A stretch of DNA of 64,000 nucleotides from Acidobacteriota bacterium (GTDB taxonomy: Bacteria > Acidobacteriota > Terriglobia > Bryobacterales > Bryobacteraceae): the NCBI GenBank assembly GCA_029776225.1, contig JAKOTR010000033.1:124001-188000 (forward strand), given 5' to 3'. Below are positions 1-64,000 of the stretch, in pieces. Each line of letters begins with the position of its first letter. Within the stretch, counting starts at the first letter, position 1. The translations under genes were made by a program, and so were the position numbers. The notes beneath the pieces are model-generated. The model was not told where the DNA came from. It made no database searches and saw only the letters and a program-made list of their open reading frames with translations.

Positions 1-948
1 CGCTATTTACTCGACGACAAGAGCATCGACGCCGTCCTGATAGCCACGCCACAGCACCTGCATTGCGAGCACTTCTGCGCGTCGCTCGACGCGGGCAAGC
101 ACGTCTACCAGGAAAAGACGATGGCCTTCACCGTCGAGCACGCCAAGCGCATGCGGGCGGCCCTCCAGCGCGCCGGCAAGCGCACAGTGCAGATCGGCCA
201 TCAGGCCTGCTCCTCCGGCCAGATGACGGATGCCATGAAAATCCTGGCCACCGGGTACGTGGGAAAGATCACCGCCATCCACGCGCACATGTACCGCAAC
301 ACGCCGCACGGCAAACCGCAGTGGAGCCGGCCGATATACCCCGACATGACTCCCGAAAACATCATCTGGAGCGCGTTCCTGGGCGAAGCGCCGAAGCGTC
401 CTTTCGACGCTAACCGTTATTTGAACTGGCGGTTCTTCTGGGACTATTCCGGCGGCAATTTCTACGAGAACATGTGCCACCAGGTAGCGTTCTGGTACAA
501 AGCGCTCGGGCTGCAAATTCCCAAAGCCGTCACCGCCGTGGGCGGAATCTATCTGTGGAAGGACGGCCGCGAAGTTCCGGACACGATGAACGTGGCGATG
601 GAACAGCCCGAGGAGATGCTGTTCACCTGGGATTCGGGATTCGGCAACAATTACTACGGAGTCACGGAAGAGGTGCTCGGTACCGACGGCACGATATCCA
701 AGGGCCAGCATATCCGTTACCTGCCGCAGAAAGTGAACCGTCCGGACGGCACCGAGATGATGGGCCAGACCCCGACGCAGCGGCACGCGCACATGCAGAA
801 CTTCCTGGATTGCATACGGTCAGGCCAGGAACCGAACTGCCCGTTCGAACTGGGCTACCGCGTAACAATCGCAACCCGGATGGCGGTGGAGAGTTACCTG
901 CAGAAAAGGACCGTCCGCTGGGATCCCGTTAAAGAAGAAATCATCTAG
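1..948 (+). CDS. Gfo/Idh/MocA family oxidoreductase, 5' end outside the window
   Basis: The reading frame is open from the first base, so the N-terminal NAD(P)-binding strand with its GxGxxG loop lies upstream. The visible 315 residues begin inside the Rossmann fold. The stretch [10 protein letters not shown] leads to EKTMAF (fragment residues 38-43), the position of the EKP motif in this family, whose Lys contacts substrate and cofactor. The C-terminal part is the alpha/beta substrate domain, with a typical NMCHQVAFW segment. The family oxidises or reduces sugars and related polyols with NAD(P). The substrate cannot be read from sequence. The stop lies 8 bp before the next gene, so the two may be co-transcribed. 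Confidence 0.9.
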
Positions 949-956
949 AAATTTGG

Positions 957-2099
957 ATGGATTTCGAGTACACCGCCGAGCAGGTTCAGCTCCGCAAGTC
1001 GGTGCGGGAATTCGCCGAGGCGGAAATCGCTCCCCACGTACTCGAATGGGATGAATCGCAGACCTTCCCCCGCGAGGCCATCCGCAAGCTCGGCGCGCTC
1101 GGCTACATGGGCGCGATTTTTCCGGAAGAACTGGGCGGAGCGGGCCTTGGTTACATCGAGTACTCGATCATTATCGAGGAACTGGCGCGCGTGGATCCTT
1201 CTGTATCGCTGATCGTGGCCGCCCACACCTCGCTCTGCACGAACCATATTTACGAGGCGGGGACGGGGGAGCAGCGGTGGCGGTACGTTCCGAAACTGGC
1301 CAGCGGTGAGTGGCTGGGCTGCTGGTCGCTCACCGAACCTGAGGCCGGGTCGGATGCCGCCGGCACCCGCTCCTATGCCGTGCGTGACGGCGACTGCTGG
1401 GTGCTCAACGGCTCGAAAACATTCACCACGAATGCGCACGAGGCTGATGTCTGCGTCGCGATGGCGGTAACGGACCGCACCGCCTCGCACCACGGCATTT
1501 CGGCCTTTATCATCGAAGCCGGCACGCCGGGCTTCCGCCTCGGGCGCAAGGAGAACAAGCTGGGCATGCGGGCCAGCCCCACCGGCGAAGTGATCTTCGA
1601 GAACTGCCGGCTCGCTGCCTCGCAACTGCTCGGCAAGCCCGGCGAGGGATTCATCGACAGCCTGAAAATTCTCGATGGCGGGCGCATTTCCATCGCGGCG
1701 CTTTCGGTGGGCCTGGCTCAGGGTGCTTACGACATTGCGCTGAGCTACTCCAGGCAGCGCCGCCAGTTTGGCCGGCCGATTTCAGAATTCCAGGCCATAC
1801 AGTTCAAGCTGGCCGATATGGCCGCATCCATCGAGGCCTCGCGGCTGCTGGCCTACCGGGCCGCTTACCTGAAAGATCAGGGCCGGCGCGTGACGCGCGA
1901 AGCCGCCATCGCCAAGCTGTTCGCCTCCGAAGCGGCGGTAAAGGTGGCCGAGCAGGCGGTGCAGGTGCTCGGTGGATACGGTTTCATCAAGGATTACCGC
2001 GTGGAGAAGTTTTACCGCGACGTGAAGCTGTGCACCATCGGGGAAGGCACCAGCGAGATCCAACGCCTGGTGATCGCGCGCCAGCTTCTCAAAGGTTGA
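957..2099 (+). CDS. acyl-CoA dehydrogenase
   Basis: This 380-residue protein has the full length of a short- or branched-chain acyl-CoA dehydrogenase. These FAD enzymes oxidise acyl-CoA to the 2-enoyl-CoA and pass electrons to ETF. Family signatures are present: [10 protein letters not shown] in the middle domain, [12 protein letters not shown], and the C-terminal GEGTSEIQR. Glu363 in the last motif is at the position of the catalytic base in short-chain and glutaryl-type enzymes. The ATG follows the preceding stop by 8 bp. The gene is separated from meaB by a single base, which suggests one transcript and a link to branched-chain or propionyl-CoA catabolism. The chain-length preference is not evident. 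Confidence 0.93.
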
Positions 2100-2100
2100 C

Positions 2101-3009
2101 ATGTCGGAGTGGGCGGAAAAGATCGTTGCCGGAGATGTCCGCGCGCTTGCCCGCGCCGCCACCGCAGTGGAGAACCGCCGGCCTGAAGCCGTCCCGCTCA
2201 TGCAGGAGCTGTTCCCGCGCACCGGCCGCGCGCTGCTCGTGGGCATCACCGGGCCGCCCGGCGCGGGCAAGAGCACGCTGGTGGATCAACTGGCGAAAGC
2301 GCTGCGGCGCGAGAACCGGCAGGTGGGCATTCTCGCCGTCGACCCGACGAGCCCGTACTCCGGCGGCGCGATACTGGGCGACCGCATACGTATGCAGCAG
2401 CACCATGCCGATCCTGGCGTATTCATCCGCTCAATGGCCTCCCGCGGCTCGCTCGGAGGCATCGCCCCGGCGACGCTCGATCTGGCGCTGCTGCTCGATG
2501 CCGCGGGCAAGGACGTGGTGTTGATCGAGACGGTCGGAGTGGGCCAGGACGAAGTCGAGGTGGCGCGGCTCGCCGACGTCACGATCGTCGTGCTGGTTCC
2601 GGGAATGGGCGACGATGTGCAGGCGATCAAAGCAGGTATCATGGAAATCGCCGACATCTTCGTCATCAACAAAGCCGATCGCCCGGGAGCCGGCGCTCTG
2701 GAACGCGAAACGCAAGCGCTCGTGGAGATGGCCGGGCAGAACGGAAACTGGCGCCCGCCGGTCCTCAAAGCGGTTGCGACCGAGGGGCGCGGGATCGGCG
2801 AAATCCTGGATGCGGTGCGGAAGTTCCAGGAGCCCGGCGGCCGGGCAAATCGCCGCGCGGATTTGTGGCGGATGCGCCTGCGCGAGATGCTGCGGGAGCG
2901 CCTGCTGGAGCGGCTGCCCGAAAAAGAACTCGAAGCCGCTGCGTGGGATGTTGCGGCGCGCATCCGCGATCCCTACTCCGTCATCGAGGAGTGGCTGAGA
3001 CGGATGTAG
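2101..3009 (+). CDS. meaB: methylmalonyl-CoA mutase-associated GTPase MeaB (ArgK family)
   Basis: The product is a G3E-type P-loop GTPase of 302 residues, close to the usual MeaB length. It carries the Walker A loop GPPGAGKST (51-59), the ETVGVGQDE switch region (143-151) and NKAD (190-193) for guanine recognition. MeaB gates adenosylcobalamin delivery to methylmalonyl-CoA mutase and protects that enzyme. It starts one base after the acyl-CoA dehydrogenase stop, so the two are almost certainly co-transcribed and share short-chain acyl-CoA metabolism. No mutase gene is in the window. Older annotations as an arginine/ornithine transport kinase (ArgK) refer to the same family. Confidence 0.93.
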   Translation: MSEWAEKIVAGDVRALARAATAVENRRPEAVPLMQELFPRTGRALLVGITGPPGAGKSTLVDQLAKALRRENRQVGILAVDPTSPYSGGAILGDRIRMQQHHADPGVFIRSMASRGSLGGIAPATLDLALLLDAAGKDVVLIETVGVGQDEVEVARLADVTIVVLVPGMGDDVQAIKAGIMEIADIFVINKADRPGAGALERETQALVEMAGQNGNWRPPVLKAVATEGRGIGEILDAVRKFQEPGGRANRRADLWRMRLREMLRERLLERLPEKELEAAAWDVAARIRDPYSVIEEWLRRM

Positions 3010-3058
3010 CGCCGAAACGCGCGGGCAGGCGAACCGAATTCACAATACGGAGCGCACA

Positions 3059-3916
3059 TTGAAAGCACAGATCGGAATCATCGGTGGAAGCGGGCTTTAT
3101 TCGATGCCCGGATTCGAGTTTCAGCAGGAGGTAACGGTTGATACTCCGTGGGGCCGCCCCTCGGATAACTACATGGTCGGCCAGATGGAAGGCAAGAGCG
3201 TTGCCTTTCTGGCGCGGCACGGGCGCGGCCACCGCATTTCGCCTTCGGAGTTGAACTTCCGGGCCAACATTTACGGATTTAAAGCGTTGGGCGTCGAGCG
3301 CATTGTTTCCCTCAGCGCGGTCGGCTCGCTCAAGGAGGAACACGCGCCGCTCGATTTCGTCATCCCGGACCAGTTCTTCGATCGCACCAAGTCCCGCCCG
3401 TCTACGTTCTTCGGCGAGGGTCTGGTGGTGCACATCAGTTTCTCCGACCCCATCTGCCCGCAGATGTCCCAGGTGGTCTACCAAGCCTGCCTCGACGAAC
3501 AGGTGAGAGCGAAGCTCGGCGGAACCTACGTATGTATGGAAGGGCCGCAGTTCTCGACCAAGGCGGAGTCCAACTTCTACCGCAGCCTGGGCATGGACGT
3601 GATCGGGATGACCAACCTGCAGGAAGCCAAGCTCGCGCGCGAGGCCGAGATCTGCTACGTAACCATCGCGATGGTGACGGATTATGATTGCTGGCATCCG
3701 GATCACGACGCGGTGACGGTGAGCCAGATCGTCAGCAACCTGACCCGGAACGCCGAGAACGCCTGCAGGGTGGTGAAGCGCGCGGTGGCGCAGATGCCGG
3801 ATGCGCGGGAGTGCAAGTGCGGCTCGGCGCTCGCCAACGCCATCATCACGGATCGTACGAAGGTCCCCGAACTCACTCGAAAGAAGCTGGAACTGATTGT
3901 CGGAAAGTATCTTTGA
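3059..3916 (+). CDS. mtnP: S-methyl-5'-thioadenosine phosphorylase
   Basis: This 285-residue trimeric-type nucleoside phosphorylase cleaves methylthioadenosine with phosphate, giving adenine and methylthioribose-1-phosphate in methionine salvage. IGGSGLY near the N terminus is the phosphate loop, followed by GPQFSTKAES and MTNLQEAKLAREAE. The TDYDCW motif has the Asp residues that select adenine over hypoxanthine and so favours MTAP over purine nucleoside phosphorylase. The start is a TTG preceded by ACGGAG at good spacing. No other methionine-salvage gene is nearby. The 3' end overlaps the next gene by about 20 bp. Confidence 0.93.
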   Translation: MKAQIGIIGGSGLYSMPGFEFQQEVTVDTPWGRPSDNYMVGQMEGKSVAFLARHGRGHRISPSELNFRANIYGFKALGVERIVSLSAVGSLKEEHAPLDFVIPDQFFDRTKSRPSTFFGEGLVVHISFSDPICPQMSQVVYQACLDEQVRAKLGGTYVCMEGPQFSTKAESNFYRSLGMDVIGMTNLQEAKLAREAEICYVTIAMVTDYDCWHPDHDAVTVSQIVSNLTRNAENACRVVKRAVAQMPDARECKCGSALANAIITDRTKVPELTRKKLELIVGKYL

Positions 3917-5093
3917 AGTTGCCAAAAGAATACGAGACTGCGCCATCCGCGGCGAAGCGTGGGCGGATGGCGATCTCGCCCGGCTCGTAGCGGAAGCCGC
4001 AACGGATGAGGGCAGTTCAGCGCTGTTCGGCATTCTGGCCGAGGGGCTGAGCGATCTGTTCGAGCCGCGCCTTGTGGACGCCTACGCGCGCATCTTTTCG
4101 GAAGTGATCGCGGCGGCGCTCCCGCAGTATCGCGCCGATGAGCTTCGCGCGCGATACGAGCGCGTCCGCCGGCTGCGCCGGATCCAGGGGAACCCGCGGA
4201 CCGTCTACGTGCTCTCGCGCGTTACGCTCGGCGCGGACGTGGCGATCACCAGCGTAATGCTCGATGCGGCCCGGCGGCGTTTCCACGAGGCGCGCATCGT
4301 GCTTGTGGGAAGCGAAAAGAGTTATGCCCTGTTCGCCGCGGACCCGCGCATCGCTCATCTGCCGGTCTCCTACGTCCGCCGCGGCGCCCTGCGCGACCGG
4401 CTGGCTGCCTGCCCGCGCCTCGACGAGCCCGGCAGCATTGTGATCGATCCCGATTCGCGCCTCACCCAGCTCGGCCTGCTGCCGGTCTGCCCCGAGGAGA
4501 ACTATTACTTTTTTGAGAGCCGCTCGTATGGCGGCGAAACAGACGATTCCCTCGGCATCCTGGCGCGGCGCTGGGCGGCCGAGGTGTTCGGAATCGCCGG
4601 CGCGCGGGCATTCATTTCCGCCAAGGAGGCGCCTGATATCGCCGCCGACGTCGCGGTGAGCTTCGGAGTGGGAGAGAACCCGGCCAAGGGCATGCCGCAT
4701 CCCTTCGAGCAGCGGCTGCTCGCGTTGCTTGCCGGACGCGGTCTGCGCATCGTCGTGGATTCCGGACCCGGCGGCGAGGAGGAAGAGCGCGTCCGGCGCG
4801 CGGCAGCCGCGTGCGGCGATTCCGTCCGGATATTCCGCGGTTCGTTCGCCGCCTTCGCAAGCATTATCGCGGCCAGCCGTCTCTATATCGGCTACGACTC
4901 CGCCGGGCAGCACGCGGCTGCGGCTTGCGGCACACCGCTCATTACCGTATTTGCCGGAGCTCCCTGCCCGCGCTTCACCGCGCGCTGGCGTCCCACCGGT
5001 TCCGGACCGGTCGAAATTATCCGGGTGGAGAATCGCGACCCCGACGGCGTCCTCGCCCGCACGCTGGAAGCCGTGGACCGGCTGCTCGGCTAA
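3897..5093 (+). CDS. glycosyltransferase family 9-like (heptosyltransferase-type) protein
   Basis: The 398-residue product looks like a GT-B fold enzyme. The C-terminal half has the hallmark of GT9 heptosyltransferases: IGYDSAGQHAAAACGTPLI followed by VFAGAP, the nucleotide-sugar site. The N-terminal 100 residues are helical and not typical of the family, so the acceptor may differ from lipopolysaccharide core. The TTG start overlaps the end of mtnP by 20 bp and implies translational coupling; a downstream GTG is possible. It meets nadD tail to tail with a 4-bp overlap. The family assignment is moderate and the substrate is unknown. Confidence 0.6.
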   Translation: MSESIFEVAKRIRDCAIRGEAWADGDLARLVAEAATDEGSSALFGILAEGLSDLFEPRLVDAYARIFSEVIAAALPQYRADELRARYERVRRLRRIQGNPRTVYVLSRVTLGADVAITSVMLDAARRRFHEARIVLVGSEKSYALFAADPRIAHLPVSYVRRGALRDRLAACPRLDEPGSIVIDPDSRLTQLGLLPVCPEENYYFFESRSYGGETDDSLGILARRWAAEVFGIAGARAFISAKEAPDIAADVAVSFGVGENPAKGMPHPFEQRLLALLAGRGLRIVVDSGPGGEEEERVRRAAAACGDSVRIFRGSFAAFASIIAASRLYIGYDSAGQHAAAACGTPLITVFAGAPCPRFTARWRPTGSGPVEIIRVENRDPDGVLARTLEAVDRLLG

Positions 5094-5692
5094 CTCCCGT
5101 AGATCTCCCGCACCAGCCCGGCGATCTCTTCCGGAACCAGGTGCTCCCACGCTTCCCCGCTCCGGACGCGCCGGCGAACCTCAGTGGCGGAGATTTCGTC
5201 GCACTCGGCCGGCACGGCAAGCGAGTGAATCCGCTCGCGCATCTCCGGCGGCGGCTCGTACGCGCCCTGGCGCGGCGCGACCAGCAACTGGTACTCGCGC
5301 AGTTGTTCCAGGAACGCGCCCGGGCGGCCGTAATCCCAGTTCACGATGCGGTCGGCTGCGTCGCGCCCGCACAGGAAATAAAGCTCGACGCCGGGACCGT
5401 ACTCCTCCCGGCACTCGCGCACAATCTCGATGAACAGACCCCTCTCGCTGGCAGCGATCGAGAACCGCGGCTCCTCGCCGATGGCTGTCTGGAGCATGCG
5501 CAGGCGGTCCTCGAAGCTCGCTCCTTCCCATTCCTTGTGCGGAAGCACGCGCGGGAGAACGAACAGGACTTCGTCGACGGCCGCCAGTGCGGCGCGCGCC
5601 AGAGTGAGGTGCGCGCGCGTGGGCGGGTTGAAGGTCCCGGCCAGCACGCCGAGCTTTCGCGGAGTCACAGCGGCGCGGCGAAAGAAGTCCAT
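5090..5692 (-). CDS. nadD: nicotinate-nucleotide adenylyltransferase
   Basis: This 200-residue protein belongs to the nucleotidyltransferase superfamily of NAD biosynthesis and transfers AMP from ATP to nicotinate mononucleotide. GTFNPPTRAH near residue 20 is the GxFxPxHxGH-type ATP loop, and ISATEVRRR near residue 170 is the ISxTxxR motif that binds the triphosphate. Its length fits bacterial NadD. The gene converges on the GT9-like gene. The usual neighbours rsfS and proA are absent. Its start lies about 40 bp from the divergent Gfo/Idh/MocA gene, so the two share a promoter region. Confidence 0.93.
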   Translation of the reverse strand: MDFFRRAAVTPRKLGVLAGTFNPPTRAHLTLARAALAAVDEVLFVLPRVLPHKEWEGASFEDRLRMLQTAIGEEPRFSIAASERGLFIEIVRECREEYGPGVELYFLCGRDAADRIVNWDYGRPGAFLEQLREYQLLVAPRQGAYEPPPEMRERIHSLAVPAECDEISATEVRRRVRSGEAWEHLVPEEIAGLVREIYGS

Positions 5693-5729
5693 GAACTTAT
5701 CCTATCCGCAACGTGGCATCCTATCGGAT

Positions 5730-6821
5730 ATGCAGAACCGCAAAATCCGCGTGGCTCTCATCGGCCAGGGTTTCATGGGCCGCGCGCACTCGAACGCATT
5801 TGCCCAGGTAAAACATTTCTATGACGTTCCGTTTGATATCGAACGGGCAGTAATTTGCGCGCGGGACCGCAGCCGCCTGGAAGCCACAGCCGCGACGTGG
5901 GGCTGGAGGGAAATCGAAACCGACTGGCGCGCCGTGGTGTCGCGCAAGGATATCGACCTCGTGGACGTGGCCGTCCCCAACGCCCTGCACGCGCCCATAT
6001 CCATCGCGGCTGCCGAGGCCGGCAAGATCGTCCTGTGCGAAAAGCCGCTCGCAGTGTCCGCCGAAGAGGGCGCGCGGATAGTGGAGGCGGCGCGCGGCGT
6101 GCCCAACATGGTTTGGTTCAACTATCGCCGCGCGCCGGCGGTGGTCTTCGCGCGGCGGCTCATCGATGAGGGGCGCATCGGCCGCGTGTTTCATTACCGT
6201 GCATCCTACTTGCAGCAATCCGGCAACGACCCCACGCGCCCGCCGAGTTGGAAGACGCAAAGGGCGCTGGCGGGCTCCGGCGTCATCGGCGATCTGCTCT
6301 CGCACGTAGTGGACACGGCGATGTATTTGAATGGGCCGATCCGTGAGGTGACCGCCCTGACCGAAACCTTCGCGCCCGGCCGGGACGTCGACGATGCCGC
6401 GATCGCGCTTGTGCGCTTCGCCAACGGTAGCGTGGGTTCGCTTGAAGCCAGCAGGTACGGAGTCGGCTGCCGGAACAGAAATACGTTCGAGATCCAGGGC
6501 GAGCGCGGCATGATCCGCTTCAACCTGGAGAACCTGAACCACCTTGAGTTCTACGACGCCTGCGAACCGCGCAACGTCCAGGGCGCCCGCAGCATCCTGG
6601 TGACCGGGCCGGACCAGCCCTATGCCGGCGTGTTCTGGAAACCCGGGCACACCATCGGGTACGAGCACACGTTCATCATCGCGCTCGGCGATTTCCTGAG
6701 TGCGCTCGCGAAAGGCGAGGAATACCATCCGAGTTTCGCCGATGCGCAGCGGGTTCAGACAGTGCTTGAAGCTATTGAAAAATCGGCCCAGTCGGGCCAG
6801 TGGCTGCCTGCGTTACATTAG
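5730..6821 (+). CDS. Gfo/Idh/MocA family oxidoreductase
   Basis: This complete 363-residue member of the family starts at the ATG that places VALIGQGFMGRAH (the GxGxxG dinucleotide loop) right at the N terminus. CEKPLAVS supplies the EKP motif near residue 100, and GSGVIGDLLSHVVD in the substrate domain carries the His that often takes part in catalysis. The reading frame is open upstream to about 5430 and an ATG at 5691 is possible, but that extension overlaps the nadD start and does not look like protein. The substrate is likely a sugar or inositol derivative. The fragment at the left edge is a distant paralogue. Confidence 0.9.
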   Translation: MQNRKIRVALIGQGFMGRAHSNAFAQVKHFYDVPFDIERAVICARDRSRLEATAATWGWREIETDWRAVVSRKDIDLVDVAVPNALHAPISIAAAEAGKIVLCEKPLAVSAEEGARIVEAARGVPNMVWFNYRRAPAVVFARRLIDEGRIGRVFHYRASYLQQSGNDPTRPPSWKTQRALAGSGVIGDLLSHVVDTAMYLNGPIREVTALTETFAPGRDVDDAAIALVRFANGSVGSLEASRYGVGCRNRNTFEIQGERGMIRFNLENLNHLEFYDACEPRNVQGARSILVTGPDQPYAGVFWKPGHTIGYEHTFIIALGDFLSALAKGEEYHPSFADAQRVQTVLEAIEKSAQSGQWLPALH

Positions 6822-6829
6822 GAAGTGAA

Positions 6830-7498
6830 ATGTTCACCTGGATCTGCCCGAAGTGTGGGAAAGAAGTCCCGCCGTCTTATTCGGACTGCCCCAACTGCGA
6901 CGTGAAAGAGCAGTCCGCCCCGGAACAAGCGGCTTCCCCGCAAGCGGCTCCCGAGCAAGCGGGTTCTCCAGAATCAGTTGCGCCGCCATCGGCGCCCCCG
7001 CAGGTGCTTCGGGCACGGCCCCAGCGCCGCGGTGTACCCGCCTGGCTTTGGACCATCTTGTCCGCCGTCGTATTCGTCGGCGTGGGCGTTGGAGCGTTTA
7101 TGCTGTTCCGCGCTCCGCGAGAAGAGCCGGCCCAGACCGCACAGGCTGCCTCCCCGGCGTTCGAAACCCCTGCGGTCCAGCAGGCGGCGGCGCAGATCAA
7201 TCCCGCCTTCCGGCACGTGGAACTCACCGGCCTGCGCCTGACGGAAGAAAAACGGAGGGTGGTCCTGCAATTCGTGCTCGTGAACCATTCCGCGATGGAC
7301 CTTGGCGAGCTGTCCGGTAAAGTTGATCTCAAGTCGCTCAAAGCCGACCCGGCGGACCCGCCCGTCGGAACGTTCGAATTCAAAACTTCACTCGGCCCGT
7401 ACGAGGCGAAAGACCTCAAGGTGCCCGTCGATACCAAGCTGCGCGCCTACGAGCTGCCCGACTGGCAGTTCCTCCGCGCGGAAATCAGGGGACAGTAA
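6830..7498 (+). CDS. membrane-anchored zinc-ribbon protein of unknown function
   Basis: The predicted 222-residue protein starts with a zinc ribbon (ICPKCGKEV and CPNC, two CxxC knuckles within the first 25 residues). A Pro/Ala/Gln/Glu-rich linker follows, then one transmembrane helix around residues 80-100 (LWTILSAVVFVGVGVGAFML). The rest is an extracytoplasmic domain of about 110 residues with a beta-sandwich look (LRLTEEKRRVVLQFVLVNHS). The architecture is cytoplasmic zinc ribbon, helix, external domain. GGAAG just upstream supports the ATG at 6830. It follows the oxidoreductase by 8 bp and may share its transcript. No function is recognised. Confidence 0.72.
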   Translation: MFTWICPKCGKEVPPSYSDCPNCDVKEQSAPEQAASPQAAPEQAGSPESVAPPSAPPQVLRARPQRRGVPAWLWTILSAVVFVGVGVGAFMLFRAPREEPAQTAQAASPAFETPAVQQAAAQINPAFRHVELTGLRLTEEKRRVVLQFVLVNHSAMDLGELSGKVDLKSLKADPADPPVGTFEFKTSLGPYEAKDLKVPVDTKLRAYELPDWQFLRAEIRGQ

Positions 7499-7515
7499 GA
7501 AATCAGGGGCAGTAA
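7481..7515 (+). repeat. 17-18 bp tandem duplication across a stop codon
   Basis: GAAATCAGGGGACAGTAA at 7481-7498 is followed directly by GAAATCAGGGGCAGTAA at 7499-7515. The two copies differ by one missing A. The first contains the stop codon of the zinc-ribbon gene, so the last six codons were duplicated beyond the gene end. Confidence 0.85.
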
Positions 7516-7613
7516 GCGCCCCAGGCCTGTCTGGTTTGCGTTTCCACTGGTAGGCGCCGCCCGCAACTCCGGCCCGGGGACGGGGTTCAATATAAGCAGG
7601 GAGGCATCCGGCC

Positions 7614-8228
7614 ATGCGGCTTCATTGCAAGCTTGCCGCCGCGCTTCTAATCTCTGGGACGGCGTGCGCGCAGGTGATCCCAAAAGGAACGCACGTGCTC
7701 TTGAGGATGGTGAATTCCGTGAGCACGCGGACCGCGCAGGAGGGCGACTACGTTTACCTGCGGACGGCAAGTCCGATCACGGACGGAAACCGGATCATCG
7801 TGCCGGTAGGCTCATACGTGCAAGGAGTCGTGAGCCACGTGCAGCGAAGTGGCAGGGTGAAAGGGCGTGCGGCCCTTGGAATCCGGCTGGAAACACTCAC
7901 TCTGCCGAGGGGCAAGGTGGTTCGGTTTTCGCCCAGCCTTGATTCTCTGGACCCGAATGAAACCGGCCAACAGGTCGACCGCGGGCAGGAAGTGGTCAGG
8001 CAGGCCCCGGGCGTGGGCGGCGATGCGGCGCAGGTCGTGTTTCTCGCCGGCAGCGGCGCGGCGCTCGGCGGCATTGCGGACCGCGGCTGGGAAGGAGCGG
8101 GCGTCGGAGCGGGCGTGGGCGCCGGAGTCGGCATTGCTACCGTGCTGCTCACGCGCGGACGCCCGGTCGAACTCCGGCGCGGCGCCACGCTCGATGTCGC
8201 GTTCGACCGGGCGGTGGAACTCCGTTAG
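7614..8228 (+). CDS. secreted or envelope protein with glycine-zipper segment, unknown function
   Basis: This 204-residue protein begins with a signal peptide (LAAALLISGTACAQ) ending near residue 20. The mature part starts with a beta-rich domain (PKGTHVLLRMVNSVST, then IIVPVGSYVQGVV), which resembles the beta-barrel halves of TrbI/VirB10-like envelope proteins only loosely. Near residues 160-180 it has a glycine zipper, GAGVGAGVGAGVGIA, able to form a tight transmembrane helix. No enzymatic motif is visible. It stands alone between the zinc-ribbon gene and a convergent epimerase gene. A structural envelope role is a guess from composition. Confidence 0.65.
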   Translation: MRLHCKLAAALLISGTACAQVIPKGTHVLLRMVNSVSTRTAQEGDYVYLRTASPITDGNRIIVPVGSYVQGVVSHVQRSGRVKGRAALGIRLETLTLPRGKVVRFSPSLDSLDPNETGQQVDRGQEVVRQAPGVGGDAAQVVFLAGSGAALGGIADRGWEGAGVGAGVGAGVGIATVLLTRGRPVELRRGATLDVAFDRAVELR

Positions 8229-8256
8229 CGCGCGGGAGCGTCCGCATGCGCGGGCG

Positions 8257-9102
8257 CTATGCGTCCATCAGCTTCCGGACGAAGGACAGGTTGCGCCGCA
8301 GGTCGTTCTCAATGTTGCCCGAAGGCGCCGAAGTCTCCAGCATGGCGTACCCGGTAAAGCCGATCTCCTCGATAGCCCGCATCACCGCCGGGAAATCGAC
8401 TTTGCCTTCTCCCATGTAGCCCCTGTCCTTGAAGTGGAACTGGCAAATGCGGTCCTTGCCTAGCCAGCGGATCTCCTTCGGCGCGTCATACCCCTGGTTG
8501 GTCGTGTTGCCGACGTCGTAGTAAACCTTGAGCGCATTCGAACCGACGCGATCGAGCACGCGCGCGTTTGCCTCGGCAGGCAGCGTGTTCTCAAACCCCA
8601 GAATCACGCCGGCCTTTTCGGCCGCCGGCGCGAGTTCCTTCAGCGCGGCCGTTACGGCGTCGATTTCCTGCTGATTCGTGGTAGTCAGCGCGCACTTGCC
8701 GAAGAACACCAGCATCAGAATCTTTGCGTCCAGCTTGCGCGTGATTTCGATGCCGTCGAGGACCCATTTCTTCGCCAGCTCGTCGTTCTTCAAGCAGTTG
8801 ACGTGGAGGATGTCGAGATACGTGGAGCCGATGGGCATCTTGTGCCGCTTTGAGGCGGCGAGAAACGCGCCCTGAAGGCCAGGGTTGGAGAGCGGCAGCG
8901 CGCCTCCGGGCTTCGCCCTGCCAATGGTGATCTGCAACCCTTCAAAGCCGAGAGCGGCCGCCCGTTCCACGGCCTCTACGTTTCCCTCGAGTTTGAAGCA
9001 GCCGTCCATGACGCCTATGCGCAGTCCTGACTTCTTCGCGGCGGCGTGACGGCCAAACGCCGCGGCCGCGGTAGCGGCAAGCAAAGTTCTCCTCGTGAGC
9101 AT
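8257..9102 (-). CDS. sugar phosphate isomerase/epimerase-like TIM-barrel protein, exported
   Basis: The 281-residue product has a twin-arginine-like leader (LTRRTLLAATAAAAFG), so a periplasmic location is likely. It then shows the xylose-isomerase-like TIM barrel: LRIGVMDGCF at the start, GFEGLQIT, a glutamate in ILGFENTL, YYDVGNT, and ICQFHFKDRG with the metal-binding His. TGYAMLETS near the C terminus supplies another metal-site Glu. Exported proteins of this type are common in Acidobacteriota and Planctomycetota. The substrate is unknown. It is transcribed alone, divergent from hemQ. Confidence 0.85.
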   Translation of the reverse strand: MLTRRTLLAATAAAAFGRHAAAKKSGLRIGVMDGCFKLEGNVEAVERAAALGFEGLQITIGRAKPGGALPLSNPGLQGAFLAASKRHKMPIGSTYLDILHVNCLKNDELAKKWVLDGIEITRKLDAKILMLVFFGKCALTTTNQQEIDAVTAALKELAPAAEKAGVILGFENTLPAEANARVLDRVGSNALKVYYDVGNTTNQGYDAPKEIRWLGKDRICQFHFKDRGYMGEGKVDFPAVMRAIEEIGFTGYAMLETSAPSGNIENDLRRNLSFVRKLMDA

Positions 9103-9188
9103 CTACAGAATTCTACAGCCAATTTCCGGCGGCGCGCATCGCAGCGTGCTGAAAGCCGTACACTATATAGAAGAAAAAGAGGAGCCAG

Positions 9189-10049
9189 ATGCCTATGTCC
9201 GCGAACATCCAGACCGCAACCGCCGTTGAAAAACTGCCCGCCGTGCCCTTAACCCTTGAGGGCTACAGTGTGCTGCACCAGATGTTCCGCTTGCGCTGGC
9301 CCGCCTGGAAGGCACTCGGCCGCGATAACCGCGCGGAAGCGCTGGTAGAAGCCGCGCGCGTGCTGGAGAGCATGGAGCAGAACGAGGAAGGCCAGTCCGC
9401 CGTCTACTCGCTGATCGGACACAAAGGCGATCTGATGTTCCTCCACTTTCGTAATTCCTTCGCCGAACTAAACCGGGCGGAACTGCGGCTGTCCAGGCTG
9501 CGGCTGGCGGACTTCCTCGAACCCACCACGTCGTATTTGTCCGTAATCGAGCTTGGCTTGTACGAATCGAGTATCAAGCTCTACAGGAGTCTGATGGAAC
9601 GGGGAGTGGAGCCGCACTCCGCGGAGTGGAACCGGGAGATCGAGGCTCTGCTCGAAACGCAAAGAAAAGCAATGCATCCGCGGCTCTACCCCAAGATTCC
9701 TGCGCATCGCTACATCTGCTTTTACCCGATGGACCGCAGGCGCGGCGAGGGAAAGAATTTCTACACGCTGCCCATACTCGAGCGCGGCCGCATGATGCGT
9801 GAGCACGGACTGGTCGGCCGGCGCTACTCCGGCGAGGTGCAGCAAATCATCACCGGGTCGATGGGCTTCGACGACTGGGAGTGGGGTGTCGACCTGTTCG
9901 CCGACGATCCGCTGCTCTTCAAGAAACTCATTTACGAGATGCGGTTTGATGAAGTTAGCGCCGTCTACGCCTCGTTCGGATCGTTCTACCTCGGCGTCCG
10001 GGTAGCGGCGCCGCGCATCGGAGCGCTGCTCGAAGGGGAGCTGGCCTGA
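9189..10049 (+). CDS. hemQ: coproheme decarboxylase (HemQ, chlorite dismutase-like)
   Basis: HemQ converts coproheme III to heme b with peroxide in the coproporphyrin-dependent heme pathway. The 286-residue protein has the full chlorite-dismutase-like fold. Diagnostic segments are CFYPMDRRR, FYTLPILERGRMMREHG, GRRYSGEVQQIITGSMG and DDWEWGVDLFADDP. His206 in MREHG is the expected proximal heme ligand. Tyr179 in FYPM lies 27 residues before it, the same spacing as the catalytic Tyr and ligand His of Staphylococcus HemQ. The Lys that normally follows that Tyr by four is Arg183 here. AAGAGGAG five bases before the ATG fixes the start. Other heme genes are not in the window. Confidence 0.92.
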   Translation: MPMSANIQTATAVEKLPAVPLTLEGYSVLHQMFRLRWPAWKALGRDNRAEALVEAARVLESMEQNEEGQSAVYSLIGHKGDLMFLHFRNSFAELNRAELRLSRLRLADFLEPTTSYLSVIELGLYESSIKLYRSLMERGVEPHSAEWNREIEALLETQRKAMHPRLYPKIPAHRYICFYPMDRRRGEGKNFYTLPILERGRMMREHGLVGRRYSGEVQQIITGSMGFDDWEWGVDLFADDPLLFKKLIYEMRFDEVSAVYASFGSFYLGVRVAAPRIGALLEGELA

Positions 10050-10134
10050 CCCGTTCAAGGCACTTAGTCCGCGATTCCGCTCGCTGCCGCGCGCGGCTGC
10101 AACATCGCGCGAGCATCAGCCAAACGAGGTTTCT

Positions 10135-10659
10135 ATGAAACTGCGCGAAAGAAACGCCAAAACCATATCGTTGCGTTCCGCAATTTTTGTTGCGATCGCC
10201 GCTGCGCTGATCGGTTATCAACTCGCCGGGTGGAGAGTGACTGTCGCCAGCGCCGCCCGGGACCGGGCCCGCGAACTGATGGAAGCCGACCGGGCCTTTG
10301 ATGAGGCCACCGCCGCCGAAGGCGCCGAGGGCTGGCTTTCCTTTTTCGCCGACGATGCCGTCATGCTGCCCGCCGGCAGTGACGTGGTGGTGGGCAAGAA
10401 GGCGATCCGCGAATTCGTGCAGAAGCGCTTTTCCACGCCCGGATTCAGCCTTCGCTGGGAGCCTATCGACGCCTACGCATCGGGCGACCTTGGATATACG
10501 TACGGAGTATTCAAGTCCTCGCGCACGGATTCAGACGGCAAGCGCCTCGCCTCATATGGTAAGTACGTCACCATCTGGAAAAGGCACCGCGGGGAATGGA
10601 AAGTGGCGCTCGACATCGGAAATGATAGCCCTACGCCCGCGGCCAGGCAGATGGACTAA
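10135..10659 (+). CDS. membrane-anchored NTF2-like (DUF4440/SnoaL-type) protein
   Basis: This 174-residue protein has an uncleaved N-terminal helix or signal (IFVAIAAALIGYQLAGW), then a short helix and one NTF2-like cone domain. The core pattern is DRAFDEATAAEGAEGWLSFF, then FADDAVMLPAG, GKKAIREFVQ, GYTYGVF and GKYVTIWKRHRGEWKV. This matches the DUF4440 family, often annotated as ketosteroid-isomerase-like. Such proteins may be enzymes or binding domains, and no catalytic residue can be assigned here. It sits 85 bp after hemQ and could share its transcript. Confidence 0.8.
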   Translation: MKLRERNAKTISLRSAIFVAIAAALIGYQLAGWRVTVASAARDRARELMEADRAFDEATAAEGAEGWLSFFADDAVMLPAGSDVVVGKKAIREFVQKRFSTPGFSLRWEPIDAYASGDLGYTYGVFKSSRTDSDGKRLASYGKYVTIWKRHRGEWKVALDIGNDSPTPAARQMD

Positions 10660-10775
10660 CCACCGCACTTGCTGCGGCAAACGGTGCGCGCCTGCGGCCG
10701 GCGCCGCCGCTTCCGGCCCGAATAAGTGAGTAACAGGCCCTAAATATATCCGGTTGTTTGAGTGTTGCTTGAGAG

Positions 10776-10804
10776 TTGAAAGCTACTTACCCTACCCCTA
10801 CACT
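10776..10804 (+). promoter_or_regulatory. sigma70-like promoter of the Gln-rich secreted protein gene
   Basis: TTGAAA at 10776-10781 (5 of 6 to the -35 consensus) is followed after exactly 17 bp by TACACT at 10799-10804 (4 of 6 to the -10). Transcription would start near 10811 and leave a leader of about 20 nt containing the purine-rich ribosome site GAGGGGGGGAG just before the ATG. Confidence 0.6.
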
Positions 10805-10829
10805 GAAGTTAGAGTAGTGAGGGGGGGAG

Positions 10830-11744
10830 ATGCGTAAGATCCAACTAACGATGGTGCCCGTACTGCTTTCCGCCGGTCTGCTCCTGGCGCAGGCCCCGCG
10901 GCAGGAATCTATGGGCCAACAGCAACCCTACGGCGGACAGATGCGCCAGGGAATGCCCGCCAGCAACCAAACCCAGCCGGTTCAGGTGTCAGTTCCTTTC
11001 GGCGCCGTTGACGGCCGGCTGGTGACCTCAGGCGACGACCTGATTTTCATCGACGACCAGCAGCCTCAGAACAGCTTTGTTATCAGGCGGGACCAGGTCC
11101 AGAACATCAGATACGACGGGGCGAAGGTTTCAATGACGCTCAGCCGCCCGGTGCACGACAGCTCGGGCGAGCGCAGCTCGGTTGATTTCCGGTTCCAAAA
11201 TCCTGCGGCAGCGAGCATCATCACCTCATGGCTGGGCTCAAGCTCGGCGGCTTCACGGCCCGCCCAAACCGGCTACCAGGCGCAGGCTCAAGCCCAGCCC
11301 CAGACGCAGGCACAGCCCCAGCCCCAGGTTCAGGCCCAGCAAGCCCAGCCCCATCCTCAGCCGCAGGCTGTCCGGGCCCCGGCCGTCTCCAACGGCTCCC
11401 TGAGCCAGTCGACTGTAACGTCGACCGAGCCTCAGACACTGGTTTTTGACGTGGAGCGCGACCGCTTCATCGGTTCCGACACCGGGCGCCTGTTCCTCAC
11501 GCCGAACGAGATTATTTTCCAGTCGCTGAGCAATCCGGGCGCCTCCCGCCGGTGGTCAATGGCTTCGATCCAGAGGGTTGAGCGCAGAGACCCGTTCCAC
11601 TTGAGAGTAAGACCATTTGTGGGCAACCAGTTCAACTTCCGCATTCTGAGCGGCACCGGCCTTTCGACGCCGGAATATACGGCTTTGGTGGAACGTGTAA
11701 ACAGGGCGCACATGCAGAACAGTCAGCCGATCCAGACCGACTGA
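10830..11744 (+). CDS. secreted Gln/Pro-rich protein of unknown function
   Basis: The 304-residue protein has a signal peptide (VPVLLSAGLLLAQA). Two folded segments flank a low-complexity linker. The first (roughly residues 60-140) contains FGAVDGRLVTSGDDLIFIDD and NSFVIRRDQVQNIRYD. The second (roughly 200-290) repeats that theme with GSDTGRLFLTPNEIIFQSL and RRWSMASIQRVERRDP, suggesting two PH-like or SH3-like beta modules. The linker, about residues 147-180, is alternating Ala/Pro-Gln. The start is well supported by an exceptionally strong ribosome site. It converges with glnD. No function is recognised. Confidence 0.75.
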   Translation: MRKIQLTMVPVLLSAGLLLAQAPRQESMGQQQPYGGQMRQGMPASNQTQPVQVSVPFGAVDGRLVTSGDDLIFIDDQQPQNSFVIRRDQVQNIRYDGAKVSMTLSRPVHDSSGERSSVDFRFQNPAAASIITSWLGSSSAASRPAQTGYQAQAQAQPQTQAQPQPQVQAQQAQPHPQPQAVRAPAVSNGSLSQSTVTSTEPQTLVFDVERDRFIGSDTGRLFLTPNEIIFQSLSNPGASRRWSMASIQRVERRDPFHLRVRPFVGNQFNFRILSGTGLSTPEYTALVERVNRAHMQNSQPIQTD

Positions 11745-11764
11745 CTTAGTAACTTCGGGGATTG

Positions 11765-14191
11765 TCAATTCAAGACGGCGCGGAGCATGGCAGCCAAACG
11801 TGCCTGTTCCGCGCCGTTTAACTTTCTTCCTTCAACAGTCACATAGAACACATCGACCGCCTTGCTCCCCTGAGTGTCAATCAATGCAAGCTCGATATTG
11901 GCGCCGGCCGATGAAATCGCCGTGGCCAGGTCATAGAGGAGGCCCGAACGGTCCTCCGCCACCACCTCGATCAGCGTAGCTGTCTGGGAAGCGGCGCCAT
12001 CGAACGTAACCGACGGGTGAACGCGCGGGCGCTGGCCCGGAGAGGGCCTGGGACGGCTCGGCGGCTTCACCTCCTTCTTTCCGAGCGCCACCCGCTCCAG
12101 CAGAATCCGGAGTCTGTCGGCCTCCGAGGGGTTCAGTTCGAGAGTGCGGTGGGGATCGGAAAAAACGAACGTGTCAAGAACGGTGCCGTGGCGATTGGCG
12201 AAGCCCTCCATCTTGAGTATGTTCATTCCGAAGCCCGAGAGCGCGCCAGCCAGTGAGGCGAGCAGCGACGGCCGGTCGCGCGCCACCAGCCTGAGACGGT
12301 AGAACCCGTTCTCCTTCCGGATATCGAGAGCCACGCCGCGCTCGCGGCTGCGCCGGTCCAGTTGCAAATCGGCCGCGATCTCGGATTCCGAATGCGTGCG
12401 GAGATAGCGCACCGGAAAGCCTTCCAGAAACTCCGCCCGGTCCGGCGCCCATGGAAGGCGGTCCTCCTCCAGTTCCCTGGTGAGTTCGTTGTGCACGGCC
12501 AGATAAGCGCTCCAGAGCTGCTCCATGCGCCACGGGCTGAGTGCGGTGGGATTTACCGCGCCGATGTCCGCGAACGTCAGCAGGGCGAGTTTCTTCGCCA
12601 GCTCGAGGGTGCCGGCGCGTTCGGCCAGCGTTCGCGCCGTGCCCGGCTCGTCCAGGTCCCGCGATGCGATCGCGAGCGAGAAGTCCAGGTGGCGGTCGAT
12701 GAGCAGCCGCACGTCGCGGCGCTGGTTTTCGGGCACGCCGAGGCGTTCCATCGCCGCTTCCGCCAGTCGCACGGATTCGCCAACGTGCGGCCCTTCGGGA
12801 TTCGCTTTCCCGAGATCGTGCAACAGCAGCGCAAGCCACAGCGTCGCCGGATCGTCCACCTCCGCCAGCAACCCGGCAAAGCGCTGCTTCAAGGGATCCC
12901 GCTGCGGCGAGTACAGGTCCTCCAGGATCTGAACAGCCACCAGCGTGTGCTCGTCCACTGTGTACCGGTGGTAAAAGTCGCGCACGACCAGACAGTCGAT
13001 TGCCTCCCACCCCGGCAACAGCGCCTCGAGCACGCGGGTCTGATGCATGAGGCGAAGAGCGTGAGCGCGGTGACGTCCCTCGAGGATTTTCCTGAACTCT
13101 CCCCAGAGATCAAAGCGCCGCTCGGAGAAGCAGCGCCGCAGCGCAGGCAGATAGTTCGCGATGCGGAGCTCCGTCTCCGGCGCCAGCCGCAGCCCGTGGC
13201 GCGCCACGAATTGAAACAGGCGCAGCGCCAGCTCGGGCTCGTGTTCGAGCCGGTGCGGCTGGCGAAAATAGACGCGCTCGCGTGTTACCGAGAACTCGGC
13301 GTTGGAAACGCGCGACCGCCACTGTCGGAACTGCACGAGCAGCGTGCTGACGCGCTCCTCGGCCAAATCCAGCTCGCGTGCGGCGGCGCGATGGATCGCG
13401 CGCGCGTGCCCGTAGTATTCGCGCATCCACACCGAGGGATCCACGCCCGCGCGCGCGGCGGCTTCCTCCTGCAAGTCGAAGGTAAGCAGGTTGGAGTCCC
13501 TTCCGATGCGCTGGTGCAGGTGGTGACGCAGCTCGGTGAGAAAGTCGTGCGCCGCCTCGAGCCCGGCAGGGACCTCGGGTGGCGGGAGCCGCTCCGGCGA
13601 ACAGGCGCGCAGCTGTCCGAACCAGCACACCACCTGGTAGTCGCGAAGCCCGCCCGGACCGTCCTTCACGTTCGGCTCGAGCTGGTAAATCGAGCCGCCG
13701 GCCTTCAGATGCCTTTCGCGCGCCAGGTGGCAAAGCCCGCTGGCAATTGCCTGCCGCTGCGCGTGAACGAACCGCGCAAACGCCGCGCTCAGGCGGTCGT
13801 AAAGGGCGCGGTCGCCCGCGAGATACCGGTGGTCCAGCAGGCTGATGCTCAGCTCGACGTTGCCGTCCTGCAACTCGCAACATTCCGAAGGCGTGCGCAC
13901 CGAGTGGCTGACGCGCAGCCCGCCGTCCCACAATTCCTGAAGGAACCTGGAAATGGCCGGCCTCTGCCGGTCGGCGAGCGACTGCCGCTCCACCACCAGC
14001 AGCAGATCGACGTCCGAGTGCGGAAACAGCTCGCGGCGGCCGAAGCCTCCGACGGCGAGCAGCGCGATCCCCTCCGGCATGAGCTGGCGGAGAAAGCGTT
14101 CGTACGCTTCCACCGCCAGCCGCTCCACCAGCTCAGTTCGCCTGAGCAGCGCCTGGCGAGCGCTAGAGGGCTGCTTCCCCGCGGTCGTCAT
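11765..14191 (-). CDS. glnD: bifunctional [protein-PII] uridylyltransferase/uridylyl-removing enzyme
   Basis: GlnD senses glutamine and adds or removes UMP on PII. Domains of this 808-residue protein are in the usual order: nucleotidyltransferase with GGFGRRELFPHSDVD (48-62), the PII-uridylyltransferase helical region with NVKDGPGGLRD (174-184), an HD hydrolase domain (YTVDEH 410-415, HDLGK 458-462), and two C-terminal ACT domains (around RPSLLASLAGALSGFG and RSGLLYDLATAISSAG). The length is near the low end for the family. I chose the ATG at 14191, which overlaps the end of glnB by 29 bp; the frame stays open further but only inside glnB. It is the last gene of amtB-glnB-glnD. Confidence 0.94.
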   Translation of the reverse strand: MTTAGKQPSSARQALLRRTELVERLAVEAYERFLRQLMPEGIALLAVGGFGRRELFPHSDVDLLLVVERQSLADRQRPAISRFLQELWDGGLRVSHSVRTPSECCELQDGNVELSISLLDHRYLAGDRALYDRLSAAFARFVHAQRQAIASGLCHLARERHLKAGGSIYQLEPNVKDGPGGLRDYQVVCWFGQLRACSPERLPPPEVPAGLEAAHDFLTELRHHLHQRIGRDSNLLTFDLQEEAAARAGVDPSVWMREYYGHARAIHRAAARELDLAEERVSTLLVQFRQWRSRVSNAEFSVTRERVYFRQPHRLEHEPELALRLFQFVARHGLRLAPETELRIANYLPALRRCFSERRFDLWGEFRKILEGRHRAHALRLMHQTRVLEALLPGWEAIDCLVVRDFYHRYTVDEHTLVAVQILEDLYSPQRDPLKQRFAGLLAEVDDPATLWLALLLHDLGKANPEGPHVGESVRLAEAAMERLGVPENQRRDVRLLIDRHLDFSLAIASRDLDEPGTARTLAERAGTLELAKKLALLTFADIGAVNPTALSPWRMEQLWSAYLAVHNELTRELEEDRLPWAPDRAEFLEGFPVRYLRTHSESEIAADLQLDRRSRERGVALDIRKENGFYRLRLVARDRPSLLASLAGALSGFGMNILKMEGFANRHGTVLDTFVFSDPHRTLELNPSEADRLRILLERVALGKKEVKPPSRPRPSPGQRPRVHPSVTFDGAASQTATLIEVVAEDRSGLLYDLATAISSAGANIELALIDTQGSKAVDVFYVTVEGRKLNGAEQARLAAMLRAVLN

Positions 14192-14501
14192 TGCGGATCC
14201 GGATGGCGTCGGTGACGTCGTAGACGAACAGCTTGCCGTCGCCGATTTTCCCGGTGCGGGCCGCATGCGTGACTGTCCGCAAGACTTCCTCAAGCCGGTT
14301 ATCGCAGATCACCATTTCCAGCTTGATCTTGGGCAGAAGGTCCACGTGGTATTCCTGCCCGCGGTAGACCTCCTTATGGCCCTTCTGGCGCCCATGTCCC
14401 CGCACCTCGGTAACCGTCATGCCGTCCACCCCGATGGCCTTGAGCGCGTCCTTGACGTCTTCCAGTTTGAACGGTTGAATAATCGCTTCGACTTTCTTCA
14501 T
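14163..14501 (-). CDS. glnB: nitrogen regulatory protein P-II
   Basis: This 112-residue protein is a canonical trimeric PII signal protein that binds ATP/ADP and 2-oxoglutarate. It starts MKKVEAIIQPFKL, carries TEVRGHGRQKGH, and has the T-loop with Tyr51 in YRGQEYHVDLLPK, the residue uridylylated by GlnD. The C-terminal signature GKIGDGKLFV is intact. Its place between amtB and glnD indicates control of the ammonium channel and reversible modification by the next gene product. Whether it is GlnB- or GlnK-like cannot be decided; the amtB linkage favours a GlnK-like role. Confidence 0.96.
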   Translation of the reverse strand: MKKVEAIIQPFKLEDVKDALKAIGVDGMTVTEVRGHGRQKGHKEVYRGQEYHVDLLPKIKLEMVICDNRLEEVLRTVTHAARTGKIGDGKLFVYDVTDAIRIRNDDRGEAAL

Positions 14502-14525
14502 CGAGTCCTCTGATACCTGCAGCTG

Positions 14526-15914
14526 TTATGCTTCGAAGTTGTAGGCCTCTTCGCCGTGGAGGCTCAGATCGAGGCCCTCGGTTTCATGCAAGGGATGCAC
14601 GCGCAAGCCGACCAGAATGTCGCAAATTTTCAGAATGACCAGCGTGCCCACGATAGCCAGCACCCAGGCGATCACCACGCCCAACGACTGGTTGATCACC
14701 TGCGCCGCGTTCCCATCTACCCAGCCCAGCGCTACGGGATTTCCCGAAGCGTCTTTGAGCCCGTCGTTCACCAGGGAGGTGGCGAAAACGCCGGTGAGGA
14801 TGGCGCCCAACGTTCCTCCAGCGCCGTGTACGCCGAAAGCATCGAGGGAGTCGTCATAGCCGAACCTGCGCTTCACCGACGTCACCATGAAGTAGCACAC
14901 CACGCCCGCGGCGAAGCCGATGACCAGTGCGGAGAGCGGCGTGACGAATCCCGCCGCCGGCGTGATCGCCACCAGGCCGGCAACCGCGCCCGAAACTGCC
15001 CCGAGCACGCTCGGCTTGCCGGACTTTATCCACTCCGCGATCACCCATCCCAGCGTCGCCGCCGCCGCGCCGAAATGCGTGGCCACGAACGCGCTGCTCG
15101 CCAGCGCCGAGGATGAGAGCGCGCTGCCAGCGTTGAATCCGAACCAGCCGACCCAGAGGAGGCAGGCGCCGATGACGCTCAGCACGAGGCTGTGCGGTTT
15201 CATCGTTTCGCCCGGGTATCCCTTCCGTCGCCCGAGATATACCGCGCATACCAGCGCCGATACGCCAGAGGTGATGTGGACCACCGTTCCGCCGGCGAAA
15301 TCGAAGCATGGCACGCGTCCGCCCGAGAACGCGTTCAGCAGCCCGCCCTTGCCCCACACCATGTGCGCCATCGGGAAGTACACCAACAACAACCACAGCG
15401 TCATGAACAGCAGCATCGCGCTGAACTTCATGCGCTCAGCGAATGCGCCGGTGATCAGCGCCGGCGTGATGATGGCGAACATGAGCTGGAAAACCATAAA
15501 CGTTTGCTGGGGAATTGTGGCCGAGTAATCGGGATTGGGCTCCGAGCCCACCCCATTCAGGAACGCGTACCGCAGATCCCCGATGAACATATTGCCCTCG
15601 CCAAACGCGAGGCTGTAGCCCACGACAGCCCACAGCACCGTCGCCAAAGCCATCATGATGAAGCTCTGCATCATGGTGGCCAGCACATTCTTCTTGCGCA
15701 CGAGCCCGCCATAGAAGAGAGCCAGCCCGGGGCCGGTCATCATAAGAACCAGCGCGGCGCTAACGAGCATCCACGCATTGTCGCCGGCGGATTGCGCAGC
15801 TTCGACGGTACTCTGTAGGGCTGCCCATCTGGCGTCCACGTTCCCATCCGTCTCAGCGGACGCCATTGAAGACAGAAACAGCGCGAGAGAAACAACTTGA
15901 TTGAAGCGATGCAC
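14526..15914 (-). CDS. amtB: ammonium transporter (Amt/MEP family)
   Basis: The product is an ammonium channel of about 462 residues with a cleavable signal peptide (VVSLALFLSSMASA) and eleven expected transmembrane helices. The twin pore histidines are present in GTVVHITSGVSAL and DAFGVHGAGGTLG, and the pore region MMTGPGLALFYGGLVRKKN is typical. I prefer the GTG at 15914 because TGAGG lies 9 bp upstream, whereas the in-frame ATG at 15938 has no ribosome site; the ATG would add 8 residues. It is the first gene of the amtB-glnB-glnD operon, so GlnB probably blocks the pore when nitrogen is plentiful. A 63-bp tandem repeat lies directly upstream. Confidence 0.95.
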   Translation of the reverse strand: MHRFNQVVSLALFLSSMASAETDGNVDARWAALQSTVEAAQSAGDNAWMLVSAALVLMMTGPGLALFYGGLVRKKNVLATMMQSFIMMALATVLWAVVGYSLAFGEGNMFIGDLRYAFLNGVGSEPNPDYSATIPQQTFMVFQLMFAIITPALITGAFAERMKFSAMLLFMTLWLLLVYFPMAHMVWGKGGLLNAFSGGRVPCFDFAGGTVVHITSGVSALVCAVYLGRRKGYPGETMKPHSLVLSVIGACLLWVGWFGFNAGSALSSSALASSAFVATHFGAAAATLGWVIAEWIKSGKPSVLGAVSGAVAGLVAITPAAGFVTPLSALVIGFAAGVVCYFMVTSVKRRFGYDDSLDAFGVHGAGGTLGAILTGVFATSLVNDGLKDASGNPVALGWVDGNAAQVINQSLGVVIAWVLAIVGTLVILKICDILVGLRVHPLHETEGLDLSLHGEEAYNFEA

Positions 15915-15947
15915 GTTAGGTAACCTCACCCTAATCATGCATCGGAA

Positions 15948-16062
15948 GTCCGTTTCCGGGAAGCGAAACGTTTCTATACGGGTAATTGAAAATTCTTATT
16001 GGTAACGAGAGTCCGCTTCCGGGCAGCGAAACATTTTTATACGGGTAATTGAAAATTCTTAT
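15948..16062. repeat. 63-bp tandem repeat, two units, upstream of amtB
   Basis: Two copies of a 52-bp AT-richer block, starting at 15948 and 16011, repeat with a period of 63 bp. Both contain TATACGGGTAATTGAAAATT, and each begins GTCCG(T/C)TTCCGGG. The first copy holds the perfect palindrome GAAACGTTTC, which the second changes to GAAACATTTT. The block lies 34-148 bp upstream of the preferred amtB start on its coding strand, so it covers the promoter zone and may be a duplicated regulator-binding site. Confidence 0.85.
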
Positions 16063-16078
16063 CGGGATTGCCGGGCAA

Positions 16079-16119
16079 AGACAACCCGCTCCTTGCGCAG
16101 CGCTTGAAGCGGGTTGTCT
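16079..16119 (-). terminator. 12-bp stem-loop after the response regulator gene
   Basis: AGACAACCCGCT at 16079-16090 and AGCGGGTTGTCT at 16108-16119 are perfect inverted repeats with a 17-nt loop. On the minus strand the hairpin comes 13 bp after the response-regulator stop and is followed by a short T run. It would insulate that gene from amtB. The lack of a long T tract keeps this tentative. Confidence 0.6.
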
Positions 16120-16132
16120 GGCAGGTGTGAAA

Positions 16133-16582
16133 TTAGTCCGTCTTTCCTGACCGAGCCTGGTCGTCCGCCTCGGACGGTAATGCCGCCGAGTGGTCCTCCA
16201 GCAGGCCGGAGATGGTCGTAATCAGGCGATGCGCCGTGAAAGGCTTACGAATGAGAGGAAGCCCTGAAAGCGATTGCCCCGTGCTCTCCAACAGCACTGT
16301 GTCGGTAAACCCCGACATGTAGAGCACCTTGACGTCCGGCCGCCTGGCTTTCACTTGCCCGGCAAGGTCAAAACCGTTCATGTCCGGCATGAGAACATCG
16401 GTCAGCAGAACATGAATGGTTGAGGGGTGGCTCGCGCAAATTTTCAGTGCCTCGGCCGCGTTCGACGCATCCAGAACATTGAAACCGGCGCGCCACAGCA
16501 TAGTGCGCGCCAGCGCGAGCACCGACGCCTCGTCGTCGACGACCAGGATCGTGACGCCGCTGTGGCCATTCTGAGAGCGCAT
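16133..16582 (-). CDS. single-domain response regulator (REC only)
   Basis: This 149-residue protein is a receiver domain with no output domain. The acidic pair is Asp16-Asp17 in LVVDDE, the phospho-acceptor is Asp62 in LLTDVLMPDMNG, the switch Ser is Ser90 and the conserved Lys is Lys113 in IRKPF. Such stand-alone receivers usually act in phosphorelays or as the output of hybrid kinases (CheY or FixL-associated type). No kinase is adjacent. It is divergent from the radical SAM gene with about 60 bp between starts, so the two may share control elements. Confidence 0.9.
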   Translation of the reverse strand: MRSQNGHSGVTILVVDDEASVLALARTMLWRAGFNVLDASNAAEALKICASHPSTIHVLLTDVLMPDMNGFDLAGQVKARRPDVKVLYMSGFTDTVLLESTGQSLSGLPLIRKPFTAHRLITTISGLLEDHSAALPSEADDQARSGKTD

Positions 16583-16641
16583 GCCGAAATTCTATCATCC
16601 CGCGGCAGCGTCTTCCTCGCCGGTAAACTGAGAGAGACGGC

Positions 16642-17733
16642 ATGAACGTACGACGGAAACTTCTGGGCATTCCGCGCCGTTTTCGTGAAGCCCGGATGTT
16701 CGCTCGCGCCATGCAGTTCCCGCGGCGCCCGATTCTCGCCCACATCGTTCCCATGCGCCGCTGCAACCTCGCCTGCGCCTATTGCAACGAGTTTGACAGC
16801 GTCTCCGCCCCCGTGCCGCTGGATACGATGCTGGCGCGCATCGACCGTCTGGCCGAGCTCGGTGTGAGCATGATCACCATCAGCGGCGGCGAGCCACTGC
16901 TGCACCCCGATCTCGACCGCATCATCGCCCATATCGGCAAGCGCGGCATCATTCCGACCCTCATCACCAACGGCTATCTGTTGACGCCGGAACGCATCCG
17001 CCGCCTGAACCGCGCCGGCCTGCACAATCTCCAGATCAGCATCGACAACGTGAATCCGGACGAGGTGTCGAAGAAAAGCCTGAAGGTGCTGGATCGCAAG
17101 CTGCAGTGGCTGGCCGAATACGCCCACTTCGATGTCAACGTGAACGCGGTGGTCGGTTCCGGCGTCGGCGCCCCGGAGGATGCGCTGACGGTGGCGCGGC
17201 GCGCGCGGGAGCTCGGCCTCCACATCACCACCGGCGTGATTCACGACAGCTCCGGCCAGGTGCGCCCTCTGGGAGCCCGCGACCGCGCGGTGCTCGACGC
17301 GCTGCACCGTCTCCGCAAACCGCTGTTTTCATTCGTGCGGCACAACGGCTTCCAGCGGAACCTGATGCGGGGCCTGCCGAACCACTGGCACTGCCGCGCC
17401 GGAAGCCGTTATCTCTATGTTTGCGAGGACGGCCTGGTGCACTGGTGCTCGCAGCAGCGCGGCCGGCCGGGCATTCCGTTGGAGCGCTACACAGCAACGG
17501 ACATCGAGCGCGAGTACCACACCGAGAAAACGTGCGCGCCCTTCTGCACCATCACCTGCGTCCACCAGATTGCCGTGCTCGACAAGCTGCGCGAAAAGCC
17601 GCGGGAAACGATTAGCGAACTGGTCGCCTCAAATCCCCCGCTCTCGGTGCGTATACTCTCGTGGCTCTTCCTCACCAGCAGCAGCCGGCGCTGGTTCTCT
17701 AAAGCCGCTTTGAAGCTCTTGAGAACAGAGTGA
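16642..17733 (+). CDS. radical SAM/SPASM-type protein
   Basis: The 363-residue enzyme has the radical SAM cluster motif CNLACAYC, with Cys41, Cys45 and Cys48 expected to hold the SAM-binding [4Fe-4S], and the SAM-binding ISGGEPLL segment around residue 75. The C-terminal third is cysteine-rich (WHCRAGSRYLYVC, HWCSQQ, then CAPFCTITC), consistent with one auxiliary cluster of a SPASM or twitch type. These enzymes modify peptides, cofactors or lipids. No precursor peptide is visible next to it, and the substrate is unknown. The C terminus ends with a hydrophobic segment (ILSWLFL) that may associate with the membrane. Confidence 0.88.
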   Translation: MNVRRKLLGIPRRFREARMFARAMQFPRRPILAHIVPMRRCNLACAYCNEFDSVSAPVPLDTMLARIDRLAELGVSMITISGGEPLLHPDLDRIIAHIGKRGIIPTLITNGYLLTPERIRRLNRAGLHNLQISIDNVNPDEVSKKSLKVLDRKLQWLAEYAHFDVNVNAVVGSGVGAPEDALTVARRARELGLHITTGVIHDSSGQVRPLGARDRAVLDALHRLRKPLFSFVRHNGFQRNLMRGLPNHWHCRAGSRYLYVCEDGLVHWCSQQRGRPGIPLERYTATDIEREYHTEKTCAPFCTITCVHQIAVLDKLREKPRETISELVASNPPLSVRILSWLFLTSSSRRWFSKAALKLLRTE

Positions 17734-17949
17734 AGAGGGTGGGTGTTCCGTTGCCGGACGCGGTGAAGGCCCTTCCGCAAACCCGCTTACTCAGTTTTCA
17801 GGGCAGAAACCGAATCGACCCGCGCGGCGCGCAACGGGCACGGCGCCCTTGGTTAGGAGAGCACACTTCCACCCTCGCATGACATAAGAGCTTACTGACT
17901 TTGCGGAAGCCGGAGCCGCTTTCTTGCATTGGGGCGCCGGCCCCGCCTC

Positions 17950-18990
17950 CTAATACCCTTCTTCCTCCAGCCGCACCTTGCCCGCGAAGTGGCGGTAAAT
18001 GAAAATCGTGTATCCCGCCACCAGCAACATCCCCGGAATCCACCATGCCAGGGCGACGGTAAGCCCGTGGGACCCCGTTGTGGCGTTCCAGATCGTCAGG
18101 CCGCGAACGGGATCGGTATTGGAAGGAAGCACATAAGGAAACACGCCGAACGCCGCGCTGGTCAGCATACCCGCGATATACACGCAGGATGCGAGGAACG
18201 GCTTCAGTTCCTCTCCCCGGCTGCGGAACCACGGGATGGCCGCCAGCCCGCCCAGCGCCAAGGCCGGAAACACGTAGCCCCACGGGTAGGCACTCAGATT
18301 GGCCTGAACTTGCGGCTGTACACGGAAGGTGGCGCCGGTCACGATCAGCGTCATGCCGGCCACGCCGTACCACGCCAGGCTCGCAGCCCGCCGCGCCCGT
18401 TCCTGCAAGATGTCCTCAGTCTTGTATACCAGCCACAGCGCGCCGTGCTGCGCCAGCACCAGGAAAGCAAACACCCCTACGAGCACCGTATACCAATCCA
18501 AGATCCCAACCTCTCCCGTGGTGGTGAAGTGCGTCCACAGCGGCAGGAAAAAGTACCCCGTCTCGTCCAGCGGAACCCCGCGCACGACGTTGCCGAGCGC
18601 GGCGCCGAAAAAGATCGCCAGCAGAATGCTGGCCCCGGCGAACACGAAATCGAAAAGCGGCCGCCAGACAGGCGTTTCCAGGTGATTGCGGAACTCGATC
18701 GAGATGCCGCGCAGGATCAGCAGCCACAGCACGATCATCAGCGGCAGGTAGAATCCGCTGAAACTGGAAGCGTAGAGCGCCGGAAAGGCCAGATACAGGA
18801 CGCCGCCGCTCGCCAGCAGCCACACTTCGTTGCCGTCCCAAACCGGGCCGATGGACCTCAGCAATTTTTGCCGCTGGGACTGCGTGCGCCCCACCAGGTA
18901 GTAAACAATGCCAGTGCCGATATCAAAGCCGTCGAGCACGACGTACACGGCGATCATTAATGCAACCAGACAGAACCAGATGGTTTCCAT
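17950..18990 (-). CDS. cydB: cytochrome bd ubiquinol oxidase subunit II
   Basis: CydB is the structural partner of CydA in the membrane-bound bd-type quinol oxidase. The 346-residue protein is highly hydrophobic with about nine helices. It has the family signatures DGFDIGTGI near the N terminus, GPVWDGNEVWL, and FPALYASSFSGFYLPL. GGAGG five bases before the ATG supports the start. It follows cydA by 9 bp, so the two are one operon. No cydX-like small ORF or cydCD exporter is seen nearby. Confidence 0.95.
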   Translation of the reverse strand: METIWFCLVALMIAVYVVLDGFDIGTGIVYYLVGRTQSQRQKLLRSIGPVWDGNEVWLLASGGVLYLAFPALYASSFSGFYLPLMIVLWLLILRGISIEFRNHLETPVWRPLFDFVFAGASILLAIFFGAALGNVVRGVPLDETGYFFLPLWTHFTTTGEVGILDWYTVLVGVFAFLVLAQHGALWLVYKTEDILQERARRAASLAWYGVAGMTLIVTGATFRVQPQVQANLSAYPWGYVFPALALGGLAAIPWFRSRGEELKPFLASCVYIAGMLTSAAFGVFPYVLPSNTDPVRGLTIWNATTGSHGLTVALAWWIPGMLLVAGYTIFIYRHFAGKVRLEEEGY

Positions 18991-18999
18991 GTGCGCCTC

Positions 19000-20364
19000 C
19001 TATAACCGGACGGGCTCCGGCCCGCGGATGGCCGTCTTGGGGGCCACCGGCTCCGGCCCATGCTCGATTTCCCGGGCCGTCAGGAACAGGAAGAGAATGC
19101 CAAGCAGAGCGTACATCCCCATGAATCCGATCAGCGTAAACATCGTGTTGCCGCTGGAAACGTGGGCCGACGGACCGTCGACGGTTCGCATCAGCCCGTA
19201 GATCAGCCACGGCTGCCGCCCGACCTCCGCGGTAGTCCACCCCGCGGTGTTAGCAATGAATGGGAAGGGCAGCGCAAGCATGACCACCCAGAGCCACGCC
19301 CGCGCCGTGTACAACCGTTTCTTCCACAGCAACAAAACCGACACGAGCGAGACCGCGATAAAGATGGTTCCCAGCCCTACCATGATGTGGTAGCTGTAGA
19401 ACACAAGCGGGATGTTGTCGGGCAGGTCCTCCTTCGGGAAGGCATCCAGGCCCTTGACCTCGGCCTCCCACCGCTTGTAGGTGAGGAAGCTCAGCAGGCG
19501 CGGGATCATCGCAGGGTTATCCAGCTTACGCTTCTCGGGATCCGGCTGCCCGAGTATGACCAGTGGCGCACCCTCCTGCGTTTCGAAGAGCCCCTCCATG
19601 GCTGCCAGCGTAACCGGCTGATGGTGCGCTACGTTATATCCCTGGCGGTCGCCGGTCGGGAACAGCATCAGCACCGACGCCACGGCGCCTGCGATCACGC
19701 CGACCCGCAGGTACGTCCGCCCATACTCCTCAAACTTCCGGTTCAGCAGGTAAAACGCGCCCACGGAGGCCATTAAGAAGCCGCCCGTCACAACCGTGCC
19801 TATGACGGTGTGGGCGTACATCCAGCCGAGCCACGGGTTCAGCAGAAGCGCCCAGAAGCTCTCCAGCACCAGGTCGCCGTTGGCGGCGACCTTGTAGCCC
19901 ACCGGGTGCTGCATCCAGGCGTTCGTCGCAACGATGAAGAAAGCGGAGAGCCACGTCCCGATGAGCATCAGCAGCGAAACCGCCCAGTGCGCCCGAGGGC
20001 TCAGCCGCTTTTCGCCGAACAGCAGCAGGCCGAGAAACGTGGACTCCAGAAAGAATGAAAACACCCCTTCCATCGCAAGCGTCTGGCCGATGACCCCACC
20101 AGCCGCTTTGGAAAACTTCGCCCAGTTGGTTCCGAACTGGAATTCCATCGGAATCCCCGTAACCACGCCCAGAGCGAAGCCGATAGCAAAAAACTTAATC
20201 CAGAACCGCGCCGCTTTGTTGTAGTGGTCGTTCCCCGTCTTGAGCGCCATTGTCTTCAGCACGAAGATCAGCAGCGCCAGTCCCATGGTCATCTGGACAA
20301 AAACGTAATGGAACGTAACTGTGAATGCGAAGTGCAACCGGTGGAGGGCCAGAATGGAATCCAT
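19000..20364 (-). CDS. cydA: cytochrome bd ubiquinol oxidase subunit I
   Basis: CydA carries hemes b558, b595 and d and the quinol site. With the ATG at 20364 (GGGGAG eight bases upstream) the protein has 454 residues, and His19 in TFHYVF and His185 in YAHTVIG fall at or next to the numbering of the E. coli heme ligands. GRQPW is present. The Q loop is short, as in the cyanide-insensitive (CIO-like) class. In the quinol-site stretch QPVTLAAME, residue 252 is Thr where E. coli has Lys252; Glu257 is kept. The enzyme would support respiration at low oxygen. A TTG two codons upstream is a less likely start. Confidence 0.95.
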   Translation of the reverse strand: MDSILALHRLHFAFTVTFHYVFVQMTMGLALLIFVLKTMALKTGNDHYNKAARFWIKFFAIGFALGVVTGIPMEFQFGTNWAKFSKAAGGVIGQTLAMEGVFSFFLESTFLGLLLFGEKRLSPRAHWAVSLLMLIGTWLSAFFIVATNAWMQHPVGYKVAANGDLVLESFWALLLNPWLGWMYAHTVIGTVVTGGFLMASVGAFYLLNRKFEEYGRTYLRVGVIAGAVASVLMLFPTGDRQGYNVAHHQPVTLAAMEGLFETQEGAPLVILGQPDPEKRKLDNPAMIPRLLSFLTYKRWEAEVKGLDAFPKEDLPDNIPLVFYSYHIMVGLGTIFIAVSLVSVLLLWKKRLYTARAWLWVVMLALPFPFIANTAGWTTAEVGRQPWLIYGLMRTVDGPSAHVSSGNTMFTLIGFMGMYALLGILFLFLTAREIEHGPEPVAPKTAIRGPEPVRL

Positions 20365-20446
20365 ACCCAAAACTCCCCTTCCTTCGAATTATCCGCGAAA
20401 ATACATTCGATGCTGCCACAAGGTTTGAGGATGCGAATATCCTGAG

Positions 20447-20749
20447 ATGGACAGAGCTGAAATCCCACTTAGGTACAATAAAGATCCTGTGCTCAACAGA
20501 CTCTGGACCGGCAAACCGGGCGTCGCAGCCGTCTTTACCATCGCCCTGGTATTTGGGATCCACGTGTACCGCGCCTCAATGCAGTCCTTCACAGCGAACG
20601 AAGCCCACAATAACCTATTCATTTCAAACTATTTTTCAAGCACTTTGGTGGAATGCCCCGCGGGGAACCACGTTCTCGAATCGAGGCTTCTGAGTCCCGG
20701 CAACACTGGATCGTCCGAGGCGCAACTCGAGTCCCGGCGGCATGCTTAG
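20447..20749 (+). pseudogene. probable decayed N-terminal fragment of a GT39-like glycosyltransferase
   Basis: The first 65 residues of this 100-codon frame look like the start of a polyprenyl-phosphate-dependent glycosyltransferase: a polar lead, one hydrophobic helix (PGVAAVFTIALVFGIHVY), then SMQSFTANEAHNN, which resembles the acidic catalytic loop (xxDE/NEA) of GT39 enzymes. After SNYFSSTL the sequence loses all hydrophobic character and ends 8 bp inside the next gene, itself GT39-like. A truncation or frameshift of a paralogue is the simplest reading. A genuine short membrane protein coupled to the next gene remains possible. No good ribosome site precedes the ATG. Confidence 0.45.
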
Positions 20750-22448
20750 GCGGTTTCGTGAGCGGCTGAACGCCGCTGCCGGCCGTGGGCGGCGGTGCTG
20801 GTTCTGGGCCGCCGTAGTCGTCCTCCTTGGCGCGATGGGCGCGGCGCAAGTCACCTCAGCGCTTCAGGAAACCCAGATCTGGGACGAGGCCATCCACATT
20901 GCGGCGGGCTACTCTTACCTGAAGACCGGCGATTACCGGCTCAACCGCGAACACCCGCCGCTGGCCAAGCTGCTCTCGGGGGCGATGCTGCTCCCGCTCG
21001 ATCCGGAGTTGCCGCTCGACAGCGAAGCCTGGAAGAAAGCCGACGGCGTCGAATTCGGCGATCTGTTTCTCTACAAGAACCGCGTTGATCCGGAAACAAT
21101 GCTGTTCCGCGCACGCGCCGCCATCATGGCGCTCACTCTCGCGCTGGGGCTCGCGCTGGCCCTGTGGACACGGCAGAAGTTCGGCCCCGCCGCCGGCATC
21201 GCGGCGCTGTTTCTGTTTGCCTTCGACCCGAACCTGATCGCGCACGGGCATTACGTCACCAGCGACGTCGCCGCAACCGCCTTCATATTTCTCGCAACCC
21301 TCGCCTGGGAACGCTATCTTCAGACGCAGCGGCGGCGCGACCTCGTTGTCTCCGGCATCGTGCTCGGGCTTGCGCTGATCAGCAAGTTTTCCGCTATATT
21401 CCTCGTGCCCGTTCTCGCGGTCTTGTACTGGCTTCGCCGCTGGCAACTGGGGCCCGGCCGGCTGTCGCTGCGCCGCTTTGCCGCCGCCACGGCAACCGTT
21501 GGAGCCATCAGCATTGCCGTAATCGCGCTGGCCTACGGCCCCGAGTCAATCCGCTGCTGGAGCGGCCCGAAACTCAGGCAGGTCGTGGACCCCTCCACGC
21601 TCATTGGCAAAGTGCTCTTTCAGACCGGGAAACGCCTCGGATTGCCCGCACACCCTTACCTGGCCGGCATTTCCGATCTCGCCTTCCACAACAAGGTGGG
21701 GCACGAGGCCTATCTCATGGGAATGCAGTCCCGTGAAGGCTGGTGGTATTACTTCCCGGTGGTCTTCGCGGTCAAAACGTCGCTCTCGGTAATTGCGCTG
21801 CTGGTTCTCTCGATCGCTATCGCGCTGCGCCCGGCAAACCCGCGCAAGATCCCGTTCCATTGGATCGTTCTGCTGCTCCCTCCGCTCGTGTATTTCGCAT
21901 TCTGCATGGGCAGCAACATCAATATCGGCGTGCGGCATCTGCTTCCCATCTACCCGTTTCTTTACGCCGCAATTGCCGGCGCGATCGCGGGCGCTGCCCG
22001 CCGCTGGCGCATCCTCTCCGCCGCGCTGATGCTGGTGCTGGTTATCGAATCCGCCTCGATCCACCCTCACTACCTGGCGTTTTTCAACGCCGCCGCCGGC
22101 GGTCCGGAGAACGGGCCCAACTACCTTGTGGATTCCAATCTCGACTGGGGGCAGGACCTCAAGAATCTCAAGAACTATCTCGACCGGAATGGCTTCGACA
22201 AGGTCTGCATCTCCTATTTCGGACGCTCCAGCATGGAGTATTACCGGTTCGAGTATACCGATCTGCCCAGAACCGACGAACCGAAACGGCAGGCCGAAGC
22301 CGATTGCATCGGCGCCATCAGCGTCACGTCCCTGCACGGCGTTTACGTCGGCAAGAACGCGTATAGCTGGCTGCTGGAGCGCAAGCCGATAGCGAAAATC
22401 GGCTATTCGATCTACGTATACGATCTTCGCAAGCAGGCGCTCAAATAG
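20742..22448 (+). CDS. GT39-like glycosyltransferase, multi-spanning membrane protein
   Basis: This 568-residue protein has the GT-C fold of the PMT/ArnT superfamily. It moves sugars or mannose from polyprenyl-phosphate carriers outside the membrane. After the first helix comes ETQIWDEAIHIAAGYSYL, where the Asp-Glu pair is the expected catalytic acid site, then NREHPPLAKLL, typical of the first loop. About ten further helices follow, with DPNLIAHGHYVTSD after the fourth and FCMGSNINIGVRHLLPIYPF later. The C-terminal soluble region includes NLDWGQDLKNL. The acceptor is unknown. It overlaps nth tail to tail by 8 bp. Confidence 0.85.
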   Translation: MLRRFRERLNAAAGRGRRCWFWAAVVVLLGAMGAAQVTSALQETQIWDEAIHIAAGYSYLKTGDYRLNREHPPLAKLLSGAMLLPLDPELPLDSEAWKKADGVEFGDLFLYKNRVDPETMLFRARAAIMALTLALGLALALWTRQKFGPAAGIAALFLFAFDPNLIAHGHYVTSDVAATAFIFLATLAWERYLQTQRRRDLVVSGIVLGLALISKFSAIFLVPVLAVLYWLRRWQLGPGRLSLRRFAAATATVGAISIAVIALAYGPESIRCWSGPKLRQVVDPSTLIGKVLFQTGKRLGLPAHPYLAGISDLAFHNKVGHEAYLMGMQSREGWWYYFPVVFAVKTSLSVIALLVLSIAIALRPANPRKIPFHWIVLLLPPLVYFAFCMGSNINIGVRHLLPIYPFLYAAIAGAIAGAARRWRILSAALMLVLVIESASIHPHYLAFFNAAAGGPENGPNYLVDSNLDWGQDLKNLKNYLDRNGFDKVCISYFGRSSMEYYRFEYTDLPRTDEPKRQAEADCIGAISVTSLHGVYVGKNAYSWLLERKPIAKIGYSIYVYDLRKQALK

Positions 22449-23121
22449 TTTTGTCGGGCGCGTAGCAGAGGGATTCCAGAGGACACTCGGCGCAGCGCGG
22501 CTTCCTGGCGACGCAGAGCGCGCGGCCGTGCAGGATCATCTCGTGGGAGAAGACAATCCATTTCTCTTTGGGAATGGTTTTCTGCAAGTCCCGCTCGATC
22601 TTCACCGGGTCGGACTCCTTCGTCAGGTCGAGCCGCGCCGCCACCCGCTGCACGTGCGTATCGACCACCACACCGCTTGCGATGCCATAGGCCGATCCGA
22701 GCACCACGTTGGCGGTCTTTCGCGCCACGCCTGGAATGGTCAGCATCTCTTCCATGGTGCGCGGCACCTGGCCGCCGAAATCGCGCAGGATCTTTTGTGC
22801 CGCCCCGATCAATGCTTTCGATTTATTGTTGAAGAAGCCGGTGGAGCGAATGTCCATCGCCAGTTCGGCCTGATTGGCGTTCGCAAAATCGGTGATGGTG
22901 GGGTATTTCGCGAACAGTCCCGGAGTGACCTCGTTGACCCGCTTGTCCGTACACTGCGCCGAAAGGATCGTCGCCACCAGCAGTTCCCAGGGTGTGCGAT
23001 AGTGAAGCGCGGTAGTCGCGTTGGGGTAGGTCTTTTCCAAAATCTCCAGGATGCGGCGGACGCGCTCCTGCCGCTCCGCGCCCGTCCTGGGCCGCTTCAC
23101 TCGATTCTTAAGCATTGCCAT
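22441..23121 (-). CDS. nth: endonuclease III (DNA glycosylase/AP lyase)
   Basis: The 226-residue protein repairs oxidised pyrimidines. It has the helix-hairpin-helix segment LTIPGVARKTANVVLG, whose Lys is the Schiff-base nucleophile. The catalytic Asp is in VVVDTHVQRV. A C-terminal [4Fe-4S] cluster motif has the spacing C-x6-C-x2-C-x5-C (CVARKPRCAECPLESLC). Length and motif order match E. coli Nth with a slightly longer basic N terminus. It lies 14 bp after the start-side end of the APC permease gene on the same strand, so the permease and nth could be co-transcribed. Confidence 0.95.
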   Translation of the reverse strand: MAMLKNRVKRPRTGAERQERVRRILEILEKTYPNATTALHYRTPWELLVATILSAQCTDKRVNEVTPGLFAKYPTITDFANANQAELAMDIRSTGFFNNKSKALIGAAQKILRDFGGQVPRTMEEMLTIPGVARKTANVVLGSAYGIASGVVVDTHVQRVAARLDLTKESDPVKIERDLQKTIPKEKWIVFSHEMILHGRALCVARKPRCAECPLESLCYAPDKTI

Positions 23122-23135
23122 TCAGTTTAACGCCT

Positions 23136-24473
23136 CTATTCGGGGGGCAATTCGAAATTCACCAGCTCGCCCTTGAACCCGCGCGTTTTCCACGCACCGT
23201 AGCCGACGCCGGCGAGCATCCACGCCGCCCCGGCAAGCTGAGCCTTCCAGCTCAGGCTCAGCCACAGGGTAAAGCAGATCGCGAATCCGAATACCGGCGG
23301 CAGCAAATTCGTAAGCCGCTTCTGCTTCTCCCGCACGTAATAGCGGACCAGCGCCGCCAGGTTCACCCCCATGAACGCGATCAGCGCGCCGAAGTTCAGC
23401 ATCTGCGCGCCCAAGTCGTAGTCCATGATGAACGCGCCGCATAGCGCCACCGCGCCCACGAACATCACGTTGTTCCTGGGAACGCGCCTCTTCGGATCCA
23501 CCGCTCCGAAGAACCGCTTTGGAAGCGCGTTGCTTCTCCCCATCCCGAATAGCAGGCGCGCCGCGCCCAACTGGGCGCCCATCCCGGACCCGAAGTTCGC
23601 CACCAGCAGCGTGACGCCGACCACGGCGAACAGCGGCGCCCAGGCGCGCCCGGCAACGTGGACAAACGCGGTTGTCACGTCCGGGAAGGGCTCCGACGCG
23701 GGCCAAATCAATTGCGCCGCGTAGACCTCAAGCGCCGACAGCCCGCCGATTACCACGCAGGTCAGCACCGTCGCCAGCAGGATGTTCCGCCGCGGGTTCT
23801 TCGCTTCTTCCGATAGCGTCGAGATGCCGTCAAAGCCGATGTAGGTCAGCACCGCGATCGACGTGCCCCCCAACACCGCCCTCACCGAGAACGTCGACGG
23901 ATCGTAGAACGGCCGCGTGAAATCGGCCCCGTGCCCGAAGATGTACCGGGCCGCAGCCACAAAGAAGATCGCGACCACCACGCCCATTCCCGCCGCCAGC
24001 CCCGCGTTGATCTTCGCCGAGGTGCGAATCCCCAGCACGTTCAATCCCGTGAACACCAGCGCGAAAAAGACCGCCCACACCGCGTACGGGACTTCGGGCG
24101 CGAATATGTGCGCCTGGCGGCTGATCCAGATGATGCAGATCATCGGGTTGAGCATGTAGTCCATCACCATGCTCCAGCCCGTCACATAGCCCAGCGCGGG
24201 ATTGATCTCCTTGCCGACGTAAGTGAACGCCGACCCCGCGCTCGGATACGCGCGCGCCATTCGTCCGTAGCTGATGGCCGTGAACATCATGCCGACCATC
24301 GCGAGCAGCACCGTGGTGACCACGTGCCCGTGTCCCCGCTCGCTGAGCACGCCGAACACGGACATCGGCGCCGTCGGCTGGATCACGATCACGCCATACA
24401 GGATCAAATCCCACAATCCGAGGGCGCGCCGTAATCGCGGACCGCCCTCCATCGTCACCGGGCTGCTGGCCAT
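23136..24473 (-). CDS. APC-family amino acid permease
   Basis: This 445-residue integral membrane protein has about twelve helices and the amino acid-polyamine-organocation signatures. The unwound first helix is in GLWDLILYGVIVIQPTAPM, and YGRMARAYPSAGSAFTYVG with GYVTGWSMVMDYM follows. LTYIGFDGISTLSEEAKNPRRN in helix 6 and the next loop is the best diagnostic. It resembles the putrescine/amino-acid importers of the YcaM/PuuP type, but the substrate cannot be assigned. It is divergent from the DUF58 gene with only 17 bp between starts and no clear ribosome site. Confidence 0.88.
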   Translation of the reverse strand: MASSPVTMEGGPRLRRALGLWDLILYGVIVIQPTAPMSVFGVLSERGHGHVVTTVLLAMVGMMFTAISYGRMARAYPSAGSAFTYVGKEINPALGYVTGWSMVMDYMLNPMICIIWISRQAHIFAPEVPYAVWAVFFALVFTGLNVLGIRTSAKINAGLAAGMGVVVAIFFVAAARYIFGHGADFTRPFYDPSTFSVRAVLGGTSIAVLTYIGFDGISTLSEEAKNPRRNILLATVLTCVVIGGLSALEVYAAQLIWPASEPFPDVTTAFVHVAGRAWAPLFAVVGVTLLVANFGSGMGAQLGAARLLFGMGRSNALPKRFFGAVDPKRRVPRNNVMFVGAVALCGAFIMDYDLGAQMLNFGALIAFMGVNLAALVRYYVREKQKRLTNLLPPVFGFAICFTLWLSLSWKAQLAGAAWMLAGVGYGAWKTRGFKGELVNFELPPE

Positions 24474-24490
24474 AACTGAACGATTGTGGC

Positions 24491-25594
24491 ATGATCGAAA
24501 CGGTGCCTGCAGTCTTGCGTTTCTTCGGCTCTTTTCTGAAACGCTTCTCCCAGCACTCGGTGACTCAAGCCGGGCTCGTGTTCACCCTGTCCATATTGCT
24601 GGTGGGCATCGCGGCGGCGGCCTCGGGGAACAACCTGCTCTTTCTCGTGCTGGCGGCGATGATCTCCACGCTCATGGTTTCCGGCCTCATCAGCCGCCTC
24701 TCGCTCTCCGGGCTGGAGCTGGATTTTGTCCTGCCCGAGCACATCACCGCGCGGCGCAAGGCAATTGGGCGCCTCTACATCCGGAACACCAAGCGCTGGG
24801 TGCCGTCGTTCTCCGTCCACCTCAACGGTTCGGAAGAGAACGTGCTCACCACGCTTTACTTTCCCGTAGTGCCCGGCGGCGCCACCCTCGATGAAACCAT
24901 TGAGGTCTGCTTCCCGCGCCGCGGCATCTATCGCGAAAGCGGGTTTCTCTTCACGACAGGCTTCCCTTTCGGATTCGTGCAGTACCGCGCTCACGTGACG
25001 CTTCGCCGCGACGTGCTGGTCTACCCCTCGATCCTGCCGCAGCCCGGGTTTGAGGAACTGCTGGCTGCCGTCCGCGGCGACCTGGAGACCCAGCAGCGCG
25101 GCCGCGGCCACGATTTCCACCGCATCCGCCCCTACGAGGCGCTCGAATCGGCGCGGCACGTCGATTGGAAGGCCTCCGCCAAGGTCGGCTCGCTCCAGGT
25201 GCGTGAGTTTGCGCGCGAGCAGGAACGGTTACTGGAAATCTTCCTCGATCTGAACGTTCCCCTGGGGCGCGACGAGTGGTTCGAACGCGCGGTGGACGCC
25301 TGCGCTTTCCTGAGCTGGCATATGGCCTCCCAGGAGGCGCGCCTCCGTTTTCTTACCCAGGAGATCGATATCTCGGTGCCGGAAACAGGGGATGTCTATA
25401 CGATTTTGAGATACCTGGCGACCGTCTCGCCCGCATCGATCAGGCACCGGGTGTCTCCCGGCGGCGAGACAAGCTGCAAGATCGTTTTCACTGCACGCCG
25501 CGAGGACGCTTTCGCCGAGGCGGGCTGGAGCCAGGCTCGCTTCATTCGCCCGGACGCACTCGGCGGCGGCTCGGAAAGCTCCCTGGGCGTTTGA
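24491..25594 (+). CDS. DUF58 domain-containing membrane-anchored protein
   Basis: The 367-residue protein starts with two hydrophobic helices (FTLSILLVGIAAAASGNNLLF and the following LVLAAMISTLMVSGLI). A beta-rich domain and the DUF58 signature come next: IRPYEALESARHVDWKASAK followed by QVREFAREQERLLEIFLDL. DUF58 is related to von Willebrand type A domains and usually sits beside a MoxR AAA ATPase and a transglutaminase-like protein. Neither is present here, so this is an orphan member. The role is unknown but often linked to envelope assembly or metalloprotein maturation. Confidence 0.85.
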   Translation: MIETVPAVLRFFGSFLKRFSQHSVTQAGLVFTLSILLVGIAAAASGNNLLFLVLAAMISTLMVSGLISRLSLSGLELDFVLPEHITARRKAIGRLYIRNTKRWVPSFSVHLNGSEENVLTTLYFPVVPGGATLDETIEVCFPRRGIYRESGFLFTTGFPFGFVQYRAHVTLRRDVLVYPSILPQPGFEELLAAVRGDLETQQRGRGHDFHRIRPYEALESARHVDWKASAKVGSLQVREFAREQERLLEIFLDLNVPLGRDEWFERAVDACAFLSWHMASQEARLRFLTQEIDISVPETGDVYTILRYLATVSPASIRHRVSPGGETSCKIVFTARREDAFAEAGWSQARFIRPDALGGGSESSLGV

Positions 25595-25648
25595 ACGGCC
25601 GCGCTGAGCGCCTCCCACGATGAAGCCATAATGGATATAGGTCCATCT

Positions 25649-26146
25649 ATGCGCGTCGGAATCGCGGCCGATCACGCCGGCTTCCTGCTAAAACAACAAC
25701 TCGTGCCGCTATTGGAAAGCCTTCACCACGAAGTGATTGACCTCGGGACCCACAGCGGCGCCGAACCGGACGACTACCCGGACTACGCCCTTGCCCTGGG
25801 GCGGCTCCTGGCCGAGGGGCGGGCGGACCGCGGCATTCTCATCTGCGGCAGCGGAGTGGGCGCATCTGTGGCGGCCAATAAAATTCCCGGAATACGCGCC
25901 GGCCTCTGCCATGACACGTACTCCGCGCACCAGGGCGTCGAGCACGATAACATCAACGTGCTGGTTCTCGGCGCGCGGATCATCGGAAACGCCCTGGCGG
26001 GTGAACTGGTTGAAAGCTTCCTGAAAGCGACCTTCTCGGGAGAGGAGCGCCACCGCCGCCGCCTGGCTAAGGTCATGGAGATCGAAGCGAAGGGCCTCCA
26101 GGCCGGCGCTAACAAATCGGGCTCTGAATCGTCTAGGAAGGTGTGA
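25649..26146 (+). CDS. rpiB: ribose-5-phosphate isomerase B (RpiB/LacAB family)
   Basis: RpiB interconverts ribose-5-phosphate and ribulose-5-phosphate. The 165-residue protein opens with [12 protein letters not shown], where the Asp-His pair binds substrate. It has [17 protein letters not shown], the active-site loop [15 protein letters not shown] with the catalytic Cys, and the phosphate-binding [16 protein letters not shown]. The upstream ATG at 25631 would add six residues but lacks a ribosome site; AGGT seven bases before 25649 supports this start. Specificity for allose or galactose phosphates cannot be excluded. The tail after residue 150 is longer than usual. Confidence 0.93.
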
Positions 26147-26400
26147 GGAACACCGGATCGAGCTGGAGGAGAAAGCGTCTCGGAACCTTTTTGATCGGTG
26201 CGCTTATCCTGGCCGGCATCAGCCGGAGTGAGCCGGCCAGGCGGTTCCTGAGTTCAGCGCGGCAGTTCGCAACCTATTATCACGCGCTGGAGCGGACCAG
26301 CGTAAGAGCGGGATTTTGGGACAGAATAGCGCTCAGCCTCGCATTGGCAAGCGCCTCCTCCCCCCAGGAGGAGAACACAAAAGCCCTCCCTATTTCTTAG
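26143..26400 (+). CDS. small protein with one hydrophobic segment, unknown function
   Basis: The 85-residue frame starts with a GTG that overlaps the rpiB stop (GTGTGA) and has AGGAAGG directly upstream, so translational coupling is plausible. A basic N terminus (SSWRRKRLG) precedes a hydrophobic helix ([13 protein letters not shown]), consistent with a signal anchor. The rest is mildly helical, including [16 protein letters not shown]. It overlaps the convergent TPR gene by 11 bp. The function is unknown; its codon pattern and context favour a real gene. Confidence 0.55.
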
Positions 26401-27691
26401 CAGCCTTCTTGGAGGCCTTCTTTGCAGGAGGAGGCTCGGGCCAGCCAATGATGTCTTTCTTCTCAGCTTCGAAAGTCACCATGAACGGTTCTCTCGTAAA
26501 CTCCCTGGCGACTCCCCGGAACTGAATTTTCGTGCCCGGCGCGGCCACGCCCGGAAGCGGTGTCTCGAACTTCAGCGTGACCTCAGGCGTGTTGGGATCG
26601 CTGATTCCCAGAACCACCGATCTCGCGGCGCGAGTCCCGTCCTGGCTGATCACGTGTCCGGTAAAGGCCGGCTGATCTTCCGGCGGGACCAGCGCGTCCT
26701 TCATGCTGCCTTCGAAATACTGTGCGCCATCTTCGCCGGTCAGGGCGCTCTTCAGTCTCACCCACAACGCGAGCGAAGGATTGCTGGCTTCCAGTTCCTT
26801 TTCCTTCTGCGCAATCACTTCCGCTTCGCTCAGAATGACGAAGCCCTCCGGCGGAAAGGCGTTGTTCTTCGCAAGGTTCAGAAGGTTCCGCAGTCCCTCG
26901 GGGTCCTCACCATGGTACATGGTGTAGTTCCTGGTGATGTACTCCTGGATTTGCTTCCTGGCCTTCGGCTCGATTGCGCCGGGACCGTCGTAGGCCGCCG
27001 CGCGCGCGAACTGGAACAGCGCGTCGGACTGGCGCTCCGGCTTCTTCTGGGCCAGGATCACGGTCCCGAGCCAGTAAGACGCCTCGGCGTCGTTCGGGTG
27101 GATCTTGAGGTTTTGCGTCAGCTCTTTTTCCGCTTCCTCATAATTCTTGCGCTGCATGTGGACCCAGCCCAGAGTCCGATGCCCCAGAGCTTCCAGGTCC
27201 AAGCGCGCCTGCTTCCATGCCGATTCCGGCGTAGATGCCGGTTTCTTTTCGAGCGCGAACACTTCGTCCAGGTTGCCAAGCAGCGTCTTTGCGGCTTTTT
27301 CGCCAAGATCAAGGTTCGCCGGCGTAGGCTGTTCGCCCACTATCAAAAGGTTGATGTAGTAGACAGCGGTGGTGTTCTTCGGGTCTTCGGTCAAAATCTC
27401 CTGGGCCGTCTCGAGCGCCTTTTGGCGGTTAGCCGCCGCAGCGTACGTCGTAACGAATTTCTCAAGACGGGTGATTTTGAAATCCGAGGTGGGGTACTTT
27501 TCCTTCCACTGGTTCAGAAGCTCGATTTTCTTGTTCGGATCTTTCTCGGCCTCGATCGCCTGAACAAGGTCGTATTCAGCCCTGTCCTTCCAGTTCGGCT
27601 GCTTCTGCTGCGCCTGTCCCCATGCAGCACCAAGGCCCAAGGTGGAAGAGATCGCGGCCGCCAGAATCGCTCTCGAAAATTGAATGCGCAC
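26390..27691 (-). CDS. secreted TPR-repeat protein with lysine-rich tail
   Basis: This 433-residue protein begins at a GTG five bases after AGGAGG and has a signal peptide (ILAAAISSTLGLGAAWGQ). Residues 30-260 form TPR-like helical pairs, for example NYEEAEKELTQNLKIHPNDAEASYWLG. The C-terminal 150 residues form a beta-rich domain (GHVISQDGTRAARSVVLGI) that ends in the lysine/alanine-rich tail [10 protein letters not shown]. The basic tail could bind nucleic acid or acidic polymer, but a periplasmic or outer-membrane scaffold role is equally possible. It converges with the small protein gene downstream of rpiB. Confidence 0.78.
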   Translation of the reverse strand: MRIQFSRAILAAAISSTLGLGAAWGQAQQKQPNWKDRAEYDLVQAIEAEKDPNKKIELLNQWKEKYPTSDFKITRLEKFVTTYAAAANRQKALETAQEILTEDPKNTTAVYYINLLIVGEQPTPANLDLGEKAAKTLLGNLDEVFALEKKPASTPESAWKQARLDLEALGHRTLGWVHMQRKNYEEAEKELTQNLKIHPNDAEASYWLGTVILAQKKPERQSDALFQFARAAAYDGPGAIEPKARKQIQEYITRNYTMYHGEDPEGLRNLLNLAKNNAFPPEGFVILSEAEVIAQKEKELEASNPSLALWVRLKSALTGEDGAQYFEGSMKDALVPPEDQPAFTGHVISQDGTRAARSVVLGISDPNTPEVTLKFETPLPGVAAPGTKIQFRGVAREFTREPFMVTFEAEKKDIIGWPEPPPAKKASKKAAKK

Positions 27692-28083
27692 TCACGCCTC
27701 CTGAATTTGCCCTTACGCTATCCGCTCCTGTAAGGTTAATGTCTCAATCCGCTCCTCACCCGCGTGAGAACGGAGATGCGAACGTGCAATTGCGGAGTAT
27801 AGCCGAATCAATCTATAGGGCGCAACATGCGGGTGCATCTAGAATAGACGTTTCGGACCGGGATCCTGTTTCGCTTCCGGGTGACGGGCGGAGCGGTTCC
27901 CGGACTGCCCGGCCCGGCCTCCGCGTCGTCCTTTTTACACATTTTAAGGGGCACGCCATTAGCGCGGCATTCCGCGAAAACCAGGGCCGCCGGGGGCGAA
28001 AACCCGGGGTGGAGAAGCGCCGCGGCGAAGCCGGCCGCAAAGCTGTGTAGTCAAACCCCCGGCACCTTTGCTAGTGTAGAGCC
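27692..28083. other. 392-bp intergenic region with GC-rich hairpins before the symporter gene
   Basis: No credible coding frame is seen. The left part carries the ribosome site of the minus-strand TPR gene and AT-richer sequence able to hold divergent promoters. The right part (about 27985-28050) folds into two neighbouring GC-rich hairpins: CCGGG/CCCGG closing a GGCGAAAA loop, then GCGGC/GCCGC. CGCAAAGC follows. This could be a structured leader of the symporter gene, but it matches no riboswitch class that I can confirm by eye. Confidence 0.4.
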
Positions 28084-29553
28084 TTGCGGTATCCCGATCT
28101 GGCGATCATCCTCCTTTATCTAATCGGCATCACCTGGTTCGGGGCCCGTTTCCGCCGGCAGCAGAAAAGCCTGAAGGATTATTTTCTCGGCGGCCGCGTC
28201 GCCCCCTGGTGGGCGATAGCCCTTTCCATCGTATCCGCTGAAACGAGCACGCTGACCATCATCGGCACCCCCACACTCGCCTTTGCCGGGAACCTCGGAT
28301 TTCTGCAGCTCGTCCTCGGCTATCTGCTCGCCCGGATCGTGATCTCCACCCTTTTTCTGCCCCACTATTTCCGCGGCGAAATGTTCACCGCCTATGAACT
28401 CATGCAGCGGCGCTTCGGACAGCGCATTCGCCGCCTGACCGCCGCCACGTTCCTGGTCGTGCGCGGTCTCGCCGAGGGCGTCCGGGTGTTTGCCATCTCG
28501 ATCGTCATCTCCATCATCCTGGGGACGGGAGAACTGGCCTCCATTCTCCTGATCGTCGGCCTGACCCTTTTCTATACCTTCGAGGGAGGCATGACGGCGG
28601 TGATCTGGACGGACGTCGTGCAGATGTTCCTCTACATTGCAGGCGCCGTCGTCAGCTTCTTTGTGATCCTCGACCACATCCCGGGAGGATGGGAACACGT
28701 CGTGGCGGTGGCGGCGCCCGCGGGCAAGTTCCAGGTTTTCGATTTCGGTTTCCAGTTTTCGGCCGAGTTCTTTTCCCGCACCTATTCGTTTTGGGCCGGA
28801 ATCATCGGCGGGTGTTTTCTCACGACCGCCAGTCACGGCACCGAGCAGTTGATGGTGCAGCGGTTGCTCGCGGCGCGCTCACAGGCGGAAAGCAGGCTGG
28901 CACTGCTCGCCAGTTGGATTGTCATTTTCGTGCAATTCGCGCTGTTTTTGGTGATTGGCGTAATTCTGTACGTCTATTACCGCGACACCGGCTTGGCGCC
29001 TCCGCAGCCGCCCGACCGGCTTTACCCGGCATTCGTCTGGCAGTACCTGCCTCCCGGGTTGGCCGGGCTTGTCATGGCCGCCGTGCTGGCCGCCGCCATG
29101 TCCAACCTGAGCGCGGCGCTCAATTCGCTTGCCTCGACGACGGTGATGGATTTTTATAAAGCCTTCAAGGAGCGCCCCGGCAAGCCCACGAATCCGGGTC
29201 GTTCCGAAGGGTCGTATCTCCGGCTTGCACGCGGCGCCACCGTGGTCTGGGGCCTTGTGCTGTTCGGAATCGGCAGCCTGGCGCGCCATTGGGGACCCGT
29301 CCTCGAAGCCGGCCTGGCCATCGCTTCCATAGCCTACGGCGGGCTGCTCGGCGTTTTTCTGCTCGGGCTGCTCACCCGGCGGGTCGGCGAAAAGGCGGCA
29401 ATTGCCGGGATGGCGGCCGGGCTGAGCGCCTCGATTTACGTGAAATTCGGCACCTCGATCGCCTTCACCTGGTACGTTTTGATCGGCACAAACGTCACCT
29501 TTCTGACGGGATGCCTCGCCTCATTGCTCTGGAGGGAGCACGCGCGTGATTGA
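28084..29553 (+). CDS. sodium:solute symporter (SSS family)
   Basis: The 489-residue protein has thirteen or so helices and SSS-family signatures. Near the N terminus are FGARFRRQQKSLKDYFLGGR and PWWAIALSIVSAETSTLT, which hold sodium-site residues. TFEGGMTAVIWTDVVQMF and the later loop LPPGLAGLVMAAVLAAAMSNLSAALNSLAS are the most diagnostic. It imports an organic solute with Na+; the family covers sugars, carboxylates, nucleosides and sialic acids, and the substrate is unresolved. The TTG start has only a weak ribosome site. It overlaps the following permease gene by 8 bp, so the two are an operon. Confidence 0.88.
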   Translation: MRYPDLAIILLYLIGITWFGARFRRQQKSLKDYFLGGRVAPWWAIALSIVSAETSTLTIIGTPTLAFAGNLGFLQLVLGYLLARIVISTLFLPHYFRGEMFTAYELMQRRFGQRIRRLTAATFLVVRGLAEGVRVFAISIVISIILGTGELASILLIVGLTLFYTFEGGMTAVIWTDVVQMFLYIAGAVVSFFVILDHIPGGWEHVVAVAAPAGKFQVFDFGFQFSAEFFSRTYSFWAGIIGGCFLTTASHGTEQLMVQRLLAARSQAESRLALLASWIVIFVQFALFLVIGVILYVYYRDTGLAPPQPPDRLYPAFVWQYLPPGLAGLVMAAVLAAAMSNLSAALNSLASTTVMDFYKAFKERPGKPTNPGRSEGSYLRLARGATVVWGLVLFGIGSLARHWGPVLEAGLAIASIAYGGLLGVFLLGLLTRRVGEKAAIAGMAAGLSASIYVKFGTSIAFTWYVLIGTNVTFLTGCLASLLWREHARD

Positions 29554-30928
29554 AGACAAGCGGCCGCAGCCCGGCTTAAGGCGGGAACTGGGCATCTGGA
29601 GCGCCGCCTCCATCGTGGTCGGCACCGTAATCGGAAGCGGCATTTTCCTTGTCCCGCAGGATATGATCAATGCCGTCGGCTCGCCGGGCCTCGTTTTTTG
29701 CGTGTGGATCGCCGGCGGCCTGCTCTCGCTGTTCGGCGCCCTCACTTACGCCGAACTCTCCGCCGCCATGCCGGAAGCCGGCGGCGAATACGTGTACCTG
29801 CGCGAGGCTTACGGACCTTTCTGGGGCTTTCTTTACGGCTGGACGCAAATGTGGGTCGCGAAAGCAGGCTCGGTGGCCACGCTGGCGACCGCGTTTTTTT
29901 ATTATCTGGCGAATTTCCGGCCGGAACTCGACGGAATCCTTTTCGTGGTGCGCCTCCCGATTGGACCGGGCGGGGGGCCGCTCGAAGTGCGCTACGGCCA
30001 GTTGCTGGCCATGTCGGTGATTTTAATTCTAGCCGTCATAAATTACCTGGGCGTGAAATTCGGCGGCGGAGTGCAGTTGGCGGTTACCGTAGCCAAGGTG
30101 GGCTTGATCGCGGCAATCATTGCGATCGGACTGGGCGGCGGCCAGGGTTCGGCGGCGAATTACGCGTCGTCAATCCCGGTGGCCGGCGGCGTGGCCGGTT
30201 TTTTCGCCGCCCTGGTGGGCGCTCTGTGGGCCTATGACGGCTGGAACAACGTCAGCATGGTTTCCTCGGAGATTCGCAGCCCGCAGCGCAACCTTCCAAT
30301 CGCGCTGATTGCCGGAACGGCCCTGGTCATTGCGATTTACCTGCTCACGAATCTTGCGTATTTCTACGTGCTTCCGGCTTCGGAAGTGGCCCAAAGCAAC
30401 CGCGTGGCTGCCGACATGATGGGGCGAATCTTCGGGTCCGCCGGGGCGGGCGCCGTCAGCATCGCAGCGATGGTTTCAATCTTCGCGGCGTTGAACGGGT
30501 CGCTTCTCTCGGGGGCGCGGGTGCCCTACGCGATGGCGCGGGACGGGCTGTTTTTCCGGCCGCTGGCGCGCGTCCACCCGGAATATGGGACGCCGGGCGT
30601 ATCGATTTTGGTGCTCAGCGCGTGGTCGGCGCTGCTGGTTCTAAGCGGGCATTTCCGGCAACTCTATACCTACGTTGTTTTCGCCAGTTGGATTTTTTAC
30701 GGCATGACAGCGGTATCGGTATTAGTACTGCGGAGGAAGCGGCCGGACATGCGAAGACCCTATAAGGCCGCGGGATATCCCTGGGTACCAGTACTATTTG
30801 TGCTGGGTTCGCTGGGCGTGGTTTTCTTTACGCTGCGGCAATCGCCCCGGGAGGCGCTGATGGGCCTGGGACTTATTTTTCTTGGATTACCCTTTTATTT
30901 TCATTGGCGGCGCCGATTTTCGTGTTAA
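29546..30928 (+). CDS. APC-family amino acid permease (LAT-like)
   Basis: This 460-residue protein has twelve predicted helices. The N terminus LGIWSAASIVVGTVIGSGIF is the classic substrate-binding first helix of L-type amino acid transporters and bacterial SteT-like exchangers. It continues with TYAELSAAMPEAGGEYVYL, and VGALWAYDGWNNVSMVSSEI in helix 6 is highly typical. The GTG start follows GGAGGG at good spacing and overlaps the symporter stop, so the two transporters are probably translated together. The substrate is likely a neutral amino acid but this is not provable from sequence. Confidence 0.9.
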   Translation: MIEDKRPQPGLRRELGIWSAASIVVGTVIGSGIFLVPQDMINAVGSPGLVFCVWIAGGLLSLFGALTYAELSAAMPEAGGEYVYLREAYGPFWGFLYGWTQMWVAKAGSVATLATAFFYYLANFRPELDGILFVVRLPIGPGGGPLEVRYGQLLAMSVILILAVINYLGVKFGGGVQLAVTVAKVGLIAAIIAIGLGGGQGSAANYASSIPVAGGVAGFFAALVGALWAYDGWNNVSMVSSEIRSPQRNLPIALIAGTALVIAIYLLTNLAYFYVLPASEVAQSNRVAADMMGRIFGSAGAGAVSIAAMVSIFAALNGSLLSGARVPYAMARDGLFFRPLARVHPEYGTPGVSILVLSAWSALLVLSGHFRQLYTYVVFASWIFYGMTAVSVLVLRRKRPDMRRPYKAAGYPWVPVLFVLGSLGVVFFTLRQSPREALMGLGLIFLGLPFYFHWRRRFSC

Positions 30929-31000
30929 TCTTGAATTAATCCTCCAGTACCGGAGTGCTCCTACTTTCCCTCAGGCGGCAGTACCGCGCCCCACTTTTCT

Positions 31001-31016
31001 GTTCTGAATTCGGAAC
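31001..31016. promoter_or_regulatory. palindromic operator candidate, upstream copy
   Basis: GTTCTGAATTCGGAAC is a 16-bp inverted repeat with one imperfect pair. It matches the copy at 31086-31101 in 15 of 16 positions. It ends 7 bp before the -35 hexamer of the AT-hook gene promoter, a usual place for a regulator site. Confidence 0.6.
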
Positions 31017-31023
31017 AAAGGTC

Positions 31024-31052
31024 TTGAAAAGTCCCAGAAAGTGCGATAAAAC
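31024..31052 (+). promoter_or_regulatory. sigma70-like promoter of the AT-hook protein gene
   Basis: TTGAAA at 31024-31029 and TAAAAC at 31047-31052 are separated by exactly 17 bp. The -35 matches the consensus in 5 of 6 positions and the -10 in 4 of 6. Transcription would begin near 31059 and give a leader of about 80 nt. The promoter lies between two near-identical palindromes. Confidence 0.5.
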
Positions 31053-31074
31053 ACTTCTAGCATTCATGTTGGAT

Positions 31075-31129
31075 GCGAGTTCGGTGTTCTGAATTCAGAA
31101 CGCACCTCCGTTGTGAAGAACGAACTCGC
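31075..31129 (+). promoter_or_regulatory. nested inverted repeat in the leader of the AT-hook gene
   Basis: GCGAGTTCG at 31075-31083 is the exact reverse complement of CGAACTCGC at 31121-31129. The helix can be extended inward by TTCT/AGAA. The 16-bp palindrome 31086-31101 lies inside and would compete for the same bases. The GGGAG ribosome site begins right after the outer arm, so folding could affect translation. Confidence 0.55.
31086..31101. promoter_or_regulatory. palindromic operator candidate, downstream copy
   Basis: GTTCTGAATTCAGAAC is a perfect 16-bp palindrome. It lies about 27 bp downstream of the predicted transcription start and exactly 85 bp, close to eight helical turns, from the upstream copy. 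That geometry fits cooperative binding or looping by a dimeric regulator. Confidence 0.65.
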
Positions 31130-31140
31130 GGGAGCAAACG

Positions 31141-31344
31141 ATGGACGTGGTAAAAATTCTAGGCGAACTCCGTCAGGAACGCGAACACATCGAGGAAGCG
31201 ATCATTAGTTTGGAGCGGTTGGCCCGCGGGCGTGGCAAGCGCAGGGGGCGTCCGCCCGCCTGGCTGGCGATGGCCAAGAAGCGTGGCCGGCCGGCGGGAA
31301 GCAAGAACAAGACCACCAGTGCTGCGAAGACCGCGGTCGCCTGA
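31141..31344 (+). CDS. small AT-hook protein, probable DNA-binding regulator
   Basis: The 67-residue protein has two parts. Residues 1-28 (VKILGELRQEREHIEEAIIS) form an amphipathic helix likely to dimerise as a coiled coil. Residues 29-67 are strongly basic and carry two AT-hook-like motifs, KRRGRPPAW (33-41) and KKRGRPAGSKNK (46-57), whose Arg-Gly-Arg-Pro cores bind the minor groove of AT-rich DNA. GGGAG eight bases before the ATG supports the start. It stands alone behind two palindromes, a promoter and a leader hairpin. A nucleoid-associated or autoregulatory role is inferred from motifs and context; a target is not known. Confidence 0.8.
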   Translation: MDVVKILGELRQEREHIEEAIISLERLARGRGKRRGRPPAWLAMAKKRGRPAGSKNKTTSAAKTAVA

Positions 31345-31386
31345 TGGCAAGCCGGTGAAAGGACACTTGCCGGTGGGTGTAGCGGA

Positions 31387-31418
31387 GGGCGAGTCGACGT
31401 CTACCGGTTTGCTCGCCC
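31387..31418. terminator. stem-loop between convergent genes
   Basis: GGGCGAG at 31387-31393 pairs with CTCGCCC at 31412-31418 across an 18-nt loop. It sits between the stop of the AT-hook gene and the stop of the minus-strand NamZ fusion gene. A T-rich run (CTTAT) follows on the plus strand only. The evidence is modest. Confidence 0.4.
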
Positions 31419-31419
31419 C

Positions 31420-33783
31420 TTATCTGTATAGCAGGTATTGCTCGCGCAGCTTGAGGAAATCCCGCAGGATTTCCTCGGTGTCCTGCTGAATTTCCAAGGG
31501 GTCGCTGCCCGCCTGAATCTTTTCCATCACCTGGCGGGAGCCGATCAGCCGGGCGCATTCTTCCAAGGCAATCCGGCCGGGATACAGTTTCTGAAGCGAA
31601 GCCGCTATTTCCAGCCCCAGCCTCGAGCTGTTGAACGCGTCGCGGGCAGTCACCACGAAACGCACGCCCTCAATCCACTGCCCCGCGAAATTCGACGACG
31701 ACGGCCGAAAACGCGTCGGGTAAACGCGAATTCCTGGAATAAAACGCGAATTGAGGTACGCCGCAAGCTCGGCGCCGCGGATCCAATCGGCGCCAATCTG
31801 CTCGAACGGCGCATCGGTTCCCCGCCCCACCGAATAGTTTTTCGCGTATTCGAGCATCGCCACTCCGGGATAGAGCAACGCCGCGTTGAGGCTGCGCATA
31901 TTCGGCGACGGATCGACCCAGGTGAGGCCGGTCGAATCGAACCAGTCGCCGCGCTGCCAGTTGCGCATTGGCACCACGCGGAGATCGGCCTGTAACTTGT
32001 TCACGCCGTTGAACATGCGAGCCAGCTCGCCGATGGTCATACCGTGCCGGAGCGGCAAGCCCGCCAGGTACCCGATGAACGATCTCAGCTCCGCTTCGAG
32101 CAGCGGACCCTCGACGTGAACGCCGGTGATCGGGTTGGGCCTGTCGAGCACGAAGTACGGGATGCGCCGTTCGGCGGCCGCCTCCATGGCATACGCCATT
32201 GTGGTCGTATAGGTGTAAAAGCGAGCGCCGATATCCTGAATGTCGAAGACAAGCGCGTCGATATCGCGCAGCATTTCCGCCGTAGGCCGCCGGGTTTTGG
32301 CCGAGTAAAGGCTCCAGACCGGGATTCCGGTGGCGGGGTCTCTGGCGTTATCGATGTTTTCGCGGTCCTCCTGCCCGGTGATGCCGTGTTCGGGGGAAAA
32401 GAGCGCGGTGACACGGACGCCGGCCTCGACCATGCGGTCGACATTACGCTTCCCGTCGCGGTCCAGGCCGGTGTGGTTGGTGATCAGCCCCACGCGGCGG
32501 CCGGCAAGCTGCGCGAATCCCTCCTGCGCCATGGAATCCAAACCGGTGAGTACCTCCGCGTTGCGCGCCACGGTGCGCCGGACGCCCGCGCCCACCAGCG
32601 CTTCGTTGTAGCCGGTGATGCTCACGCGTGGCTCGTTAATGTTCAGCGCCGCGGCGACCACGGTCCCCACCCGGGAGCGCAGCGAAGTGATGGCCGGACG
32701 GACCCGCGGATGCACCGAGTTCGCCAGCAGAATGACGTAGCTCTGCGAGACCGGATCGATCCACAGCGACGTGCCGGTGAAGCCGGTGTGCCCGTAGGAG
32801 CCGATCGGGAACAGCTCGCCGCGGTTTCCGGAATAGGGCGAATCGATATCCCAACCCAGCCCGCGCAGAATCGGCTGGTTTGGAGGCGATTGCGGCGTGG
32901 TGAACTTCCGGACGGTGGCCGCGCTGAAGATGCGCACTCCCCGGTAGGTTCCCCAACCGAGCATCATTTCGGCGAAGCGGGAAAGATCGGCCGCGGTGGT
33001 GAAGAGGCCGGCGTGGCCCGCGACGCCGCCCATGTACCGTGTGGTGGGGTCGTGCACAATCCCGCGCAGCGGCGTGCCCTTCACAACCTCGGTGGGCGCG
33101 ATGCGCAGCCTCAGCGTTGCCGGCGGCCGGAACATCGACGTATTCATTCCGAGCGGCCCGAAAATGTGCTGGCGCACATACTGCGGCAGGTCCACGCCGC
33201 TCACCTTGCGGACAATCTCGCCGAGCAGGATGAAATTGATGTCGCTGTAGACGAACTGCGCGCCCGGAGGCGCGGTGGACACTTCGGCCAGCGCTTTCTT
33301 GATCCCGGTCTCATATCCGCTCCAGGCGGGCACGATGTCGAGCGTCGGGCGCAAGCCGGAAAAATGCGTGAGCAGGCTTCGCACCGTGATGTCGCTCTTG
33401 CCGCCTTGAAACTCCGGCAGGTATTTCGTCACCGGATCGTTCAGCCGCACCCTGCCGTGTTCGAACAGGTGCATGATCGCCGGGGTGGTGGCCACGACTT
33501 TGGTGAGCGATGCGACATCGAAAATCGTGTCGAGGGTCATGACTTCCCGGCGCGGCACAAGGGCGCGGCAGCCGTAAGCCTTCCGGTGCACAATGGCCCC
33601 GCGATGCGCCACAACGAGCACCGCTCCGGGAATCTGGTCCTCTTTGATGGCCTGGGTGATGATGGCGTCCAGGTCGGCCGAAGCGCGAAAAACCGGCGCG
33701 CGTTGCGGTGCGGGCGCGGCGGCGCGCGAAGCGGCCGGGGACACGCCCAGAGCGGTCACCAGGGAACGGCGGGAAATTTTCAT
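31420..33783 (-). CDS. serine hydrolase (AmiE/beta-lactamase family) fused to NamZ (DUF1343) exo-N-acetylmuramidase
   Basis: The start at 33783 gives 787 residues; the frame is open further but only inside the next gene. A twin-arginine-like leader (SRRSLVTALGV) indicates export. Residues about 35-400 form a class C beta-lactamase-type hydrolase with Ser92-Leu-Thr-Lys95, Tyr179-Ser-Asp and His332-Thr-Gly. GHAGLFTTAADLSRF is typical of the N-acetylmuramyl-L-alanine amidase AmiE group. Residues about 412-787 form a DUF1343 domain like Bacillus NamZ (VGLITNHTGLD, ALFSPEHGI, FDIQDIGARFYTY, DRPNPI), which removes terminal MurNAc. In Bacillus subtilis these activities come from separate genes of the MurNAc recycling cluster. 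It overlaps the previous gene by ATGA. Confidence 0.88.
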   Translation of the reverse strand: MKISRRSLVTALGVSPAASRAAAPAPQRAPVFRASADLDAIITQAIKEDQIPGAVLVVAHRGAIVHRKAYGCRALVPRREVMTLDTIFDVASLTKVVATTPAIMHLFEHGRVRLNDPVTKYLPEFQGGKSDITVRSLLTHFSGLRPTLDIVPAWSGYETGIKKALAEVSTAPPGAQFVYSDINFILLGEIVRKVSGVDLPQYVRQHIFGPLGMNTSMFRPPATLRLRIAPTEVVKGTPLRGIVHDPTTRYMGGVAGHAGLFTTAADLSRFAEMMLGWGTYRGVRIFSAATVRKFTTPQSPPNQPILRGLGWDIDSPYSGNRGELFPIGSYGHTGFTGTSLWIDPVSQSYVILLANSVHPRVRPAITSLRSRVGTVVAAALNINEPRVSITGYNEALVGAGVRRTVARNAEVLTGLDSMAQEGFAQLAGRRVGLITNHTGLDRDGKRNVDRMVEAGVRVTALFSPEHGITGQEDRENIDNARDPATGIPVWSLYSAKTRRPTAEMLRDIDALVFDIQDIGARFYTYTTTMAYAMEAAAERRIPYFVLDRPNPITGVHVEGPLLEAELRSFIGYLAGLPLRHGMTIGELARMFNGVNKLQADLRVVPMRNWQRGDWFDSTGLTWVDPSPNMRSLNAALLYPGVAMLEYAKNYSVGRGTDAPFEQIGADWIRGAELAAYLNSRFIPGIRVYPTRFRPSSSNFAGQWIEGVRFVVTARDAFNSSRLGLEIAASLQKLYPGRIALEECARLIGSRQVMEKIQAGSDPLEIQQDTEEILRDFLKLREQYLLYR

Positions 33784-34076
33784 AGCAGAGCCCGCGCGGC
33801 CTCCTCGAGAACTTCGGCCAGCCGGACATCCCTCGCCGTCACGCCTCCGGAGTCGTGCGTGGTGAGGTCCACCGTAACCCGGTTGTAAACGTTCGACCAT
33901 TCCGGGTGGTGGTCCATGGCCTCGATTTTCAGGGCCGACATGGTCATGAACCCGATGGCGCGCGCGAAATCCGCGAACTGGTACTCACGATGCAGCTTGT
34001 CATTTTTGAGCGTCCAGCCCGGCAGTTTTCCCAGAGCCGCCTGAATCTCCTGCGGGGTCAGCTTCGGAGATGGCAT
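33780..34076 (-). CDS. phhB: 4a-hydroxytetrahydrobiopterin dehydratase
   Basis: This 98-residue protein is a complete pterin-4a-carbinolamine dehydratase, which recycles the pterin cofactor of aromatic amino acid hydroxylases. The active-site signature is AMDHHPEWSNVYNRV followed by DLTTHDSGGVTARD, and a starting LPGWTL is typical. No hydroxylase gene is in the window, and such proteins also occur with molybdopterin metabolism. The stop codon overlaps the start of the NamZ fusion gene (ATGA), so they are translationally coupled, although the two functions have no obvious link. Confidence 0.9.
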   Translation of the reverse strand: MPSPKLTPQEIQAALGKLPGWTLKNDKLHREYQFADFARAIGFMTMSALKIEAMDHHPEWSNVYNRVTVDLTTHDSGGVTARDVRLAEVLEEAARALL

Positions 34077-34168
34077 AGCTCTATCTTATCCCGAGTTCTC
34101 GGCGTGCCTGCTTTTCAAGACTCTGAAATGTGCGGGCGGGTTGCGAATGCGCGCGCCCACGGGCGCAG

Positions 34169-35023
34169 CTAATCAAAAAAACTCAACGCGCGTGTGTATG
34201 CTCTATCGAAAAGCTCCGGCGAGAGCTCGATATCGAGCCTCACCATGCGCCCCTGCGGCTCCAACCGGATCGCGTTGCAGACTTCCTGCAGCACCGGATC
34301 CGAGGCGCTCAGGCGCGCCAGCTCGATCAATCCGCGGATGCCGCCGGCGAGCGAACGCGCCTCCTCTTCGGTTCGCGCCTCTCCCTGAGCGAACGCCTTG
34401 AGCCCGTTCCGCAGATCGGCTCCCGCGATGGCGCTTTCCAGCGCGGAAAATATTCTGGCCAGATTTGCCAGGTTGCCGGACGGCGGCGCAGCCTTGGCTA
34501 GTGGAGTCAGTCCGCCGGTTGCGGCGAGCCAGATCTGGTTGTCCGCGGGAACCGAGAGCGCAGCCTGCCACAACGCTTCGGGCGGGCCTTGGGAGCGGCC
34601 GCGCTGGTCGAGGATGAACTTCACCGCTTCGGGCGGTCCGGCCACAACCACTGTCGAGTTGACGAACGTGAACGCGCTCTCCTTGTTGCCGATCAGCGTG
34701 TGCCCCTTGTAGGGAGTACGCACCATGCCAGGCGGCTGGATTCTGGGCTCCAGGCCCTGCTCGGCGAAGCGCCCGCGCGCCAGCAATGCGCTGTGCACAC
34801 CGTCCGACACGAAGAGGGCCTGCCAAAGGTCCTCGCGCACGTTCAGCCCGGTCCGCTTCTCGAAGTGGTCCAGCAGCGGCAGAGAGGCTTTTTCGAACCA
34901 CGGCGTCTTCCGCAGGGCATCCATGTTGATTCCCGCCAGCAGAACCGTGTCGTGGGGGACGAGCAGCCTCAGCGCGGGGTCGACGCGCACGCCGCCGGTC
35001 CGCGCGGGACCGCAGCCCAGCAT
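34169..35023 (-). CDS. probable lipoprotein of unknown function
   Basis: The frame gives 284 residues from the first ATG, with a mixed alpha/beta composition and no recognised domain. Segments such as HDTVLLAGINMDALRKT and NSTVVVAGPPEAVKFIL recur in uncharacterised acidobacterial envelope proteins. The ATG cuts into what looks like a lipoprotein signal. Sixteen codons upstream of it, still in frame, encode LRIRGLCLLVCAA followed by MLGC, but no ATG, GTG or TTG opens them. An ATC at 35071 has AAAGGAG six bases upstream, so the real start may be there. The gene is 51 bp downstream of the DUF1080 gene on the same strand. Confidence 0.6.
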   Translation of the reverse strand: MLGCGPARTGGVRVDPALRLLVPHDTVLLAGINMDALRKTPWFEKASLPLLDHFEKRTGLNVREDLWQALFVSDGVHSALLARGRFAEQGLEPRIQPPGMVRTPYKGHTLIGNKESAFTFVNSTVVVAGPPEAVKFILDQRGRSQGPPEALWQAALSVPADNQIWLAATGGLTPLAKAAPPSGNLANLARIFSALESAIAGADLRNGLKAFAQGEARTEEEARSLAGGIRGLIELARLSASDPVLQEVCNAIRLEPQGRMVRLDIELSPELFDRAYTRALSFFD

Positions 35024-35074
35024 CGCGGCGCAGACGAGCAGGCAAAGCCCGCGTATCCGGAGAGTTCCGATCGG

Positions 35075-35695
35075 CTACTCCTTTCTGACGCTGACTTCCT
35101 TGAAATAGACCACCGAGCGGGGGTCGTGATTTTGAAGGCCGAAATAGCCAAAATCGGGACGCGGCCCGCGCACGGGCTCGAACCACAGTTTGCGCGGCGG
35201 AACCTCCTGCCCTCCGTGGAACTCGTTGACTTTCTCGCCGTTCAGGTAAACCGTGGTCACCTGCCCCTTGAGCACGATATCCATGGTGTTCCACTCGCCC
35301 ATGGGTTTCTGGTTCCGCTTGGAGACTTTGCTGAGGGAGTAGATGGCGCCGGTGCAGTGCCACTCGTCGCCGCCGGCGTCAATCTGCACCTCGTAGCCGT
35401 TGTGGACGGCATACCACGGGTCCTTAGGCTCCTCGGGCAGGCGAATGAAGACTCCGGAGTTGGCGTTGCGCGAGGCGGTCTTGAACACCACGCGGATGGT
35501 GGCGTTGCCGATTTTCTCTCGGGTGTAATAGAGCAGCCCCATGCCGCCTTCGGTCTTCATCAGGCCGTTCTCGACAACGAAGCGCCCGGGGCCCACCATT
35601 TTCCAGCCGCTGAGATCCCGGCCATTGAACAATTGCTGCCATTCCGCCGCAGAACACAGGCTTGAGAGTAGGAAAACCAAAACCGCCGCTTTCAT
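35075..35695 (-). CDS. DUF1080 (3-keto-disaccharide hydrolase) family protein
   Basis: The 206-residue secreted protein has a signal peptide (AVLVFLLSSLCSA) and one concanavalin-like beta-sandwich of the DUF1080 family. Members hydrolyse 3-keto-glycosides or bind polysaccharide. Signatures are WQQLFNGRDLSGWK at the start, ASRNANSGVFIRLP, the acidic NGYEVQIDAGG, and GYFGLQNH near the end. The Glu and Asp of the YEVQID segment are the usual candidate catalytic residues. Such proteins are abundant in Acidobacteriota and often accompany Gfo/Idh/MocA enzymes, but the direct neighbours here are unrelated. Confidence 0.88.
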   Translation of the reverse strand: MKAAVLVFLLSSLCSAAEWQQLFNGRDLSGWKMVGPGRFVVENGLMKTEGGMGLLYYTREKIGNATIRVVFKTASRNANSGVFIRLPEEPKDPWYAVHNGYEVQIDAGGDEWHCTGAIYSLSKVSKRNQKPMGEWNTMDIVLKGQVTTVYLNGEKVNEFHGGQEVPPRKLWFEPVRGPRPDFGYFGLQNHDPRSVVYFKEVSVRKE

Positions 35696-35810
35696 ACTTT
35701 TCTGATTTTACGCCACGGAGTGCGATCCGCCCGCGCACGCGGGCCGGAAATCCAGCATAGGATGCCGGGATCCCCTGGTAAAATAATCACTTTCACCTCT
35801 GGAGGGTGCT

Positions 35811-39074
<3,264 letters not shown>

Positions 39075-39084
39075 CTGGCGCGCT

Positions 39085-40434
39085 TCACTTGCCGATGCAG
39101 AAGGTGGAGAAGATGCGGTTGAGGATGTCGTCGGCGGTGGTTGCGCCGGTAATGGCGTCGATGGCCTGAAGCGCGGCGTAAAGATCGAGCAGCAGCATTT
39201 CGTGCGGGATCCGCTCCGCGACCGCGGCACGCGCCTTTTCGAGCGCGGCCAGCGCGTCCCTGAGCAGCCGTTCGTGACGCAGGCTGGTGATGAAGCCGGC
39301 CTCGCAGTTCAAGCCCGCAGGAACGATGCTTTCGGCGATCGCGCGCCGCAGCGCGGGGATGCCTTCACCGGTCAGCGCCGAAACAGCCGTGATGTCTTCA
39401 GCGATTTCGGCGCGCCACGGCAGGTCTGACTTGTTGCCGACCAGCAGGCAGCGGCCCTGCCGGCGGGCGCGTTCGACCAGTTCCAGGTCGACAGCTTCGA
39501 CGGGCGCGGAAAGATCAATCACCACCAGGGTCAGATCCGCGTCCGCCATGGCCTGATAGCTGCGCTCGATGCCGAGCGCCTCGATGCGGTCCTGCCCGGA
39601 GCGTATGCCCGCGGTGTCGATGAACTTGACCGGTATGCCGTCGATGGCGGCCACCTCGCTGACCATGTCGCGGGTGGTCCCCGGAATGTCTGTGACGATC
39701 GCGCGCTCCTGCTCGAGCAGGCGGTTGAACAGGCTGCTCTTGCCCACGTTGGGCCGCCCGACGATAGCCAGCGTGAATCCCGAGTGGACCAGCTTGCCGT
39801 AGGCGAAACTCTCGGCGAGAGCGGAAAGACCTTGCGCTATCGGGCCAATGCGGCCGAGAATCTCTTCGTCGCTCGCGACGGGGATGTCGTCTTCGGCAAA
39901 GTCGATGCCCGCTTCGAGCAGGGCGATCAGTTCCAGCAACTGCTCCTTGAGAGGAGCGATGCGGCGGGAAACAGCACCTCCGGCTTGCTGCGCGGCGATC
40001 CGGGCCTGATAGAGCGTGGTGGCCTCGATGAGGTCGCGCACGGCCTCGGCCTGTGGGAGATCGATGCGGCCGTTCAGGAAGGCGCGCAGCGTGAACTCGC
40101 CCGGCTCAGCCAGGCGCGCGCCGGCATCGCAGGCCCTCTCCACGGCGTAACGCAGCACCACGGGCGCGCCGTGGCAAGAGATCTCCACCACGTCCTCGGC
40201 CGTGTAGGAACGGGGCCGTCCGAAGTACGTCACGACGACCTGATCGACGGTGTGGCCATCCGGACCGACGAGTTCAGCCAGGGCGGCGGTCCAGGGTTTC
40301 CATTCGGGAGGCTTGGGGAAGCGCAGGATTTGCGACGCGATGCGGCGGGAATCCTGGCCCGAAAGGCGCACGATTCCGATCCCGCCCCTTCCGGGGGGAG
40401 TGGAGACAGCCACAATGGTGTCGGAGAGGTTCAC
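39085..40434 (-). CDS. mnmE: tRNA uridine-5-carboxymethylaminomethyl modification GTPase
   Basis: MnmE with MnmG modifies the wobble uridine of several tRNAs. From the GTG at 40434 the protein has 449 residues and begins [20 protein letters not shown], aligning with the start of known MnmE; an upstream ATG would lie inside the jag gene. The GTPase domain has [14 protein letters not shown] (G1), DIPGTTRDM (G2), DTAGI (G3) and GNKSD (G4). The C terminus FSTFCIGK carries the catalytic Cys of the C-[IV]-G-K motif. It is the last gene of the rpmH-to-mnmE cluster. Its partner mnmG, often next, is not here. Confidence 0.95.
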
Positions 40435-40438
40435 CCCG

Positions 40439-40981
40439 CTATCGGCGTTTGCCGCGGCGCGGCGCGGGGCCGGGCGACGGAGCCTGGCGGCCATCCGCGG
40501 GAAGCGACGGCATATTGGCCGGGTAGATCACCACCTGCCGGTTCGGACCCACACCCGAGCTCTCGCTGCGCACGGCCGTTTCATTCCTCAGCGCCAGGTG
40601 AATGATACGGCGCTCGCGGCTGGTCATCGGATTGAACCGGTAAGGCAAGCCGCTCCGCTTCACGCGCTCGGCTGCGGTCTGCGCGCTGAGCCGCAGTTCC
40701 TCGATGCGGAGCATGCGGTAGTCGTTGGCGTCGAAGCACAGCAGGGAGTGCTCTTCCGGCCGCATCCGCAACATCTCCATGGTGAGCTGTTCGAGCGCCA
40801 GCAGCAATTCCCCTTTGTTGGCTAGCAAGAGCTCCACATCCGGCCCGGAAAACTTCACCACCACTTCCGGGTTCTCAAAATCGGGATGCCGTATCTCCCC
40901 ACGGCAAAGCTGGAACGACAGGTCGAAGCCGGCGTTCCCAATCACCTGATTCAAGAATTCGCAGATGCGCTGCTCGTTCAC
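40439..40981 (-). CDS. jag: Jag/KhpB-like RNA-binding protein with R3H domain
   Basis: The 180-residue protein has an N-terminal KH-like domain (residues 15-80, including [21 protein letters not shown]) and a C-terminal R3H domain. The R3H core is [17 protein letters not shown] followed by VRSESSG, with the Arg-x3-His pattern that binds single-stranded nucleic acid. The tail is basic (PAPRRGKRR). Jag is a conserved partner of yidC and in other bacteria binds many RNAs and affects cell division and elongation. It overlaps the yidC stop by 4 bp and lies 4 bp before mnmE. Confidence 0.9.
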
Positions 40982-42723
40982 CCTCTCTTGCCTTTCCCGC
41001 GCTTTGGACCGGAAGCGGCTTCGGCAGGCTGCGGAGCCGGCGTCGGCATGATCCTGTTAATGAACCACTGCTGTCCGATTCCCACGATGTTGCTGGTGAG
41101 CCAGTATAATACCAAGCCGCTCGACATGTTGTAGAACATGAAGCCGAACACGAGGGGCATCATCAGCATCATCCGCTGCTGGGCCGGGTCCTGCCCGGGC
41201 GCCGGCGTCATCTTCTGCATGACGAACTGCGCGATGACCATCAGGACCGGCAGGATGTGAATCGGCAAGTCCTCGGGCCGCGAGAGGTCCTTCACCCAGA
41301 GCCAGCTCGCGCCGCGCATTTCGATCGCCACCTGAAGCACGCTGTAGAAGGCGATGAAGAAGGGGATCTGAAGCAGCATCGGCAGGCACCCGCCCATGGG
41401 GTTGATGCCGTGCTTCTTGTAGAGCGCCATCAGCTCGGCGTTCTGCTCGGCTTTGCGCGGATCCCGCAATCCCACGTTCTTGTACTTGGCGTTGATGGCG
41501 GCTACCTGCGGCTGAAGGGCCTGCATCTTCTTCATCGACTTCATGCTGGAGAGCTTCAGCGGTAGCATCGCGAAGTTGATGATCACGGTGACGAGGACGA
41601 TTGCCCAGCCGTAATTGTGCACGAGGTGGTTGTTGAACCAGTTCACCATCAGGAACAGCGGTTTGGCGAGCCAGCCGAACCAGGTGCCGAAATCGACAAG
41701 CTGCTCGAGTTTGGGGTTGATCCTCTTGAGCAGGTCGACGTCTTTCGGTCCCACGAAGACGGCGAACTGGTTCTGCGCATGTCCTCCGACGGCGACTCCC
41801 ACGTGGAGCTTCTCGTTTTTGTCCACCGCGCTGGGAACGTTGTCGGCGATGGTATGGACGGTCAACTGGCCACCGTCATTGGGCAGGAACACGGCAGCGA
41901 AGTAGTTGTCCTGAATGCCGGCGAAAGTGAAGTCGCCCGTGTCGGTCAGCGCGCCATCTTCGGCGTCTTTGGCCGATTTCAGCCTGAGCTTGCCGGCCGA
42001 GGCGTCGTAGAAAACGGTACGCTGGGCGCCGGCGGCATTCTGCACCGCCGCGTCGCCGAAACCGCCGCGCCACGCCACGAAAGAGGGAAGCGGAGCGCCG
42101 TTCTGAGTGACCTCGGAGGTGAATGCCGAAATGTAGCTGTCCTTTTGGAAACGGAACGATTTCCTGACTGCGACTTTGCCGTTGGAGTACTCGTAATCTA
42201 TGCCCAGGCCGTCCGGAGTGGGTTTGGCCGCATAGAGTACGTCATTGACGTTCACGTCCGGGGTCTTGTCGCGGAAGGCAATCGAGAGCGGGTAGCCGGC
42301 CTTCGGCGCTGCGGCAGTGTTCACGAGTTCGAGCGGCTTGCCGGCGCTGTCTTTGTAGTCCTTCAGCGTCCAGCTCCGCACCACCCCGCCGCGGTTCGAA
42401 AGAGTGAGGCTGTAGACATCGGTATCGATGGTAAACAGTTGCTCTTCCTCCGCTGTGACCGGCGCAACCGGAGCCGGAGCGGGAGACGCCTTTTCCGCGG
42501 CTTCTGCGGCCTCGGGTTTCGCCGGCTGGGCTGCGGGGGTCTCGGTCTTGGATGCGGCCGGCTTCGGCGCCGGCTGGGTAGGCGTCACGTTCCTGTACAG
42601 GTAGGGCGTCAGGAACAGCACCGCGCCCATGAGAACGAATGCCAGGAGCAGTCGCTTCTCCATGGACGGTTCTTCCCCGGTCTGGAAATCCGCCCTTTTC
42701 TTACCGTTGGGGGTATCCGCCAT
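40978..42723 (-). CDS. yidC: membrane protein insertase YidC
   Basis: This 581-residue protein has the Gram-negative layout: an N-terminal helix (LLAFVLMGAVLFLTPYLY), a Pro/Ala linker, a periplasmic beta domain (about 85-340) and the conserved five-helix insertase core. Core signatures are WFNNHLVHNYGWAIVLVTV, MLPLKLSSMKSMKKMQALQP, NPMGGCLPMLLQIPFFIAFY and the C-terminal NMSSGLVLYWLTSN. The charged tail is basic. It inserts membrane proteins alone or with SecYEG. It follows yidD by 28 bp and overlaps jag. Confidence 0.96.
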   Translation of the reverse strand: MADTPNGKKRADFQTGEEPSMEKRLLLAFVLMGAVLFLTPYLYRNVTPTQPAPKPAASKTETPAAQPAKPEAAEAAEKASPAPAPVAPVTAEEEQLFTIDTDVYSLTLSNRGGVVRSWTLKDYKDSAGKPLELVNTAAAPKAGYPLSIAFRDKTPDVNVNDVLYAAKPTPDGLGIDYEYSNGKVAVRKSFRFQKDSYISAFTSEVTQNGAPLPSFVAWRGGFGDAAVQNAAGAQRTVFYDASAGKLRLKSAKDAEDGALTDTGDFTFAGIQDNYFAAVFLPNDGGQLTVHTIADNVPSAVDKNEKLHVGVAVGGHAQNQFAVFVGPKDVDLLKRINPKLEQLVDFGTWFGWLAKPLFLMVNWFNNHLVHNYGWAIVLVTVIINFAMLPLKLSSMKSMKKMQALQPQVAAINAKYKNVGLRDPRKAEQNAELMALYKKHGINPMGGCLPMLLQIPFFIAFYSVLQVAIEMRGASWLWVKDLSRPEDLPIHILPVLMVIAQFVMQKMTPAPGQDPAQQRMMLMMPLVFGFMFYNMSSGLVLYWLTSNIVGIGQQWFINRIMPTPAPQPAEAASGPKRGKGKRG

Positions 42724-42751
42724 GGTCCTTAGTCAATTCCTTTTTTCCGTC

Positions 42752-42961
42752 TCATCGAACAGGGTCGAAGCCGCCTTCATGGAACGGGTGGCAGCGGAGC
42801 AGGCGTCTGAATCCGAGCCAGACGCCGCGCAGCGGCCCGTATTTCTCCACGGCCTGGTACATGTATTCCGAACAGGTCGGGTGATAGCGGCAGGCGGAAG
42901 GCAGCAGCGGCGAGATTAGCCGTTTATAGAGCCTCAGCAAAGACAGGATTACTGCTTGCAT
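42752..42961 (-). CDS. yidD: membrane protein insertion efficiency factor YidD
   Basis: This 69-residue protein matches the short YidD family over its whole length. The signature is [22 protein letters not shown], split here around the three characteristic Cys positions, and the later [15 protein letters not shown]. The amphipathic N-terminal helix ([15 protein letters not shown]) lies on the inner membrane. The ATG at 42961 overlaps the end of rnpA by 13 bp, the arrangement seen in most bacteria. It assists YidC-dependent insertion. Confidence 0.93.
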
Positions 42962-43323
42962 CGGGAAAACAGCCGCTCGACTTCGCGGGCCAGGTCCTCC
43001 ATTGGCGCCGTGAGCACGGACCGGCGAGGGTTGAATACGATATCCCACTCTGGCTCTAATCGGAAAAGCCGGCGGCGAACCGCTTCGCGCATGCGCCTCT
43101 TGATCCTGTTCCTGACCACCGCCTTGCCCAGCGATCTTGGGGCGGTGAAACCGACCCGGGGCCCCTCCGTACCGCCCCGCCGCAGGCAGAAAGCCGCGAA
43201 ATACGGAGTTGACACCTTGGTGCCCCCCTCGTAAACGCGGCGAAAGTCGGCCGGGCGAAGAAGGCGGACACGCTTGGGAAACGATTGGTCCGGCGTTCCG
43301 GCTTGAACCGCCCGTACTGGCAC
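42949..43323 (-). CDS. rnpA: ribonuclease P protein component
   Basis: The protein helps the RNase P RNA cleave tRNA leaders. Conserved parts are [14 protein letters not shown], then [14 protein letters not shown] and the RNR motif [17 protein letters not shown] chose the GTG at 43323, giving 124 residues, because GGGGAG lies seven bases upstream; a longer frame from 43401 would overlap rpmH by 35 bp. It follows rpmH by 43 bp and overlaps yidD. The RNase P RNA gene is not in the window. Confidence 0.93.
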
Positions 43324-43366
43324 CGCACTCTCCCCGCTTGCGGCTGGGTCTCTGCAAAGGACGGGT

Positions 43367-43540
43367 TTATTGGGCCTTGGCGTAGCGAACGGAGCGCTCA
43401 TCGCTGACGGTCAGCTTCCAGCGGCCCTTCGCCCTGCGGCGTGCCAGGACAGCCCGGCCGTCCTTGGTCTTCATCCGTGCTCGGAATCCATGAGTTTTGG
43501 CCCGGCGACGATTATTCGGCTGATACGTACGTTTTGGCAT
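43367..43540 (-). CDS. rpmH: 50S ribosomal protein L34
   Basis: A 57-codon gene encodes [19 protein letters not shown], continuing with [19 protein letters not shown], an almost textbook bacterial L34 with a slightly longer C terminus ([14 protein letters not shown]). The extension beyond the usual 44-46 residues is seen in some Acidobacteriota and other phyla. It is the first gene of the cluster running to mnmE and is preceded by a near-consensus promoter. Confidence 0.96.
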
Positions 43541-43613
43541 TTTGCGTTCCGACCCGGAAGAGAGGCGCTCGCAAGCACAATAGTGGCTTCGAGATCAAAC
43601 TCCAGAAAATCTT

Positions 43614-43643
43614 AGTATATAGGCCTGGACAACAGGGTGTCAA
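43614..43643 (-). promoter_or_regulatory. strong sigma70 promoter of the rpmH operon
   Basis: Read on the minus strand, TTGACA (43638-43643, perfect -35) and TATACT (43614-43619, 5 of 6 at the -10) are 18 bp apart. Transcription would start near 43607, leaving a leader of about 65 nt before rpmH. This is the best promoter match in the window. No DnaA box or other origin-like element is seen beside it. Confidence 0.75.
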
Positions 43644-43837
43644 ACACGGCAGAGCCGCGTGCCTGTTCCTTACCCTCACTGTCGCACCCGGAGCCGGGCC
43701 GCCGCAAGCGGCGTGAAAAGATCCCCGGAAATCCGGGTTCGAGGCCGCCGGGCGCTCCACCCCGGTCTCCGTGTCTGTACAATGAGTTGCAGACAACGGG
43801 CCGGACGGTCCGGAACAGCTCAAATCTACAGGTTCCT

Positions 43838-44800
43838 ATGCGATATCGGAAACTCGGCAGGACGAATTGGGAAATCAGCGAGATCGGCTACGGCGCATGG
43901 GGCGTCGGCGGCACGCAGTGGTTGGGCGCCACCGACGAGGAGTCGCTTGCCGCCCTGCGCAAGGCGATCGAACTCGGGGTGAATTTCATCGACACGGCGC
44001 TGGCGTACGGTGACGGCCACAGCGAGACTCTGGTGGGCCGCGTCGTGCGGGAGGCTGGGAAGAGAATCTACGTTGCCACCAAAGTTCCGCCCAAGAACCA
44101 GCTCTGGCCCGCCCGGCCGGGCATCGGAATCGAGCAGGTTTTCCCGTACGACTACATCATGCGCTCGACCGAGCAAAGCCTGAAAAATCTCGGGCTCGAA
44201 CAGATCGACCTCCAGCAGCTCCACGTCTGGAACCCGGAATGGCTGGAGCGCGACGAGTGGCGCCGGGCGGCGGAGGAACTCAAGCGGTCCGGCAAGATCC
44301 GCGCTTTTGGCGTTTCCATTAACGATCACGATCCGGATTCGGCGCTCGAGCTGATCAAGACGGGGCTGATCGACACCGTGCAGGTGATTTACAACATCTT
44401 CGACCAGTCCCCCGAGCGCAACCTGTTCCCGCTCTGCATCGAGCGGAACATCGGCGTGCTGGCGCGGGTTCCCTTTGACGAGGGGGCGCTCACGGGCGCC
44501 ATCCGCGAGGACACCCAGTTCGATCCGAAGGACTTCCGCGCCTTCTATTTCCGGGGCGACCGCAAGAAGCAGGTCATCGAGCGCGTCGCGGCGCTCCAGC
44601 GCGACCTCGGCGATCGCAACCTGCCGGAGACCGCGCTGCGGTTCTGCATTTCGCACCCGGCGGTTTCGACCGTGATTCCCGGAATGAGGAGAGTGCGGAA
44701 CGTGGAGGCCAACTGCAAAGCTTCCGACCTCGGGCCGCTCGATCCGGCAACCCTGGCGATCGTAAGAAAGCACGCCTGGGAGAAGAATTTTTATTCCTAA
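43838..44800 (+). CDS. aldo/keto reductase
   Basis: The 320-residue NADPH-dependent reductase starts at the ATG of MRYRKLGRTNWEISEIGYG, the standard opening of the family. The catalytic tetrad is visible: the Asp of FIDTALAYGDGHSE, its Tyr four residues later, Lys in VATKVPPKN, and His in LQQLHVWNP. The frame is open upstream to 43637, but that region has no family similarity. The substrate is unknown; the group resembles plant-type auxin-induced and potassium-channel-beta-like reductases. It is monocistronic. Confidence 0.92.
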   Translation: MRYRKLGRTNWEISEIGYGAWGVGGTQWLGATDEESLAALRKAIELGVNFIDTALAYGDGHSETLVGRVVREAGKRIYVATKVPPKNQLWPARPGIGIEQVFPYDYIMRSTEQSLKNLGLEQIDLQQLHVWNPEWLERDEWRRAAEELKRSGKIRAFGVSINDHDPDSALELIKTGLIDTVQVIYNIFDQSPERNLFPLCIERNIGVLARVPFDEGALTGAIREDTQFDPKDFRAFYFRGDRKKQVIERVAALQRDLGDRNLPETALRFCISHPAVSTVIPGMRRVRNVEANCKASDLGPLDPATLAIVRKHAWEKNFYS

Positions 44801-44839
44801 GCGGAACGCGCTCGCCGAGAGCGGGACGCGCTCGCCGAG
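44801..44839 (+). repeat. 20-bp tandem duplication after the aldo/keto reductase gene
   Basis: GCGGAACGCGCTCGCCGAG at 44801-44819 and GCGGGACGCGCTCGCCGAG at 44821-44839 differ by one base and follow with a 20-bp period. They begin right after the stop codon. Confidence 0.85.
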
Positions 44840-44880
44840 GTTGCCGCCGCCCTGCATCCCCGCGGAGGCGAGGATTTTTT
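44831..44880 (+). terminator. possible intrinsic terminator of the aldo/keto reductase gene
   Basis: CTCGCC at 44831-44836 can pair with GGCGAG at 44867-44872, and a run of six T residues follows at 44875-44880. The long intervening loop can form smaller stems. The T tract is the main support. Confidence 0.35.
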
Positions 44881-44945
44881 GAGGAGGCAACCCGCCGCGG
44901 CGCGCGCATTGCGATCGCTTGCTGGAATCGGCTAGATTGGTGTGC

Positions 44946-45035
44946 GGAGGAATGGCCGAGTGGTTGAAGGCGGCGGTCTTGAAAACCGTTAGGGTCGTAA
45001 GGCCCTCGGGGGTTCGAATCCCTCTTCCTCCGCCA
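44946..45035 (+). tRNA. tRNA-Ser (anticodon UGA), CCA encoded
   Basis: The sequence folds as a class II tRNA. The acceptor arms GGAGGAA and TTCCTCC pair over seven bases. The D arm is GCCGAGTGGTTGAAGGC, and the anticodon loop CTTGAAA gives UGA, which reads serine codons UCA and UCG. A long variable arm (GGGTCGTAAGGCCC) and the T arm GGGGGTTCGAATCCC follow. Discriminator G and CCA at 45033-45035 are encoded. It is expected to stand alone downstream of the reductase gene. Confidence 0.97.
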
Positions 45036-45669
45036 TCCCTAGCGTGTAGCCCACAAGAAGAACACAGCCAAGAACGGAGATGCCGACGCGGCGGCTTGTG
45101 AATGCACATCAAGAGATAGATAGAAGAAGGCCGTTCTCGACTGTTCCCAGGGGGCTGGAACACCATTATCTCCGTTGTTCGTCAGCGCTTGCGTGACTTG
45201 GAGGCTGGCACGCGCTATGCGCAGGGCACGTTCGAACGCGCGGGCAGCCGGGTCAGCCGCGTGGCTTAGAAGAAACCACTTCGCGTGGAAGAACGTAACG
45301 ATGGACTGGGCGCGTAATACATACGGCTCTCTTCAAGGCAGTATGTGGCCTGCCGTTGGTGGGGCTGACCTTGCAAGGGCACTTCAGACTCGCACCCAAC
45401 AGGTCGTTGGCTGGAACATCAGTCAGGACTTCGGAGAGTTCTCCGAATAGAAGTGTTGACCCGCTACCATTATTCCCACTGGACCAGAGCGCAGCAGGCG
45501 TAGCCAACCGAACCACAAGGACAGAAATGGTCACCTTCGCTGCCTCGACTGCCTTCTGCACTCCGTGGGCGCCAATGCGCTCACGCATACGGCGCAGCAC
45601 CTTCCGCGCATTCTCGTGCACCTCGAACTTCAGAACGTTCTATTGTCTATGCCTCGGAACGGTCACCTC
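45036..45669. other. 634-bp region after tRNA-Ser with only decayed-looking coding potential
   Basis: No intact gene is recognised. On the minus strand, 45253-45621 gives 122 residues whose first 70 look protein-like (ENARKVLRRMRERIGAHGV, then WSSGNNGSGSTLLFGELSE), but the frame is cut by a stop just upstream and the C-terminal half looks random. On the plus strand, about 45116-45270 gives an unstarted 49-residue piece (VVRQRLRDLEAGTRYAQG). Base composition is visibly less GC-rich than the neighbours. A remnant of an element once integrated at the tRNA is possible, but no second copy of the tRNA end is seen. Confidence 0.4.
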
Positions 45670-47019
45670 CTACGGCAGCGCTTCCATCGCTTCGGCGATC
45701 GCTGCTCCCGGATGCTCGAAATCCTGCAAGCGGCCGTTGAGGTAAGCGTCGTACGATGCGAGGTCGAAGTGGCCGTGCCCGCTCAGGCAGAACAGGATGG
45801 CCCGCGGTTTGCCCTCCTGGCGGGCCGCTTCCGCTTCTTCAAAAACCGCGCGGATCGCGTGCGAGGATTCCGGCGCCGGCAGGATTCCTTCCGTTTGCGC
45901 GAATTTCACCGCCGCTTCGAACACCGGAAGCTGCGTGTAGGCCCGCGCTTCGATCACGCCATCCTTGAGGAGCCTGCTCAACAGCGGCGACGCGCCATGG
46001 TAGCGCAGACCGCCGGCGTGGATGCCCGGCGGCACGAAATCGTGGCCCAGCGTGTACATCTTGAGCAGCGGAGTCAGCTTGGCGGTGTCGCCGAAGTCAT
46101 AGGTGTATTTCCCGCGCGTCAGGCTGGGGCATGCGGCGGGCTCCACCGCTACCAGCCGCACCGCCGAACCGTTGAGCTTGTCGGGCACATACGGCAGCGC
46201 GATTCCCGCGAAGTTGCTGCCGCCGCCGAAGCAGCCGATCACGACGTCCGGTGAGTCGCCCGCGAGAGCCATCTGCTGTTTCGCTTCCTGGCCGATCACC
46301 GTCTGGTGCAGCATGACGTGGTTCAGCACGCTGCCGAGCGCGTAATTCGTGTCGGCGTGCGTGGCCGCGTCTTCCACCGCCTCGCTGATGGCGATGCCCA
46401 GGCTGCCGGGCGAATCCGGGTGCGCCGCCAGCACCGCCCTGCCCGCCTCGGTGCGCGTGCTGGGGCTAGCGAAGACCTCGGCGCCCCAGGTGTTCATCAG
46501 CATGCGGCGGTAGGGCTTCTGTTCATGGCTCACCTTCACCATGTACACCGTGCATTCGAGCCCGAACATGCGGCAGGCCAGCGCGAGCGCGCTGCCCCAC
46601 TGCCCGGCGCCCGTTTCCGTGGAAAGCCGCTTGATGCCCGCCTGCTTGTTGTAGTACGCCTGCGCCACCGCCGTGTTCGGCTTGTGGCTGCCCGCGGGAC
46701 TGACGCCTTCGTACTTGTAGTAAATGCGCGCCGGCGTGTCGAGCGCCTTTTCGAGCCGCCGCGCGCGGTACAGCGGCGTCGGACGCCAGAGCCGGTAGAT
46801 GTCCAGCACCTCGCCCGGAATATCGATCTCGGGAAGAGGCGAAAACTCCTGCTCCAGCAGCGACATCGGGAAAATCTGCGCCAGCGCCTCCGGACCGATG
46901 GGCTTCCGCGTCGCCGGATCGAGCGGCGGGTCAAGCGGCTCCTTGAGAAGCGGAAGCACGTTCACCCACGCGGTCGGGATCTGGTCGTCAGACAGCAAAA
47001 ACTTCGTTCTTTCCGGCAC
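45670..47019 (-). CDS. trpB2: TrpB-like pyridoxal-phosphate enzyme (TrpB2 type)
   Basis: This 449-residue protein is a tryptophan synthase beta subunit of the second class, which lacks the residues for TrpA contact and often carries an N-terminal extension such as the one here (about residues 1-75). The PLP Lys is in [11 protein letters not shown], the phosphate loop is [11 protein letters not shown], and TETGAGQWG and GSHKPN together are diagnostic. It makes tryptophan from indole and serine. GTG with AAGGAG seven bases upstream is the start. No other trp gene is nearby, as is usual for TrpB2, so it may scavenge free indole. Confidence 0.93.
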
Positions 47020-47068
47020 GACAGCTCCTTCAAATGAAACCGACCATTGTATGTGCAGCGGGCTCCGC

Positions 47069-47159
47069 GCCGCAACGTGAACCGCAGGCGCGCGCTGCCT
47101 GGGCGGAGGATGTTGACGTGCGATGCGACTGCCCGTGCCGCAACGTGAACCGCAGGCGC
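47069..47159. repeat. 23-bp direct repeat between trpB2 and lipA
   Basis: GCCGCAACGTGAACCGCAGG, extended to 23 bases by CGC, occurs at 47069-47091 and exactly again at 47137-47159, 68 bp apart. The pair lies upstream of trpB2 on its coding strand and just after the end of lipA. It may be a slippage duplication or a pair of regulator sites. Confidence 0.85.
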
Positions 47160-47185
47160 AACGCTGTCAGGGCGCAAAAAAAAGT

Positions 47186-48064
47186 CTAAACGCCGGCTTC
47201 GGAGGCTGCTTCCGCCGCGTGGTAGGAACTGCGCACCAGCGGTCCGGCTACCACTTGCGCGAACCCCATCTCGAGGCCCTCGCGCCGGTACTCGGCGAAC
47301 TCCTCCGGCGGAATGTACCGGATGACAGGCAGGTGTTTGGGCGAAGGACTGAGGTACTGCCCCAGCGTGAGGATACTCACGTTGTGCGCCCGCAAGTCGC
47401 GCATCACCGCGAGCACCTCGTCCCGCGTTTCCCCCAGGCCCAGCATCACGCCCGACTTCGTGGGAATCTCCGGCCTGACCCGGTGCGAGTACGCCAGAAT
47501 GTCGAGCGAGCGCTCATACCGCGCCCCGAGCCGCACCTGCCTGTACAGCCGCGGCACGGTCTCGATATTGTGGTTCATGACGTCCGGCGCGGCTTCGAGC
47601 ACGATATCCATGGCCGCGTGCGAGCCCTGGAAATCGGGGATCAGCACCTCGACGCGGCAATCCGGCACGCGCTCGCGAATGGCGCGGATGGTGAGCGCGA
47701 ACAGTTCCGCGCCGCCGTCCTTGCGGTCGTCGCGGTTCACGCTGGTAATGACGGCGTAGCGCAGCCCGAGCGTGGCGACGGCCTCGGCCACGCGGCGGGG
47801 CTCGTCGTAATCCACCGGAAGCGGCCCGCCCTTCTGCACCGCGCAGAATCCGCAGCGCCGCGTGCACACGTTGCCCAGGATCATGAAGGTCGCCGTGCGA
47901 TGGTTCCAGCACTCGCCCACATTCGGACAGGCGGCGCTTTCACACACCGTGTGCAGCCGCAGCCGCTCCACCAGCGCCTTGATGCCGCGATAGTTCTCCC
48001 CGACGGGAGCGGGCGCGCGGAGCCATTGCGGCCGGGGCTGATTCCGCGTGATCGTTACCAGCAC
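47186..48064 (-). CDS. lipA: lipoyl synthase
   Basis: LipA inserts two sulfurs into octanoyl-bound proteins. The 292-residue protein holds both iron-sulfur motifs: the auxiliary cluster [12 protein letters not shown] (C-x4-C-x5-C) and the radical SAM cluster CTRRCGFC (C-x3-C-x2-C). The C-terminal RSSYHA supplies the Ser ligand of the auxiliary cluster. The GTG start follows the fused ftcD by only 5 bp and has no good ribosome site, so translation may be coupled to the hut operon. No lipB is seen. Confidence 0.95.
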
Positions 48065-48069
48065 TACGT

Positions 48070-49482
48070 CTATTGTAGTGCGGCCATGCGCTGCTCCATG
48101 GATTTGCGGAACGCTTCGTCCTGAATCGCCGAGAGGTTGGCGCGAACATTAGCCAGAGCGCCGGTGAGCGCCGCGGTGGCAAGCGCGCGCCCGGTTTCGA
48201 GGTCCGATGCGAATTTCGCGGGCGCCTCCCGCAGCAGAGATTCCAGTTGGGCGCGGACATGGAATGACCGCTCGGCAACCTCCATGGGAACTTCGGCGGC
48301 GCTGTGCAGCGCTTCTTCGAGAAATGGCGAGCGCTCCTCCTTCGGCATCCTGTAGGCCGCCATGACGCCGCGGAACGCCTCCGCGTCGCGCTCGACGGCG
48401 GCGGCCAGAAACCGCCGGTCGGCTTCGAAATCGTATTCCGGGCGCTGCGCGAGCTGCGCAACCATCGAGCCGAGCGCGGCAGCCATGGCGCCCCCCGCCG
48501 CTGCGGCGCTGCCCCCGCCCGGAGCGGGTGAAGCAGCGGCCAGCGCATCGAGGAACTGGTCGAGTCCCCCGCCGGCCGTTTCTTCGGCCAGACGGTTCTC
48601 CAGCACGATCTCCGGGCGGAAGTTCTCCGCGCGCAGGTAGAACTCGGCCGCCATCTCGAGGGCCTTCTTGGGAATCAGCCCGACGATCTCACTGCCCACA
48701 ACCGGAACGCCGTACCGCTCCGCCTCCACGCGAACGGCCTCGAAGACGCGGTGCACGGGAGTCTGTTCGAAATCGGTGAGGTTCATGGAGACCTGCGCGA
48801 TGTTGCGGGAACCGAGCAGCACGCCCATCGCCTTCACATAGCGGAAGCCGCCGCTCGAATACCGGACCGCCTTGGCGATCCGCTTTGCGATCTCCACATC
48901 CGCCGTGCCCAGGTTGATGTTGTAGGCGATGAGAAATTTCCGCGCGCCCACCACGGTTGCGCCCGCGGTCGGATGCAGGCGCGCCTCGCCGATGTCCGGG
49001 GCGCGGTCGGGATTGACGCCGATCTCGCTGCGCAGGCCCTCGAACTGCCCGCGCCGGATGTTCTCCAGGTTCACGCGGTCCGGCCGCCGCGCCGCCGCCT
49101 CGTAGAAATAAACCGGGACCTGGAACCGCCGCCAGATCTCCTCGCCGGCGCGCACGGCGATGCGCACGCACTCCTCCATCGTGACGCCCTCAATGGGCAC
49201 GAACGGGACTACGTCCGCAGCCCCGATGCGCGGATGCACGCCGCTCTGTTTGTTCAAGTCGATGAGTTCCACCGCCTTGCCGGCCGCGCGGACGGCCGCC
49301 TCGCAGACGGCCTCCGGAGGGCCCGCGAAGGTCAGCACCGAGCGGTTGTGGTCGGCGTCCATTTCGCGGTCCAGCATGATAACGCCCGGCACTGAGCGGA
49401 CCGCGCTCACCAGGGCTTCAACCTTCTCCGGGTCGCGGCCCTCGGAGAAGTTAGGCACGCACTCGATCAGTTTTCGTCCCAA
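48070..49482 (-). CDS. ftcD: bifunctional glutamate formimidoyltransferase/formimidoyl-THF cyclodeaminase
   Basis: The 470-residue protein joins two enzymes. Residues 1-290 are the formiminotransferase ([17 protein letters not shown], then [13 protein letters not shown] with the catalytic His). Residues about 300-470 are the cyclodeaminase ([21 protein letters not shown]). Formiminoglutamate and THF give glutamate and 5-formimidoyl-THF, then methenyl-THF and ammonia. This is the arrangement of mammalian FTCD and is less common than separate genes. I chose the TTG at 49482, which overlaps the hutI stop by 16 bp and follows GGAAAGGGG. The longer open frame to 50487 is a shadow inside hutI. Confidence 0.92.
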
Positions 49483-50759
49483 CCCACATTCCCCTTTCCG
49501 TACAGCACCACGCCTCTCTTCATCGTCATGACTACCAGGTTCACGCCGAAATGATACGGGACTTCGCGGTAGTCGGGGACGTCGAACATCACCAGGTCGG
49601 CATCCTTGCCCGTTTCGATCGAGCCCGTATGGTCGCCGCAGTGGAGCGCATAGGCGCCGTTGATCGTGGCCGCACAGAAAGCCTCCGCCGGCGTCATCCG
49701 CATCTGCGAGCAGGCCAGCGAGAGGACCATCTGCATGTTGTAGGTGGGGCTGGTGCCGGGATTGTAATCGGTTGCCAGCGCGACGGCCGCGCCCGCTTTG
49801 ATCAGTTTGCGGGCCGGCGGGTAGCAGTCCAGTCCGAGGTGGAAGACGGAGCCCGGCAGCAGCGTGGCGATGGTATCGGAAGCGGCGAGCGCGCGTGCGT
49901 CGTCGTCGTTGATGTGAGCGAGGTGGTCCGCGCTGGCCGCGCCCATCTCGACCGCGAGCATCGCCGCGCCGGTGCGCGAGAACTGCTCGGCGTGCACCTT
50001 CAGGCCGAATCCGAAATCCTTGGCCGCCGACAAATAGCGGCGCCCCTGCTCGATGGTAAAGGCGTCCTCGTCGCAGTAGATATCGACGAACCGGGCCAGT
50101 TTTCGCCGCTTGAGTTTCGGCATGACGGACCGGCACATCCAGTCGATGTAATCGTCCGCCCGGCCGGCGTATTCCGGCGGCACGGCGTGAGCGCCCAGGT
50201 AAGTGGGGATGAGTTCGATGGGATCGTCCTGAAGCGCCTGGACTGCCCTCAAAGCCTTCCGCTCGCCTTTCTCGTCGAGCCCGTAACCTGATTTCGCCTC
50301 CAGCGTGGTCGTGCCGTGCGCGACGCAGCCGGCCAGCGTCTTCTTGGCTTGCAGCAGCAGCCGCCGGATCGGCATTTCGCGCACCGCGCGGACGCTGGCG
50401 AGAATGCCGCCCCCGACCGCCGCGATCTCGCGGTAAGTCGCTCCGGCAAGTATCATCTCGTAATCGACTAACCGCGCCGGACCGCAAACCAGGTGCGTGT
50501 GGCTGTCCACGAAACCCGGCGCTACGACGCGTCCGGTCGCGTCGATCTCGCGCGCGTGCCGGGCCAGAGAAAGGTTTTCTACGCGCCTGCTCGGACCCAG
50601 CGAGACAATCTTGCCGCCCCGGATCAGCACCGCGCCATCCGGGACAATCCCGAGATCCTGCATGGCTTCGCCGCGCCGCGGACCGCGCGGACCGCGCATC
50701 GTCAATAGTTGCCTGGCGCCGCGTACCAGGACCGGCATATCACTTGAGGAGTCAGCCAT
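49467..50759 (-). CDS. hutI: imidazolonepropionase
   Basis: HutI opens the imidazolone ring to formiminoglutamate. This amidohydrolase of 430 residues has the metal motif VDSHTHLVCG. It continues with FVDIYCDEDAFTIEQGRRYL, the metal-binding VHAEQF, and SADHLAHIND with the later conserved His and Asp. A TTG two codons upstream or an ATG seven codons downstream are alternative starts. It is the second gene of the hut operon, 37 bp after hutU, and its 3' end overlaps ftcD. Confidence 0.94.
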   Translation of the reverse strand: MADSSSDMPVLVRGARQLLTMRGPRGPRRGEAMQDLGIVPDGAVLIRGGKIVSLGPSRRVENLSLARHAREIDATGRVVAPGFVDSHTHLVCGPARLVDYEMILAGATYREIAAVGGGILASVRAVREMPIRRLLLQAKKTLAGCVAHGTTTLEAKSGYGLDEKGERKALRAVQALQDDPIELIPTYLGAHAVPPEYAGRADDYIDWMCRSVMPKLKRRKLARFVDIYCDEDAFTIEQGRRYLSAAKDFGFGLKVHAEQFSRTGAAMLAVEMGAASADHLAHINDDDARALAASDTIATLLPGSVFHLGLDCYPPARKLIKAGAAVALATDYNPGTSPTYNMQMVLSLACSQMRMTPAEAFCAATINGAYALHCGDHTGSIETGKDADLVMFDVPDYREVPYHFGVNLVVMTMKRGVVLYGKGNVGWDEN

Positions 50760-50795
50760 GTGCAAAAGATTAGTGTACAGGCCGGCTGATTTGCA

Positions 50796-52439
50796 TCAAG
50801 ACATAGGAGTTCTGATACCCGCGCGCTCAGCGAATCGCGCGGCCTCTTCGTAGCCCGCGTCCACGTGGCGCAGCACGCCGATGCCGGGGTCGCAGGTCAT
50901 CACGCGCTCCAGGCAGCGGGCGCCGGACTCGCTGCCCTCGGCCACCGTCACCTGTCCCGCATGCATCGAGTAGCCGATGCCCACGCCCCCGCCGTTATGG
51001 AACGAAACCCAGCTTGCTCCCGCGGCGGTGTTCAGAAGCGCGTTCAAGACCGGCCAGTCGGCGATGGCGTCGCTTCCGTCCCGCATCGCTTCCGTTTCCC
51101 GATAGGGCGAGGCCACCGAGCCGCAGTCCAAATGGTCGCGGCCGATCACGATGGGGGCCTTCAATTCGCCCGACCCCACCATGCGGTTGATCTCGAGTGC
51201 GAAGCGCGCGCGCTCGCCGTACCCGAGCCAGCAGATGCGCGCCGGGAGCCCCTGAAACCGCACGTGCTTTCGCGCCAGCCGGATCCAGCGCACCAGCGCC
51301 TCATTGTCAGGAAACAGGCGGCACACCAGCTCGTCGGTTGCCGCGATATCGGACGCCTCTCCCGAGAGCGCCACCCAGCGGAATGGCCCGCGCCCTTCGC
51401 AGAACATCGGCCGGATGTACTCGGGCACAAAGCCCGGGATCGTGAAGGCGTCCGAGACGCCGCGGTCGGCCGCCATCCGGCGTATGTTGTTGCCGTAGTC
51501 GAACACGACCGCTCCGAGGCGCTTGAGCGCCAGCATCGCGCGCACGTGCGTGGCGATGGAATCGAGCGCGCGGTCGATGTACTCGTCCGGCTTCGCCGCG
51601 CGCAGTTCCGCCGCCTGCGTGAGCGTCAAACCGGCCGGGATATATCCGTTGAGCGGGTCGTGCGCGCTTGTCTGGTCGGTGAGCAGGTCGGGAACCACGC
51701 CGCGGCGCACCAGTTCCGGCAGCACCTCGGCGCAATTTCCCACCAATCCCACCGAGACGGCGGTTTTTTCGTGAACGGCGTTGCGCAGAATCCGGAGCGC
51801 CTCGTCCAGGCTGCTCACCATGATGTCGCAGTAGCCCGTCTTCAACCGCCGCTTGATGCGCTCGGGATCTACTTCAATGCAGAGGAGCGCCGCGCCGTTC
51901 ATGGTCGCCGCCAGCGGCTGCGCTCCGCCCATGCCGCCCATCCCGCCGGTCACCACCAGCTTTCCGGCCAGCGTTCCGCCGAAATGTTTGCGCGCCGCTG
52001 CCGCGAAGGTTTCGTAAGTGCCTTGCAGAATTCCCTGCGTGCCGATATAAATCCAGCTTCCCGCCGTCATCTGGCCGTACATGATGAGGCCGAGCTTTTC
52101 CAGCGCGCGGAACTGCTCCCAGTTCGACCAACGCCCCACCAGGTTGGAGTTCGCGATCAGCACCCGCGGCGCTTCCTCGTGAGTGCGGAATACGCCCACC
52201 GGCTTGCCGGACTGCACCAGCAGGGTCTCGTCATTCTCCAGCCGCTCGAGTTCGCGCACGATGGCGTGGAACGACGGCCAGTCCCGGGCCGCTTTGCCCT
52301 CCCCTCCGTACACCACCAGGTCCTGCGGCCGTTCGGCCACCGCAGGATCGAGGGTGTTCATCAACATCCGCAGGGCCGCTTCCTGACGCCAGCCCTTGGC
52401 GCGCAAGGAGGCGCCGCGCGGAGCACGAATGGCTTGCAT
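50796..52439 (-). CDS. hutU: urocanate hydratase
   Basis: HutU hydrates urocanate with a tightly bound NAD+. The 547-residue protein has the urocanase signature [12 protein letters not shown], the strongly conserved [13 protein letters not shown] segment, and [15 protein letters not shown] near the C terminus. The Cys in [14 protein letters not shown] is expected near NAD. The length fits the family. It is the first gene of hutU-hutI-ftcD. Histidine ammonia-lyase (hutH), the preceding step, is not in the window. Confidence 0.96.
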
Positions 52440-52460
52440 GCCTTCACTCTATAACAGGCG

Positions 52461-52537
52461 GTTGCAGATGGATCGCGGGCGGCGGTTGCAGGTCGAGAGC
52501 GGCGGCGTTGCAGGTCGAGAGCGGGCGGCCGTTACAG
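52461..52537. repeat. degenerate 22-24 bp tandem repeat
   Basis: Three units starting GTTGCAG begin at 52461, 52485 and 52507, each followed by GTCGAGAGCGG(C) or a close variant. A fourth partial unit (GTTACAG) at 52531-52537 covers the stop codon of the TPR gene. The block lies between hutU and the TPR gene. Confidence 0.75.
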
Positions 52538-53599
52538 CGCGTAGCCGGGCTCAAGCGAGCCGGCGGCGTTCAGGTGGAGGACCCGCAGGATCTCCGAATA
52601 GAATTCCAGCGCGACCGCCGATTCGGCGCGCTCCGGACCGGCCGCTTTTTCCAGAATGGCGGTCGAGAGCTCCAGCAGCTTTTTGGCTTCCGTGAATCGC
52701 GCCTGCTCGCGGTACGTTTGAGCGAGCGCGTGCAGGTTGGAGACGATATCCGGGTGGTTCGGCCCGAGCGTTTTCCGGAGCATCTCCAGAGCGTAGGCGA
52801 ACAGGGATTCCGCCTCGGCGTATTTGTGCAGTGCGCTGTAGACCTCTCCCAGCCGCTTGAGATCCGCGGCCAGGCTGGGGTCGTCCCGGCCCACGATGCG
52901 CTGCTTGATGGCCAGCGCGCGCGTCAGCACCGGCTCCGCCTCGCTGTAACGGCCGCCGCGCATGTAGAACTCGCCCAGGTGGACGAGGGTGACCGCCGTG
53001 CTCCAATCGTCCGGCCCGAGCGCGGCTTCCTTGATGCTCAGCGAACGCCGGAACGCGAAGAGGGCCGCGGAGCGGCGGTCGAGCGCCATGTACACCTCCC
53101 CGAGACCGTCCAGAACCAGCGCGACGTCCGGGTGGTCCTTCCCCAACGCGGCCTCGGTGATCTCGAGGGCGCGCTCGTACTCGGCCGCGGCTTCCTCCAG
53201 GCGATCTTGAAACTTGTACGCGTGGGCCAGGTTGAAATACGCCTGGGCGAGTTCGGCATCGTTCCGGCCGGGCGCGTTCTGGTAAATGGCGATCGCTTGT
53301 TTCAGCGCGCGCTCCGCTCCGCCGAAGTTGCCGTGGTTGCAATGGAGTACGCCCATGGCGTTCAGGCTTTTCGCCAATCGGGGATCGCTGCGGCCCGCCT
53401 CGCCCGCCTCTTCGACCGCCTTGGCGACATACTTGAGGCAGGCGTCCCTGTCGCCCAGATAGAACAACCCCTCCGCAAGGTGCATGTAAAACTGCCAGGA
53501 GGCTTCCTGGGATTCGAGTTCATAGGCCGAGGAGGAGGGCAGATCCAGCTCTGCGGGCTGAACCTCGACCGTATGACGCACGTTCGCTCCGCGTTTCAT
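52532..53599 (-). CDS. tetratricopeptide-repeat protein (kinesin light chain-like TPRs)
   Basis: The 355-residue protein is almost wholly TPR helices in about seven 42-residue units, for example FGGAERALKQAIAIYQNAPG, RLEEAAAEYERALEITEAAL and KYAEAESLFAYALEMLRKTL. The unit length and the G-P-D-H or G-x-D-D/H-P spacing identify the TPR_12 or kinesin-light-chain-like class used in bacterial signalling scaffolds. I chose the ATG at 53599 with GAGGA six bases upstream; an open frame to 53794 runs through the promoter region. There is no signal peptide, so it is cytoplasmic. The partner is unknown. Confidence 0.8.
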   Translation of the reverse strand: MKRGANVRHTVEVQPAELDLPSSSAYELESQEASWQFYMHLAEGLFYLGDRDACLKYVAKAVEEAGEAGRSDPRLAKSLNAMGVLHCNHGNFGGAERALKQAIAIYQNAPGRNDAELAQAYFNLAHAYKFQDRLEEAAAEYERALEITEAALGKDHPDVALVLDGLGEVYMALDRRSAALFAFRRSLSIKEAALGPDDWSTAVTLVHLGEFYMRGGRYSEAEPVLTRALAIKQRIVGRDDPSLAADLKRLGEVYSALHKYAEAESLFAYALEMLRKTLGPNHPDIVSNLHALAQTYREQARFTEAKKLLELSTAILEKAAGPERAESAVALEFYSEILRVLHLNAAGSLEPGYAL

Positions 53600-53698
53600 G
53601 GGTGTCCTCAAAATCGGGTGCTTTGCCAGTATATGCAAGTGACTGAAGGAGATACTACTCCCCCGAAATGACAATTTGCGCGGCCCGGGGTGGGCATT

Positions 53699-53734
53699 AC
53701 TCCCGGTACTCTTAGGACCAACTACCGGGGGAGT
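53699..53734 (-). terminator. stem-loop between the phosphoesterase gene and the TPR gene
   Basis: ACTCCCGGTA at 53699-53708 pairs with TACCGGGGGAGT at 53723-53734 with a two-base bulge and a 14-nt loop. On the minus strand it lies 79 bp after the phosphoesterase stop. A second overlapping stem (GGGGAGTGG/CCACCCCTCCC) is possible. It lacks a clear T tract. Confidence 0.4.
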
Positions 53735-53812
53735 GGCTTTATACCACCCCTCCCCGGCCTCTGATGCCCGATCCGGTACTGTTTGGGGCACCAAGGGGCC
53801 TCCTCCGCCCGC

Positions 53813-56410
53813 TTAGCGCTCCGGATCCAGCGGCTCGCGCACCTTGGCCGGATCGAACAGGCGCGGATTGATTGGGACCGCTTGATAGGGGGTGAAATCC
53901 GGCTCGCCGGTAAAACAGTCGCTCAGGTCCGAGGCGGCGGCGTCGAACAGGTTCAGGGGCGGCACGCCGAGCAGCCGGAAGATGGTCTTCAGGAGTCCGG
54001 GGAAGCTCGAATTCACGTGCGACACGTAGTTTCTGCGCGCGTAAGGGCTGGCCACCAGCAGCAGGGTGCGGTGGGAATCCACGTGGTCGACCCAGCCCTG
54101 CGCGCCGGCCTCGGTGACGAATATCGCCATCTGCGGCCACCATTTGGTGTTTGAGAGGTACTCGACGATGCGGCCCAGTGCATAGTCGTTATCCGCCATG
54201 TAGGAGGCCTGATACGGGTAGCCGTCCTCGGGACGGGCGGGCGCGAGGTGGTCCTGCGGCAGGCGTATGTAGATGAATCTGGGCAAGGGCTCGCCGCCCT
54301 TCACGTACTTGCTTTCGATCTCGGCGATGAACTGCGATGCCCGGAACTGGTCCGGGATGTTCATGTTGAACCCCGGATAATCGCGCGAGGTGTTGCGGTA
54401 AAGCGGTCCAGGCGCCGGCACGTTGGTGAGGACGCGCGCGCCGGTGGGCTTCAAACCTTCTCCTTTGTCGACGCCGGCCAGTTCAAAGCCTTCGCCGTAG
54501 CTGCGGAAACTGATTCCGTGGCGCTCGAGGTGGTGCCAGATAGCGCCGGCTTCCGGCAGCTCCTCCGGGTGCACCGAGGAACTGCCCTGGGGAAAGCTCA
54601 GCCGCCCGGGCGCGGTTGAGAGCCGGAAGTCCTTCTGGCCCCCGGAGGCCGCCAGCGCCGAGCTTACCGTCCAGGCGTTGGGATAGGCGCCGGTGAGCCA
54701 GTGGTGGCCGCACCCGTTCCCCTCCGAGTCGGCATAGAAGTTGTCGCTGAAAGCCCACCGCTCCGCCATGCGGTGGTGGTTCGGGGTGATGTTGACGGCC
54801 ATCATGATGGGCCGCTGCCGCAGCCCCTTGCGCTCGGAAGCGACGTTGGCATAGCGGCCGAAGCGCGCTAGCGTGGGTTCGGCGTTCACCGGACCGTTCG
54901 AAGCCGTTTCGATGTCCCCAAAGACCTCATCGAACGTGCGGTTCTCCTTCACGATGAGGACCACGTGGCGGATTGCCTGCGGCAGCGCGGCGGGAGGCTT
55001 TTCCCGTGGGCGGAAGCCGTTGTTCTCCAGCACCTGCGCGGTCAGTTTGTCGAACTCGCCGGCGTCGCGCAGCGGGAAGATGGTGACGCTGCCGCGGGAG
55101 AACGCGCCGGTGGAAAGATCGCCCGGCACGGGTCGGGGGTGACTGGGCCCGGTGCCGTGTCCTTTCGCGTTGGCCACGTACACCATCCCGCGGTCCTCCA
55201 GCACCCGGGTGGGGAACCATCCCACCGGGACGTGGCCCAGCACGCGCAGGTTCCGCGCGTCGATGACGCCGACGGCGTTAATGCCCGCCTCGGCCACCAG
55301 CACCCAGTTCATCTGCGGCACGTACTCCACCCCGATGGGAAGCACGCCGCGCAGGTTCTCCAGACCCGGGATCCGGATGGGGATCTCGGCGCGGACCCGG
55401 TTCGTGCGGGGATCGATCACGGTGACGTAATCGTTATGGGCGTTCGAAACGTACACGGCGTCCCGCGCGGCGGCGATACCGGACGGGCTGCTGCCGCCCA
55501 GGCTGCCGTCGCCGAACGGCTGTCCCGTGCGGATGAATGTTTCCAGCCGCGGCGCCTTCGGATCACTGAGGTCCACGACGGCCACGGAATTCGACTCCGG
55601 CGCATTGGGGTCTCCGAGGCCCGGGACATCCACCGGACCCAGCGCGGTTTCGCGCTTTGCCCCCGCTGAGGCCTCGGGAGAAGGAAATCCGAAGGCGGGA
55701 AAGGGCAATCCGGTTTCGCGGGCCTGAACCGGATCGGCACCCGGAACGGCTTGGTACTGAAACATTCCCAGGTTGGTGATGTATGCCTTGCGTTTGTCCG
55801 GGGAGAGCGCGATGGCGAACGGCAACCGCCCGGTCCGCACCGAGGCGATCACCCGGTGTCTCCGGGTATCGATCGCGGCCATGCGGAAATTCGCCTGGTC
55901 GAGTACGTACAGGATGCCGCGCTCGCGGTCGAGCGCGAGATCACCCGTGTAGCTGTCCTGGAAGCCGTCCACGTTGAGATCGTAGATGTGCTTTGTCGTG
56001 TGATTTGCCGGGTCGATCAACCGCACGCGGCCCGAGTTTCCTTCCGAAACGAACAGCGAGCGCTCGCTTTCGAAAGCCAGGCCCATGAACACGCTGCGCC
56101 AGCCGTCGCCCTCGCCCTCGCCTACCGGCGCGTCTTTCACCCACCAGTACGACTTGTCGCGGCGCAGCACCGTGAGCGAAGACCGCGGACCGCCGTTGGC
56201 GGTGACCACCAGGTTGCCGCTTGGGCTGATGGCGAGTCCGAAGGGGGCCGGTCCGGTGGCGTAAGAGCGCCCGAGCGGCGTGATCAGCCTGCCGCCGGGA
56301 AGAATGCTTTCTGCGCCGGGCCGGGGCAAAGCGGGACGCGTCCCGGCGGGCGCGGCATAGTCCGCTGCCGCCAGAACGCTGGATAGCAAAAGAAAAAGAA
56401 AGAAGTGCAT
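53813..56410 (-). CDS. YVTN beta-propeller/phosphoesterase (phospholipase C-like) protein
   Basis: The 865-residue secreted protein has a signal peptide (FFLFLLLSSVLAAA). Residues 30-440 form a YVTN/YncE-type beta-propeller with blades such as FGLAISPSGNLVVTANGG and RMAAIDTRRHRVIASVRTGR. Residues about 510-865 form a phosphoesterase domain of the phospholipase C/acid phosphatase superfamily: HVVLIVKENRTFDEVFGD, GNGCGHHWLTGAYPN, and HLAPARPEDGYPYQASYMAD, with AIFVTEAGAQGWVDHVDSHR as the metal site. Such fusions are known as surface phosphatases or phospholipases. The start at 56410 keeps the signal peptide compact; an upstream start at 56452 is possible. Confidence 0.88.
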   Translation of the reverse strand: MHFFLFLLLSSVLAAADYAAPAGTRPALPRPGAESILPGGRLITPLGRSYATGPAPFGLAISPSGNLVVTANGGPRSSLTVLRRDKSYWWVKDAPVGEGEGDGWRSVFMGLAFESERSLFVSEGNSGRVRLIDPANHTTKHIYDLNVDGFQDSYTGDLALDRERGILYVLDQANFRMAAIDTRRHRVIASVRTGRLPFAIALSPDKRKAYITNLGMFQYQAVPGADPVQARETGLPFPAFGFPSPEASAGAKRETALGPVDVPGLGDPNAPESNSVAVVDLSDPKAPRLETFIRTGQPFGDGSLGGSSPSGIAAARDAVYVSNAHNDYVTVIDPRTNRVRAEIPIRIPGLENLRGVLPIGVEYVPQMNWVLVAEAGINAVGVIDARNLRVLGHVPVGWFPTRVLEDRGMVYVANAKGHGTGPSHPRPVPGDLSTGAFSRGSVTIFPLRDAGEFDKLTAQVLENNGFRPREKPPAALPQAIRHVVLIVKENRTFDEVFGDIETASNGPVNAEPTLARFGRYANVASERKGLRQRPIMMAVNITPNHHRMAERWAFSDNFYADSEGNGCGHHWLTGAYPNAWTVSSALAASGGQKDFRLSTAPGRLSFPQGSSSVHPEELPEAGAIWHHLERHGISFRSYGEGFELAGVDKGEGLKPTGARVLTNVPAPGPLYRNTSRDYPGFNMNIPDQFRASQFIAEIESKYVKGGEPLPRFIYIRLPQDHLAPARPEDGYPYQASYMADNDYALGRIVEYLSNTKWWPQMAIFVTEAGAQGWVDHVDSHRTLLLVASPYARRNYVSHVNSSFPGLLKTIFRLLGVPPLNLFDAAASDLSDCFTGEPDFTPYQAVPINPRLFDPAKVREPLDPER

Positions 56411-56485
56411 GAATCCACGCTGCCCACCGGCAGCCATTTCAGTGTATGCCAATGTATGCAGAGCCGCGGAAACGGACGCCGCAAG

Positions 56486-57454
56486 CTATTTCGGCGGCTG
56501 GCTTGCCAGTTGCACCAGCGCCTCCAGAACCCGGACGCGCTGGGTGTCATTCACGATGAGATACCGGTGCTTCCCGCCGGGGCTTTCCGTGAAGTGCGTG
56601 CGGCCCTTTTCATCCGTGGAGATCTGCCCGGGCGGCGACAAGGAGAAGTAGCCTCGGTCCGGGCGAACGGCGTAAAGCACGGCGGTCAGGTCCCAGGTTT
56701 GGCGGTCATAGGGCATTTTCTTATAGGCCCGGTAGGCATCCACGATAGGATGATTCTCGACGTACCGGTAATCGCGCTCGATGCTGACGGCCGGGTATAG
56801 GATCGAATTGCCGATTTCCAGCCCGCTCGCCACGATCGGCGTCGGCCATTCGGCGAACACCTTCCGCGATGCGGGCAGATCGGTCTTCACGTTGTACTCC
56901 GCGATTCCGGTCGGAAACGCGCCCGCCATCACGACCAGCAGCCGCACTTTGCGCGCGATCAGGTCGCGGTCGGTATCGAGCAGCCGCGCCATGTTGGTGA
57001 AGAAGCCCACCTGGACGATGGTGACCGAGTTGTCCGGCTGCGATTCCAGGACGCGGCGCAGCACGGTGGAAGCATCCGGCGCCGTGCTGCCGTCGTTCAA
57101 CCGCCGCGGGTACACGGGCGTGCCATCGGCTCGCTTCCGCTCGCAGGGAACGCGGATCATCGCGCTATCCTCGGGCGTTTTGCCGTTTTTCACGACGCCG
57201 ATCGGGATATCCGGGCGCCCGTAGAACGTGTTGACCAGATCGACGTAAGGCGCGGCATAGCGGTTGTCCTTGGTGAGGGTGACCGCGAGCAGTTTGGCCT
57301 CACCGCGGCTTTCCAGCGCGTGCAGGACGGCGAGCGCCAGCGCATCGTCCACATCGTTGCCCATGTCCGTGTCGAATATGATGGGCACCGGCTGGGCGTG
57401 TGCCGCGCAGACCGAAGCCAGGAGCATGAACAGAACCACCAAACTGTGTTTCAC
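56486..57454 (-). CDS. inosine/uridine-preferring nucleoside hydrolase family protein, secreted
   Basis: This 322-residue protein has a signal peptide (LVVLFMLLASVCAAHAQ) and the nucleoside hydrolase fingerprint FDTDMGNDVDDALAL, the calcium-binding Asp cluster. NSVTIVQVGFFTNMARLL and AEYNVKTDLPAS, with the later DLTAVLYAV, fit the fold. It cleaves N-ribosidic bonds, probably in the periplasm for nucleoside salvage. I chose the GTG at 57454, which gives a regular signal peptide; it is divergent from the next gene with 16 bp between starts. No ribosome site is clear. Confidence 0.88.
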   Translation of the reverse strand: MKHSLVVLFMLLASVCAAHAQPVPIIFDTDMGNDVDDALALAVLHALESRGEAKLLAVTLTKDNRYAAPYVDLVNTFYGRPDIPIGVVKNGKTPEDSAMIRVPCERKRADGTPVYPRRLNDGSTAPDASTVLRRVLESQPDNSVTIVQVGFFTNMARLLDTDRDLIARKVRLLVVMAGAFPTGIAEYNVKTDLPASRKVFAEWPTPIVASGLEIGNSILYPAVSIERDYRYVENHPIVDAYRAYKKMPYDRQTWDLTAVLYAVRPDRGYFSLSPPGQISTDEKGRTHFTESPGGKHRYLIVNDTQRVRVLEALVQLASQPPK

Positions 57455-57470
57455 GGCTGCATAGTAGCAG

Positions 57471-58073
57471 ATGTGGCAGTCTAGAGGTATGCTGCTGGTT
57501 CCCCGCTCCGTCCGCACACCGGGCTGTCCGGACACTCGCTCGCTGCCGGCGAGACTGATGCTTGCGCTGATCGCCGCCGCTCTCGCCATCGCGCCTGCCG
57601 CTTGTAAACGGCCGCAGCCGCGGGTCGAGCCGATCGAGGACGGCAATCAGCCTGCATTGAGTTCCCTCCACGCGGCCAACCTCCGCGCCGCCACCCAGTT
57701 CCTCGAGGGCGTCCATGAGCTGGAAAACAACACCTTCCGCTGGACGCAGCGCCGGTTCTCCGTGGTTCTTCAGCCGCCGGCGGGAGCCGAGAAGGCGGGG
57801 GCGCGGCTTGAGTTCCGGTTCGTATTGCCGGAGAGCGTCATTTCGCGCCGGAAGGCGGTCACGTTGTCGGCGGCAATAGAAGGGCACGCGCTCAAGCCGG
57901 AAACCTACACGGCGGAAGGCGAACACGTTTACGTCCGCGACGTGCCCGCTTCAGCGTTTACCGAAGCCCCGGTAAAAGCCGATTTCGAGCTTGACAAGTA
58001 TCTCGCTGCCGGAGAGGTGGAAACGCGCGAGCTTGGAATCCTGTTCCTGAGCGCGTCCCTGCTGCCACGCTGA
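57471..58073 (+). CDS. probable lipoprotein of unknown function
   Basis: The 200-residue protein has a lipoprotein-type signal (LMLALIAAALAIAPAAC), with the lipidated Cys near residue 46 from the ATG at 57471. ATGs at 57489 and 57558 would give shorter, more normal signal lengths, so the start is uncertain. The mature part of about 150 residues is beta-rich (FRWTQRRFSVVLQP, RLEFRFVLPESVI) and ends LGILFLSASLLPR. No domain is recognised. It converges with the fabF-like gene. Confidence 0.65.
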   Translation: MWQSRGMLLVPRSVRTPGCPDTRSLPARLMLALIAAALAIAPAACKRPQPRVEPIEDGNQPALSSLHAANLRAATQFLEGVHELENNTFRWTQRRFSVVLQPPAGAEKAGARLEFRFVLPESVISRRKAVTLSAAIEGHALKPETYTAEGEHVYVRDVPASAFTEAPVKADFELDKYLAAGEVETRELGILFLSASLLPR

Positions 58074-58114
58074 AAACGGCCGGCTCGACCGGCGTTTTTG
58101 GCCTACGCCCGGCG

Positions 58115-59365
58115 CTAAGCTACTTTACGCAACAGAAGCGCCGAATTCTTGCTGCCGAACGCGATGCAGTTGCACAGGGCGTACTCTATGTCCGCGCACC
58201 GTCCGATGTCGGTGACGTAGTCGAGGTCGCACTCCGGGTCGGGCACATCGAGATTGATGGTGGGCGGCAGCACGCCGTCGCGCATGGCCAGCAGGGTGGC
58301 CGCAACTCCCGCCGCTCCGCAAGCGCCCTGCGGGTGGCCGATGATGCTTTTCACCGACGAGCCGGCCAGCTTCCACGCGTGGCCGTCGAAGGCCAGGTGC
58401 GTGGCGCGGGTCTCGATGCGGTCATTCAGCTCGGTGGAGGTCCCGTGGTAGTTGATGTATTGCACGGCGTCGGGCGGAATGCCGCCCTCCTCGATCGCCA
58501 GGCGCATGGCGCGCGCAGGCTCCTCGCCGCATTCCTCCAGCCGCACGCGATGGTACGCCTCGCAGGTGGAGCCATAGCCGGCGATCTCGCCATAGATCTT
58601 TGCGCCGCGGGCGCGGGCCCGCTCCATCTCTTCCAGGACGACAAACCACGATCCTTCGGCGAGGACGAACCCGTCGCGGTCGCGGGAAAACGGACGCGAG
58701 GCGCGCTCGGGCTGGTGGTTCCAGCGCGTCGTCATGATTCTCATGAGCATGAACCCGCGCAGGATCAGCGGGGTGATGGGAGCGTCCACTCCTCCGGCCA
58801 CGATGGCGTCCAGCACTCCGGCGCGAATATTCCGGTAGGCGTATCCAATGGCGTCGGTCGAGGAGGTGCAGCCGGTGGAGATCACGTGACTGAGCCCGCG
58901 AAAGCCAAACCGCATGGAGACTTCCCCGGCCAGCGTCCCGATCGTGCCGGTGGGGATGACATAGACGCTGCACTGGCGTTCCTTGCCCGCGTAATACAGC
59001 CGGTATTGCTCCTCGGTGAATTCCTGGCTGCCCCCGCCGGAGCCTACGATCACCCCTATGCCGCGCAGTTCCTCGCGAGACATGCCGTGGGGTTCCAGTC
59101 CGGCATCGGACAGCGCTTCCTCGACCGCGGCGATCGCCAGCGGCGCCACGCGGGAGACGTGCGGCCTGTCCTTGGGAGCGATGTACTTCTCCTCGCTGAA
59201 TCCGACTATCTCTCCGGCCACCTGAACGGCGTAATTGGAAACGTCAAAACGGGAGATGCGCCGGACCCCGCTGCGGCCGTTGCGGGTGGCTTCCCAGAAA
59301 GCCTCTCTTCCGATGCCGTTCGGACTTACGGCCCCGATTCCTGTTACCACTACCCTGCGGTTCAT
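58115..59365 (-). CDS. fabF: beta-ketoacyl-ACP synthase II-like
   Basis: The protein condenses malonyl-ACP with an acyl chain. It has 416 residues and the Cys-His-His triad: Cys in ISTGCTSSTDAIGYA, His in NYHGTSTELND and His in SVKSIIGHPQGACGAAG. It opens RRVVVTGIGAVSPNGIG. I chose the ATG at 59365 with GGAG six bases upstream. Stand-alone FabF-like enzymes can serve fatty acid, polyene or hopanoid-linked lipid synthesis. No acyl carrier protein or other fab gene is adjacent, so housekeeping versus specialised use is open. Confidence 0.88.
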   Translation of the reverse strand: MNRRVVVTGIGAVSPNGIGREAFWEATRNGRSGVRRISRFDVSNYAVQVAGEIVGFSEEKYIAPKDRPHVSRVAPLAIAAVEEALSDAGLEPHGMSREELRGIGVIVGSGGGSQEFTEEQYRLYYAGKERQCSVYVIPTGTIGTLAGEVSMRFGFRGLSHVISTGCTSSTDAIGYAYRNIRAGVLDAIVAGGVDAPITPLILRGFMLMRIMTTRWNHQPERASRPFSRDRDGFVLAEGSWFVVLEEMERARARGAKIYGEIAGYGSTCEAYHRVRLEECGEEPARAMRLAIEEGGIPPDAVQYINYHGTSTELNDRIETRATHLAFDGHAWKLAGSSVKSIIGHPQGACGAAGVAATLLAMRDGVLPPTINLDVPDPECDLDYVTDIGRCADIEYALCNCIAFGSKNSALLLRKVA

Positions 59366-59432
59366 CCCCATCTCCACGCTAGCTATTACTGGGCGAATGT
59401 GGCGTGCGCTTGTGCTAGTATAGGCTCTTTTA

Positions 59433-59960
59433 ATGGGTCCCGGGAATCAGCGGCGGGCATCTCCATTGGTTCTCTGCGCACTCGCGGGTGTCGAGACGGG
59501 GATTCTGGGAGGCCTGGCGATGCTCGGATGGCTGGCTGCAAGCTCCGCTCTTGACCGGCAATCAATTTGGATCGTTCCGAACCTGCTGGGCTCGGTGTTT
59601 TACGGCCGCGATGTGCTGCGGCGCAGCTTTGGCTGGGTCACAATGGATGGCCTGGCGCTCCACTTTTTCGTGTCCGGATTGATCGGACTGGCGTTTGGCC
59701 TCTCGGCCGGCAGGTCCCGCAACCGCCTGCGGGTGGCGCTGCTGGGTATTGCGGCCGGATTGGTCTGGTACTATTTTTCGGAGGCGTTGTTTTGGAGGAA
59801 GCTGGGGGTGGTGGCGAGAATCTACGGCCCGCCGCGATCCCTGCTGCTGGCGCACTTGATTTACGGTCTTATCTTGGCGCGGTTCCCTAGCGCCCTGGCC
59901 TCGCTCGAGCGGCATGTTCACGGCGAGCCGGTTTCCGCCCCGAAGCCCCTGGAGCCGTAA
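59433..59960 (+). CDS. small integral membrane protein of unknown function
   Basis: The 175-residue protein has four predicted helices: LCALAGVETGILGGLAMLGW, a second around ALHFFVSGLIGLAFGLSAG, a third at ALLGIAAGLVWYYFSEALFW, and a fourth at SLLLAHLIYGLILARF. Short loops have conserved-looking polar residues (PNLLGSVFYGRDVL). The C terminus is polar. A TATAGG box lies 25 bp upstream. No function is recognised. Confidence 0.65.
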   Translation: MGPGNQRRASPLVLCALAGVETGILGGLAMLGWLAASSALDRQSIWIVPNLLGSVFYGRDVLRRSFGWVTMDGLALHFFVSGLIGLAFGLSAGRSRNRLRVALLGIAAGLVWYYFSEALFWRKLGVVARIYGPPRSLLLAHLIYGLILARFPSALASLERHVHGEPVSAPKPLEP

Positions 59961-60099
59961 GCTTGCGTTTGCAAATACACCCGACCCAATCAGTTAGAAT
60001 GATAGGTTCAGTTCTGCGCTGTGTGGGACCAAGGGTGAAACCGCGCTATCGGATTCGACGTCGTAAGGGAAGCGCAGAGTGGAGAGGAACTAGATTTGC

Positions 60100-63084
60100 A
60101 TGAAGTTTGACAGGCCCGGGCGCCTGCTCGCACTATTCGTTTGCGCCTGTTCATTGAGTTCGGTTGCACGGGCGCAAGAGGCGGCGGCGCCCCAGCAGAA
60201 GCAGCAGCCGAGTCCTTTCGAATCGGTTCCGCAAGCCACTGAGCCGGCCAAGCCGTCCACTCAGAAGCAGCAGCCAAGTCCATTCGAATCGGTTCCGGAG
60301 GCCAAAGAGCCGGCCGAGCCCACTCCAGAGACCAAACCGCAGCTAGAGGCCCCGAAGACCGCCGTGGAGCCCAAACCGCCGGCTGAGGCGAAGCAGATCA
60401 TTGAAGCCATCGAATTCCGCGGCGCACGCCGCGTTCCGCAGGACACCCTCCGCGCGATGATCTTCAGCAAGAAGGGGGATTACTACGATCCGGAAACCCT
60501 GCGGCGTGACTTCATGGCGCTGTGGAACACCGGGCGCTTCGACGACATCACGCTGGAACGGGAAGACGGCCCCGCCGGCGTCATCCTGCGGTTCATCGTG
60601 GTGGAACGGCCGGTGGTGCGGTCCATCAAGTACGAAGGGATCAAGTCGGTAACCGTTTCGGAAATCCTAGACCGTTTTAAGGAACGGCGCGTCGGGCTTT
60701 CCGTGGAAACGCAATACGACCAGAACAAGGTCAACCGCGCCAGCGTGGTTCTCAAGGAGTTTCTCGCCGAACGCGGCCGCCAGTACGCGACCGTTACCCC
60801 GGAGATCCGGCAGATTCCGCCGTCCTCTCTCGAAGTAACGTTCCGGGTCAATGAAGGTCCCAAGGTCAAGGTAGGCCGCATAGACATCCAGAACAACCAG
60901 ATCTTCAGCGACCGCGCAGTCATCCGCGCGATGAGAAATCTGCGCCCCATCGGCATCCCCCGCTCCATCTTGCTGGAAAACCTGTTCTCGAAGACCTACG
61001 ACCTCTCCAAGCTCGAACAGGACAAGGAAATGATCCGCAACTTCTACCAGGAGCGCGGATACTTCATGGCGCGGCCGCTGGACCACACGGTCACCATGCG
61101 CCAGGTCGGCGGCGGCAAGTTCCGCGTTCCCCTGTTCTATATGAACAGGCCGGGCATCCGGGCGGATATTACCATCCCGGTGGAGGAAGGGCGCCTCTAT
61201 AGGATCCGCAACTTCAACTACGTCGGGATGAAGCTTTTCAAGGTGCCGGAAGCCTTGACGCCGCAGTTGTTCAAAATGGGGCCGGGTGACGTCTTTTCGG
61301 TCGAGAAATTCCGTAAGGGCCTCGAGCAACTGCGCGAACTATACGGAACGTTCGGCTATATCGACTTCGTGCCCGATCCCTATCCGGAACCCATTCCGGG
61401 CACGGACCAGATCGATATCACGATCAACGTCGACGAGGGCAAGCAGTTTTTCGTCCGCCGCATCGATTTCTCGGGCAACACGACGACGCGCGACAAGGTG
61501 ATCCGCCGCGAGCTGCTGCTGGATGAAGGCGACATGTTCCGCAGCAACATGTGGGAGTTGAGCATTCTCCGCCTCAACCAGCTCGGTTACTTCGAGCAAT
61601 TGAAGAAAGAGGACGCGGCGCAGATCACCCGCGACCCCCGGAGCAACACGGTCGATATTCTGCTGAAGGTCAAGGAGCGCGGCAAGAACACCGTCGGGTT
61701 GACCGGAGGCGTGTCCGGAATCGCCGGCAGCTTTGTAGGATTCAATTACTCAACCAACAATTTCCTCGGGCTCGGAGAGACGCTCTCGATCGATTCGCAG
61801 CTTGGCGACCGCCTTCAGAACGTCACCTTTGGATTCACCGAGCCTTACTTTTTGGACCGGCCGATCCAGTTGGGCTTCACCGTGTTCACCCAGCGCTTCA
61901 ATTACGACTACGGCCGCGAAGTTTCGCTGTTCACCGGCCGCAACTACGTTCCGTACTTCGAAGCGCTCGGCAAGGAAAACCTGATGAACTACGTCTCCAA
62001 CGGGAGAGGGTTCACGGTGTTCACCAGCTATCCGCTGCGGCGGAGCTTCGCGCGCATCGGGCTGAGCTACGGTTACAGCAGTTCCCGCTATGAGCCGCTC
62101 ACCGAGGCGGCCAAGGCGTACTTCAACTACAGCAGTTTCCAGGACCTGTCGGGCCCGAACTCGCTGACGGGCATCCGCACCAGCCAGATCATTCCTTCTT
62201 ACACCTACAACACGGTGAACCACCCGATTAATCCGACCGCCGGGAAGAGCATTTCGATTTCTCTGGGGATTGCGGGCAGCATTCTGGGCGGGAACGTGAA
62301 CATGGTCCAGCCCACGATCGAGACCCGCTACTTCCGCCCGTCACCGTTCAAGCCGAACCACATTCTGGCGTTCCGGTTCTTGGGAGCGTTTGTCACCGGC
62401 TACGGCGGGAAAGTAGCGCCGCCGTTCAACCGCTACTACATCGGCGGCGAGCAGGACGTCCGCGGCTTCGAGATCTGGGGTATCAGCCCGATCACATTCG
62501 TCCCGAGTGAGACGGTCGCCCCGGTCTTGAACGCCGATGGTTCGGCGCGCCTGCAGAAGGTTCTCGAGAACGGCGTTGAGAAGTTTGTTCCCGTAACACA
62601 GCGGATTCCGATTTATCAGTTTGTGCCGGTCGGCGGAGACACGCAGTTAATTGGCAATTTCGAATACCGGATTCCGATCGCGGGACCGGTAACCCTGGCG
62701 GCGTTTTTCGATGCCGGGATGAACAAGATCATCAGGCCAAGTCAGCTTGCGCTGAATCCCAGCCGCCTGGTGGAACTGAACAGCACGTTCCCCTCGGCGG
62801 GCTTCGACGGCAAGCCAAGAATCGCGCCGGGCACCCAAAGGATTCGCACCTCCACCGGCCTGGAGTTGCAAGTGCTGCTGCCGGTTGTCAATGCTCCGTT
62901 CCGGATCTACTGGGCGTACAACCCCACTGTCGTGCGGACACTCGTTCAGCCGCCGATTGTGGCGGACCGCTCGATGTTCCCGAACGAGATGACTTTCCTG
63001 AACGCAGTATCTCAGTACGGGTCGGTGATACCGTACATCGAACCGAGAAGGACGTTCCGCTTTACTATCGGACGGACGTTCTAG
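60100..63084 (+). CDS. bamA: outer membrane protein assembly factor BamA
   Basis: BamA inserts beta-barrel proteins into the outer membrane. The 994-residue protein has a signal peptide (LLALFVCACSLSSVARA), an unusual Gln/Pro-rich linker with a 22-residue direct repeat (PSPFESVPxAxEPA), five POTRA domains from about residue 100 to 560, and a sixteen-strand barrel. The L6 lock motif VRGFE is in GGEQDVRGFEIWG, and the protein ends RFTIGRTF with the terminal Phe recognised by the BAM complex. It is longer than the E. coli protein (810), partly because of the linker and long barrel loops. It precedes skp, as in many bacteria. Confidence 0.95.
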   Translation: MKFDRPGRLLALFVCACSLSSVARAQEAAAPQQKQQPSPFESVPQATEPAKPSTQKQQPSPFESVPEAKEPAEPTPETKPQLEAPKTAVEPKPPAEAKQIIEAIEFRGARRVPQDTLRAMIFSKKGDYYDPETLRRDFMALWNTGRFDDITLEREDGPAGVILRFIVVERPVVRSIKYEGIKSVTVSEILDRFKERRVGLSVETQYDQNKVNRASVVLKEFLAERGRQYATVTPEIRQIPPSSLEVTFRVNEGPKVKVGRIDIQNNQIFSDRAVIRAMRNLRPIGIPRSILLENLFSKTYDLSKLEQDKEMIRNFYQERGYFMARPLDHTVTMRQVGGGKFRVPLFYMNRPGIRADITIPVEEGRLYRIRNFNYVGMKLFKVPEALTPQLFKMGPGDVFSVEKFRKGLEQLRELYGTFGYIDFVPDPYPEPIPGTDQIDITINVDEGKQFFVRRIDFSGNTTTRDKVIRRELLLDEGDMFRSNMWELSILRLNQLGYFEQLKKEDAAQITRDPRSNTVDILLKVKERGKNTVGLTGGVSGIAGSFVGFNYSTNNFLGLGETLSIDSQLGDRLQNVTFGFTEPYFLDRPIQLGFTVFTQRFNYDYGREVSLFTGRNYVPYFEALGKENLMNYVSNGRGFTVFTSYPLRRSFARIGLSYGYSSSRYEPLTEAAKAYFNYSSFQDLSGPNSLTGIRTSQIIPSYTYNTVNHPINPTAGKSISISLGIAGSILGGNVNMVQPTIETRYFRPSPFKPNHILAFRFLGAFVTGYGGKVAPPFNRYYIGGEQDVRGFEIWGISPITFVPSETVAPVLNADGSARLQKVLENGVEKFVPVTQRIPIYQFVPVGGDTQLIGNFEYRIPIAGPVTLAAFFDAGMNKIIRPSQLALNPSRLVELNSTFPSAGFDGKPRIAPGTQRIRTSTGLELQVLLPVVNAPFRIYWAYNPTVVRTLVQPPIVADRSMFPNEMTFLNAVSQYGSVIPYIEPRRTFRFTIGRTF

Positions 63085-63154
63085 CCGCGGCGTATGCGCG
63101 GCGCGGTCGAGCGCGGTATGTTATGATCAGGAAATTCAAAGGAGTTTGAAAACC

Positions 63155-63745
63155 GTGAGAAAGCTTGCGTTTGCGGCCCCGCTGGTGGCGATGGGCTGCG
63201 GGATGATTGCGTTCGCCCAGAGCGGTCCTCCCACCAAGGTGGGAATTATCCACATCCACAACGCTATCATTCAGACCAAGGACGGCCAAAAAGCCGCGGC
63301 GGAAATGGACGCCAAGTTCGCCCCCAAACGAAAAGAACTCGACGAGAAGCAGAGCGAACTTGCCAAGCTGCAGACCCAGTACCGCAATAGCGCGAACACG
63401 ATGAGCGAGGAGGCGAGGCAGAAGCTCGCGCGCGAGATCGATCAAAAGACCAAGATGCTCCAGCGGGACATGGATGACGCCCAGGCGGAGTTCGAGCAGG
63501 AACAGCAGCGGATCTTGAATGAGCTCGGCCAGAAGATGATGGTCGTCATCGACAAGTACGCCAACGACCGCGGGTTCTCGCTGATTCTCGACGTCAGCTC
63601 TCCCCAAACACCCGTGCTCTACGCTTCGAACACCATCGATATCACGCGGGACATCATCGAGCTCTACGACAAGAACTCCGGTCTGCCCGGCGAGGCAAAG
63701 CCGGCCGCCGAGGCGAAGCCGGCTGCCACCGCGCCCCCCAAGTAG
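63155..63745 (+). CDS. skp: periplasmic chaperone Skp/OmpH family
   Basis: Skp carries unfolded outer-membrane proteins to the BAM complex. The 196-residue protein has a signal peptide (LAFAAPLVAMGCGMIAFA), the strand VGIIHIHNAII, and a long coiled coil (about residues 45-135) forming the tentacles, for example RKELDEKQSELAKLQTQY and MDDAQAEFEQEQQRILNEL. It ends with the strand GFSLILDVS and an Ala/Pro/Lys-rich tail. I prefer the GTG at 63155, eight to ten bases after GGAGTT, over the TTG at 63146, which touches that ribosome site. It follows bamA by 70 bp. Confidence 0.92.
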   Translation: MRKLAFAAPLVAMGCGMIAFAQSGPPTKVGIIHIHNAIIQTKDGQKAAAEMDAKFAPKRKELDEKQSELAKLQTQYRNSANTMSEEARQKLAREIDQKTKMLQRDMDDAQAEFEQEQQRILNELGQKMMVVIDKYANDRGFSLILDVSSPQTPVLYASNTIDITRDIIELYDKNSGLPGEAKPAAEAKPAATAPPK

Positions 63746-63764
63746 CCCTGAAGCGGCGCTCCCG

Positions 63765-63790
63765 CCCGCGCGGTCTCGGACCGGCGCGGG
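63765..63790. terminator. GC-rich stem-loop between skp and the convergent edge gene
   Basis: CCCGCGC (63765-63771) and GCGCGGG (63784-63790) form a stem continued by GGTC/GACC with a 3-nt loop and a single bulged G. It lies between convergent genes and could stop transcription from both sides. There is no T tract, so this is by shape only. Confidence 0.5.
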
Positions 63791-63812
63791 CCGGGGTCTG
63801 TGGCCGCGCCCG

Positions 63813-64000
63813 CTACAGGCCTTCCCTGGCCCGGCGGAGCTGCGCATCCTTTTTCTGCAGCTCGAGCCGGAGTCTCTCCACCTCGGCCTTCAACTCGTCG
63901 CGCTGCTTGATGGCTTCGGCTTCCTCGCGCCTGACCGGCTGGCCGATGAAGCGGATGGATTCCCGCATGCTGGGGCGTCCGGATTGATGAACGGTGAGGC
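63813..64000 (-). CDS. C-terminal part of a coiled-coil protein, 5' end beyond the window
   Basis: The frame is open from the right edge to a TAG at 63813-63815. The visible 61 residues include VHQSGRPSMRESIRFIGQP and then a strong heptad coiled coil, AEAIKQRDELKAEVERLRLE, ending RRAREGL. Most of the protein lies outside, so no family is assigned. It converges with skp. Confidence 0.65.
   Translation of the reverse strand, partial: LTVHQSGRPSMRESIRFIGQPVRREEAEAIKQRDELKAEVERLRLELQKKDAQLRRAREGL

Follow-up and report, generated by a model that had tools for sequence, protein, structure and literature searches.

Among the described systems that come closest to the locus presented here is that of Rco_LS20, the regulator of plasmid pLS20, which we take to be of the Xre type. 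Two operators of this system lie 75 bp apart and form a short loop with tetramers of the protein, which controls its own promoter; each operator contains several motifs, and the 75-bp spacer carries a static bend (PMC4207663). The CI repressor of lambda forms oligomers that join operators by DNA looping and controls its own promoter (PMC3708714), with a loop of 2.3 kb (PMC4207663), and combines a helix-turn-helix (HTH) domain with a C-terminal domain of the S24 family (PMC8565304). A third system, the non-canonical LexA of the Bacteroidetes, is described as a protein with a CI-type HTH and an S24 C-terminal domain that has palindromic sites with a fixed spacer, keeps the Ser-Lys dyad and controls SOS genes (PMC8565304).

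The locus shares something with each of these systems. As with Rco_LS20, there are two operators at a short spacing (about 85 bp here) and the regulator's own promoter appears to be under control; that system, however, is a plasmid conjugation switch with several motifs per operator and a bent spacer. With lambda CI, the candidate regulator has in common the HTH plus S24-type C-terminal fold and a site at its own gene, whereas CI is phage-borne and cleavable and makes a 2.3-kb loop; here the protein is chromosomal, encoded beside ubiX and without the catalytic lysine, and the sites lie 85 bp apart. The Bacteroidetes LexA resembles it in the HTH/S24 layout, the fixed spacer and the site upstream of the regulator gene, and differs in that here the lysine is missing and LexA is encoded separately. 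The parts of the system belong to known kinds; searches of the open-licence PMC literature brought up no account of the regulator family, of its operator or of an AT-hook target. Comparison of the sequences makes it reasonably probable, in our judgement, that a regulator of the CI/LexA fold, autoregulated beside ubiX, controls the gene of a small AT-hook-like protein through two operators, probably by repression.

The AT-hook gene and its two operators

The window, that is, the whole stretch of DNA that was analysed (64,000 nucleotides), belongs to an Acidobacteriota genome of 5.18 Mb in 115 contigs. The features of the locus are the following:

31001..31016, no strand: operator site 1, GTTCTGAATTCGGAAC; the wider consensus at site 1 of the 34 exact-pair loci is T-GTTCYGAAWTCRGAAC-A
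31024..31029, plus strand: -35 element TTGAAA, 7 bp past site 1
31047..31052, plus strand: -10 element TAAAAC, after a 17-bp spacer from the -35
31086..31101, no strand: operator site 2, GTTCTGAATTCAGAAC, a perfect palindrome in the inferred 5' leader
31130..31134, plus strand: ribosome binding site GGGAG, by sequence reading
31141..31344, plus strand: 67-codon open reading frame for the AT-hook-like protein, by translation
31382..31427, plus strand: G+C-rich hairpin past the stop codon (z -2.07, no T-run)

Both palindromes, the promoter (TTGAAA, 17 bp, TAAAAC) and the 67-codon gene were found where the initial annotation had placed them. Relative to the inferred transcription start, site 1 is centred at about -51 and site 2 at about +34. 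A consensus scanner reported no sigma-70 promoter at the locus, we think because it requires a final T in the -10 hexamer; columns 47-52 across the 34 aligned exact-pair loci are enriched for T-A-A-A-A-A/C. The hairpin, absent from the same scanner's terminator list, is a possible 3' end of the AT-hook transcript. The gene is flanked by one for an amino-acid permease and by an opposing one, which encodes a beta-lactamase-type plus NamZ protein (window positions 31420-33900, minus strand; 826 residues, with a beta-lactamase-type domain and the N and C domains of NamZ exo-muramidase). Elsewhere in the window, positions 35811-39074 of the plus strand encode a tricorn-type protease of 1087 residues with PD40 repeats and tricorn C1, PDZ and peptidase S41 domains.

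When the window was scanned for the palindrome with up to three mismatches, five strand matches were obtained against 1.19 expected, a number that none of 100 shuffles reached; the five are both sites on both strands and one site with three mismatches. Since a scan of the window is too weak by itself, conservation in relatives was used as evidence. In the 5.18-Mb genome the strict form, GTTCYGAAWTCRGAAC, occurs at three places, namely the two window sites and one on contig C8, so that the genome scan suggested in the initial annotation yielded one further copy; the reversed control of this form occurs nowhere in the same genome.

Homologues of the AT-hook protein are present in 76 of 101 genomes, and upstream DNA was read for 74 of the 115 matches, from 64 genomes (the 41 unread matches are mostly weaker). 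Two exact GTTC-N8-GAAC sites precede the gene at 34 of these 74 loci; seven more combine an exact with a 7-of-8 site, similarly spaced, and two have a single site. The remaining 31 loci have no site, and ten of these hold second copies from genomes in which another copy was also read. A pair or near-pair is thus found in 41 of the 64 genomes, and the two-operator arrangement around the promoter, recognised initially in the window alone, is kept in relatives, though by no means at every homologue. One genome (G035) gives ten AT-hook matches, with palindromes at only one of the five loci read.

The distance between the sites ranges from 81 to 87 bp, and its mean over the 34 exact pairs is 84.6 bp, or 8.05 turns of 10.5 bp; the initial annotation's reading of a spacing near eight turns therefore holds for the mean, whereas over the whole range the spacing is not strictly phased to one face. 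A TTG that would begin the -35 element stands 7 bp after site 1 at 27 of the 34 loci and is followed by a TAAAAC-like -10, while the distance from the end of site 2 to the start codon varies from 26 to 110 bp. The arms are invariant by selection, having been the basis on which sites were chosen. Within the spacer of the 68 paired sites, G stands as base 6 in 88% and C as base 11 in 85%. Of 101 whole genomes, 40 contain the paired pattern and 4 the reversed one; in a larger set of 200 the numbers are 100 and, again, 4. In both sets some of the matches lie in apparent coding sequence, and those are probably due to chance.

The 67-residue protein consists of an N-terminal helix (residues 3-30) followed by two AT-hook-like motifs, RRGRPPAW and KKRGRPAGSKNK, the first of which also resembles the C-terminal motif of H-NS. 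Its single-sequence model reaches a pLDDT of 85-96 over residues 1-30 and is less confident in the tail. The xenogeneic silencers H-NS and MvaT are likewise small, with a helical N-terminus and a motif of the R-G-R-P type. The window protein matched no Pfam family, even at an E-value of 10. Among 28 members of its family, nine match Histone_HNS weakly (best E 0.0086; the six shown score 10.2-14.4 bits against a cut-off of 25.6) and seven match AT_hook, PF02178 (best E 0.14; an example scores 12.4 bits against a cut-off of 17.4). The likeness to H-NS and MvaT thus consists of the small size, the helical N-terminus, the R-G-R-P-type motif and the weak matches of those nine members; the differences are that the matches shown fall below the cut-off, that the window protein has none, and that it is 67 residues long with a second AT-hook-like motif. 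The protein is presumably nucleoid-binding. It had no match in the phage or the plasmid collection and one relative among viral contigs, a homologue of 43% identity (L323:173-346) that lies upstream of genes judged by eye to be portal- and capsid-like.

A regulator gene with the same site

The third strict site of the genome sits on contig C8, in the interval that separates ubiX from a divergently oriented gene for a regulator of 261 residues (G000:C8:29428-30210, minus strand), on a contig other than that of the AT-hook gene. In a first set of 66 regulator loci (G089, at a contig end, was left out), the site is present at 55 of the 57 loci from the same order and at none of the nine from other orders; the two same-order loci without it are G015 and G046, the latter broken near a contig end. 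The named set, whose species partly overlap the first, comprises the best 80 of 142 confirmed loci and is drawn from metagenome genomes with titles such as Bryobacterales, Bryobacteraceae, Solibacteraceae, Acidobacteria and Terriglobia; the nearest named homologue, from Bryobacterales isolate fen_235, is 87% identical, and the order is accordingly taken as Bryobacterales. Exactly one site lies within 450 bp upstream of the regulator in all of these best 80 loci, against a background of 0.027 sites per 450 bp in the rest of the same loci, and each of the other spacers (2-7 and 9-14 bp) occurs in 0-4 of them. Because the regulator gene carries its own site, autoregulation is probable. By eye, this site is centred at about -62, upstream of a TTGCCC/TATAAT-like promoter, and thus about one turn further from the start than site 1 at the AT-hook gene.

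The surroundings of the regulator are also conserved in these best 80 of 142 loci: ubiX is divergent beside it in 73, and all 80 contain an opposite-strand match to a small partner gene. In 54 of the 73 the start of the site is 17-20 bp away from that of ubiX (as placed by tblastn), and for this reason it may also act on ubiX. None of the 80 loci contains an AT-hook match, from which it follows that the link between regulator and AT-hook promoter acts in trans. The partner gene (L005:7002-7466 on G000:C8) encodes 152-155 residues, is convergent with the regulator and, in the loci with compared coordinates, overlaps the regulator's 3' end. An exact site lies upstream of it in 3 of 30 loci and a TTTC...GAAC variant in several more, with the TTTC variant in the source genome. 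Its protein gave four chance-level matches and no convincing relative in the PDB, and scattered weak matches in Pfam, the best to TscA in 3 of 14 members at 0.01. A hand count of the 51 strict sites in 61 genomes puts 19 at the regulator gene and 17 at AT-hook promoters; the convergent partner gene accounts for 2, and the other 13 lie at further places.

Paired sites tend to occur together with the regulator. The regulator occurs in 39 of the 41 genomes with an AT-hook pair or near-pair and in 16 of the 23 without one (Fisher test, 0.008). In the 200-genome set it was detected in 170 genomes of the family, and a pair is found anywhere in 93 of these against 7 of the 30 without it (Fisher test, 0.003). 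The seven genomes with a pair and no detected regulator, which speak against control by this protein, are G019, G036, G116, G125, G137, G147 and G157; the pair of G147 resembles coding sequence, the assembly of G137 is 96% complete, and in G019 and G036 neither the regulator nor ubiX was found, which may reflect an assembly gap or joint loss. Five further genomes have ubiX and no regulator that could be found (G014, G017, G026, G037 and G038), and these have no exact pair, nor is there a site within 3.5 kb of DNA surrounding ubiX. A regulator search in ten genomes lacking it, run without a positive control, found none. A further point against such control is that 16 of 55 regulator-bearing genomes have no pair at the AT-hook copies read; the coupling can therefore be lost.

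The model of the regulator, built from 42 sequences, has a mean pLDDT of 71.5, with blocks of 84-96 in residues 1-80 and values below 50 in residues 93-146. In fold searches, residues 1-80 matched P22 c2, TP901-1 CI, DdrO and SinR at Z 9-10, and 41 of 42 members matched HTH_19 (best 3.9e-5; the two members detailed lie under the Pfam gathering score). On this modelling, the N-terminal domain is an XRE/CI-like HTH of the HTH_3/HTH_19 type; by both Pfam and fold it is distinct from the winged HTH of LexA. Residues 141-252 resemble LexA and CI at Z up to 10.8 (for LexA, Z 10.8 and an rmsd of 3.0 over 98 residues), and Pfam matches Peptidase_S24 weakly in 8 of 42 members (best 0.0062); in the model the C-terminal domain has the S24, or LexA-CI, fold. 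The Ser-Lys catalytic dyad is not preserved. The catalytic lysine (204-212, the correspondence to LexA being read by eye) is missing from every one of 56 and of 42 members, the 56 remaining after nine of 65 sequences from other orders or from one broken gene were excluded; at the serine position, 27 of the 56 and 23 of the 42 have S and the others F, T, A, W, M or R. With no lysine and a variable serine, self-cleavage is unlikely and the regulator is probably non-cleavable. It matched no NCBIfam model and nothing in the phage collection, and its profile retrieved three chance-level matches among PDB sequences. A comparison with PHROGs gave weak matches only.

This fold bears on one alternative, namely that the palindromes are LexA boxes of the SOS response. 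Their GTTC/GAAC half sites do recall the LexA boxes of several phyla, and the C-terminal domain of the regulator has the fold of LexA; the genome, however, encodes a separate canonical LexA (173 bits), whose gene has no GTTC-N8-GAAC-type site in the surrounding 3.6 kb, the CI-like regulator lacks the lysine in every member counted, and the strict sites of the genome are confined to the AT-hook gene and the regulator gene. Control by LexA was rejected on the location of these sites and the bare lexA region, and we regard it as very improbable.

The site also varies together with the protein. By analogy, the recognition helix corresponds to model helix 42-51 of the regulator, which in most members reads LSR(L)(A/S)DIEN with small variations and in one lineage LINR(I/V)SEIEN. 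In the best 80 of 142 named loci, the regulator's own site carries G as base 5 at 6 of 6 LINR loci, while base 5 G or base 12 C occurs in 1 of 74 others (locus L301, the single non-LINR exception, with base 5 G; Fisher test, 2e-8), and at the AT-hook sites the change is seen in 4 of 4 from the LINR genomes G020 and G035 against 3 of 64 elsewhere (Fisher test, 4e-5); these cases are few and related by descent, so that both values overstate independence and are indicative only. Among the pairs listed for the 200-genome set, a list that leaves out some genomes such as G133, the same base change appears in G126 and G177; their regulators share 91 and 98% identity with the LINR query, the helix itself being unread. 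G157, of the same genus, shows the LINR-type base although no regulator was found there.

The initial annotation had offered another candidate for the binder, the AT-hook protein itself, which would recognise an AATT core in the palindromes and repress its own gene. The protein does have AT-hook-like motifs, and the four core bases are all A/T in 49 of the 68 AT-hook sites; AATT itself is found in just 13 of those 68 and in 25 of 55 regulator-gene sites, and the fixed 8-bp spacer between the arms suits a rigid dimer. The distribution of the site also speaks against the proposal: it is present at the regulator gene in all of the best 80 of 142 loci, where there is no AT-hook match, is missing from 31 of 74 AT-hook loci, and occurs at the regulator gene of G018 and G040, which have no AT-hook match (assemblies 62 and 82% complete). 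In addition, base 5 tracks the predicted recognition helix of another protein, the XRE-like one. For the site at the regulator gene, the uncommon AATT core and the behaviour of base 5, autoregulation by the AT-hook protein was rejected, and there is scarcely any probability left for it; possibly the protein also binds A/T-rich DNA at the locus as an added layer.

Possible modes of control at the AT-hook promoter

Taken together with the sequence co-variation, the candidate that very probably binds the palindromes is the XRE/CI-like regulator. What we infer comprises this binding, the direction of regulation, looping, the signal and the function of the AT-hook protein. The regulator, encoded on another contig, would bind both palindromes at the AT-hook promoter in trans, one dimer just upstream of the -35 and another in the 5' leader. 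Either the C-terminal domains would join the two bound dimers in a loop of about 85 bp, or polymerase would be blocked, and repression would result; on release of the regulator, the small AT-hook/H-NS-like protein would be made. Short loops of about 85 bp usually need bent DNA or a bending protein. Looping between the two operators, suggested by the modelled C-terminal fold, is a tentative proposal to which we give somewhat less than an even chance.

That the regulator acts as a repressor at this promoter seems likely from the arrangement of the sites: two sites that bracket a promoter, one of them in the leader, are the usual geometry of repression, and -51 is a non-standard position for an activator. 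These points weigh against a different use of the same CI/LexA-fold protein, as an activator throughout, or as an activator at site 1 and a repressor at site 2, for which CI at PRM is a precedent. Such activation, which we think unlikely but worth keeping in mind, would be in line with the constant 7-bp distance from site 1 to the TTG at 27 of 34 loci, with the imperfect -10 TAAAAC, and with the own-gene site lying upstream of its TTGCCC/TATAAT-like promoter at about -62 (by eye); moreover, Rco_LS20 reportedly activates its own weak promoter (PMC4207663).

Further sites and implications for the family

Two-site promoters were also seen at other genes. Each in single species, they stand before apparent surface, polysaccharide and regulatory genes (L311, L312, L313, L314, L315, L316 and L317), and several pairs away from AT-hook genes precede genes that resemble, by eye, those of a sigma-54 activator, a response regulator, a polysaccharide chain-length protein and secreted proteins.

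A broader proposal is that of an order-wide chromosomal CI-like switch, independent of RecA, in which the regulator and its convergent partner would form a sensor/anti-repressor pair with a histone-like AT-hook protein as its chief conserved output, a single two-operator switch thereby setting a nucleoid state in these acidobacteria; we consider this speculative, and less probable still than activation at the AT-hook promoter.

Returning to repression by the CI/LexA-fold regulator, the sequence evidence names a probable regulator, an operator and a main target for a regulator family present in 170 of 200 genomes, and it predicts that LINR- and ALSR-type regulators favour operators that differ at base 5. 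Should the AT-hook protein shape the nucleoid, a bacterial chromatin protein would here have a two-operator switch dedicated to it, and such a switch would use a phage-repressor fold that is probably not opened by DNA damage.
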